The notes under the pieces were generated by a model that had not been told where the DNA came from, searched no databases, and saw nothing but the letters and a program-made list of their open reading frames with translations. A stretch of 38,541 nt of DNA from Chloroflexota bacterium. GTDB lineage: Bacteria > Chloroflexota > Dehalococcoidia > UBA2247 > RBG-13-53-26. Positions 1-38,541 of the stretch are shown one piece after another. The stretch lies in contig JAPLHP010000035.1 in the NCBI GenBank assembly GCA_026389585.1, positions 1-38,541 of the forward strand. The letters run 5' to 3'. The translations under genes and the position numbers were made by a program. How positions within the stretch are numbered: the first letter of the stretch is position 1; each line of letters begins with the position of its first letter.

Positions 1-560
1 TGATGAACATGCGGTGTCCTATCGTTAGCCATCACACATAGTACCGGATTACACCTAGTGATGTCAATACATCGAGGCATGACGAAAAGCCGATCTTTAG
101 GCACTACATTTCGACCCCGCTCCGGGGAATTTGTGCTCAAAGCCCCGGCCTCCCAAGCGTGAAGCAAAAACCAAACTGTAGAACTTCGGTTAGGCATATT
201 GCTATTAGAATATAACAAGAGACCTAAACAAGCCCTAAACATAGAGGCTTATTCCCTAAACATCTCCTAGACGTTCGCCTGCCGTACCAGAAGTGTTTTT
301 GCTCTCCGGCTGGATGCAGCGGAGTACACAAACCGCCCTATTGTTGGGGTTATCATGGCCTATTTGCCTTTTGCGTCCAAGGTGAATATGGCATAACATA
401 GGTTTGCACAGGCGTCTCGCGCACGAGTGATCGACGAGGCAAGAACGAGTAGTCAAGATGTCCCAAGTCCTTTACTGGATCGTGTTTGTGTCATTGCTTC
501 TTGGTGTATGGTAGAAAGCAGGCAAGAATCGTTGGAACAACTGGAGGCGAGACTAGAACA
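1..560. other. Gene-free left end with short phased direct repeats
   Basis: I see no convincing coding region here; the open frame on the minus strand at 256-456 has no family resemblance and no good ribosome site. A small GC hairpin lies at 115-127 (CCCCG/CGGGG, 3-nt loop). The octamer CCTAAACA occurs at 223-230, 234-241 and 255-262, with starts 11 and 21 bp apart, close to one and two DNA helical turns, and a TATAAC box sits at 211-216. This may be a control region for the radical SAM gene at 561 or for a gene left of the window. Confidence 0.4.
223..262. promoter_or_regulatory. Three helically phased CCTAAACA direct repeats
   Basis: Three copies of CCTAAACA start at 223, 234 and 255, just downstream of a TATAAC box at 211-216. 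Direct repeats about 11 bp apart are the usual geometry of OmpR/PhoB-type response-regulator boxes. The protein that binds is unknown and the assignment is inference from spacing only. Confidence 0.3.
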
Positions 561-2129
561 ATGAGAGTCCTCTTAATCGCTGCCCCATATCCGCTGGATG
601 AATTCCCCACTCCGCCTCTTTCTTTGTGCTATCTCGCCGCTAACCTCATAGCCAATGGTTTCGAAGTCGAAGTTCTGGACCTGTTGACATCAAAGCCTTC
701 CCCAGCCAAGATACGGCGCAAGCTCGAACAGTACCGGCCACAGGCGGTGGGAATCACCTGCGTTACGCTCAACTTTCTGCCAGCAGCCAGGATTTTGAAG
801 ATGTGCAAGGAATTCGACCCCAGTATAACTACTATGATCGGCGGGCCGCACGTGAGTTTCGCCGTGGAGGATACCTTCAAGCGCGCCCCCTGGATAGACG
901 TGATCGCTATAGGAGAGGGCGACATCACTATAGTTGAGGTGGCATCGGCCTTGAGCAAAGGTGGGGATGTAGGGAAAGTACCTGGCCTGTATGTGAAACG
1001 AGATGGCAAGGTTGTCAAGACTGCTCCTCGCCCACTTATTGAGAACCTGGATGAGCTGCCATTACCTGCTCGCCACCTTCTGCCTCTCTCTCGTTATAAG
1101 GCACTGGGTGCAGTCTGCTCCGTCATCAGCAGTCGCGGCTGTCCCTATGGCTGTATTTTTTGCACCACTCCCCGGATGTTTGGCCGAAAAGTGCGCTTCC
1201 GCCAGCCTCTTCTGGTGGTCGATGAAATCGAGGTGATATACCGGAAATACGGCTTCAGCCAGATAAACGTGGTGGACGATAGTTTTACTCTCAATCATCC
1301 TCATGCCACAGAGTTGTGCCGCGAGCTGATCCGCCGCAACCTGCACATCAAATGGAGCATTTTCTCCCGCGTGGACACCCTGACGCCCGAGCTTCTGGAT
1401 CTCATGCGTGAGGCTGGCTGCACCTACATGTTGTTTGGCGTGGAGTCCGGCAACCAGGAGGTCCTCAACACCATCAAAAAGGGGATTACTCCGGAGAAGG
1501 TCAGAAACGGTGTGAAGCTGGCCACGGCAGCCGGCATCGGCAGCTTTGCCTCTTTCATCCTGGGTCTGCCTGGAGAGACCCCTGAGAGAGCTCGCGAAAC
1601 GCTGGATCTGGCAATGGAGCTGTCGGACCGCTGGGGCATGCAGTACGGATTTCACTATCTTTCGCCGTTCCCCGGGACGGAGCTTTTCGAGCAAGCCGAG
1701 GAGTTGGGACTTCGCATTTTGACCAAGAACTGGAACCGTTACAATGCCAACGAACCGATCACAGAGGCTTCAAAAGGTGGACTTGCTGGCATAGGAGAGG
1801 TGATAGCTCGCTACGACAAGGGCATTGCCATGGCCTGGAAGACCATCCGCAAAGACGCTGCGGCAGGAGACGCAGACAGTATTGACCGTCTGCGGAAGAA
1901 GCAGATCCTCGATTTCGTCTGGAGGCTCCTGCAGGAAGATGTCATTGAGAAGCTTGGCCAAGTAAGAGGCACGACACCGCAAGAAGCCGAAACCAGGCTG
2001 ATCGAAACGGTAGCCCAGAAGTTGAATACCCCGCTTGAGGTGGTCAGTCAGGAGATCAGCAGGCTATCGCAGAACAGGTGGCTGCAGCCTGAGCCTTCAT
2101 CCAACGGCTTCATTTGGCAATGGGCCTGA
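561..2129 (+). CDS. B12-binding-domain radical SAM protein
   Basis: A cytoplasmic radical SAM enzyme of the cobalamin-binding (class B methylase/BchE-like) superfamily, about 522 residues. The N-terminal ~150 residues form a Rossmann-like B12-binding domain with the typical GGPHVSF segment. The radical SAM core follows with the cluster motif C-P-Y-G-C-I-F-C (CxxxCxxC) near residue 190, then the GVESGNQEVL and GLPGET stretches usual in the barrel. The C-terminal ~100 residues are helical and resemble nothing I know. I chose the ATG at 561 because GGAGG lies at 543-547 and the protein then begins directly with the B12 domain (MRVLLIAAPYPLDEFPTPPL); a TTG/GTG-type start upstream would add an unrelated tail. 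It stands alone, with repeats downstream. Such proteins methylate or rearrange unreactive carbons in lipid, cofactor or natural-product synthesis; the substrate cannot be read from the sequence. Confidence 0.88.
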   Translation: MRVLLIAAPYPLDEFPTPPLSLCYLAANLIANGFEVEVLDLLTSKPSPAKIRRKLEQYRPQAVGITCVTLNFLPAARILKMCKEFDPSITTMIGGPHVSFAVEDTFKRAPWIDVIAIGEGDITIVEVASALSKGGDVGKVPGLYVKRDGKVVKTAPRPLIENLDELPLPARHLLPLSRYKALGAVCSVISSRGCPYGCIFCTTPRMFGRKVRFRQPLLVVDEIEVIYRKYGFSQINVVDDSFTLNHPHATELCRELIRRNLHIKWSIFSRVDTLTPELLDLMREAGCTYMLFGVESGNQEVLNTIKKGITPEKVRNGVKLATAAGIGSFASFILGLPGETPERARETLDLAMELSDRWGMQYGFHYLSPFPGTELFEQAEELGLRILTKNWNRYNANEPITEASKGGLAGIGEVIARYDKGIAMAWKTIRKDAAAGDADSIDRLRKKQILDFVWRLLQEDVIEKLGQVRGTTPQEAETRLIETVAQKLNTPLEVVSQEISRLSQNRWLQPEPSSNGFIWQWA

Positions 2130-2503
2130 ACCCTCCACAGCAGTCCGTTGGGTGGATTTCCCTTTAGCCCAACCATGCTGTTCTTTCCCTAAAGAGGCGA
2201 TGGCTCTCGCAACGAGTGTGTGCGGGCAATTATGGTAACATATTGCCCACCGTGTCACATGGTGGCTGTCGTCCTTCTGCGGAAGGATGACCCGACGCGC
2301 ATAAAAGTCAGGGTGATATATTGCCCGCTGTGTCATTCTCAGCGCAGCGAAGAATCTCAATTGTTACGCTTACTTGTGCAACCAGGCACTAGCCTGCGGG
2401 AGCGATTTGTATCAGAGATATCGAGCAAGTATAATCATACCCTGAGTTGATGCTGAGGTAATGCTTCATTAGGACATTATCTTATAAATCAAATGGAGGC
2501 TTG
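2130..2503. repeat. Gene-free gap carrying dispersed repeat modules
   Basis: No gene is seen. An 18-bp direct repeat (ATATTGCCC-N3-GTGTCA) occurs at 2240-2257 and 2318-2335. Between the copies lies the hairpin module CCTTC-TGCG-GAAGG (2271-2288). From 2330 to 2421 a 90-bp module begins with TGTCATTCTCAGCGCAGCGA; it returns in diverged form at 15247-15334. The hairpin recurs at 10343, 14252, 15141 and 15211. These look like non-coding dispersed elements of the REP/MITE kind. Confidence 0.7.
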
Positions 2504-3112
2504 ATGGAAACCGACGAACCCGATCACCAAGGAGAATCAGGCAATACAGAGGAACGCAACCCCTTGAAGAATGCTTCCAACAAGAAAAAGAGACTCGAAC
2601 TGGATATCAGGGAGATGGAGATAGACGACATCCCCGAGGTTTTCCATTTGGGTGAACAAATCTTCACGGTGGAGATGGTGCCTACCCTCTACCGTACGTG
2701 GGATGAGTATGAGGTGACTTCATTATTTAACTCCGATCCCGAATACTGCCTGGTGGCAGAACTCGATGATAGAATAGTGGGCTTTGCCTTAGGTACAACG
2801 GTAACCAAAACAAAGTCGCCGTGGAAGTACGGGTACCTCGTCTGGCTGGGGGTATTGCCCGAGTGGCACCGTGAGGGCATCGGCAGCAGGCTATTTGACA
2901 AACTGGCTGAAGAGATGAGCAAGGACGGAGCACGCATATTCCTGGTGGACACGGAGGCAAACAATCTGCCGGCCCTTCAATTCTTCAGGAAGAAGGGATT
3001 CAGCAATCCTGAGGAGCGGATATTTCTGACCCTGAACCTTAAGACACATCAACAGTTGCGGAGAAAAACGCGAAGTACCGGACGGAAGGCACAGGATGGA
3101 AACCACTCCTAA
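2504..3112 (+). CDS. GNAT-family N-acetyltransferase
   Basis: A ~202-residue acetyl-CoA-dependent acyltransferase with a charged ~30-residue N-terminal extension and then a single GNAT domain. The acetyl-CoA pyrophosphate loop is visible as R-E-G-I-G-S-R-L after the beta-4 strand (YLVWLGVLPEWH), and the end shows the usual NLPALQFFRKKGF helix-strand pattern of RimI-type enzymes. The ATG at 2504 has GGAGG at 2495-2499, rather close, so an internal start is possible. Its last 17 bases overlap the M20 hydrolase that follows, so the two are translationally coupled and may act on the same acylated amino compound, one adding and the other removing an acyl group. The substrate is unknown. Confidence 0.85.
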   Translation: METDEPDHQGESGNTEERNPLKNASNKKKRLELDIREMEIDDIPEVFHLGEQIFTVEMVPTLYRTWDEYEVTSLFNSDPEYCLVAELDDRIVGFALGTTVTKTKSPWKYGYLVWLGVLPEWHREGIGSRLFDKLAEEMSKDGARIFLVDTEANNLPALQFFRKKGFSNPEERIFLTLNLKTHQQLRRKTRSTGRKAQDGNHS

Positions 3113-4211
3113 AGCTTCGGCAGATGTACAGCCCAAGAGGCTGAGAAACCTGCTCAAGGATCTCATAGATATATATAGTCCCTCTGGAAAGGAAGAGGAG
3201 ATACTCGAATATACAGAGGATTACTTGAAGAAACATGGTTTGACCGTAGCAAGGCAAGAAGTCGATGAAAACCGTTTCAACCTGGTGGTACTGCCCGAGA
3301 AGCTGGATGAAGTAGACCTCTGCTTCGTGGGGCATCTGGATACAGTCGTCGCCTTCGACCTGGAGGACTACGGCTTCTACGAGGAAGAAGACACGGTCTT
3401 CGGACTGGGCGTCTCAGACATGAAAGCCGGTTGTGCCGCCATGATAGAAGCATTCACTGTACTGGCCGAGAGAGGGAAGAATCTCTCATCCGTAGGCCTT
3501 GCCCTGGTCGTAGGTGAAGAGCAGGAAAGCGATGGTGCTAAAACCCTCACCAGAGAACACAGCTTCCCCTGGGCAGTCGTTGGTGAGCCCACCAACATGA
3601 TTCCCTGCCTCGGCCACTACGGCTATCTGGAAGTCCGCTTACGCACCAGGGGTAAGAGAGCTCATTCTTCCATGCCCGAGCTGGGCCAGAACGCTATCGA
3701 GACCATGCTGAAGCTTCTTTTGAAACTGACTGAGTATGCCGACCCCGCACCGCAGGGGCTGGTCTATAACATCCGGCAACTTACAGGATTTCCCGGTGGA
3801 TTTGTAGTACCCGATAGCTGTGAGGCCTGGCTGGACCTTCACTTGCCACCTGACTCCCGAATGGACCTGCTCAAGGCGGAGCTGGAACAGTTGGTAGAAG
3901 AGGCCAGTGAGAACATACCCGGCATGGATGCCTACATCAGGTTCGAGAATGCACACTCAGGCTACCTCATCTCTCAGAAAAGGCCTCTGGTGAAGAAGTT
4001 GAAAGAAGCCTACAAGAAGATGTCCCTCACCTGGGATCCTCAGATATTCAGAAGCCATTCGGATGGTAACGTGCTCTGGGCCGCGGGCACAGACCCCATT
4101 ATTCTGGGACCCGGTCAACTGGAGACGGCACATACGCCTGAGGAATCGGTAGACTTCTCTCAGGTGGTAAAGGCAGCCCAACTCTATCTGAGCTTTGCCC
4201 TTTCCCTGTAA
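3096..4211 (+). CDS. M20-family metallohydrolase (ArgE/DapE/LysK-like)
   Basis: A 371-residue zinc-dependent amidohydrolase of peptidase family M20. Visible ligand and catalytic motifs are G-H-L-D-T-V (metal His and catalytic Asp), G-V-S-D-M-K-A-G (bridging Asp), G-E-E-Q-E-S (catalytic base and metal Glu), G-E-P-T-N, and a late H in ETAHTPEE. The insert between them has the dimerisation-domain pattern beginning GKRAHSS. Family members remove an N-acyl group from ornithine, diaminopimelate or carrier-bound lysine, or cleave dipeptides; I cannot choose among these. The ATG at 3096 follows GGAAGG at 3084-3089 and lies inside the end of the acetyltransferase gene, so the pair forms an operon. Confidence 0.9.
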   Translation: METTPKASADVQPKRLRNLLKDLIDIYSPSGKEEEILEYTEDYLKKHGLTVARQEVDENRFNLVVLPEKLDEVDLCFVGHLDTVVAFDLEDYGFYEEEDTVFGLGVSDMKAGCAAMIEAFTVLAERGKNLSSVGLALVVGEEQESDGAKTLTREHSFPWAVVGEPTNMIPCLGHYGYLEVRLRTRGKRAHSSMPELGQNAIETMLKLLLKLTEYADPAPQGLVYNIRQLTGFPGGFVVPDSCEAWLDLHLPPDSRMDLLKAELEQLVEEASENIPGMDAYIRFENAHSGYLISQKRPLVKKLKEAYKKMSLTWDPQIFRSHSDGNVLWAAGTDPIILGPGQLETAHTPEESVDFSQVVKAAQLYLSFALSL

Positions 4212-4384
4212 CCCCTTCCTGATCCATGCTTTCACATTAACCTGATCTATGAACGCAAATAGCCGCGCTTAGTGCAGGTGGAGCAACCAGACTTCGCTAA
4301 GGCCAAAACCTTTGAAACAGCCCCTCAAGAGAGGCGCAAATGCACTATTGCGTTTTAGCCACAGGTTTGATTCTCATGTTATTA

Positions 4385-4413
4385 TTGACTGTGATGATAA
4401 GCCTTGTTTTTAT
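4385..4413 (+). promoter_or_regulatory. Possible sigma70 promoter for the thiF-type gene
   Basis: TTGACT (4385-4390) and TTTTAT (4408-4413) are separated by 17 bp, about 50 bp before the start codon at 4464. The -35 box is good (5/6) and the -10 box is weak (4/6). The 252-bp gap after the M20 gene supports a new transcription unit here. Confidence 0.35.
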
Positions 4414-4463
4414 CCGTAGATTCCATTAGAAGACCACACCATAGCAGAGAAGGCAGCGTATAT

Positions 4464-5231
4464 ATGCGTAAGAAGCCAGCACAGAGCGTGCTCACCAGGG
4501 AAGATCTCGAAAGATACGACCGGCAGATAAGATACGATGGGTTCGGCGAGGAAGGGCAAGAGAAGCTGAAGACTTCTCATGTAATCGTAGCCGGTGCCGG
4601 AGGATTGGGATGTCCAGCCTCAACTTACCTGGCCTGCGCTGGTGTAGGGCGCATCACTATCATAGATGACGGAATCGTGGATCTCTCTAATCTCAATCGG
4701 CAGATACTTCACTGGCAAGAGGATATCGGTCAGAAGAAGGTAGCCTCAGCCACAGCCAAGCTGGCCAGGCTGAACCCGTCCGTACAGATTCTTCCCAAGG
4801 CAACCAGAATCACCAGGAGAAATGCCACACGCCTGATAAAAGGGGCCAATGTGGTGATAGACGCAATGGACAATTTCGAGACCAGGGCCATATTGAACCA
4901 GGCATGTGTCTCTGAAGGAATCCCTTTCATACACGGCGGAGTGTGGGGATTGTGCGGCCAGGTTACCACTATCATCCCCGGAGAGACACCCTGCCTTGAG
5001 TGCATCTATCCCGAGAAACCGGTGGATCAGGGGGTGTTCCCCGTCTTTGGTGTCACCCCGGGTTTAATAGCCATGATTCAGGCCGTCGAGGCTATCAAGA
5101 TCATTGCCGGTTTTGGCCGCTTGCTCGCAGGGCAGATGCTCTACATCAATGAAGCAAACATGGATTTCTGCCTCCGCGAGTTGATCAAGAACCCAAACTG
5201 TCCGGTCTGCGGAGGCATGAAGGGAGGCTGA
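4464..5231 (+). CDS. ThiF/MoeB/HesA-family E1-like adenylyltransferase
   Basis: A 255-residue E1-like enzyme that adenylates the C-terminal glycine of a ubiquitin-like sulfur carrier. The family start ERYDRQIRY is followed by the ATP-binding G-x-G-G-L-G-C (residues 44-50), D-L-S-N-L-N-R-Q (73-80) and two zinc CxxC pairs (C177/C180 and C246/C249). By eye, the cysteine that forms a persulfide in ThiF (and its MoeB counterpart) is replaced near residue 186, in the stretch PVDQGVFPVFG, so direct sulfur relay by this protein is unlikely. The in-frame TTG at 4404 would add a 20-residue tail not found in the family; I prefer the ATG at 4464. The next gene encodes its probable MoaD/ThiS-like partner, 3-15 bases downstream. 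The pathway (molybdopterin, thiamine, cysteine or tungsten cofactor) is not shown by the neighbours. Confidence 0.88.
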   Translation: MRKKPAQSVLTREDLERYDRQIRYDGFGEEGQEKLKTSHVIVAGAGGLGCPASTYLACAGVGRITIIDDGIVDLSNLNRQILHWQEDIGQKKVASATAKLARLNPSVQILPKATRITRRNATRLIKGANVVIDAMDNFETRAILNQACVSEGIPFIHGGVWGLCGQVTTIIPGETPCLECIYPEKPVDQGVFPVFGVTPGLIAMIQAVEAIKIIAGFGRLLAGQMLYINEANMDFCLRELIKNPNCPVCGGMKGG

Positions 5232-5234
5232 ACA

Positions 5235-5528
5235 CTGAGAATCCGGTTGAAGTCATTCTTTCATCTGGATGTATCCAAAGCCTTCGGCAGCGACCACATA
5301 GAGCTCGCAGATGATAGGGCCACACTGAGAACCGTTTTACAGGAAGTAATGCGAAAAGGCAATGGGAAAATCGAGGTCATTGACCCTGCAACCGGGAAGA
5401 TTGATGTCGATTATTTTGTCCTGTTGAACAGGCGTGAATCCCAGACTCTTCCTCAGGGACTGGGGACAGAACTTCACGAGGGCGATGAGGTAGCTATAGG
5501 CATGATGCATTATTGGGGAGGCGGCTAG
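5235..5528 (+). CDS. MoaD/ThiS-like ubiquitin-fold sulfur carrier
   Basis: A small beta-grasp protein of about 97 residues that ends in W-G-G-G, matching the C-terminal Gly-Gly that an E1-like enzyme adenylates and that becomes a thiocarboxylate. LHEGDEVAI near the end is the typical MoaD strand. The start is unusual. TTG at 5247 has no properly spaced ribosome site and would remove part of strand 1. CTG at 5235 lies 7 bases after GGGAGG (5222-5227) and restores the usual first strand (xRIRLKSFF). I therefore annotate from 5235, with 5247 as the alternative. It is the natural partner of the E1-like protein just upstream, and may be translationally coupled to it. Confidence 0.8.
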   Translation: MRIRLKSFFHLDVSKAFGSDHIELADDRATLRTVLQEVMRKGNGKIEVIDPATGKIDVDYFVLLNRRESQTLPQGLGTELHEGDEVAIGMMHYWGGG

Positions 5529-5536
5529 CCAACGAG

Positions 5537-5567
5537 CTGCCGAGAGCCCATAATGATGGGGCGGCAG
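5537..5567 (+). terminator. Strong intergenic hairpin, terminator-like
   Basis: CTGCCG (5537-5542) pairs with CGGCAG (5562-5567), and inside it CCCAT (5547-5551) pairs with ATGGG (5556-5560) around an AATG loop. It lies between the MoaD-like and CoA-binding genes. No U-run follows, so it may be a weak terminator or an mRNA-stability element. Confidence 0.4.
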
Positions 5568-5594
5568 ATCTAAACCTCTGGAGTGCGGGGGAAA

Positions 5595-6011
5595 ATGAGC
5601 GAAACGAACCAGGAAGAGAATATCTTGAAGACCAGCCGAACCGTGGCTGTGGTAGGACTTTCGCCGAATGAAGAGCGCCCCAGCTTCAGGGTAGCATCAT
5701 ACCTGAAAGAGCAAGGATACAAGGTCATACCTGTGAACCCCAGATTTGCCCAGATACTGGAGGAGACCTCTTATCCCAACCTCACCTCGATCCCGGAGAA
5801 GGTAGATGTCGTCGATGTCTTCCGCCGGGCTGACGAGATACCCGACATAGTCGAGCAGGCGATCAGGATCGGGGCTAAAGTGGTATGGATGCAGGAAGGC
5901 GTAGTAAACGAGCTGGCGGCTGCCAGGGCCAGGGGTGCTGGCCTTATGGTGGTGATGGACAAATGCATGCTGAAAGAGCACCTGAAGATGCGAGAGAAAG
6001 AAGTCAAATAG
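5595..6011 (+). CDS. CoA-binding-domain protein (YccU-like, COG1832)
   Basis: A 138-residue stand-alone CoA-binding Rossmann domain. The nucleotide loop is VAVVGLSPNEERPS near the start, followed by the strand YKVIPVNP and, later, the conserved VVDVFRRADEIP and VVWMQEGV segments of this family. The family resembles the N-terminal part of the succinyl-CoA synthetase alpha chain; its cellular role is unsettled. The frame opens with GTG at 5583, but the ATG at 5595 gives the usual N-terminus. The rubrerythrin gene follows after 16 bases, so the two are probably cotranscribed. Confidence 0.88.
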   Translation: MSETNQEENILKTSRTVAVVGLSPNEERPSFRVASYLKEQGYKVIPVNPRFAQILEETSYPNLTSIPEKVDVVDVFRRADEIPDIVEQAIRIGAKVVWMQEGVVNELAAARARGAGLMVVMDKCMLKEHLKMREKEVK

Positions 6012-6027
6012 AACAAGGAGGCGAATG

Positions 6028-6531
6028 ATGCCCAAGACAAATGAGAATGTGCAATATGCTTTTGCTGGAGAAAGCCAGGCCAACCGCAAGTACCTCTTCT
6101 TCGCCGATAAGGCCGAAGAAGAGGGCCACAAACAGGCGGCACGACTGTTTCGTGCTGCGGCAGAGGCAGAGACAGTCCACGCCCGCAATCACCTCAGGGT
6201 AATGCAGGGCATCAAATCCACAAAGGATAACCTGGCGGTAGCCATCAGTGGTGAGAATCACGAATTCACCCAGATGTACCCCGGTTTCATCAAGGAGGCC
6301 GATGCCGAAGGCCAGACTCAGGCCAAGCGCAGTTTCGACATGGCCAACCAGGTAGAGAAGATCCACCATGGCCTGTTCCAGGCTGCTCTCGAAAACCTGA
6401 ACAAGGGCAAGGCTGTGGATGACAAACCTTTCTTCGTCTGCCAGGTCTGCGGCAACACAGTGGAAGGCTCGGCTCCAGATAAGTGCCCTGTATGCGGGGC
6501 CTCCGCAAAAATGTTCAAACGAATCGATTAA
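6028..6531 (+). CDS. rbr: Rubrerythrin
   Basis: A 167-residue non-haem di-iron peroxidase that reduces hydrogen peroxide in anaerobes. The N-terminal ferritin-like four-helix domain (about 1-130) carries ExxH di-iron ligand motifs (AEAETVHARNH and EKIHH). The C-terminal rubredoxin-like domain has C-Q-V-C-G and C-P-V-C-G for an Fe(Cys)4 centre that passes electrons in. Two ATG codons are in tandem; the second, at 6028, lies 6 bases from GGAGG (6017-6021) and is preferred to 6025. The length is slightly short but usual for single-rubredoxin rubrerythrins. The last codons (R-I-D-stop) belong to a 38-bp tandem repeat that continues into the spacer. Confidence 0.95.
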   Translation: MPKTNENVQYAFAGESQANRKYLFFADKAEEEGHKQAARLFRAAAEAETVHARNHLRVMQGIKSTKDNLAVAISGENHEFTQMYPGFIKEADAEGQTQAKRSFDMANQVEKIHHGLFQAALENLNKGKAVDDKPFFVCQVCGNTVEGSAPDKCPVCGASAKMFKRID

Positions 6532-6608
6532 ACCCAATTCCGTGTGGGGATGTCAGACAAATCGATTAAGCCCAACTCCGTGTGGGGATGTCAAGCGGAT
6601 CGATTAGA
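6523..6608 (+). repeat. 38-bp tandem direct repeat across the rubrerythrin stop codon
   Basis: Units start at 6523, 6561 and 6599 with an exact 38-bp period. Each begins ATCGATTA, and the first two continue through CCGTGTGGGGATGTCA. Unit 1 covers the last codons and stop of the rubrerythrin gene; the third copy is only its first bases. Each contains the palindrome ATCGAT. It appears to be a local duplication of the gene's 3' end. Confidence 0.85.
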
Positions 6609-6617
6609 TTCGTTTCC

Positions 6618-6629
6618 GCCTAATTAGGC
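6618..6629 (+). other. Perfect 12-bp palindrome before the flavoprotein gene
   Basis: GCCTAATTAGGC is followed by a T-rich stretch (6637-6657). ATTCGTTTCC occurs on both sides of it. It may be an operator or a weak terminator for the rubrerythrin transcript. Confidence 0.35.
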
Positions 6630-6672
6630 ACATTCGTTTCCTTTATTTTATTTTCCTTAAAAGAGGTTATGC

Positions 6673-7251
6673 TTGAGAGTTCTGGGGATCATGGGAAGTC
6701 CGAGGGTAGGAGGCAATACCGACCTTCTCCTGGACGAGGCGATGAAGGGAGCCCGGAGCCAGGGAGCGGAGATGGAGAAGATTATCGTGGATAAGCTCCA
6801 GATAGCTCCCTGCCGTGAATACCATGGCTGCCTGAAGGATGGGAACTGTATTATCAGAGACGACATGGATGCTGTTTATCCCAAGCTGCTCGAAGCCGAC
6901 GGCCTCATAGTTGCCTCGCCCATGTTCTTCTACGGGATTACCAGCCAGCTCAAGGCCCTTATCGATCGATGCCAGGCTCTATGGGCAAGGAAATACGTTC
7001 TCAAGCAGAGTTGCCCAAACCCAAATAGAAAGGGGGCCTTCATTGCTGTCGGGGCCACCAAAGGAGAGAACCTTTTCGACGGGTCAATATTGACGATCAG
7101 ATACTTTTTCAAAACTATTAGCGTCCAGTACACAGAAGACCTCCTGGTCAGGGGCGTCGACAAAAACGGAGAGATTAAGAAGCACCCGACCGCGCTAAAG
7201 GACGCTTTTGAGCTGGGTAAAAGATTAGCCCAAAAGGCAGATAAGGTGTAG
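6673..7251 (+). CDS. NADPH-dependent FMN reductase / iron-sulfur flavoprotein-like
   Basis: A 192-residue flavodoxin-fold protein of the WrbA/ISF group. GSPRVGGNTDLLLDEA is the FMN phosphate loop, and SPMFFYGITSQLKALIDR is the second FMN-binding stretch typical of iron-sulfur flavoproteins. True ISF proteins have a compact cluster motif C-x2-C-x2-C-x4/5-C; here I see C-x5-C-x5-C (PCREYHGCLKDGNC), so by eye the second cysteine has become Tyr. A [4Fe-4S] cluster is therefore doubtful or would need another ligand. The start is TTG at 6673, 6 bases after AGAGGT; the nearby ATG is out of frame. It sits among rubrerythrin-type genes, which suggests a role in O2/peroxide detoxification or as an electron shuttle. 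Confidence 0.85.
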   Translation: MRVLGIMGSPRVGGNTDLLLDEAMKGARSQGAEMEKIIVDKLQIAPCREYHGCLKDGNCIIRDDMDAVYPKLLEADGLIVASPMFFYGITSQLKALIDRCQALWARKYVLKQSCPNPNRKGAFIAVGATKGENLFDGSILTIRYFFKTISVQYTEDLLVRGVDKNGEIKKHPTALKDAFELGKRLAQKADKV

Positions 7252-7363
7252 GATTTGACTGCAAATGCCAGCAGGCCTTGCTAAGGCTCTTAGGTCACTG
7301 CCAGTTCAACTCATCCAAAGCACAAGAATAATCGACAATACTAGAGGAGGTTAAATCCAGGAA

Positions 7364-7897
7364 ATGACGGAGCAGACTCACAAAATCACCCAGGCTTTGG
7401 AGGCAGCACTCCAAATGGAGATCGAGGGAAAGCAATTCTATCAGAAATCGGCAGAGAAGAGCAGCAACCCGCTGTCCAGGAAGCTATTACAGCGTCTGGC
7501 CGCTGACGAAGATCTGCATGCCCAGAAGCTAAAAGAGGTACATGATGTAATCAAGGGCAATAAGGGATGGCCTGACAAGGAGACCAAATTCAAACATGAA
7601 ATAAGCCTGAGAAGCGTCTTCGATGAGGGCGTAGAGGATTTGGATGCCGAGCCTGCCAAGCCGACCGCCAGCGAACTGGAAGCGCTGAAGATGGCCATGA
7701 CTATGGAGGACAAGAGCTACAGCTTCTACAGGAGCCGCAACGAAGAAGCAGCCTCTCCTGCCGAGAAAGCCTTTTACCAGGCACTGAGTGCCGAGGAGAG
7801 AGTCCACTACCTTGCCCTGCTGGATGCCTACGACTACCTCTTGAACCCGCAGGGCTGGTTCACCAAGAAAGAGCGCTGGGGACTGGACGGAGGGTAA
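7364..7897 (+). CDS. Ferritin-like di-iron protein (rubrerythrin family, no rubredoxin domain)
   Basis: A 177-residue four-helix protein of the COG1633 type. Di-iron ligands are recognisable as Glu in MEIEGKQFY, E-D-L-H in helix 2, Glu in TMEDKSYSFY and E-E-R-V-H in helix 4. There is no C-terminal rubredoxin domain, unlike the rubrerythrin 1 kb upstream. The role is probably iron or peroxide handling. The ATG at 7364 has a strong GAGGAGG at 7344-7350, somewhat far (13 bases). The last residues (KKERWGLDGG) are typical of this group in strict anaerobes. It has its own 112-bp upstream gap and is followed by the CRP/FNR-type gene. Confidence 0.9.
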   Translation: MTEQTHKITQALEAALQMEIEGKQFYQKSAEKSSNPLSRKLLQRLAADEDLHAQKLKEVHDVIKGNKGWPDKETKFKHEISLRSVFDEGVEDLDAEPAKPTASELEALKMAMTMEDKSYSFYRSRNEEAASPAEKAFYQALSAEERVHYLALLDAYDYLLNPQGWFTKKERWGLDGG

Positions 7898-7984
7898 CCG
7901 AGCCAAGACAGAACCCACGTCATAGTAGAGTTATCTGAGTTTTCGGGCAAGATAGGGTGCTGGCCTAATCACCCTGGCATAGGA

Positions 7985-7990
7985 TATAAT
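7985..7990 (+). promoter_or_regulatory. Consensus -10 box of the CRP/FNR-type regulator gene
   Basis: A perfect TATAAT about 30 bp before the start codon at 8021, with no good -35 match at the usual distance. An activator, or the dyad just downstream, may set its strength. Confidence 0.5.
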
Positions 7991-8000
7991 CTTGCCTATC

Positions 8001-8016
8001 ATCGAGATGGTTCGAT
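8001..8016. promoter_or_regulatory. Operator-like dyad ATCGA-N6-TCGAT
   Basis: A perfect inverted repeat with 5-bp arms and a 6-bp spacer, the geometry of CRP-type sites. It lies between the TATAAT box and the ATG of the CRP/FNR-family gene, where a bound dimer would block early transcription. Negative autoregulation is inferred. Confidence 0.45.
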
Positions 8017-8020
8017 AAAA

Positions 8021-8710
8021 ATGGCTATAGAAATTGAGCTCCTGAAGTCCGTCCCGTATTTCTCCGGCTTACATCAGCCTGAACTGGAAGCCATCAAACG
8101 CCATGTATTCGAGCAGTCAGCCGAGAGGAACGACATGATAGTCCTGGAGGGTGAGCCTGCCGAAGCGGTGTATTGTGTGGTTTCCGGGGCAGTCAAGGTA
8201 TTCAAGACTTCTGTTGAAGGCAAGGAGCAGATTCTATGTATCATACGGCCCGGCGAGTCCTTCAATGATGTTGCCGTGTTCGATGGCGGGCCCAATCCTG
8301 CCAGTGCTATAGGCATGACCCCGGTCACCCTCTATGGCATAACCAGGGCTGACATGGAGTCCCTCTTGAGGGAGCATCCAGCCATCGCTAACAACGTGAT
8401 AAAGGTTCTATCGAAGAAGGTTCGCCACTTTGTCTCTCTGGTCGAAGACCTCTCCTTCCGGCACGTAACCAGTAGGATAGCCAAGCTCCTTCTGGAATAT
8501 GCTACAAACCATGCGGTGCAGGACGAAGAACCACAAGCCAGACCCAAGCTCACCCAGCAAGAGATGGCAGCCATGGTGGGAACAGCCCGGGAGGTGGTCG
8601 GCAGGTCACTCAAAGCCTTGGAGGAGAGCGGCGCTATCAGGATGGACCGACACCGCATTGTGATCACCAACAAGAAAGTACTCGAGGAGGCGAGTGGGGT
8701 GACCGAGTGA
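8021..8710 (+). CDS. CRP/FNR-family transcriptional regulator
   Basis: A 229-residue dimeric DNA-binding regulator. Residues ~10-125 form a cyclic-nucleotide-binding-like beta-roll (VVSGAVKVFKTS, RPGESFNDVAVFDGG), followed by the long dimer helix and a winged helix-turn-helix at ~150-225 with the family hallmark LTQQEMAAMVGTAREVVGRS. The beta-roll lacks the Arg that binds the cAMP phosphate (N-P-A-S-A in place of R-x-A), and the N-terminus lacks FNR's cysteine set, so neither cAMP nor an FNR-type Fe-S cluster is the likely signal. It sits between ferritin-like and ferredoxin genes, so redox or oxidative-stress control is the best guess. An inverted repeat just upstream may be its own binding site. 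Confidence 0.92.
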   Translation: MAIEIELLKSVPYFSGLHQPELEAIKRHVFEQSAERNDMIVLEGEPAEAVYCVVSGAVKVFKTSVEGKEQILCIIRPGESFNDVAVFDGGPNPASAIGMTPVTLYGITRADMESLLREHPAIANNVIKVLSKKVRHFVSLVEDLSFRHVTSRIAKLLLEYATNHAVQDEEPQARPKLTQQEMAAMVGTAREVVGRSLKALEESGAIRMDRHRIVITNKKVLEEASGVTE

Positions 8711-8755
8711 TTTGGCGACAAAGGTCACATACCGTAAATTGATGGGAGTGGTAAC

Positions 8756-9004
8756 ATGAGTTTGCATGCGAGGTTCTCTATGTTTGAAATGCCCATCATA
8801 AACCGCGAGCTGTGCAATGGGTGCGGGCTATGCCTCAGTGTGTGTGAGTGCGGGGCCCTTGCCCTTGTGGGCAACATAATCAGGATTGTCGATACAGACG
8901 AGTGCGGCTATTGCACAGAATGTGAATCTGTATGCCCCACCGGAGCCATCCAGTGTCCCTATGAGATAGTCATCGAGGAAAGCTACGAGATAAACCTGGA
9001 GTAA
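8756..9004 (+). CDS. 2[4Fe-4S] ferredoxin
   Basis: A small cytoplasmic electron carrier of 82 residues with two cluster-binding motifs, C-N-G-C-G-L-C-x3-C and C-G-Y-C-T-E-C-x3-C-P. In the first, the fourth cysteine is followed by E-C-G in place of the usual proline. The strand between the motifs is short, as in clostridial ferredoxins. The ATG at 8756 lies 7 bases from GGGAG (8744-8748); internal ATGs at 8780 and 8789 would give a more usual short N-terminus. It follows the regulator by 45 bases on the same strand. It could feed electrons to the rubrerythrin or flavoprotein nearby, though nothing in the sequence proves a partner. Confidence 0.9.
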   Translation: MSLHARFSMFEMPIINRELCNGCGLCLSVCECGALALVGNIIRIVDTDECGYCTECESVCPTGAIQCPYEIVIEESYEINLE

Positions 9005-9484
9005 CACTACCACAACCCCTAGAACAGCCTCAGATACCTCGTTTTGGATTGCCAGCAGAGCAATTGACTGACAATTGAGCCAAAGCCGAAGAATCCCGCG
9101 AATACTCCAACACCCCCTCCACTACCACCTGGCATCTGTGACAACTATAACGCCGAGCACTGCGAGCGCGCCCAGCAGCGGGGCGCTGGCGGGTCGTGGT
9201 GGGGAGGTGCAGGGTCGTTCTCCCGTTCCTGGTGGAAGGGGCGAGTGCCCCCAGGGCAGGAGCAGGTGGTGGGTGGAGTGGGGAGGTGGGGCAGGCTGAC
9301 AGGCACGCAGGGACGGCTGATAGCAGAACCGCAGCTCGGCGGGTGGGAAGAGACCGCAGACGAATTTGACCATTGACCTTGACTCCCTACTACCCCCAGT
9401 CGTATGATTTGCCCAGCCACTCCAGCAGTATAAAAGGGAATTTTAGGCAACTTAAGAGAATCGCCCAGTATTACAGGATAACCG
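9005..9484. repeat. Gene-free gap with G-rich dispersed repeat
   Basis: I see no supported gene; open frames here follow from G-rich composition. From 9216 to 9365 lies a ~150-bp element starting CGTTCTCCCGTTCCTGGTGG and containing the hairpin GGGGC-GAGT-GCCCC. It recurs with few changes at 10223-10382 on the other side of the small gene at 9485. Confidence 0.75.
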
Positions 9485-10003
9485 ATGACATCCTATGAGG
9501 TGCTCTCACTCATTATATCTCTAGGCGGTTTCACGACGGTGATTGTGACCCTAGTATTCTTAACACGCCAGACACGAGAGGCGACAACCCAAACGAAATA
9601 TCTGGCTGAGTCTTTGAAGAGTAGCGCATACGCGAGCGTCGCTGACCAGATGCTTAGGGTTGACGAAGTCTTCATAAGGTACCCGGAACTGCGTCCTTAC
9701 TTCTATTTAGGGAAGTTCATAAGCGAGAACGACGCTCAGTATAACAGGGCCGTGGCTATGGCGGAACTTATCCTGGATCTACACTATTCCGTCTTGGTAC
9801 AATCGGACCACTTCCCGCAGGCATGGCCACACCAATGGTGGAAAGTGTATGTAGTGGACAGCTTCGCTAGCAGCCCAATACTGTGCGAGCACCTCAATGC
9901 CCTCAAGAATTGGTACACAGATGAAATGATAGCATTGATGCGAGAAGGAGAAGCACAGCGGCTGCAGAAGAGTGCGCGGGGCGAAAAGCAAGAGGTGGCC
10001 TAA
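9485..10003 (+). CDS. Hypothetical protein with one N-terminal membrane segment
   Basis: A 172-residue protein I do not recognise by name. Residues ~4-26 form a hydrophobic segment (VLSLIISLGGFTTVIVTLVF) with a basic following turn, so it is probably a membrane-anchored protein with a cytoplasmic helical part. The remainder is helix-rich with aromatic and charged residues (HQWWKVYVVDSF, LKNWYTDEMIALM) and has no catalytic motif I can name. Similar single-TM proteins of unknown role are scattered in many bacteria. It is bracketed by near-identical direct repeats (9216-9365 and 10223-10382), which suggests it was inserted or rearranged as a unit. Base composition is less G-rich than the flanks. 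Confidence 0.7.
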   Translation: MTSYEVLSLIISLGGFTTVIVTLVFLTRQTREATTQTKYLAESLKSSAYASVADQMLRVDEVFIRYPELRPYFYLGKFISENDAQYNRAVAMAELILDLHYSVLVQSDHFPQAWPHQWWKVYVVDSFASSPILCEHLNALKNWYTDEMIALMREGEAQRLQKSARGEKQEVA

Positions 10004-10443
10004 CCCGTCAGTCCAAGCCGACGCTGGGGCTCAGCGTGAACTCAAGTGAACGTGGTGCTAGCTCAGCGCCGCTGAGCGCGGGCGTTAGATTGCTTCCCTG
10101 TCCCATGTCGTTCAATTCACAACTTCAAACATGAAGAGCAACTGTCCATTTGGTCACCCAACCTCAGCCTGGATATGAAGGGGAGGCACTACGCCCAGGT
10201 TGCGATGACCACGGCATCGGGACGTTCTCCCGTTCCTGGTGGAAGGGGCGACTGCCCCCAGGGCAGGAGCAGGTGGGGGGTGGAGTGGGGAGGTGGGGCA
10301 GGATGACAGGCAGGGACGGGTGATAGCTGATAGCTCGTAGCTCATCCTTCTGCGGAAGGGGTGGGAAGAGCCCACAGACGATTGCGCGATAGAAAAGGGG
10401 TGGACATCGCTGCCCACCCCATTAGAGGCTTCTGTAGATTGCC
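10004..10443. repeat. Gene-free gap: second copy of G-rich repeat plus other modules
   Basis: The region is made of repeat modules. CACCCAACCTCAGCCTGGAT at 10155 returns near 14941. GCCCAGGTTGCGATGACCAC near 10193 returns near 14113. The G-rich 150-bp element lies at 10223-10382. GATAGCTGATAGCTC-type simple repeats lie at 10322-10343, and the CCTTC-TGCG-GAAGG hairpin at 10343-10359. No gene is seen. Confidence 0.75.
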
Positions 10444-13400
10444 CTAGTTCTGAGCCCTAGGCCTTCTGCGGAGGAAGTAAGTCAGGATTCCAGCTCCGGC
10501 AACCGCAGCGGCTCCTGCCCCGACGACAATCCAAATCCAGGAGGGCAGGCCTTCTTCTTTTGCGGTAGCTGATAGAAACTCATCATGGCTAAGCTCAGCA
10601 CCCACAGTAATGCTCTTGTCAATAGTGCCATCGCCATTGGAGTCTATTTGGACAGTGACACCTTTGTTGCCCTGAGCAAGTGCATCCCAGTCGACGGCGT
10701 ATTCGTGGATTGCATTGGCCGATATGGGAGTATCGGTCGTGGTGAAAGTCAGGACTCCTTCTTTCGTAGCTCGAATGACACAGAACCCATATACCCCATC
10801 CTCTGTACCTACCACAGTATATCTGCAGGAGTCCGTGGCAGGGTAGATCAGGATAGTGCCGTCGTTGTAGGCCGAGCCAGGAATGTCCAGTTTTGTCTCT
10901 CCGTTCACCACGCCAGCAACCCTTCCTTGGGAATCGTACACCCTGATCTCTCCAGGGCTGTGAATGATCACAGCATCCAGTTTGCCCGTTACAGCCTCCA
11001 GCAGCTTCTCCAGTATCTGTTGAGTCAAGCTTGGCTCGACGGGGCCAACATGTGGGTCAACTGGCTCAGAACGGAAGCTGAACAGTTTGGTCTCTATGGG
11101 GGGCCAGCCTAACTTGGCCGTGAATCCTTGTAGAACAATGTTGACCGTATCCGTTCCTTTGACTTGAATACCCTGGAAAGTACCTTCGTCAAATGTGCGC
11201 GTTGTATTCCCAGAGAAGATTCCGATGGGTGACTTCAAGGAGAAAGGAGACTGGTAGACCTGCTCCGTATGCGGACCCCATGTACTGAGATAGTCGAGGA
11301 AATCAATTACGGGCATTACCCCAATGGGATACTGATACTGCCAGACAACGATATTGGGGACGAAGACTCCCACGAAACCCTCAGCCTCGACATCAAGCTT
11401 TGATATCATGTAGATATCGTCACCGCCGGATTGCTCAATCCAGTTGTAGGTGAAAGTGGCTCTAGCCAGCACCGGCGGATCAGAGATTTCAACTGATTTC
11501 TCCAATGGTTTCACAGCGATTCCGACGGTGTCGGTGGCAGTGGCTCCGCTGCTGTCTGTCACTGTCAAGGTGGCGGTATAAGTCTTCGGTTGGTTTGCGG
11601 CTCCTCTGAAGCGATGGCTCACTTCTTTGCCTGTCTGTGTTGCCCCATCGCCGAAATCCCATTGATAGGTGGCGATTGTCCCATCAGGGTCATGCGAACC
11701 AGAGGCATCGAACGACACAACGTCGCCTGAGGATACCGACTGGTCTGCTCCGGCGTTAGCTACAGGCGAGGGCACTACAACGCATGCCGCCCCATCCCAT
11801 CCAGAACTGTCTTCCCATCCCCACATAGCGTTGGAGAACTCGTCATTCCCGTAGTATATTTTGTGGCCGTAACTTGTCCCAGGATCATTGCAGATTATGT
11901 CCGTGTCAGAATAGCCCGTCACTACAAGCCAGTGTCCGTTGGCGGAGTAGTCTCTATCAATAGTATGCCAGGCGGCGTCGTTGCCGAGGTAATCGCCGGT
12001 AAGCTTTCCAGCCACCGCAACAATAACCGGGTGACCTTTGCCAATCTCTTGTTTGACCTTGGCAATGTCCCATCTATCCGTTTCGTAGCTATACGTAAAG
12101 CCACCATATCCCTGGGCCAGTGCCTCAAGCCTCTTCCCGGTATGGTCTGTGAAATACCCATTGTAGTTATCTACCGGGTCTCCATATTTTGTGTAGAGCC
12201 AGTCATCTATGTCTTTGATCCCCTGCTCAGTCGGCACAGTTCCGTTCCAGTAGCAGAAAACCATTAGAGATGAGGCCTGCCCACAATTCTTGGTTTCTGT
12301 CCAATTGTCGCCAGGTGGGAACTGTGTTATGAACCGCACATCCAGGTTCACAAGCTGCGGAGCATTCCCCGTGATGAAAGTTGTCTCTGCTGACCAGTCT
12401 GACCAATCACCCTGATTGTCCTGATATCTCACATGCCAGTAGTAGGTGGTAGAGTAGGTCAACTTGCCTGATGGAACGGTGATGCTGGTGAGATTGGATG
12501 TGTCAGATCCGCTGCCGAAAGCGGGGCTAGAGTAGCTGCCAGAGCTCGTTCTGACCTGCCACTGCGAAGCAGCATGAGTATCCCCGGCGTCTGGGTCGGA
12601 GGAAGCTGATGATTGCAGGGTTGTGGTAAGGCTCACGCCTGTGGCCCCATTTGCCGGGGAGACGTTGCTCGGCTGCTTGGGCGACTGGTTAGCTGTATCC
12701 CAGGATACTGTAACCCCTCTCCCTTGCAGCGCGGGAATGCAGGTATTGATAGAGTTGCTATTCAATGGATTTCCCGGCAGATTAACAGTGTCTCCTGATG
12801 CGATCCCTGGGTTGCTGACCAGGGGCTCGATGTCACTTATCTGGTTGGCGCCAAGGTTCAGGGCCGTCAGGTTGGTGAGGCCGGAAAGCGGTGAGATGTC
12901 GCTTATCTGGTTGCCGCTAAGCTCCAGGTACTCCAGGCTGGTGAGGCCGGAAAGCGGTGAGATGTCGCTTATCTGGTTGTCCCAAAGGCCCAGGCTCGTC
13001 AGGCTGGTGCAATGCGCCAGTCCAGCGAGGTTCGTGATACCACATTCATGAGCATCGAAATCAGTGAGACCAACGAGATCAGATTCATAGATATCTCCCG
13101 CGGGCTTTCCTATTGCCTCCCTTATCGCAGCCTCGAGGTTCGGGTCGGGGAAAGAGACTACCGAATCGGCCTTGGTGGTGAAAGATGTCTCTGCCGACCA
13201 GGTTGACCAATCACCATGATTGTCCTGATATCTCACACGCCAGCAGTAGGCGGTAGAGTAGGTCAGCTTCCCTGACGGCACGCTGATGCTCGTGAGATTT
13301 GGTGTGCCTGTGACGTTGTCATAGACTGGGCTATTGTAGCTGCCAGCACCAGTTCTTATTTGCCACTGCGATGCTGCATGGGTATCACTGATATCTGGGT

Positions 13401-13947
13401 CGGAGAAGGTTGACGATTGCAGCGTTGGCATCAGACTGACACCTGTAGCTGCGCTTGACGGAGAGACGTTGCTCGGCTGGATGGGAGGCTGGTTGGGGGT
13501 AGCGGTTCCCAGATTCCATTTGGCGAGCTCGATCTCTAAACCCGCGGCCACCACGGTGCCATCGGACTTCAGGCCCACCGTGTAATCATATCCTGCGGCC
13601 ACCTGCTGGATGCCACTCCAGGAGCCTACGTTGCACTGACCAAATTGGTTGTAGCCCACGGCCACTACCGTTCCGTCGGACTTCAGGCCCACCGTGTGAT
13701 TATATCCAGCGGCCACCATGGGGGTCACGGGCGAATCAGCAGACACCACATCCCCAGAAGGAAGTACGGAAAGAAGGGGAACGAAAATGAGTGTGGCCAG
13801 GAGAAGGCCCGTGAGTATTCTGCTAGCACCACCGCGTGAGAAACCGCCTCTGGAGATGAGGCTGCTGCAGAATCTCTTGTCGAATGGCCAACGAAGCCAA
13901 AAGAAAAGCGAATACCCTGGACAGCCGATAGATCGTGTTCTGCTCAT
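10444..13947 (-). CDS. Giant surface protein: RCC1, Fn3-like, LRR, C39-type protease, PKD, C-terminal anchor
   Basis: A 1167-residue exported protein. A long basic N-terminus leads to a hydrophobic export segment (~44-65). In order follow two RCC1-type repeats (~76-130, VAAGYxxTVGLKSDGTVVA), an Fn3-like domain (HAASQWQ...WRVRYQDNHGDWS), three internalin-type leucine-rich repeats of 22 residues (~310-380), a second copy of the Fn3-like domain, a papain-like C39-type cysteine protease with Cys555 (N-C-G-Q-A-S) and His672 (G-H-W-L-V-V-T-G), a PKD domain (~730-815), an unrecognised ~150-residue part, and a C-terminal module ending in GLPSWIWIVVGAG, a membrane helix and an RRR tail. The start ATG (13947) follows a run of eight G. 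The C-terminal module is shared with the protein at 35832. It probably sits on the cell surface and degrades or binds proteins or glycans; the exact role is unknown. Confidence 0.85.
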   Translation of the reverse strand: MSRTRSIGCPGYSLFFWLRWPFDKRFCSSLISRGGFSRGGASRILTGLLLATLIFVPLLSVLPSGDVVSADSPVTPMVAAGYNHTVGLKSDGTVVAVGYNQFGQCNVGSWSGIQQVAAGYDYTVGLKSDGTVVAAGLEIELAKWNLGTATPNQPPIQPSNVSPSSAATGVSLMPTLQSSTFSDPDISDTHAASQWQIRTGAGSYNSPVYDNVTGTPNLTSISVPSGKLTYSTAYCWRVRYQDNHGDWSTWSAETSFTTKADSVVSFPDPNLEAAIREAIGKPAGDIYESDLVGLTDFDAHECGITNLAGLAHCTSLTSLGLWDNQISDISPLSGLTSLEYLELSGNQISDISPLSGLTNLTALNLGANQISDIEPLVSNPGIASGDTVNLPGNPLNSNSINTCIPALQGRGVTVSWDTANQSPKQPSNVSPANGATGVSLTTTLQSSASSDPDAGDTHAASQWQVRTSSGSYSSPAFGSGSDTSNLTSITVPSGKLTYSTTYYWHVRYQDNQGDWSDWSAETTFITGNAPQLVNLDVRFITQFPPGDNWTETKNCGQASSLMVFCYWNGTVPTEQGIKDIDDWLYTKYGDPVDNYNGYFTDHTGKRLEALAQGYGGFTYSYETDRWDIAKVKQEIGKGHPVIVAVAGKLTGDYLGNDAAWHTIDRDYSANGHWLVVTGYSDTDIICNDPGTSYGHKIYYGNDEFSNAMWGWEDSSGWDGAACVVVPSPVANAGADQSVSSGDVVSFDASGSHDPDGTIATYQWDFGDGATQTGKEVSHRFRGAANQPKTYTATLTVTDSSGATATDTVGIAVKPLEKSVEISDPPVLARATFTYNWIEQSGGDDIYMISKLDVEAEGFVGVFVPNIVVWQYQYPIGVMPVIDFLDYLSTWGPHTEQVYQSPFSLKSPIGIFSGNTTRTFDEGTFQGIQVKGTDTVNIVLQGFTAKLGWPPIETKLFSFRSEPVDPHVGPVEPSLTQQILEKLLEAVTGKLDAVIIHSPGEIRVYDSQGRVAGVVNGETKLDIPGSAYNDGTILIYPATDSCRYTVVGTEDGVYGFCVIRATKEGVLTFTTTDTPISANAIHEYAVDWDALAQGNKGVTVQIDSNGDGTIDKSITVGAELSHDEFLSATAKEEGLPSWIWIVVGAGAAAVAGAGILTYFLRRRPRAQN

Positions 13948-14429
13948 GTCCCCCCCCTTACGAGTATCCTTGCCCGACCCCGCTCGGGCAGTTGTTATCG
14001 AAAGGCTCTATAGATGTATATTCGTGAAGTCACTTCGGAAGCTATCATAATTTGGCGGGGGTTGTCAAAGCCTGAGCGCGCGCGGTCGGGTGGGGTGGAG
14101 GGCGGGGGCTAGGCCCAGGTTGCGATGACCACGGCATCGGTAGTGTGTGTTGCGTTGAATGATGCCACGGCGCAGTAGTTTCCCACGGTGCAATCACCTG
14201 CTGGGATAGTGATAGCTGATGGCTCATAGCTCATAGCAGAGATTGCTTCGTCATCCTTCTGCGGAAGGATGGCTCATGTCTGATAGCCCATAGCTCATGG
14301 GGGACTGGATTCCCGCTCCCCGTTTGCACGAGGACAAGCTTCGCGGGAATGACATTGGCCTCTCTACTGAGATTGCTTCGTCGCTGCACTCCTCGCAAAG
14401 ACACTCGGCTTCTGGGTCAGGTCTTCCTC
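13948..14429. repeat. Upstream region of the giant surface gene plus repeat modules
   Basis: Next to the gene is a GC hairpin (GCCCGA 13972-13977 / TCGGGC 13984-13989) and an imperfect dyad GAAGT-C-ACTTC (14026-14036). Repeats follow: GCCCAGGTTGCGATGACCAC near 14113 (shared with 10193), GATAGCTGATGGCTCATAGC-type repeats, the hairpin CATCCTTC-TGCG-GAAGGATG (14252-14271), and a 62-bp element at 14293-14354 containing ATTCCCGC ... GCGGGAAT that returns at 15066-15129. No gene is seen. Confidence 0.7.
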
Positions 14430-14873
14430 CTAAGCCTTCGCTGTTGGCCTTATCAGGGTTGAGAGTTGAGGAAGGCCTCTAAAAGAGATGTGTTCTGTTG
14501 CCGTAACAACCTTCATGTTCCTTATATGCATAACAGTGACACCGTCATACTGGAACTCCTTCCCTTGCTTATCGGTTTCCCAACAAGTCCAGTCAACCAT
14601 GACAACCATGTTTGGACTCGGCAGACACGTGCCACTCATGCACACATTCTTTGTAACCAGCTTCCTCTTAGGGAATTCCTGCTCCCATTTGTGAAACCAG
14701 TCTGCCGCGGCTTTCTTGCCTTTAATGGTCTGCCCGACACCGAGTTCTGAAGTGCAATCCCAGACAGCATCATCGGCCCGCTGCTTGAGCAAGGCATCAG
14801 TGTCAATGTGATCCTGGCTCATCCCAGCAAAGCCCGAGCGCACATTCCTCTTAGCCATCATAGATGCAATCAT
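14430..14873 (-). CDS. NTF2/SnoaL-like small protein
   Basis: A 147-residue cone-fold (NTF2-like) protein judged from its pattern: an N-terminal helical stretch, then TIKGKKAAADWFHKWEQEFP, VVMVDWTCWETD and a sheet-forming end with VTVMHIRNMKVV, typical of ketosteroid-isomerase/SnoaL relatives of the polyketide-cyclase type. No specific catalytic residues can be assigned. The ATG at 14873 has GGAGGG about 9 bases upstream; a later ATG (14858) is also possible. It lies alone between two clusters of dispersed repeats, with no obvious partner gene, so it is probably an accessory gene. Confidence 0.75.
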   Translation of the reverse strand: MIASMMAKRNVRSGFAGMSQDHIDTDALLKQRADDAVWDCTSELGVGQTIKGKKAAADWFHKWEQEFPKRKLVTKNVCMSGTCLPSPNMVVMVDWTCWETDKQGKEFQYDGVTVMHIRNMKVVTATEHISFRGLPQLSTLIRPTAKA

Positions 14874-15347
14874 TTTACTTACCCTCCTTTATTCTTGCCG
14901 CGGAATGGCTGCATAGAACCATTCCTTGGCGACATTATACCACCCAACCTCAGCTTGGATACAAGGGCTTGTTGGGATGGCGGGGCAGGATGGCAGGCAG
15001 GCAGGGACGGCTGGTAGCTCATGGCCAATGGCTCATAGTTGATAGTTGATAGCTCATAGTTCATGGCTCATGGGGGACTGGATTCCCGCTCCCCGTGTGC
15101 ACGAGGACAAGCTTCCGCGGGAATGACATACGGGTCGGGTCGTCCTTCTGCGGAAGGATGGGTGATAGCTCATAGCTCATGGCTGATAGCTGATAGCAGA
15201 GATTGCTTCGTCGTCGTTCTGCGGAAGGACGACCCGACGCTCTTGGGTGTCATTCTGAGCACAGCGAAGAATCTCTATTGTTACCCTGACTTGTGCCACC
15301 AGGCAGTAGTCAGGGCGAGTTTCGGAACAGATATGGGGTGATCGCAG
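14874..15347. repeat. Gene-free gap densely packed with dispersed repeats
   Basis: It contains CACCCAACCTCAGCTTGGAT near 14941, TAGCTCATAGTTCATGGCTC-type runs (15015-15070), the ATTCCCGC/GCGGGAAT element (15066-15129), hairpins of the CCTTCTGCGGAAGG type at 15141-15160 and 15211-15232, and at 15247-15334 the diverged copy of the 90-bp module of 2330-2421. No gene is seen. It also separates the hemW end of the housekeeping operon from the accessory region. Confidence 0.75.
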
Positions 15348-16454
15348 TTATCCCAATAGAACCCTGGCGAAGATGGGGTTGGAGGTAAGCACTCTGGAGG
15401 ACACCATGCAGTATATTGAACCATTGCGAGTGAGCAGGCCATCCGCAACCATCTGGTCAAGCCTGTGTATGAGTTCCTTCGTATTATCAATCCCAAATCG
15501 TGCAGCGAGATCGTCAGCCGGCAGACCTTCTGAAAGCAGACGTAATCGCAGCATGGCCTCTTCTGCCGCCTTCTCTTTCGCACTCAATTGTTCCACCTCT
15601 TCCACAACTCCAGCGGGATGGCGAAGGTAAGCCTCCAAGTCACTGCGGTTCTTGAAGCGTCTGCCGTCAAGATGCGAGGCAGCCGCCGGTCCCAGGCCAA
15701 GGTATTCGCCGCCGCGCCAGTAGTTCATATTGTGCAGGCATTCGAATCCCCCAAGGGCAAGGTTGGATATCTCGTAATGAGTAAATCCTTTCTCCTGAAG
15801 AAATGGACACGCTTGCTCGAATAGCTCAGCCTGCTCATCATCCGAGGGCAGATCATCCGGTGGATTCATTGCCAGGGGGGCATCATGCTCCAGCGACAGG
15901 CAGTACACGGAGAGATGGTTCACACCCAACTCAACCAGCTTCCCCAGAGTGGCCCGCAGTGTTTCCCACCGCTGACCGGGAAGACCAACAATGACATCGG
16001 CGGAGACATTTGCAAAGCCAACTCTCCTGGCTTGAGATATGGCTTCAACGGCCTGTGCTGCAGAGTGAATTCTGCCCACCCTCTGAAGCTCGTCATCTGA
16101 AATAGACTGTACGCCGACGGACACACGGTTCAAACCTGCGCCCAAAGCAGCCTGAAGCAACTCTGTAGTAGCCGATTCCGGGTTGACCTCGATGGTAGCC
16201 TCGATCAACCTGGGAAGGTCGAATGAACCCCGGAGACCATCAAGCAGCCTCTTTAGACATCCAGCACCAAGCAGACCCGGTGTCCCACCTCCCAAATAGA
16301 GGGTATCGAATGACAGGCCCGCGTACGCCCTGGCTTCGATCAGAACAGCATCAATGTAGGGATCGATGAGGTCCTGTCGATCTGCCAGAGAGTAAAAATC
16401 ACAATAGGCGCACTTTCTGGCGCAGAAGGGGACGTGAACGTAGAGCCCCCTCAC
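15348..16454 (-). CDS. hemW: HemW-like radical SAM haem chaperone
   Basis: A 368-residue radical SAM protein of the HemW (formerly HemN-like) family. The cluster motif is C-A-R-K-C-A-Y-C-D-F near the N-terminus, then GGGTPGLL, and the HemW mark H-N-M-N-Y-W (in ECLHNMNYWRGGEYLGLGPAA). A winged C-terminal part (~290-350) follows. HemW is generally thought to insert haem into respiratory proteins and is not a coproporphyrinogen dehydrogenase. GTG at 16454 overlaps the stop of lepA by 4 bases (GTGA), so translation is coupled. The lepA-hemW order is common in bacteria and supports the call. Confidence 0.92.
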   Translation of the reverse strand: MRGLYVHVPFCARKCAYCDFYSLADRQDLIDPYIDAVLIEARAYAGLSFDTLYLGGGTPGLLGAGCLKRLLDGLRGSFDLPRLIEATIEVNPESATTELLQAALGAGLNRVSVGVQSISDDELQRVGRIHSAAQAVEAISQARRVGFANVSADVIVGLPGQRWETLRATLGKLVELGVNHLSVYCLSLEHDAPLAMNPPDDLPSDDEQAELFEQACPFLQEKGFTHYEISNLALGGFECLHNMNYWRGGEYLGLGPAAASHLDGRRFKNRSDLEAYLRHPAGVVEEVEQLSAKEKAAEEAMLRLRLLSEGLPADDLAARFGIDNTKELIHRLDQMVADGLLTRNGSIYCMVSSRVLTSNPIFARVLLG

Positions 16455-18247
16455 CTATCCTCTTCGAGATTGAGCAGTGAGAGGAAGGCCTCCTGGGGCA
16501 CCTCCACCGAGCCGACCATCTTCATCCGTTTCTTGCCCTCTTTTTGCTTGTCCAGGAGTTTTCTCTTGCGTGTCACATCGCCGCCATAGCACTTGGCCAG
16601 GACATCCTTCCTGATTGGAGCGATATCCTCCCTGGCCACGATATTCCCGCCGATGGCTGCCTGAAGGGGCACCTTGAACTGCTGCCTGGGGATGAGCTTC
16701 CTCAGCTTGTGGACCAGCGCCCTGCCTCTGGCGACAGCACTCTCACGGATGGCAATATAGGAAAAGGCGTCGACCGCCTCGCCATTGACCAGAATGTCCA
16801 CCTTAACCAGGTCGCCCGGGCGATATCCGATGAACTCATAATCCATGCTGGCATACCCCCGGCTCACGCTTTTCAACCGGTCGTAGTAGTCAGCAATGAT
16901 CTCCACCAGCGGGAAATCATAGGTCAGGATGACCCTCCTCTGGTCAGGGTGCTCCAGGCCCACCAGTGTTCCCCGCTTGACGTTGGAGAGTTCCATACAC
17001 GGCCCCACGAAATCGGTGGGAACTACGATATGAGCCCGGATAATGGGTTCCTCTATATGAGCGATCTCCTGAGGAGTGGGAAACTTCGACGGGTTGTCAA
17101 TCATGAGGACATCGCCTTTGGTGGTCACTACTTTATAGACTACCGACGGCATGGTGGCAATCAGATCCTGATCATATTCCCGCCGCAGCCTCTCGATGGT
17201 GATCTCCATGTGCAGCATGCCCAGAAAACCCACGCGGAAGCCATGGCCCAATGCTGCAGAGCTTTCCTTCTCATACACAATGGACGAGTCGTTGAGCTGG
17301 AACTTCTCCAGCGCCATCATGAGCTTTTCGTAGTCATTGGTGTTGATCGGATATAGCCCGCAGAAGACCATAGCCTGCAAGCGCCGGAAGCCCGGGATGA
17401 CAGGGGTTTCAGGGTGCTCCGGCGATATGATGGTGTCGCCAACATGGATTTCCGCAACATCCCTGATCATGGCACTCAGATAGCCCACATCGCCAGCCAC
17501 AAGCCGGTCACACGGCTTGACCTGGAGGGTGAAGTAACCCACCTCCCCCACCTCAAAGGTTTTGCCGGTGTATTTGATCATGATCCTGTCACCAGGGGTA
17601 ACGCTGCCGGAAAAGACGCGGATATGCATAATGACACCACGGTAGGCATCATAATGAGAATCGAAGATGAGGCAACTTAGAGGCGCATCTCCATCACCCT
17701 CTGGAGGCGGGATTCTGGAAACAATAGCCTCCAGCAGTTCCGGCACGCCGCTTCCCGTCTTGGCTGAAACCAGAAGCGTATCATCAGCATGCAGACCCAG
17801 CATTTCTTCAATCTGGAGACGGCAATCGTCAATCATGGCATTGGGAAGATCGATCTTATTAATCACAGGGATTATCTCCAGACCAGCGTCAACCGCAAAG
17901 TAGGCATTGCCGATGGTCTGCGCTTCCACACCCTGGGAGGCATCCACCAGCAGGACTGCGCCTTCACAGGCCTTGAGACTTCGGGAGACCTCATAGTTGA
18001 AGTCGATATGACCGGGAGTATCGATAAGGTTCAGAATGTAGTCTTCACCACTGCGTGATCTGTAGGGTATCCTGACTGGCTTGGCTTTGATGGTAATGCC
18101 GCGTTCGCGCTCCAGGTCCATGCTGTCCAGAATCTGTTCATTTCCAGAGGTATGGATAACGTCGGTCAGTTCCAGTATGCGATCAGCCAGGCTGGACTTG
18201 CCATGATCGATGTGGGCGATGATACAGAAGTTGCGTACGTTTCTCAT
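16451..18247 (-). CDS. lepA: Elongation factor 4 (LepA)
   Basis: A 598-residue ribosome-associated GTPase that can back-translocate stalled ribosomes. The N-terminus MRNVRNFCIIAHIDHGKSSL holds the P-loop (H-I-D-H-G-K-S-S; Ser in place of the usual Thr at the last position), followed by RERGITIKAK, D-T-P-G-H and N-K-I-D. Domains II, III and V-like follow, and the end contains the LepA-specific VLAKCYGGDVTRKRKLLDKQ and KRMKMVGSVEVPQEAFLSLL. The length is normal. It lies 79 bases after the aldolase gene and is coupled to hemW, in one minus-strand operon with pfk and fba. No strong Shine-Dalgarno is seen before the ATG. Confidence 0.97.
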   Translation of the reverse strand: MRNVRNFCIIAHIDHGKSSLADRILELTDVIHTSGNEQILDSMDLERERGITIKAKPVRIPYRSRSGEDYILNLIDTPGHIDFNYEVSRSLKACEGAVLLVDASQGVEAQTIGNAYFAVDAGLEIIPVINKIDLPNAMIDDCRLQIEEMLGLHADDTLLVSAKTGSGVPELLEAIVSRIPPPEGDGDAPLSCLIFDSHYDAYRGVIMHIRVFSGSVTPGDRIMIKYTGKTFEVGEVGYFTLQVKPCDRLVAGDVGYLSAMIRDVAEIHVGDTIISPEHPETPVIPGFRRLQAMVFCGLYPINTNDYEKLMMALEKFQLNDSSIVYEKESSAALGHGFRVGFLGMLHMEITIERLRREYDQDLIATMPSVVYKVVTTKGDVLMIDNPSKFPTPQEIAHIEEPIIRAHIVVPTDFVGPCMELSNVKRGTLVGLEHPDQRRVILTYDFPLVEIIADYYDRLKSVSRGYASMDYEFIGYRPGDLVKVDILVNGEAVDAFSYIAIRESAVARGRALVHKLRKLIPRQQFKVPLQAAIGGNIVAREDIAPIRKDVLAKCYGGDVTRKRKLLDKQKEGKKRMKMVGSVEVPQEAFLSLLNLEEDR

Positions 18248-18326
18248 AGTCTATGAAGATGGAATGGACAGGTGCTTCCCCTGGAAGATCGACGGGGGAG
18301 AGGGCTGCGGTAGACTATCATGCGGA

Positions 18327-19592
18327 TTAGGAGCGATCGACAACAAACCTATTGACCAGATCCACAGTCCCGACCACATTAAGCTTCTTAAAGAGGAACG
18401 AAAAGTGATTTTCGAGTGTTTCCCCGATCCCTGCGATGCTGCCTTCAGGGATGGCCCAGATTTCTTTCTTGAAATCCCCGAAGGCTTTCTTTCGGGTCTT
18501 GTACAGGAACTGCTCGTTGGTCTCCCCTGACTTTCTCTCATTGCTATAGTTGTTCAGGAGGTGATTATTAATACTGCCCAACAGCTCTTTGGGGAAATGA
18601 GGGCTATCATAGATGGTATTCTGAAATCCCGTAGCCAGATGCACCTCAGCCGTGCCAGCCTGCGGGAAAAGGCCAAATGCCTCGTCAGGAAGAGTGGAGG
18701 CCCCGTGCTGTACAGCCCCGGCCATGCCATACTCCTCTCGTGCCACCTTAGACAACTTCTCCAGGGTCTTAAAATCTAGTTCAACTCTGGCAATAGATCC
18801 ATCAGGCAAGACCACGCCGCCATGAGTGGTACCGGTTTGGACACTGATCTTGGAGATGCCCTTGACATTCGAGCCTAGAAGCTGGCGATACCCGGCCACG
18901 AACGCCCTGAGGTCTTCCACCGTGCTGTTTCTACCTCCGACCTCCCCGATCTCACCGCCGACAGAGACAGTCACCCCTTTGGGCTCGATGCTGCGTATGA
19001 ACCTGGTCATATTAGCCGTGACGAGGTAATTCCTCTCCTGTTGCTTGTCAAGGCCCTGCTGCTCCAAGTCCACCAGGGTAGAGGCATCCACATCGATGTT
19101 CAAAAATCCGGCATCCACTGACTCCCGTATCAGATCCTCAATAGCCTTCAGTTCTTTTCCTGGCTCTGAGCCATACTTGCCAGCATTGACCTGGAAATGA
19201 TCGCCCTGAAGAAACACCGGCCCCCTGAACCCCTCTTTAACAGCGGCAGCCAGCACACAGACAGCGTATTCTCCAGGTTTCTGTTTGGTATAGCCTATCT
19301 CGGAACGGGCAATCTCAAAGATAAAGGCCCCAACCTTGTGCTTTGAAGCAGCCCTGAAGACCGCTCTGGCTACCTGATAGGTAAGGCCACGGATGTTTAT
19401 CGCCGGGACCGTAATGCCCTGGTAAAGCCCCCTGCCCGCAGCTTCATACAGACCTTGAATGCTGGCCGGGAAGATTCCCAGAGCGGAGGCCTGTTTACGT
19501 ATCTCCCAACGATGTTCCTCCCTGATCTCCTCTTCAGGTGCAAAGACAGCCCTCTCCACTAGAGTATCAATGTTCTTAGAAGTGATGGACAT
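18327..19592 (-). CDS. Class II fructose-bisphosphate aldolase (zinc type)
   Basis: A 421-residue ketose-bisphosphate aldolase, the enzyme that splits fructose 1,6-bisphosphate to two triose phosphates. Zinc ligands are in FLQGDHFQVN, TGTTHGGVV and AVQHGAS, followed by TLPDEAFGLFPQ. It is longer than E. coli FbaA by ~60 residues, mainly at both ends. I start at ATG 19592, which has GGAG before it and the family-like N-terminus MSITSKNIDTL; an in-frame GTG at 19676 overlapping the pfk stop would add 28 residues and seems unlikely. It directly follows pfk, forming a glycolytic pair. Confidence 0.9.
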   Translation of the reverse strand: MSITSKNIDTLVERAVFAPEEEIREEHRWEIRKQASALGIFPASIQGLYEAAGRGLYQGITVPAINIRGLTYQVARAVFRAASKHKVGAFIFEIARSEIGYTKQKPGEYAVCVLAAAVKEGFRGPVFLQGDHFQVNAGKYGSEPGKELKAIEDLIRESVDAGFLNIDVDASTLVDLEQQGLDKQQERNYLVTANMTRFIRSIEPKGVTVSVGGEIGEVGGRNSTVEDLRAFVAGYRQLLGSNVKGISKISVQTGTTHGGVVLPDGSIARVELDFKTLEKLSKVAREEYGMAGAVQHGASTLPDEAFGLFPQAGTAEVHLATGFQNTIYDSPHFPKELLGSINNHLLNNYSNERKSGETNEQFLYKTRKKAFGDFKKEIWAIPEGSIAGIGETLENHFSFLFKKLNVVGTVDLVNRFVVDRS

Positions 19593-19675
19593 CTCTTTCT
19601 CCAATCTTGGGGGCACGCTGTATCCCGCCCACCAAGTCCTTCTCAGCAGGCCTGGAATCCCCGGGCATCGGGACA

Positions 19676-20785
19676 CTAACCAGCAAGAATGGCCCTACGA
19701 CCATTGTACCGCTCAGTATCATATTGTGTCTTCACATCCACCAGACTCAGTTTCCCCAAAACATCTTTGATCGGGACAGAGGTGATCCGGCCATTTTTGT
19801 AGCTCACCATCTTCCCAAAGTCTTTCCTCTCAATTAGATCAACGGCCGCAATGCCGAAATATCTGCCCATTCTCCGATCATAGGCACAAGGAGCACCACC
19901 GCGCTGCAGGTGGCTGAGGACAATGCTTCTTGTTTCCAGTTTGGTAGCACTGGTAATTTCATTGGCCAGGAACTCACCGATGCCGCCCAGGATCTTATGG
20001 CCAAAACCGTCTTCCCCAGCCTCTCTGACAAACTCGGAGCCTCCTGCCGGCTTGGCGCCCTCTGCCGCCACAATAATCTCATATCTGGCACCCTGCCTTC
20101 TTCCCTCCAGAACCAGCTCATTCACCTTCTCAATAGAGAAGTCATACTCCGGGATCAGTATGATAAATGCCCCACTGGATTCGCCGCCTTCCAGAGCCAA
20201 CCAGCCAGCAGTCCTCCCCATAGTCTCGACTACAAACATCCTCTTATGAGAACCAGCCGTAGTCCGCAACCTGTCAATCTCCTCTGTGATCACGCTCAGT
20301 GCCGTCTCAAATCCCAGCGTATAGTCAGTTCCCCAGAGGTCCTTATCAATAGTCTTGGGGATGCCCACAACATTCACACCCTGCCGGGCCAATTTGGAGG
20401 CTACTCCCAGAGTATCATCACCGCCAATAGTTACCAGGGCCTCAAGCCCAAGTTTATCGATGTTATCCAACACCTTCTTTGACTGATCATCCTTTGGATT
20501 GCAGGGGTTTGTTCGTGAAGTTCCCAGCATGGTCCCGCCCAGTCTATCCCAGGTCCGCACCACATTCTGATCCAGAGGCACGAGGTATTCCTGCAAATCT
20601 CCACGTGAAGGGTCAGCGTAGATCAGCCCCTTCCATCCATCCCGGATACCAATAACCTCGTACTGGACGCCTCTTTCCCGCTGCAGTCGGTCATCCAGTG
20701 CGGTTTTGACCACCCACTTCATGGCCGGGTTGATCCCGGCGCAGTCGCCCCCGCCCGTGAGAAGCCCTATCCTGCTCTTTTTCAT
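19676..20785 (-). CDS. pfk: Pyrophosphate-type 6-phosphofructokinase
   Basis: A 369-residue phosphofructokinase. The glycine loop GGGDCAG (11-17), the motif I-G-G-D-D (120-124) and P-K-T-I-D-K-D (143-149) are clear, with M-G-R-T-A-G-W (189-195). ATP-dependent enzymes of the E. coli type have GGDG and PGTID; Asp in place of the second Gly and Lys in place of the next are the hallmarks of the pyrophosphate-dependent branch, so the phosphoryl donor is predicted to be PPi. That would make the step reversible and save ATP. It heads the operon. A TTGACA-17-TAGAAT promoter lies so close that the transcript should have only about six leader bases, and no Shine-Dalgarno is present. Confidence 0.93.
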   Translation of the reverse strand: MKKSRIGLLTGGGDCAGINPAMKWVVKTALDDRLQRERGVQYEVIGIRDGWKGLIYADPSRGDLQEYLVPLDQNVVRTWDRLGGTMLGTSRTNPCNPKDDQSKKVLDNIDKLGLEALVTIGGDDTLGVASKLARQGVNVVGIPKTIDKDLWGTDYTLGFETALSVITEEIDRLRTTAGSHKRMFVVETMGRTAGWLALEGGESSGAFIILIPEYDFSIEKVNELVLEGRRQGARYEIIVAAEGAKPAGGSEFVREAGEDGFGHKILGGIGEFLANEITSATKLETRSIVLSHLQRGGAPCAYDRRMGRYFGIAAVDLIERKDFGKMVSYKNGRITSVPIKDVLGKLSLVDVKTQYDTERYNGRRAILAG

Positions 20786-20797
20786 CGTATCAGCTAG

Positions 20798-20826
20798 ATT
20801 CTAGGGTTACCTATCTCCAATGTCAA
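20798..20826 (-). promoter_or_regulatory. Near-consensus sigma70 promoter of the pfk-fba-lepA-hemW operon
   Basis: On the minus strand, TTGACA (20821-20826) and TAGAAT (20798-20803) are 17 bp apart. Transcription should start near 20791, about six bases before the pfk ATG (20785), giving a leaderless or near-leaderless mRNA. Confidence 0.75.
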
Positions 20827-20987
20827 CATGAACCGCAGTATTCCCGTTCTCTGCTCAAACGGCAAATGCACAAGCAAGGCTGGTTGATTTGTGGGTCACC
20901 GTATGCCCTGCAGGTGTTGGAGACAAAAGTCGCATACATATACCATTGACTATCTTAGAATAGCTACGGTTACAAAGGGGATGACAA

Positions 20988-21272
20988 ATGACACGAGAAG
21001 CAGCGACAATATCTAGAAATCATGTGGTACAAGAACGCCCAACGAATGCGGTATGTCAGCATTACTGGGTGATTGGCATGGCCAGGGACGCTGTAAGTGA
21101 TGGCATATGTCAGTTATGTGGCGCCCACAAGGAGTTCAAGAACTACCTGCCTGATTGCCTGGCAGGTATGGACAAGGAGAAGTACGAGGAATGGCTGGCC
21201 AGGCACAGCTCTGCCAAAAGAGGGAAGGGACCCAAGCGGGATATCCTGACTGATACCGGGCAAGGTGAATGA
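20988..21272 (+). CDS. Small Cys/His protein, possible zinc binding
   Basis: A 94-residue protein. C-Q-H-Y-W-V-I-G near residue 23 and C-Q-L-C-G-A-H-K-E-F-K-N near 41 form the pattern CxHxW ... CxxCGxxxxF that I know from many small Chloroflexota proteins of unknown role; it looks like a zinc or iron site. The rest is charged with a Lys/Arg-rich end. ATG at 20988 has AAGGGG a few bases upstream. The next small gene begins right after its stop, so the two are cotranscribed. No function can be assigned. Confidence 0.65.
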   Translation: MTREAATISRNHVVQERPTNAVCQHYWVIGMARDAVSDGICQLCGAHKEFKNYLPDCLAGMDKEKYEEWLARHSSAKRGKGPKRDILTDTGQGE

Positions 21273-21273
21273 A

Positions 21274-21528
21274 ATGATGCAGGCAACAAGAGAACGCCCT
21301 GAGACGCAACGGAGATGGTCCAGGTGGTATCCCAAGAAACATGACGACCTGGTGATTGAACGTTGGGCTCAGGCATGTAGTAAGATAAATAATGACTGCC
21401 GCGGCTGCGAGTTCCATGATGGTTGTCAGGACCTTGCAGACAGGTTGATTGGCTGCATGAATGTGCAATCGCCAGCCAGCTACAAAAGGAAGAGGGCCTT
21501 GAGTCTGAATAGAACCATTCACAGCTAG
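21274..21528 (+). CDS. Small Cys-rich protein
   Basis: An 84-residue protein with C-R-G-C-E-F-H-D-G-C in its middle (CxxC-x4/5-C) and another Cys in RLIGCM, which suggests a metal or Fe-S site. The first half is basic and aromatic (RRWSRWYPKKHDDLVI). ATG at 21274 follows AAGGTG by six bases and comes directly after the stop of the preceding gene; an upstream GTG at 21265 would overlap it. Weak family resemblance only; unknown function. It lies before the DnaJ-type gene. Confidence 0.55.
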   Translation: MMQATRERPETQRRWSRWYPKKHDDLVIERWAQACSKINNDCRGCEFHDGCQDLADRLIGCMNVQSPASYKRKRALSLNRTIHS

Positions 21529-21677
21529 AAAAAGGCGATGAGCAAGCGGTTAGATGAGAAGCGGGGAGCTCCGGGCATGGTAAAATCAGTAGTTGAGGAT
21601 TCCCTGGATGTCCATTTGGAATTTCAACCGTGAACACCATGTCGTCACATATGACATAGCTACGGAGTATTGAGAAT

Positions 21678-22652
21678 ATGGACTATAAAGATTACTACAA
21701 GATTATGGGCGTGGATAAGAAGGCCACAGCCAAAGAAATAAAGCAAGTTTATCGCAAGCTGGCACGTAAGTATCATCCCGATATCAACCCGGGGAACAAA
21801 GAGGCCGAGGCGAAGTTCAAGGAAATCAACGAGGCCAATGAGGTGCTGGGTGACGAGGGGAAACGGAAGAAATACGACGAGCTAGGCGCGAACTGGAAAC
21901 ACTATGAGCAGTGGCAGCAGGCAGGTGGTGAGGCCAGCGGCCAACCCTTCGACTGGCGCCAATACGGGTTTGCCCCCGGATCAGGCAAGACCAGTAGCTA
22001 TCAGGCCAGAACTATGACAGAGGAAGATTTCTCGAGCTTCTTCTACAACTTCTTCGGTGGTGAGGAACCTGACATGGGGACCAGACAGCGCTTCCGGACT
22101 GCCTCCCGATCTCGCAAAGGTCAGGACTTTGAGCAGCCGATAGATATAAGCCTGGAGGAAGCCTTCCACGGCACAAATAGAGTTCTCCAGATGGAGGATG
22201 CGAGCGGCAGAGTCCGTCGTCTGGAGGCTAAGATCCCCGCCGGAGTACAAGACGGCTCCAGAGTGCGGCTGGCAGGGCAGGGAGGGTCGGGCATGGGCGG
22301 AGGGCCGGCTGGTGATTTGTACCTCGTAGTGCATATTTCCCATCACCATCTCTTTGAGCAAAAGGAGGGCAACCTCTATCTCAAACTGGATATCCCTCTA
22401 ACCACTGCTGTCCTGGGGGGAGAAGTCGATGTACCCACTCCCAACGGCAGAGTGATGTTAAAAGTTCCTCCCGAAACACAGAATGGCCGGGTATTTCGCT
22501 TGAGAGGGAAAGGGATGCCCAGGCTGGAGACGCCCCAGCAACACGGTGATTTATTTGCCGAGGTCAAGGTGATTCTGCCAGAGCGACTTTCAGAGCAAGA
22601 GCGAAAGCTGTTCGAAGAATTCTCCAGACTGCGCCCGGCATCCGGCAAGTAA
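21678..22652 (+). CDS. DnaJ-class co-chaperone, CbpA-like
   Basis: A 324-residue Hsp40. A complete J domain (1-70; H-P-D in KYHPDINP) stimulates a DnaK partner. A Gly/Phe-containing linker (~70-150) follows, then the two C-terminal substrate-binding domains (PIDISLEEAFHGT ... LRLAGQG; LDIPLTTAVLGGEVDVPTPNG), ending with the usual dimer-forming region. The zinc-finger domain of classical DnaJ is absent, which makes it CbpA-like. GGAG lies before the ATG at 21678. A redox glutaredoxin-PDZ gene follows 56 bases downstream, which suggests a shared protein-quality role. Confidence 0.92.
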   Translation: MDYKDYYKIMGVDKKATAKEIKQVYRKLARKYHPDINPGNKEAEAKFKEINEANEVLGDEGKRKKYDELGANWKHYEQWQQAGGEASGQPFDWRQYGFAPGSGKTSSYQARTMTEEDFSSFFYNFFGGEEPDMGTRQRFRTASRSRKGQDFEQPIDISLEEAFHGTNRVLQMEDASGRVRRLEAKIPAGVQDGSRVRLAGQGGSGMGGGPAGDLYLVVHISHHHLFEQKEGNLYLKLDIPLTTAVLGGEVDVPTPNGRVMLKVPPETQNGRVFRLRGKGMPRLETPQQHGDLFAEVKVILPERLSEQERKLFEEFSRLRPASGK

Positions 22653-22708
22653 TTCACCAAGAACCAGGATATTCATACAAACCGCATCAAATCATCAAGG
22701 AGGGCAGA

Positions 22709-23230
22709 ATGAACGTTGTACTCTACATCACCCAGACCTGACCCTACTGTCACCAGGCGAGAGAGTTTCTTTCGCAAAAAGGAGTCAAGTTCACCGAGCA
22801 CGATGTATCCCTCGATAGGGCTGCTGCAAAAGAGATGATTGAGAAAACAGGGCAAAGAGGAGTTCCGGTGATCACGATAGATGACCAGGTGGTCATCGGC
22901 TTCGACCGCACTCGTCTGGAGCAACTGCTGGCCGGGAAAGGCGACGGTCAGCACCTCTCCCTCGGGCTACAGGCAGCTGATGCCAGCAAGATAGCTCAAA
23001 AGGTGGGAGCTGTACCTATATTCGGAGCCTTCGTAGGCACGGTGAAGCCCGGCTCGGCGGGGGAGAGGGCAGGGCTGCAAAAGGGTGACGTGATCACCGA
23101 AATCAACCTGCGTCGCATCAATAATGTCGATGACCTGGAGAAGGCAGTGTCCGGACTATCACCAGGCAGCCGGATATCAGTTGTCTTTCTCAGAGGGGAG
23201 AAGGAACTCCACGCCGAAACTGTGCTCTGA
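22709..23230 (+). CDS. Predicted selenocysteine glutaredoxin (UPYC) fused to a PDZ domain
   Basis: A 173-residue fusion read through an in-frame TGA at 22739-22741 (residue 11). AAGGAGG (22697-22703) lies 5 bases before the ATG. The start MNVVLYITQT-U-PYC is a YruB-like glutaredoxin: U11/C14 replace the CPYC redox pair, GVP (51-53) holds the cis-proline, and GFD (64-66) follows. Residues ~85-173 are a PDZ domain (GTVKPGSAGERAGLQKGDVI). The frame is open to TGA 23228-23230. TGA stands exactly at the catalytic cysteine, and a SECIS-like hairpin follows, so selenocysteine is the best reading. A simple gene call from the internal ATG at 22835 loses 42 residues and the active site. A pseudogene is possible but less likely, as the remainder is intact. 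Known selenoproteins include glutaredoxin-like UxxC forms; the PDZ fusion is not one I know. The selenocysteine machinery is outside the window. Confidence 0.85.
22739..22786 (+). promoter_or_regulatory. Putative bacterial SECIS element just after the in-frame TGA
   Basis: GCGAGAG (22757-22763) pairs with CUUUCGC (22769-22775; seven pairs, one G-U) around the loop AGUUU (22764-22768). The loop G at position 2 lies 23 nt after the TGA, within the 16-37 nt range given for bacterial SECIS elements. A lower stem may form between GACCCU (22740-22745) and AGG-A-GUC (22780-22786). SelB would bind such a hairpin to decode UGA as Sec. Confidence 0.55.
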
Positions 23231-23280
23231 GCACGAGAAAGTCATCCGTGCGGGAAAGTCCCTCCATATATTTGCGCTAA

Positions 23281-23312
23281 ATAGAGGCGAGAGCGCACGC
23301 TCTCGCCTCTAT
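23281..23312. terminator. Perfect inverted repeat between convergent genes
   Basis: ATAGAGGCGAGAGCG (23281-23295) and its exact complement (23298-23312) are separated by CA, a 15-bp stem. It sits between the plus-strand glutaredoxin gene (ends 23230) and a minus-strand gene (ends 23366), so a bidirectional terminator is likely, although no long U-run follows on either side. Confidence 0.6.
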
Positions 23313-23365
23313 CAATTGGCAGAATGTTGACAAGCACAATCGAACTATTAGCCTTACCAGGTTAG

Positions 23366-23968
23366 CTACTTTTTCTTCTTCTCTGGTTCGATAGTGTACT
23401 CCCACATGCAATCAATGCCTTCCACCTTCTTGTCGTAGGGGGCATCGTATGGAGGAATTACCAGGGGTCTGCATTTCACATTGGGGATAATCGCCGTGCC
23501 GGTCATCCCGAACATGGGGATGTCCCAGTCCCGGCACATAACCCTGACGAACTCCATGTCTCCTTTATCTCTGTAGACACGCATAGCTTTGCATCTTGTG
23601 ACCTTAACTATGCCCACGGTCGGGCTCTTCAATTCGACCTCGAAGTCGTACAGATACGGGCAGCCACCGGCAGCAGGATGAAACTGAGTTACCTTCAGTA
23701 TGGCAGCCATATCCTTGGCCTCATGTCCGAGGGCTTGCAAAGTACGCAGGGCTGTCGGCGGGATATTCCTCAGCCATACCTCTTTGTCCAGATCCTGGGC
23801 TATTTTCTCTCCATATCTCTTAGCCACAGCGTCATACCAGTGACCATCAATCTGCTGGTAAGCCCTGGCAGCCTGGCCTGCCAGATTCACCAGGGTCTCC
23901 TGGTCAAGGTCTTCCAGATGAATAACGGGACGTACCGGGCCACTATAGTCCTTTAATACTCTTGCCAT
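23366..23968 (-). CDS. DUF6125-like protein
   Basis: A 200-residue protein with a pattern resembling the DUF6125 family: a helical start with LDQETLVNLAGQAARAYQQIDGHWYDAV, then AKRYGEKIAQDLDKEVWLR, and a sheet-rich end with several cysteines (GGCPYLYDF, RCKAMRVY, VMCRDWD). The family is common in Chloroflexota and sulfate reducers and has no settled function; substrate or heme-like ligand binding has been guessed only by context. AAAGGTGG lies before the ATG at 23968. The divergently oriented FAH gene starts 240 bases away. The end is poly-Lys (KKKK). The identification is by pattern only. Confidence 0.7.
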   Translation of the reverse strand: MARVLKDYSGPVRPVIHLEDLDQETLVNLAGQAARAYQQIDGHWYDAVAKRYGEKIAQDLDKEVWLRNIPPTALRTLQALGHEAKDMAAILKVTQFHPAAGGCPYLYDFEVELKSPTVGIVKVTRCKAMRVYRDKGDMEFVRVMCRDWDIPMFGMTGTAIIPNVKCRPLVIPPYDAPYDKKVEGIDCMWEYTIEPEKKKK

Positions 23969-24179
23969 TTACACCACCTTTCTTTCGAGCTCAGCCGTCA
24001 TGTCTGTCCTGCCCTCAATATTTGCTCTCTTTGCACTCTTCTTGCCGAACCATATGGTACCGGCAGCCTCCAACGCCTGCTCAGTACCCCTACAACACAA
24101 TAATGATACCTTCGATTCCCCGAACTGTCTATCAGAAAACGCCTACGCCTCATAATGGCATCAGGAACAGGAATGGGAC

Positions 24180-24185
24180 TATAAT
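24180..24185 (+). promoter_or_regulatory. -10 box of the FAH/OYE operon
   Basis: A perfect TATAAT 26 bases before the TTG start at 24211, with no clear -35. The transcript would begin near 24192, leaving room for GAGGAG (24199-24204) and the start codon but not for the upstream frame from 23962. This supports the late start. Confidence 0.5.
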
Positions 24186-24210
24186 AAACAACAAAAAAGA
24201 GGAGCTGAAG

Positions 24211-25020
24211 TTGCGAATCGTCCGCTTTGCGGTTCAGGGCAAGGTCAAATATGGTTTACTGGAAGGAACTATCATCCGCAGTCTCCAAGGCAGTCCCTTC
24301 GCCCGGTCCAGTGCTCATAACTATTCCCCGAAGCTTGATGGCAATGCACATAGTCTGGACAAGGTGAGACTCCTCACCCCATGCAGTCCCTCAAAGATCG
24401 TGTGCCTGGGAGTGAACTACCGCAGCCATGCCGAAGAGACCGGACTGCCCATACCCCCTGTACCGCTCATCTTTCTCAAGCCGTCCACGGCAGTTATCGG
24501 CCCTGACGATAAGATTGTACTTCCGTCTCTGCCCAAGCGCCGCGTGGACTACGAAGCGGAGTTGGGCATCGTTATCGGCAGGCGTACAAAGGACATACCA
24601 CTGGAAAGGGCAAAGGATTGTGTACTGGGCTACACCTGTGTGAACGACGTCTCAGAACGCTACGCTCAGAAGGCAGATGGCCAGTGGACGAGAGCCAAGT
24701 GTTTCGACACCTTTGCTCCGATAGGTCCCTGGATCGAGACCGATATTGACCCGGACGACCTCAAGGTAGAGACCCACCTCAATGGCGAGCTTCGTCAGTC
24801 GGGCCGCACCAGCGACCTCATATTTGGCGTATCTGAACTGATAAGCTTCATCTCAGGAGTAATGACGCTGCTGCCAGGAGACGTCATCGCCACAGGAACT
24901 CCATCAGGCATTGGCCGCATGAATCCAGGCGATGTGGTTGAAGTAAAGATAGAGAAGATCGGAACCCTGAGAAACTTCGTGGTAGACCAGATTCAAGGAG
25001 AATCCCCCTGGAAAAGCTGA
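24211..25020 (+). CDS. Fumarylacetoacetate hydrolase-family protein
   Basis: A 269-residue FAH-type enzyme (hydrolase, isomerase or decarboxylase of 2-oxo acids). The metal site appears in RRVDYEAELGIVIG (ExE) and NDVSERYAQKADGQWTRAK; the catalytic core ends with TLLPGDVIATGTPSGIG. Such enzymes close ring-cleavage pathways, cutting C-C bonds in acylpyruvates or isomerising homoprotocatechuate-pathway products. The frame is open from 23962, but I start at TTG 24211, preceded at 6 bases by GAGGAG and giving the family start xRIVRFAVQGKVKYG; a promoter box at 24180 fits. The next gene overlaps it, so the product may be a step in one pathway with the reductase. Confidence 0.9.
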   Translation: MRIVRFAVQGKVKYGLLEGTIIRSLQGSPFARSSAHNYSPKLDGNAHSLDKVRLLTPCSPSKIVCLGVNYRSHAEETGLPIPPVPLIFLKPSTAVIGPDDKIVLPSLPKRRVDYEAELGIVIGRRTKDIPLERAKDCVLGYTCVNDVSERYAQKADGQWTRAKCFDTFAPIGPWIETDIDPDDLKVETHLNGELRQSGRTSDLIFGVSELISFISGVMTLLPGDVIATGTPSGIGRMNPGDVVEVKIEKIGTLRNFVVDQIQGESPWKS

Positions 25021-26990
25021 AGCATCTCTTCCAACCCCTGATGATAGGCCCGATGGAAGTGAAGAACAGGATCGTCATGTCTGCTATGGACCCGGGATTC
25101 GGCATCGCTGACAATGGATGCGTGACTGAACAGCTCACCGAATTCCTCGTGGAGAGAGCCCGCAGTCGGCCAGGCATGATCATAACCGGCGCCACACCAG
25201 TGCACCCCACCGGCACAGCCGACCCGAAGACCATCAAGATGGTTCCTATCTGGGAAGAAAGAGTCTTGCCCAGCCTGGAACGGATGGTGAGGGCAGTTCA
25301 TGAGTATGATGTCAAATTCGGAGCTCAGTTAAACCATGCAGGCCTCGCCCACCTGCCCCAGGAGTCCGTGTGCGCCTCTGTGATCCCAGAACTGGCCCAG
25401 TTTGGCCTTCCACTGAGAGAGGCCTCCGGAGATGAATTGAAAGAGTATGCCACTGCCTTCGCCACCGCAGCAGAACAATGCTTAACGGTGGGGTTCGACT
25501 TCATAGAGATTCATGGCGGACATGGCTACCTCATAAATACCTTCCTCACCCCTTACTACAACCGTAGAACTGACGATTATGGCGGCAGCTTCGAGAACAG
25601 GATCAGGTTCCTGCTGGAGGTCATACAGGCTATAAGAGGAAGGATCGGGCACAGAGTCCCTCTGGGCGTGCGGTTAAACGGCGACGATTTTATACCTCAG
25701 GGAGCCTGGCGCTTGCCGGAGCTATGCAGATTGGCCCCCATCCTGGAGAAGGAGGGCATCAACTACATCAACATATCGGCCGGGGCCGCTTCGATGGGTA
25801 CCCTGCACTACACTATCATGCCTATGTATCAGGAGCAGGGGATCTTCGCTCAATTCAGCCAAGAGGTCAAGAAATACGTGTCCATTCCCGTCATAGTCAC
25901 AGGGCGTATCAAGAGCCCTGTTGTGGCTGAGAGAATAATCAGGGAAGGAAAGGCAGACCTGGTGGTCATGGCCAGGGCACAGATAGCCGACCCAGAGATG
26001 GTAGAAAAGGCCAGAAAGGGGGATATCGCCGATATACGCCCCTGCCTGGCAGAGTGTTTGGGGTGTATCGAAGGAATCCTCAGGTATGGGGAGGCAAGCT
26101 GCGCTGTAAACGCCAGGGTAGGCAGAGAATACCTCCTGAAGGAGATTGAAGGCGAGAGAAAAGCTGCGTCGAGGAAAGTCCTGGTGGCCGGGGCAGGCTG
26201 TGCCGGATTGGAGGCAGCCAGAAGGGCAGCCTTCGCCGGACACGAGGTCATATTGTGCGAGAGCAGGGGCCGGATAGGTGGGCAGCTCAGCCTTGCCGCC
26301 CAAATGCCCCAGAGACAGGAAATAGGGGATATCCTCCCCTGGTATGAAAGACAGCTCAACAAAATGGGGGTGGAGATCCGCCTGAACACGCCGGTTAATG
26401 AAAGACTGCTGGACCAGATTGGACCTGATGTGCTGGTGATAGCCACCGGCAGCCTGCCCGAAGTACCGCTGGGGTTCGTCGACGGCCTGGGAAACATCAA
26501 GGATATCGAACCGGTGATGGTGGATGACCTCATAGAGGAAGAGCGATTAACAGGAGACAACGTTCTCATTGTCGGGGGCGATCAGATCGGCCTGCAAGCA
26601 GCAGACTATCTGTCAGAAAAGGGCAAGGCGGTCTATGTGGTAGAGAGAGAGGCACACTTCGCCGAGAAAATGGCTTCCAGTGACAGACGCTTCCTCATCG
26701 GAAGATTAATAGATAAGGGTGTGAAACGGTACAAAAACGTCGAGAAGGTCGAGGTCCTGCCCAACGATGAGGTCTGGATGGTCAGTGGCGGCAAGAGGGA
26801 GAGGCTGCCGCATATCGATACCATTGTTCTGGCCAGTGATAGACGTCCAAATGCGTTCCTGGCTGAAGTGGCGGAGAGGAAAGGCATTGTAACTCACACA
26901 ATAGGAGACGCCAGCGGCGTTGCTGGTGAAGGACAGGGCACAGTTATGGCCGCCATCACCGCCGGATACGATGCCGGACGCCAGATTTAG
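25008..26990 (+). CDS. Old-yellow-enzyme-type NADH:flavin oxidoreductase (FadH/BaiCD-like)
   Basis: A ~660-residue multi-cofactor reductase. The N-terminal TIM barrel (1-~345) binds FMN (KNRIVMSAM; HGGHGYLINTF; YGGSFENR). A cysteine set C-x3-C-x2-C-x11-C (CLAECLGCIEG...SC) is a variant of the usual C-x2-C-x2/3-C-x11/12-C cluster site. The C-terminal half binds FAD/NAD (VAGAGCAGLEAA; VGGDQIGLQAA). Relatives reduce 2,4-dienoyl-CoA, enoates or bile-acid intermediates. The ATG at 25041 cuts off the conserved start KLKHLFQPLMIGPMEVKNR; the CTG at 25008 supplies it and lies 7 bases after AAGGAG (24995-25000), so I start there, overlapping the FAH gene by 13 bases. The alternative start is 25041. 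Confidence 0.9.
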   Translation: MEKLKHLFQPLMIGPMEVKNRIVMSAMDPGFGIADNGCVTEQLTEFLVERARSRPGMIITGATPVHPTGTADPKTIKMVPIWEERVLPSLERMVRAVHEYDVKFGAQLNHAGLAHLPQESVCASVIPELAQFGLPLREASGDELKEYATAFATAAEQCLTVGFDFIEIHGGHGYLINTFLTPYYNRRTDDYGGSFENRIRFLLEVIQAIRGRIGHRVPLGVRLNGDDFIPQGAWRLPELCRLAPILEKEGINYINISAGAASMGTLHYTIMPMYQEQGIFAQFSQEVKKYVSIPVIVTGRIKSPVVAERIIREGKADLVVMARAQIADPEMVEKARKGDIADIRPCLAECLGCIEGILRYGEASCAVNARVGREYLLKEIEGERKAASRKVLVAGAGCAGLEAARRAAFAGHEVILCESRGRIGGQLSLAAQMPQRQEIGDILPWYERQLNKMGVEIRLNTPVNERLLDQIGPDVLVIATGSLPEVPLGFVDGLGNIKDIEPVMVDDLIEEERLTGDNVLIVGGDQIGLQAADYLSEKGKAVYVVEREAHFAEKMASSDRRFLIGRLIDKGVKRYKNVEKVEVLPNDEVWMVSGGKRERLPHIDTIVLASDRRPNAFLAEVAERKGIVTHTIGDASGVAGEGQGTVMAAITAGYDAGRQI

Positions 26991-27041
26991 CCGTCTTTGC
27001 TTTGATCAATCCCACGGGAGCCTGCCACTAAACTAATCACC

Positions 27042-27554
27042 ATGCCTATCCCAAACGCAGCAAGGCGCACATTCCTTACAGACAACGAATTTGAAACCCT
27101 CTTTGGGGCACAGGCGGCTGAAGCCACCAGGATGCTGGGCAAGTACGCTGCAGAGATATGCAGGACCTGTCACGGGCAGTGCTGCCGGAGAATTGGATGC
27201 GAATTCTATTCCGACAGATTCGATGCCTGCCCGATCTACGAATACCGCCCCGCAAAATGCAGGCTCTACCACTGTGAAAAGATTCTGGAGAATGAACTGC
27301 TGACCGAGGAAGAACGAGAATTGCTCAACAGGCCAGCAAAGGAACTGTCGGAGTCCCTGAAGCAGGGCTGGGGGCTGGGAATATTTATCGAACCCCCAAT
27401 CAAGGTGGGACAGAAAAGCTGGCTGACCACGCTCGGCATAGAAGACCAGGTAGCCAGGATTATCCAATCCCTCGGCGATAATCAGATAAGCCCCAGCTCA
27501 GCCAGAACCAGGTTAAGAAAACTGGTTCAGCAGCGCAGGAGCCCTGACTGCTGA
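27042..27554 (+). CDS. YkgJ-family cysteine-cluster protein
   Basis: A 170-residue protein with the YkgJ-type Zn/Fe-chelating pattern C-R-T-C-H-G-Q-C-C followed by C-E-F-Y and, later, R-P-A-K-C-R-L-Y-H-C, as in CxxCxxxCC...RPxxCR proteins of oxidoreductase operons. The metal and the function are not known; electron-transfer or metallation help for the neighbours is possible. ATG at 27042 comes 52 bases after the reductase gene on the same strand. Its 3' end, with the stop codon, lies in a 12-bp inverted repeat (27522-27559). Confidence 0.85.
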   Translation: MPIPNAARRTFLTDNEFETLFGAQAAEATRMLGKYAAEICRTCHGQCCRRIGCEFYSDRFDACPIYEYRPAKCRLYHCEKILENELLTEEERELLNRPAKELSESLKQGWGLGIFIEPPIKVGQKSWLTTLGIEDQVARIIQSLGDNQISPSSARTRLRKLVQQRRSPDC

Positions 27555-27559
27555 ACCAG
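27522..27559. terminator. 12-bp inverted repeat spanning the stop of the YkgJ-like gene
   Basis: CTGGTTCAGCAG (27522-27533) and its perfect complement (27548-27559) enclose a 14-base loop. The stop codon TGA (27552-27554) is within the 3' arm. It lies between convergent genes (the next ends at 27592). No U-run follows, so its action is uncertain. Confidence 0.4.
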
Positions 27560-27591
27560 CAGGGGTTGAAAGAAGTCCTCTATTTATTCAA

Positions 27592-28653
27592 TCAGTGAAT
27601 GATAGATGACGGCCCAGTCAGGATCTCAGGGATAAACTCCTGAGGTTTCACCATCTCCATTGCCATGGCTCCCAGCCCACACTTGAGGACACAAATGCCA
27701 CAGCCAACACATTTCTCAGTATTGATAACGGCCTTCGCTGTGTTGAAGCCGCGGGGCTTCTTCATCTCAATAGCGCCAAAAAAGCACCAGGGCACACATT
27801 CCTCACAGCCATTGCAGGCCTTGTTATCCACCTTAACCAGGAAACGGCTGGGGGCAAGAGCCGGGGCTACCTTGCCAGCCCGAATAATGGGGTTCAGTAC
27901 CAGACAGGCATCGCCACAGCAGTAGCAGATAAACTCCAAACCCTCCATGACGGACATATTGGTCACTGTGGGCACCAATCCCGCCTCGGTAGCGGAATAG
28001 TGAATGGTCATGGCCTCATCGACGGAAACCTTCTTCCCACTGCCCCGGTACAGATCATATTCTGCCCTCCGTCCAAACTGCGTGCAGGTGAACACCGGGT
28101 GTTTACACGCCGCCTTATCCACCATCTGGGCCCCCACCCGGCAGCAGCAGCGGCGTATGCTGATCAGGTCTTTATGAGCCTTGATTATCTCCTCAGCACT
28201 CTCACAAGGCAAAAGCCTTACACCCGCCGGCGCAGTCTTCATGGGCAGAATTACCCTGAGGGCAGGAGTAGGCAGCGTGGTGAGCCCATTCACTATCTCG
28301 CGCCACCAGCCAGCCTCATAGAAATCCATCCAGAGTTTGCCGATCCCGGCCGGAATGTACTTCGGGTCACTGGCCAGTATATTGTCATGAAGTGTTCCCA
28401 GATCACGAGGGAAGCGGGACCCTTTCCTTGATGACACTACCAGGCCCCTTCGTGCCAGCAGGTGAATCTTCTCCTCAACAGCCTTCTCGCTCATATTGAA
28501 TTTGGCCGCCAAGTCTGCATTCAGTGCCGGTAGTTCAAAAAGAAAACGGGCCTCCTCCGGCGTCATGGCTGCTTCCAGTATCCTGTGCAGCAACTCTGAA
28601 TCAGCGTGCCCACCCCTCTCCGCCAGCTTGATATAGGCCTCATTGGTTGCCAT
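27592..28653 (-). CDS. Ferredoxin-like 4Fe-4S protein with winged-helix N-terminus
   Basis: A 353-residue protein. Residues ~10-90 look like a winged helix (LPALNADLAAKFNMSEKAVEEKI; HLLARRGLVVSSRKG), and the middle has a cysteine-rich region (R-C-C-C-R, C-K-H, C-Y-C-C-G-D-A-C) that may hold an Fe-S or metal site. The C-terminal ~80 residues form a two-cluster ferredoxin (C-N-G-C-E-E-C-x3-C and C-V-G-C-G-I-C-x3-C). Proteins of this design occur beside anaerobic oxidoreductases in Chloroflexota and delta-proteobacteria; the role as electron donor or redox sensor is unproven. The ATG has a GGGGGA-rich stretch ~10 bases upstream. The SnoaL gene precedes it by 42 bases on the same strand. Confidence 0.85.
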   Translation of the reverse strand: MATNEAYIKLAERGGHADSELLHRILEAAMTPEEARFLFELPALNADLAAKFNMSEKAVEEKIHLLARRGLVVSSRKGSRFPRDLGTLHDNILASDPKYIPAGIGKLWMDFYEAGWWREIVNGLTTLPTPALRVILPMKTAPAGVRLLPCESAEEIIKAHKDLISIRRCCCRVGAQMVDKAACKHPVFTCTQFGRRAEYDLYRGSGKKVSVDEAMTIHYSATEAGLVPTVTNMSVMEGLEFICYCCGDACLVLNPIIRAGKVAPALAPSRFLVKVDNKACNGCEECVPWCFFGAIEMKKPRGFNTAKAVINTEKCVGCGICVLKCGLGAMAMEMVKPQEFIPEILTGPSSIIH

Positions 28654-28695
28654 AACTTCAATTCCCCCTTTCGATAATCGCGCTTAAGTCAGCCT

Positions 28696-29223
28696 TCACC
28701 CTTGCTTTTCTGACGATGCATGCATGTTCGCCGTGAGCTTCAAACTCTTGGATTCCCCTCTATCCCACCTCTCCTGAAAGACGTGCCTGTACCCGGTGGA
28801 TTTTATCTTCCACTTTCCGTTCACCTTCGCATACTCATCCTGATAGAAGGCAGCCGCTCTCTCGCCGCGGTTCCTTTTACAGTCAACGAGATAGTCCTCC
28901 AGGGCCCAAGTGCCTCTGGCCGTCGTCTCACTGGTCAATTCGATCTCCGGGTGGTGCCCGTGATGAAACGTGATCTGTGTCTGGCCCAGGGCCCCGCTGA
29001 GAAACTCGATGATCGCAGATACGCCCTGGAACTGATATTTCCCATCGGAATAGCTGGTGACTGCATCTTCCGTGAAACACTCCGCCAGCTCATTCCATCT
29101 TTTGGTGTCCAGACAGCGGAAGTACTTGTACTTCAGCTCTCTGATGGACTCAATATCCTCCCTGGCAGCTATGATACGCTCCAGTCTCTCTATTCTGGCT
29201 TCCAAATTCTTCATATCGGCCAC
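28696..29223 (-). CDS. SnoaL/NTF2-like protein (BaiE-type)
   Basis: A 175-residue cone-fold protein. After a coiled start (NLEARIERLERIIAAREDIE) come KYKYFRCLDTKRWNELAECF, HHGHHPEIEL and EYAKVNGKWKIKSTGYRH, which match the SnoaL_4 pattern. In the bile-acid 7-alpha-dehydratase BaiE, Tyr, Asp and His in these places are catalytic; similar residues (Y, D and H) are visible here, so dehydratase-type chemistry is possible. A longer frame from 29244 (GTG) is also open, but GTG at 29223 lies 5 bases from GGGGG and starts MADMKNLEAR; start uncertain. It lies beside a KstD-like flavoprotein, fitting a steroid- or terpenoid-like pathway. Confidence 0.8.
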   Translation of the reverse strand: MADMKNLEARIERLERIIAAREDIESIRELKYKYFRCLDTKRWNELAECFTEDAVTSYSDGKYQFQGVSAIIEFLSGALGQTQITFHHGHHPEIELTSETTARGTWALEDYLVDCKRNRGERAAAFYQDEYAKVNGKWKIKSTGYRHVFQERWDRGESKSLKLTANMHASSEKQG

Positions 29224-29264
29224 GATAGCCCCCTTTCCTGTCACATCATGAGCATGACCTGTGA

Positions 29265-30881
29265 CTACTTCGGTTTCGCCGCTCCCCGGGCCATGTGCCT
29301 GGCAGCAACATAGCCGAAGATCATGCTCTTGCCCTGGGCCGCACCGCTGTCGTAGTGGTGCCCCAATGGCAGCATAGCCTGCGTATTGCTGGTACAGTAC
29401 AAGCCGGGTATGACACTCCCTCGAACGTCGATCACCTGGGCATCACTGTTGGTTATCAATCCTCCCAGGTTACCCGCTGTGGTCAAGCCCAACTTGACAC
29501 CATAGAATGGCGGTTTCTCCAGCGGACCCAGGACAGAGGCTGCCCCACGGCCGGGGAACACGGCTTCGCCCCACTGAAGGTCGAAGGTGCTCTCTCCACG
29601 ATGGAAGTCGGGGTCCTTCCCCTCTTTGGCAAATTTGTTGAATCGCGCTACAGTCTCCACCAGATTATCGGCTGGAATGCCCAGCGCATTGGCCAGATCC
29701 GGCAGTGTCTCACCGCGCTTCATCCACTCGGCAATTTCAGTGCCTCTCTTCAGGTTCATCACCGGCATATAATCCCTGAAGGCCTGATCACATATCCAGA
29801 ATATCGGCCAGTTCGCAAACTCCCCGCTGATTCGATCATAGACGAGGAAGGATCTGCCCATATCCGGATAGAAGGACTCATCACAGCAGCGCTTGCCAAA
29901 GCGGTTCACCATGATCATATTCGGATAGCCATAGATGAAAGGGCGGTAGAACGGCTTGCCCCCCTCTACGACTTCGCCGGGAAGATTGAACCCGGGCTGG
30001 AAGATACTATGATCCATGAGTGCAACGGCAGCGCCAACCTCCATTCCCATAATATGACCGTCTCCCTCGTTGGAAGGTGCCGTGTAGGCATGCAAGGGTG
30101 GAGAGTAGATGAATCTCTTGTTCATTTCCTCATTCCACTCAAAGCCGCCGGTGGCCAGCAGAACTCCCTTCTTGCCCTTCACATAGAAGTCACGTCCGCC
30201 GCGCTCTGCCAGCAATCCGATTACTCTACCATCATGGACTATCAACTCTTTGCCCCGAACATTGGTGAGTATCTCGATACCCCGGTCGACACAGCCTAGA
30301 ACGAGACTGCCTATGAGGGCCCTCCCCTGGACCCAGGGAGGACGCGGCCCGATAAGATATTTGACCGGGTCCTTACGTACCCTGGCAACTATAGGATGAG
30401 CCTTCTCCGCCTGCTCCAGTATCGGCGGCATGATCTTGGGATCAGGCCAGATCTTGCGTCCCATGCATTTCCCGCCGGGGACATCCGCACAATATTCGGT
30501 GCGACTGGCATCGGTTTCCACCGCCATCTTCAAAGGGGTGTGTTCCTCCACATAGCGAACCATCTCCGCACCGTTATCCAGATAGGCAGCCAGAAGCGCC
30601 TCATCATGGTGTCCCATGCTCACCCGGCGGATATACATCAGTGCTTCATCGCGGGAATCGCTGATGCCGTCCGCCAGCATGTGCTGGTTGAACGGTATCC
30701 AGATGACGCCTCCCGAAAGGGCAGTGCCTCCGCCAAGGACATCTGCCTTTTCCAGAACTACAGTCTTGAGACCCAGGTCATGGCCCATGATGGCAGCAGT
30801 GAGCCCGCCGGTGCTCGATCCAGCCGCCACCAGATCCACTTCCAAGTCCCATCTGTCAGGAATCTTGACATGCTTGATCAT
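29265..30881 (-). CDS. FAD-dependent oxidoreductase, 3-ketosteroid dehydrogenase / fumarate reductase-like
   Basis: A 538-residue flavoprotein of the FAD_binding_2 type. The FAD loop (VAAGSSTGGLTAAIMGHDLG) and LLATGGFEWNEEMNKRF are recognised. In KstD, Tyr in the motif P-F-Y-x-V-K and the Gly-rich stretch after it are catalytic; both are present in PPFYGVKLGLTTAGNLGGL. PGLYCTSNTQAMLPLGHHYDSGAAQG is the typical end. Substrates could be a ketosteroid or another enone. The FAD loop has S-S-T in place of the more common S-G-A/G. GGAGG lies 8 bases before the ATG at 30881. It probably forms an operon with the SnoaL gene 42 bases downstream and the ferredoxin-like gene. Confidence 0.88.
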   Translation of the reverse strand: MIKHVKIPDRWDLEVDLVAAGSSTGGLTAAIMGHDLGLKTVVLEKADVLGGGTALSGGVIWIPFNQHMLADGISDSRDEALMYIRRVSMGHHDEALLAAYLDNGAEMVRYVEEHTPLKMAVETDASRTEYCADVPGGKCMGRKIWPDPKIMPPILEQAEKAHPIVARVRKDPVKYLIGPRPPWVQGRALIGSLVLGCVDRGIEILTNVRGKELIVHDGRVIGLLAERGGRDFYVKGKKGVLLATGGFEWNEEMNKRFIYSPPLHAYTAPSNEGDGHIMGMEVGAAVALMDHSIFQPGFNLPGEVVEGGKPFYRPFIYGYPNMIMVNRFGKRCCDESFYPDMGRSFLVYDRISGEFANWPIFWICDQAFRDYMPVMNLKRGTEIAEWMKRGETLPDLANALGIPADNLVETVARFNKFAKEGKDPDFHRGESTFDLQWGEAVFPGRGAASVLGPLEKPPFYGVKLGLTTAGNLGGLITNSDAQVIDVRGSVIPGLYCTSNTQAMLPLGHHYDSGAAQGKSMIFGYVAARHMARGAAKPK

Positions 30882-31088
30882 CGGTCAAACCTCCATCCCG
30901 AAATTAGGAAGGCAGGCCTACTATGGGTAGATCCAGCCTGCAAGGTGAGTTCACTTAGACTAGAAATATGGTATCACCGCACGCTACATTTATCAAAACA
31001 ATTTGGAATCGGTTGACAGCCTTAAGCTCTGCAAAGAGTCCGCTGGTGGGGCCATCCCAGGTGCGCAGCGGCTCTGCCTCCTGGCCGA

Positions 31089-32015
31089 CTAGGCCGTCAG
31101 TTTCAGTTCGGGATGGCGTGCTGCAATCATCTGACGCATCCCCTCCCGCCATTGCACCCGGCAATCGCCAACCAACTCTCTGCGGCGGGTGTTATCAGTC
31201 ACTGTCTGTCTGACGGCATCACGGATGCGCTGAAACTTGGGGTTCAGTCCTGCAATCTCTCCCATGTAACCGCAGTAGGTCTCCACATCCACCGGATCGT
31301 CTCCTCCCCAATTGACGATCGTGGCCGGAACGCTCGCCGCGGCGAGCAATCCTGCAATCTGGGCATTGATATCATCCTGGTGAATGGGACTGCACACCGA
31401 AGGCCGATCTGCCAAAATCGGGATTGGCTTATCAGCCAGCATCGAATCGAACTGGTATGCAGGTAACCCTCCGTTTGGCCCATAAGAAACATTCATCCTT
31501 GCAATTGTGGTAGGCAGATTCCACAGGCGCGCCGCAAATCTTGCCACCGCTTCCTGCGCCGTCTTCGAGACGGCATACGTAGGAGATTGTGGCAGTGGGT
31601 CCCCGCATAGTGGGTCTGACTCCTTGACCGGGTGGTAAGGATCTTCCGGCAGGCCATAGATTGAGCAGGTTGACATGCTAAAGAAGGCGCGTGCCTTGCG
31701 ACAATGGCTCATCAGGAGACCCGTCCCCTCGGCATTAACGCTCAAGGCGCGGTCGAAGTTGGGCTTGCCTCCTATGAAGGCAGCAAGATGAATAACGCAA
31801 GTGAAGTCATCTGGCAGTTCGTGAAAATCCGGATTGGACAGGTCCACGGCGCGCGTGATGATTCCCAACGCCTCCAGCCGCTGCCGCTTGGCCTGGTCCT
31901 TGAACCGCGCGATCCCCCAGACCTCATTGTTCCTGGCAAGCTCTACAGCCAAGGGAAAGGCAATCTGACCCGTGGGGCCAGTGATCAGGATTTTCTCATT
32001 CTGAATCGTTTTCAT
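31089..32015 (-). CDS. NAD(P)-dependent epimerase/dehydratase-family SDR
   Basis: A 308-residue extended short-chain dehydrogenase. The cofactor loop is G-P-T-G-Q-I-A near residue 13, with VIHLAAFIGG next, and the catalytic S...Y-A-V-S-K (YAVSKTAQEA) after STCSIYGLPEDP. The second half carries the substrate domain (RMNVSYGPNGGLPAYQF). Such enzymes act on nucleotide sugars, or on alcohols/ketones of lipids or terpenoids; this one lies with steroid-like catabolic genes, so a 3-beta-HSD-like role is possible. GGAGG lies about 9 bases before the ATG at 32015. A 207-bp gap separates it from the flavoprotein gene. Confidence 0.88.
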   Translation of the reverse strand: MKTIQNEKILITGPTGQIAFPLAVELARNNEVWGIARFKDQAKRQRLEALGIITRAVDLSNPDFHELPDDFTCVIHLAAFIGGKPNFDRALSVNAEGTGLLMSHCRKARAFFSMSTCSIYGLPEDPYHPVKESDPLCGDPLPQSPTYAVSKTAQEAVARFAARLWNLPTTIARMNVSYGPNGGLPAYQFDSMLADKPIPILADRPSVCSPIHQDDINAQIAGLLAAASVPATIVNWGGDDPVDVETYCGYMGEIAGLNPKFQRIRDAVRQTVTDNTRRRELVGDCRVQWREGMRQMIAARHPELKLTA

Positions 32016-32212
32016 CCCTCCATTCCTCCGTCAGCCTGAATTCAGGACGTGCGTGACCATACCATATCCAGGCAATACCTATTTGGCAACAATACCTTGT
32101 CTTCCTTCAGCAATCTGGTGTCAGCTCTAATCGCGTAATCGCATTCCCCATGCACAGAAGACCGTGGTGGACATCTCTGCCCATTCTCTGAAGGTTCATA
32201 GCTGGCTCCCCG

Positions 32213-35200
32213 CTACTGTCTTACCAGCCTCCTGCGAATGAAGTAGGCCAGAATACCTGCTCCCAAGACTGCCCCAATGCCAACAACAATCCAAATCCAC
32301 CCCGCAAGGCTTTCGCTGGGAGTCTTTGCCAGGATAGCCCACTGGCTGAGGTGGGAGGTGGTGGTACTCAGCGTCATCTCAGTGGTATCGACGGTGGTAG
32401 GCAGTGTCACCCACTCCCCTGCAGCCTCATCCCAGTAGGCCAGAACCAGGTTGTTGGGGTCGTCTCCTGCCGCAGTTACATCTTCGTCTGTGTATTTGAC
32501 CGTGATGGTGATCGGCTCAGCAAAAGTGGTCATGGCAACGCCATCAACACCAATAACCTCTACCCTAAAGCAGGTGTTGCCTACTCTAAACCCCTGAGGA
32601 GCAGTGGCAGCAGAGGAGGCTGGCAGTTGTTTGATAGTGACCGTGGCTGTGTCGCCGAGGCACCCAGCGGGGAATTCAGTGGCGATTTGGCCGTCAGTCG
32701 TTTCAACTCTGCCTCCCTGAGCAGTGACGTCCTCCTGTGTCGCCGCTTTAATTATGGTGATGTAGTTGGTCTTCGTCTCAGTATCAGTCTTGCCGTCAGC
32801 ATCAGTCACTTTAAGTGAGACGGTGTAAGTGCCTGAACTGGCATAGGAATGAGTTGGGTTCTGGTCGGTGCTGTCAACAGTGCCATCATTGTTGAAGTCC
32901 CAGGCATAGATCAAAGGTGGTTTCCCACCTGAACAGAGACTGGTGAAGGCGATCACCTGGCTTGGCAGACATTCAGTAGGTGCAGCAGAGAAATCAGCTA
33001 CAGGCAAGGTGTAGGCAGCTATCCCATTGCTTGTTCCCATCGAACTCCAGCTCCCGGCGTTGTTCTTTGCTTTCACAGAGATGTAGTAGGTAGCCCCCCA
33101 GGTCAAGCTGAGGCCGGTACTGGTGACCTCGGTGTTCGTTCCGGCTGAAGTCCAGCCGACGACGTCAGTGTCACCCGCTGAGGTCCCTACGGCATATTGA
33201 TATTCGGCGATGCCGGACTCAGGGTCAGACGAGCTCCAGGCAGCATGGAGCTGGGTAGGATTGCTTGTCGTATCCCCGTCATCGGTGACTACGGGAGTGG
33301 TCGGTGGTGTTGGGTCTGAAACGGTTATTCCATTGCTCACCCCGATTTCGCTCCAAAGGCCATGCCCGTTCTTGGTGTTGACCGCAAAGTAGTAGGAGGT
33401 TCCCCAAGTCAGGCTGAGACCGGTCCTGGTGACCTCGGTGTTCGTTTCGGCTGAAGTCCAGCCAACCACATCGGTCCCTCCCGCTGAAGTGCCGATAGCG
33501 TACTGATACTCAGCGATGCCTGATTCGCTATCAGATGAACTCCACAAGGCGTGAAGTTGGGTGGTGCTGGTGGTATTTGCTCCATCGTCTGTCACGACTG
33601 GAGTGGTCGGGGCAGTGCTATCAGAGATGGTTATCCCGTTGCTTGTTCCGACGGAACTCCAGCCTCCAGTCCCGTTCTTGGCTTTGACACTAAAGTAATA
33701 GGTGGTCCCGACATTTAGGCTCAAGCCACTGTGGGTTACCTCGGTGGATGTTCCGGCAGAAGTCCAATCCACCACGTCAGTGCCTCCTGCTGAGGTCCCT
33801 ATGGCATATTGATATTCGGCGATGCCTGATTCTGGATCCGATGAGTTCCATGCAGCGTGAAGTTGTGTCTTGCTCGTGGTCCAATCTCCATCGTCTGCAA
33901 CCGTGGGGGTTGTGGGTGGACTGTAGTCATACAGAGTGGTGAAAGAGGTGGGTGATGACCACCTCGACCACGCACCGTGGTTGTCCTGATACCTAACCCT
34001 CCAGCCATAGAAGGTACCAAAGCTCAGTCTTCCAGTAGGAACGATGACTTGAGTAAGATTGACATTATCTGTACCGCTGTCAAAGGCTGGCGCTGGCCAA
34101 TCCGGGTAGCCCATGTAGTTACTTGGCCAAAGGGCGACCTGCCATTGAGACGCTGCATGTGCATCGCCCGAGTCAGCATCGGAGAACGGGGACGACTGAA
34201 GGGTAGGAGTAGCAGTTATGTTGTAGGCTCCACTGCTGGGGGCAATGTTGGTGGGTTGATAAGGGAAAGAGGTAAGTGGTGCTGAACCGGTGCGACTGGG
34301 GTTGTAGTCCACAATCCCCAGGCTGGCATGGTCATACCAGTCCCAAATGTGGCTCTGAATGGTGACCTCGTCAACCGTACCCCACCAGTTAGAGGTGGCA
34401 TCAACGTGCGGCGAGCCTTGCGCGTTGGCATCATAGACATCGTAAGGAGTATTACCATGGATGTTGTTGAAGTTGAGGACAGGCTGCCCTGAGACGTAGA
34501 CACCACCGCCTTTGCCATTGCCCGAAGTCATTGAGTTACTTATGATGTCGTTGTAGCCAAGGAAGACGACATTGCCGTAGCTGTAGATTCCCCCGCCTTC
34601 AGAAGAGGCCGCGTTGTAGGAGACGGTATTGCCACTGATCTCTATATATGCACTGCTGTAGGTATAGGTGTAGATCCCACCACCGGAATACTGAGCCACG
34701 TTCCCAGAGATACTGTTACCACTAATGACAACCGTGCTGTCGTAGGCACAGATTCCGCCACCAGAGCCCTGAGTCGAGTTCCCAGAGATATTGTTACCGC
34801 TAATGGTGGCTGTGCTATTACTCGAAATAGTAATCCCACTACTTGTGTTGCCAGAGATGGTATTGCCACTGATGGTCACCGTACCTTCGCCTGAATAGAT
34901 TCCGCCACCAGAATTGGTAGAGACCGTATTGCCGGTAATGACTGCTGTGCCGCCGCTGGACTGGACTCCGATGCCCGAGTTACTGGCAACTGTATTGCCG
35001 ATGATGCCGACTATGCCCCTATAAGATAATATCCCGTTGGCGGAGTTGCCGGAGACGGTGTTGTTTGTGATAATGCATGTGCCGTATTTGGCGTCCCAAC
35101 TATAGTTCCAACCAGCGTAGATGCCATGTCCTGCGTTACCGGTGACGGTATTGTTGACTATCCGCGGGAGGCCGTTGACCGCCGCTGCACTATAAATGTA

Positions 35201-35755
35201 CTCGCCTTCTACATAGATTCCAGAAGAGGCGTTGTTTCTGACTGTGCAGTGATCGATAAATGGGGAAGACTTTACGATCTTTAGTGCTGGAAGGTTGCTG
35301 TTGCCCCCGTATTCTACAGCGCAATACTGCATAATGCTACCGCTGACATAGTTCCCAGATCCATCGTAAACAGCGTCAACGCTGCTGTCCATGAAGAGTA
35401 TGTTCACCCAATCTCCAGGTGCTGGAGATGGCTGGTCTGAGGTGAATACTATTGGCTCTGAAACGGTCCCTCTGGCGATCAACTGGCCTTCAACCTGCAT
35501 GCCCCTTGCTGAAATGAACTTGACTACCACACCTTGTTCGATGGTGAGGGTGACTCCTGGTGAGATCAGTGCTCCGCTACCAACGATGTACGGGCTGTTT
35601 GCCTTGGTCCAGGTTGTGTCAGAGGTGATCTGGCCGCCAACAGTGGTGTCGGCGGTGACTGGTTGTGAGGTCACCACGGGCATGACCAAGGATGTCAGCA
35701 GAGCGATCACAACAAAGGCAATCAGGATCGTGACCAGTTTCACACGTTGCTTCAT
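32213..35755 (-). CDS. Giant surface protein: beta-helix, Fn3-like repeats, PKD, ZU5-like, C-terminal anchor
   Basis: A 1180-residue exported protein. A clear signal peptide (residues 1-~37) is followed by many N-T-I-S-G-N type turns (~100-460), a right-handed beta-helix of the NosD/PbH1 kind. Next comes an Fn3-like domain (HAASQWQ; WRVRYQDNHGAWSRW) almost the same as two in the protein at 10444, three ~102-residue Fn3-like repeats (LHAAWxSSDPESGIAEYQYA) encoded by 306-bp tandem DNA repeats, a PKD domain, a ZU5-like domain (GGRVETTDGQIATEFPAGC) and the tail AGWIWIVVGIGAVLGAGILA-RRR. AAGGAGG precedes the ATG. It follows the 35832 gene after 76 bases, in one operon. It probably binds a polysaccharide or forms part of the cell envelope. 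Confidence 0.88.
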   Translation of the reverse strand: MKQRVKLVTILIAFVVIALLTSLVMPVVTSQPVTADTTVGGQITSDTTWTKANSPYIVGSGALISPGVTLTIEQGVVVKFISARGMQVEGQLIARGTVSEPIVFTSDQPSPAPGDWVNILFMDSSVDAVYDGSGNYVSGSIMQYCAVEYGGNSNLPALKIVKSSPFIDHCTVRNNASSGIYVEGEYIYSAAAVNGLPRIVNNTVTGNAGHGIYAGWNYSWDAKYGTCIITNNTVSGNSANGILSYRGIVGIIGNTVASNSGIGVQSSGGTAVITGNTVSTNSGGGIYSGEGTVTISGNTISGNTSSGITISSNSTATISGNNISGNSTQGSGGGICAYDSTVVISGNSISGNVAQYSGGGIYTYTYSSAYIEISGNTVSYNAASSEGGGIYSYGNVVFLGYNDIISNSMTSGNGKGGGVYVSGQPVLNFNNIHGNTPYDVYDANAQGSPHVDATSNWWGTVDEVTIQSHIWDWYDHASLGIVDYNPSRTGSAPLTSFPYQPTNIAPSSGAYNITATPTLQSSPFSDADSGDAHAASQWQVALWPSNYMGYPDWPAPAFDSGTDNVNLTQVIVPTGRLSFGTFYGWRVRYQDNHGAWSRWSSPTSFTTLYDYSPPTTPTVADDGDWTTSKTQLHAAWNSSDPESGIAEYQYAIGTSAGGTDVVDWTSAGTSTEVTHSGLSLNVGTTYYFSVKAKNGTGGWSSVGTSNGITISDSTAPTTPVVTDDGANTTSTTQLHALWSSSDSESGIAEYQYAIGTSAGGTDVVGWTSAETNTEVTRTGLSLTWGTSYYFAVNTKNGHGLWSEIGVSNGITVSDPTPPTTPVVTDDGDTTSNPTQLHAAWSSSDPESGIAEYQYAVGTSAGDTDVVGWTSAGTNTEVTSTGLSLTWGATYYISVKAKNNAGSWSSMGTSNGIAAYTLPVADFSAAPTECLPSQVIAFTSLCSGGKPPLIYAWDFNNDGTVDSTDQNPTHSYASSGTYTVSLKVTDADGKTDTETKTNYITIIKAATQEDVTAQGGRVETTDGQIATEFPAGCLGDTATVTIKQLPASSAATAPQGFRVGNTCFRVEVIGVDGVAMTTFAEPITITVKYTDEDVTAAGDDPNNLVLAYWDEAAGEWVTLPTTVDTTEMTLSTTTSHLSQWAILAKTPSESLAGWIWIVVGIGAVLGAGILAYFIRRRLVRQ
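33002..33920. repeat. Three tandem 306-bp coding repeats
   Basis: CGATGCC-linked units at 33208, 33514 and 33820 are spaced exactly 306 bp apart, encoding the three 102-residue Fn3-like repeats of the surface protein (minus strand). The constant period points to internal duplication and possible length variation. Confidence 0.85.
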
Positions 35756-35831
35756 TTTGGCCTCCTTTAGCTTGGCACTAACAACAGATGTCTCACTCAG
35801 GAAAATGCTCAGATCGGATTCGGCTACATTC

Positions 35832-38541
35832 CTATTTCGACACAGCCGGCTTGCGGCTCAGCCTTCTCCCCATCAGGACAACACCCACGACGACAGCCAC
35901 CGCTCCTGCACCAACAGCGATCCAAATCCATGAGGGCAGCCCTTCTTCTTTTGCGGTAGCTGATAGAAACTCCTCATGAGTAAGCTCAGCATCGGCGGCT
36001 AAACTCGTGTCAATAGCGCCGTCACCATCGGAATCTATGTCGAGAGTCGCCCCTTGCTCGCCCTGCGATAGTGCACTCCAGTCGACGGCGTAGTGATGCA
36101 CTGCTCCAAGTGCTATGGGAATATCGGTAGCATTGAAGGTGCTAGTTGTTCCACCCAGTACCCAAGTCACCTCAAGTCCGTATGTTCCTTCGCCAGTGCC
36201 CACGACTTCATAGTGGTAGGTGTCTTGAGGGCAGAAGATGACCACTGTCTCGTCACAGTACATCGATTGTGGTATCTGGCACTCTATGGCACCATTAACC
36301 ACTCCTACGACTTGCCCAACGGAGTCGTACACCCTCAACTCACCAGGGCTATGTAGCTGCACCTCCAGGGTACTGACCATACTCTGCGTCTTGTCCACAA
36401 CAGCCTTCACGGTGTTTGTCACAACGCTCTCAGCAATAGTTGGCACGGCTTCCTTCACGATTCTAGAGATGGCCCATTGAAACTCCTGGCTGGCCACCAG
36501 CCTGCTCAATTCGGGGAAGATCAACTTCCCTGTCCGGTTTGCCATCCAATCGGACAGCGTTTTGCCTCCCAGCTTCTCGAACGGCATCTTGTTAAACACG
36601 GCCTCAATCGCCTGCTCTATTACGAAGTTCTTGACTGCTTCATCTTCACCACTCAGGTAGGAGTCGAGACCGAAATCTACTGCATCATAAAAGACGTCTG
36701 CCAACTTGGCAGCCTCCGGGTTGACGAAGGTCAACCCGAACTTCACGGAAGCCTGACAGCCATCCTCTATTCCCTGAGCAATAGTTTCTCCTGCATCCAG
36801 ATTCCCTAGGAAGACCTCATTCGCTGCCTGGAAGTTCATATTTGAGAGTCTTTCATAGGTCTCAGACTTGCGTAGATACTCCTGGGCACGGCCCAAGTTT
36901 CCATTCTTCACTGCCCTTCGCGCTTCGATCAGCGCGTTGACTCTCAAACCATCGTAGTTGATGCCACCAAGGTAGAAGTCGTAGTACATGTCCTTCAGAT
37001 TCGTTCGCGTTATCCACGATGTAAAGTCGGTCCAGACCGCAGTCACACCCTCCGGGAACGATTCGGCGTTCAGAAGATTGGAAGGATAGGTAACCTGCTG
37101 CTGCAAACGGCGATTTACTATGTCCTCCAAATCCTTGAGCTCATACGCTGTCAGATCAGGTTGCCATTCCTCCGGCGGGTAAGACCAGCCAATATAGGGT
37201 CCCACTTCAGGCAAACCCTCGGCCTCGCCAACGGTGTTTGCCTTGACAGTGACGTAGGCATGGACCATCTTCCCATCGCCCAGGTAGATCCCCACGTGGC
37301 CGTCTACGTTGCCATCTGCTCCCAGGAAGAGTATGAGGGCTCCCTTGGGCGCATCTAACCAGCCCTGCGGGCCTTGGTCGAACCGCGGCAGGTCTTCCGC
37401 TGCGAGATACGCCGAGTGCCACCCCGATTTGCCCTCCACCGGAGGGTTTGGCTCCAGCATAAAAGCGTTTGCGGCAAACTGGAGACAGAGATGGGTCCAG
37501 TTGTCCCACGTATAGTAGTTCTCGGTCCACTTGATAGTCTCCCTGACCCACAGAGTTGAGAAGTACGCGGGAGCACTGCTGTCCTGGCTGGAAGCGAAAT
37601 GGAGGACATCGCCTTCTGACCAGCCGGTTATGCTGCCTGCATCATAGGCAATCCTCCACCATGTGTAGACGCCGCTTGTCTCAGGGCCGCCGAGAACCGT
37701 GCCGGTGCTGCCTTTGGGCAGGGTGGCAATGGTGTTGTTTCCCAGCGCGGCACTACTTCTCACGTTGAGCGTTGCGGTGGTAGTGACGCGATCGCCTATA
37801 TTCAAAGAACTAGGATTGTACCTGATCGTCGTCCAATCCATCCAGATAAAGGTGTATCCATCTGGAGAAACATTGGTCTTAACTCCATCTACTATTGGAT
37901 AAAATGACCACATGGAGTTTGGAAAATTCTGGTCATCGGTGGGGGAGGAGGTAATCTCCAGTACAGGCTGCCATGAACTTGTATACGTTCTGGATCTGAT
38001 TTGTTTAAGGAATGGGGAAGCGTCGCTCAAACCGCTCCAAAGCACATTGAGGTGATTCTGATTATCGACGGAAATAGTTGGTACATCCTGCAAATAGGGT
38101 GTTGGTCCTTCCAAATCTTTAGTAGGTTGCAGAGTATCGGTTATTTCCCTGTATCTAATGTAGTTTTGGCTGTTAACATGGTCTTTCCAAACAACATGAA
38201 CATTGCTTGCGGAATCTATAGCAATGGAAGGTGATTCGGAATAGGAATTCTGGGTGATGTTAATTTCGCTTCCCCATCCGGAAGAGGTTCGCTTGAGGTA
38301 ATGAACATCGTAGTACTGGTTAGGCGTATTGATCCAGACAATATGAACATTGTTACTTCCATCTATAGCTATTGAAGGTGCCCTGACCCAAGCCTTGCTG
38401 CTGGAGATAGATGCCTCTCCTTGCCAACCAGCTTGAGTCTTCTCTCTCCACCGTATCCCGTTGCCTAAGCTCCTCCATGAACCAAGATCTGAATATGTCC
38501 CATAAGCTACGTGTATATTGTCAAGACCATCGACAGCGACT
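35832..38541 (-). CDS. Surface protein with propeller-like repeats, SH3b and NlpC/P60-CHAP-like domains (5' end outside window)
   Basis: About 902 residues are visible and the reading frame runs open to the right edge, so the start lies beyond the window; the internal TTG at 38114 is not the start. The first part has repeats of the form PSIAIDxxxNVHVVW (a beta-propeller-like pattern). Next come an SH3b domain (TATLNVRSSAALGNNTIATL), an NlpC/P60 or CHAP-like domain (L-C-L-Q-F-A-A-N-A-F for the Cys, D-G-H-V-G-I-Y for the His), a long helical part, and the C-terminal module of the protein at 10444 (SPGELRVYD, HYAVDWSALSQG, ATAKEEGLPSWIWI), then a membrane helix and a basic end. It may cut cell-wall or surface peptides. 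It heads the operon with the beta-helix protein. Confidence 0.85.
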   Translation of the reverse strand, partial: VAVDGLDNIHVAYGTYSDLGSWRSLGNGIRWREKTQAGWQGEASISSSKAWVRAPSIAIDGSNNVHIVWINTPNQYYDVHYLKRTSSGWGSEINITQNSYSESPSIAIDSASNVHVVWKDHVNSQNYIRYREITDTLQPTKDLEGPTPYLQDVPTISVDNQNHLNVLWSGLSDASPFLKQIRSRTYTSSWQPVLEITSSPTDDQNFPNSMWSFYPIVDGVKTNVSPDGYTFIWMDWTTIRYNPSSLNIGDRVTTTATLNVRSSAALGNNTIATLPKGSTGTVLGGPETSGVYTWWRIAYDAGSITGWSEGDVLHFASSQDSSAPAYFSTLWVRETIKWTENYYTWDNWTHLCLQFAANAFMLEPNPPVEGKSGWHSAYLAAEDLPRFDQGPQGWLDAPKGALILFLGADGNVDGHVGIYLGDGKMVHAYVTVKANTVGEAEGLPEVGPYIGWSYPPEEWQPDLTAYELKDLEDIVNRRLQQQVTYPSNLLNAESFPEGVTAVWTDFTSWITRTNLKDMYYDFYLGGINYDGLRVNALIEARRAVKNGNLGRAQEYLRKSETYERLSNMNFQAANEVFLGNLDAGETIAQGIEDGCQASVKFGLTFVNPEAAKLADVFYDAVDFGLDSYLSGEDEAVKNFVIEQAIEAVFNKMPFEKLGGKTLSDWMANRTGKLIFPELSRLVASQEFQWAISRIVKEAVPTIAESVVTNTVKAVVDKTQSMVSTLEVQLHSPGELRVYDSVGQVVGVVNGAIECQIPQSMYCDETVVIFCPQDTYHYEVVGTGEGTYGLEVTWVLGGTTSTFNATDIPIALGAVHHYAVDWSALSQGEQGATLDIDSDGDGAIDTSLAADAELTHEEFLSATAKEEGLPSWIWIAVGAGAVAVVVGVVLMGRRLSRKPAVSK

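Follow-up and report, generated by a model that had tools for sequence, protein, structure and literature searches.

A probable selenocysteine-containing glutaredoxin joined to a PDZ domain in Dehalococcoidia

In the window studied here (the whole analysed stretch of 38,541 nucleotides from a Chloroflexota bacterium) a glutaredoxin reading frame meets a TGA codon at its catalytic position, and this raises the question whether the triplet ends translation, marks a damaged gene or is decoded as selenocysteine, and what kind of enzyme would be made in the last case. A preliminary description of this DNA had proposed a selenocysteine glutaredoxin, and the gene structure it gave was borne out by direct reading: the Shine-Dalgarno sequence AAGGAGG, its spacing of five bases and the ATG at 22709 are all in place, and the frame does stay open past the TGA for 162 codons. 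It reads MNVVLYITQT-TGA-PYC..., where codon 11 is the TGA, and the 162 sense codons are followed by a TGA at 23228-23230. The features of the locus are the following.

21678-22652, forward strand: DnaJ/CbpA-type co-chaperone gene, whose stop codon lies 56 bases from the grx-pdz ATG
22697-22703, forward strand: Shine-Dalgarno sequence AAGGAGG, read directly, with the ATG five bases further on
22709-23230, forward strand: complete Grx-PDZ coding sequence, 173 residues with codon 11 taken as selenocysteine, final stop TGA
22709-22933, forward strand: glutaredoxin domain, residues about 1-75, with cis-Pro53 and GFD at 64-66
22739-22741, forward strand: in-frame TGA where the UPYC motif has its catalytic residue, Cys14 being intact as the resolving residue; TGA in 25/43 homologues, TGT/TGC in 18/43
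22757-22775, forward strand: candidate bacterial SECIS GCGAGAGA-GUU-UCUUUCGC, stem of eight pairs, GUU loop at 22765-22767
22961-23221, forward strand: PDZ domain of the DegP/DegQ type, residues about 85-171

When cysteine was put at codon 11, residues 3-62 matched the Pfam Glutaredoxin family (PF00462, 3.9e-20), which agrees with the earlier claim that the TGA occupies the place of the nucleophilic Cys of the CPYC motif. The second Cys, the cis-Pro and the GFD, previously described as intact, were recovered as Cys14, cis-Pro53 and residues 64-66, and the protein combines the thioredoxin fold, the C/UxxC at the N-terminus of helix 1, the cis-Pro and the GFD-like motif that define glutaredoxins. 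The identification as a selenocysteine glutaredoxin was supported, but the preliminary description had overlooked the wide distribution of the family and a C-terminal PDZ domain of the DegP/HtrA type (PF13180, 5.4e-13, residues 85-171); with it the product is better regarded as a putative 173-residue Grx-PDZ selenoprotein. In the predicted structure each domain was confident (mean pLDDT 88), but the arrangement of the two was not (pTM 0.54, with linker residues 77-81 below 50). The closest solved structure to the glutaredoxin domain was the dithiol cGrx1 (7c10; 50% identity, rmsd 0.8 A over 72 columns), presumably the selenoprotein glutaredoxin of Clostridium oremlandii, and both the structural and the sequence matches of the PDZ domain were best with PDZ1 of DegP/DegQ. 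No signal peptide was seen on inspection of the protein by eye. We assign a probability of about 0.93 to the reading that the gene encodes a cytosolic selenoprotein in which a UPYC glutaredoxin is joined to a PDZ domain. What is observed is the structure of the gene, the machinery, how the gene is conserved and the association of the hairpin with TGA; the actual insertion of selenocysteine and the catalysis are inferred. A separate observation concerns Ca. Chlorohelix allophototropha (NZ_CP128401.1; L228:1495-2040), where glutaredoxin and PDZ are two adjacent, separate genes, the former with a Cys codon; their adjacency is an independent link between the two halves.

According to the proposed mechanism SelB and tRNA-Sec would insert selenocysteine at the UGA of codon 11, to which the downstream hairpin would direct them. 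Dithiol glutaredoxin chemistry is standard for the family, and on this basis the selenol of Sec11 would attack a disulfide of the target protein, which the resolving Cys14 would then release. The PDZ domain would most likely bind the target by its C-terminus or by a hydrophobic stretch, a guess based on the domain type and the neighbours, and the enzyme might act together with DnaJ, ClpB, DnaK or Lon in repairing proteins that are oxidised or misfolded; the targets, the reductant and the chaperone partnership are speculative. The upstream DnaJ/CbpA-type gene is a possible operon partner of grx-pdz. Elsewhere the gene is neighboured by ClpB (G006, G007 and G003, that of G007 being assigned solely by its similarity to the ClpB of G006), DnaK (G102), Hsp20 and Lon (G178) or rubrerythrin (G016), but chaperone neighbours were found in some genomes only and otherwise the neighbours vary across the class; where present, such chaperone and stress genes suggest that the enzyme helps to repair proteins under stress. 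No match to GshB (glutathione synthetase) was found in the genome of the window, therefore a reductant other than glutathione is likely, and a search of the same genome for a canonical thioredoxin reductase gave none above the cut-off. Taken by itself, the chaperone-linked repair role, in which the PDZ domain would guide the enzyme to disulfides of cytosolic proteins damaged by stress and these would be reduced, draws partly on the neighbours and is put forward tentatively, its chance of being right being perhaps one in three or slightly less.

It is quite conceivable, at somewhat under even odds, that the protein does contain selenocysteine but that its PDZ domain helps to assemble or anchor it (on a membrane protease or some fixed partner) and recruits no damaged clients, the chaperone neighbours being incidental. 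Such a role would fit the differing neighbours across the class and the PDZ relatives, which are mostly periplasmic proteases, as well as the grx/pdz pair of Ca. Chlorohelix, which adjoins rhodanese, TusA, DsrE and trxB and suggests a function in sulfur transfer; the presence of DnaJ, ClpB, DnaK and Hsp20/Lon next to the gene in several genera argues against it.

Concerning the decoding of the UGA itself, the search for selA, selB, selC and selD that had been suggested earlier found all four in the genome of the window (G000; 1.93 Mb, 95% complete), which encodes SelA (1.3e-139), SelB (2.2e-107) and SelD (6.9e-117) and carries one tRNA-Sec with the anticodon TCA. Two further selenoproteins are probable in this genome, judging from their sequences: SelD itself (L018, G000:C65), which has an in-frame TGA in GAG-UGA-ASK, and the formate dehydrogenase FdhA (L227, G000:C84), with CARL-UGA-HSS. 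Both are well-known selenocysteine positions, and UGA is therefore very probably decoded as selenocysteine elsewhere in the organism. Readthrough by near-cognate tRNAs is generally known; nevertheless a route without selenocysteine, whether the UGA is read as Trp or Cys or the genome is recoded, is very improbable here, since the TGA alternates with Cys codons only, tRNA-Sec and SelB are present, and the same genome holds these two textbook sites. Ordinary genes of the window also end in TGA, as had been pointed out before, thus there is no overall change of the code and general recoding was rejected. The association between the type of gene and SelA/SelB was weak when counted per genome (24/25 for TGA versus 13/18 for Cys, p = 0.067), because many genomes with the Cys form also carry the selenocysteine machinery, presumably for other proteins. 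In one genome (G050, 94% complete) a TGA-type Grx-PDZ gene with the hairpin (L087) occurs together with no SelB and a SelA match of only 23 bits, for which missing contigs, contamination or an orphan gene may be responsible.

In order to collect homologues 393 Dehalococcoidia genomes were searched and the gene regions were read codon by codon, which yielded 43 full-length Grx-PDZ genes (among them L075, which runs into a contig end, and L087, which is a little shorter); a contig scan anchored on the Cys active-site motif did not return the TGA forms. Codon 11 was TGA in 25 of these genes, TGT or TGC in 18 and another stop in none, so the exchange of Cys and TGA for which an alignment of homologues had been proposed was found exactly at this position. 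Orthologues from three species of the same family (77, 73 and 65% identical) have TGA at the same codon, and because of these, and of the 25 among 43 class-wide homologues, neither chance nor a sequencing error explains it. Between the closest orthologues dN was well below dS in both the glutaredoxin and the PDZ parts (mostly 0.06-0.15, up to 0.24, several dS values being near saturation).

That the UGA is a real stop, with a product of 131 amino acids starting at 22835 and consisting of a truncated glutaredoxin remnant and the PDZ domain, is scarcely credible and was rejected. Gene finders do give this open reading frame, and the earlier warning that a conventional call would start there and lose the active site proved correct; in this way ordinary gene calling would truncate the Grx-PDZ gene. 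However, the codons before the TGA, and before 22835, are conserved as protein, the 18 Cys homologues have the same frame uninterrupted with Cys at codon 11, and a plain stop would leave the SECIS-like hairpin, confined to the TGA genes, without reason. The remaining idea, that the TGA arose by nonsense mutation and the glutaredoxin gene is in decay, has practically no probability left and is refuted by conservation: the stop does stand early in the frame and one genus (g85) holds a true-looking broken copy, but the same TGA recurs in 25 divergent genes, none of which has a further lesion (the unrelated disruptions that had been named as a sign of a pseudogene were absent from all 43), the alternative state is always Cys, purifying selection acts on both sides of the TGA, the hairpin is conserved and the genome has the full selenocysteine machinery. 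The copies in g85, from two species (L097:501-1018 and L098:501-1018), keep the TGA and the hairpin and have a common one-base frameshift in the GQM-GVPV stretch; their nonsynonymous codon differences exceed the synonymous ones, and they probably represent a decaying gene, with programmed frameshifting as the alternative.

Bacterial SECIS elements are marked by a small loop that contains a G (PMC1088965), and the candidate element found here is a stem-loop right after the UGA with a G in its small apical loop; the hairpin begins 15 nt and the loop 23 nt after the UGA. Across the TGA genes, 25 in number, 92% of the cells at the eight pairs are paired, four of the pairs show two-sided changes, and the covariation score was reached by 0 of 500 shuffles, slid registers being worse, whereas the corresponding columns of the 18 Cys genes are paired in 42% and the covariation signal is absent. 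The mean folding z was -2.14 for TGA versus -0.23 for Cys genes (Mann-Whitney p = 9e-7, an optimistic value as the sequences are related). With random synonymous codons as control it was -1.70 versus -0.19; the contrast survives, therefore the amino acids alone do not explain it. Gene by gene the same control was significant in only 11 of the 25 TGA genes, the window's own not being among them, and the window's hairpin taken alone is marginal (7 of 200 shuffles and 8% of synonymous variants fold as well); the argument is carried by the group result and the covariation. Rfam gave no match within the window. In L062, L066 and L075 the hairpin is displaced by one base. The selenocysteine reading is thus supported by the machinery, by the TGA/Cys exchange, by the conservation on both sides of the TGA and by a hairpin kept in the TGA genes.

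It had also been stated that UxxC glutaredoxin-like selenoproteins are known, and the literature agrees: the glutaredoxins of Clostridium/Alkaliphilus oremlandii (cGrx1), of Geobacter and of the Sargasso Sea are established examples (PMC13188914, PMC1794560, PMC1088965), and PMC13188914 cites Kim 2011 and Lee 2014 in this connection. The present gene resembles these in the putative selenocysteine as the nucleophile of a CPYC-type site, the retained second Cys and the UGA followed by a small hairpin; unlike these, which are listed as plain proteins with the PDZ unmentioned, it has a C-terminal PDZ fusion and belongs to a conserved Dehalococcoidia family. Among the NCBIfam models, NF041212 (Uxx_star) was reached with 68.5 against a cut-off of 66 when Cys was put at codon 11 (61.6, below the cut-off, in a six-frame search) and TIGR02196 (YruB-family glutaredoxin) with 90.3 against 88.55, and all 37 of 37 aligned members matched both with E values of 1e-8 or better. 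Since the glutaredoxin half lies narrowly above both cut-offs, an automated pipeline may already name the gene so; however, the two models span residues 3-74 only, without the PDZ domain that follows here. UXX-star families 1-3 were not reached (49.6/72, 44.5/100 and 45.7/97 bits versus cut-offs). NF041199, the Trx7/PDZ domain-containing (seleno)protein listed as CxxU (PMC13188914), likewise combines a thioredoxin-fold selenoprotein with a PDZ domain, but this model of 390 positions has another architecture, and membership was rejected with 27.4 bits against a cut-off of 300, from the PDZ part alone. The DegP/DegQ/HtrA proteases have in their PDZ1 the same type of PDZ, but the Grx-PDZ protein is without their protease domain. 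Our literature search, which mostly did not extend to subscription journals, found no description of a Grx-PDZ selenoprotein, no NCBIfam model for the fusion was found, and in the Dehalogenimonas literature found SelD and formate dehydrogenase were the only selenoproteins mentioned. With this gene the selenoproteome of bacteria would gain a Sec-glutaredoxin with PDZ architecture, and this in a class for which the papers found name SelD and formate dehydrogenase as selenoproteins.

On the maximum-likelihood tree, which was built without codon 11 and the hairpin columns, the Sec/Cys label changed at least 6 times, at least 3 of these changes being forced by well-supported branches. The 25 Sec and 18 Cys versions, with the hairpin in one set only, offer a natural experiment on the loss and gain of selenocysteine and SECIS. 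In family f51 the Sec members (L062, L066 and L075) stand within a mostly Cys branch, where L066 has UGYC and its Cys relatives CGYC; a gain of Sec from Cys with a newly formed SECIS is possible there. The broadest interpretation remains doubtful: an undescribed, ancient Dehalococcoidia family of selenocysteine-containing, PDZ-guided glutaredoxins which, with a cytosolic chaperone/protease network, would reduce disulfides in damaged proteins of anaerobes without glutathione, and which would have switched repeatedly between Sec and Cys, perhaps with Cys-to-Sec gains on newly built SECIS elements in f51. In five single-domain glutaredoxins (L099, L103, L104, L110 and L115) TGA stands at the same Cys and is accompanied by an almost identical hairpin, GCGAAAGA-GUA-UCUUUCGC; Dehalococcoidia therefore appear to have Sec glutaredoxins that lack the PDZ domain as well. 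Elsewhere in the window a ThiF/MoeB-like gene (4404-5530, forward strand; family names assigned by eye) has a TGA at 5229-5231, after which the frame continues for 98 codons, is MoaD-like and ends in GG; this extension probably represents a gene of its own that starts with a codon other than ATG.
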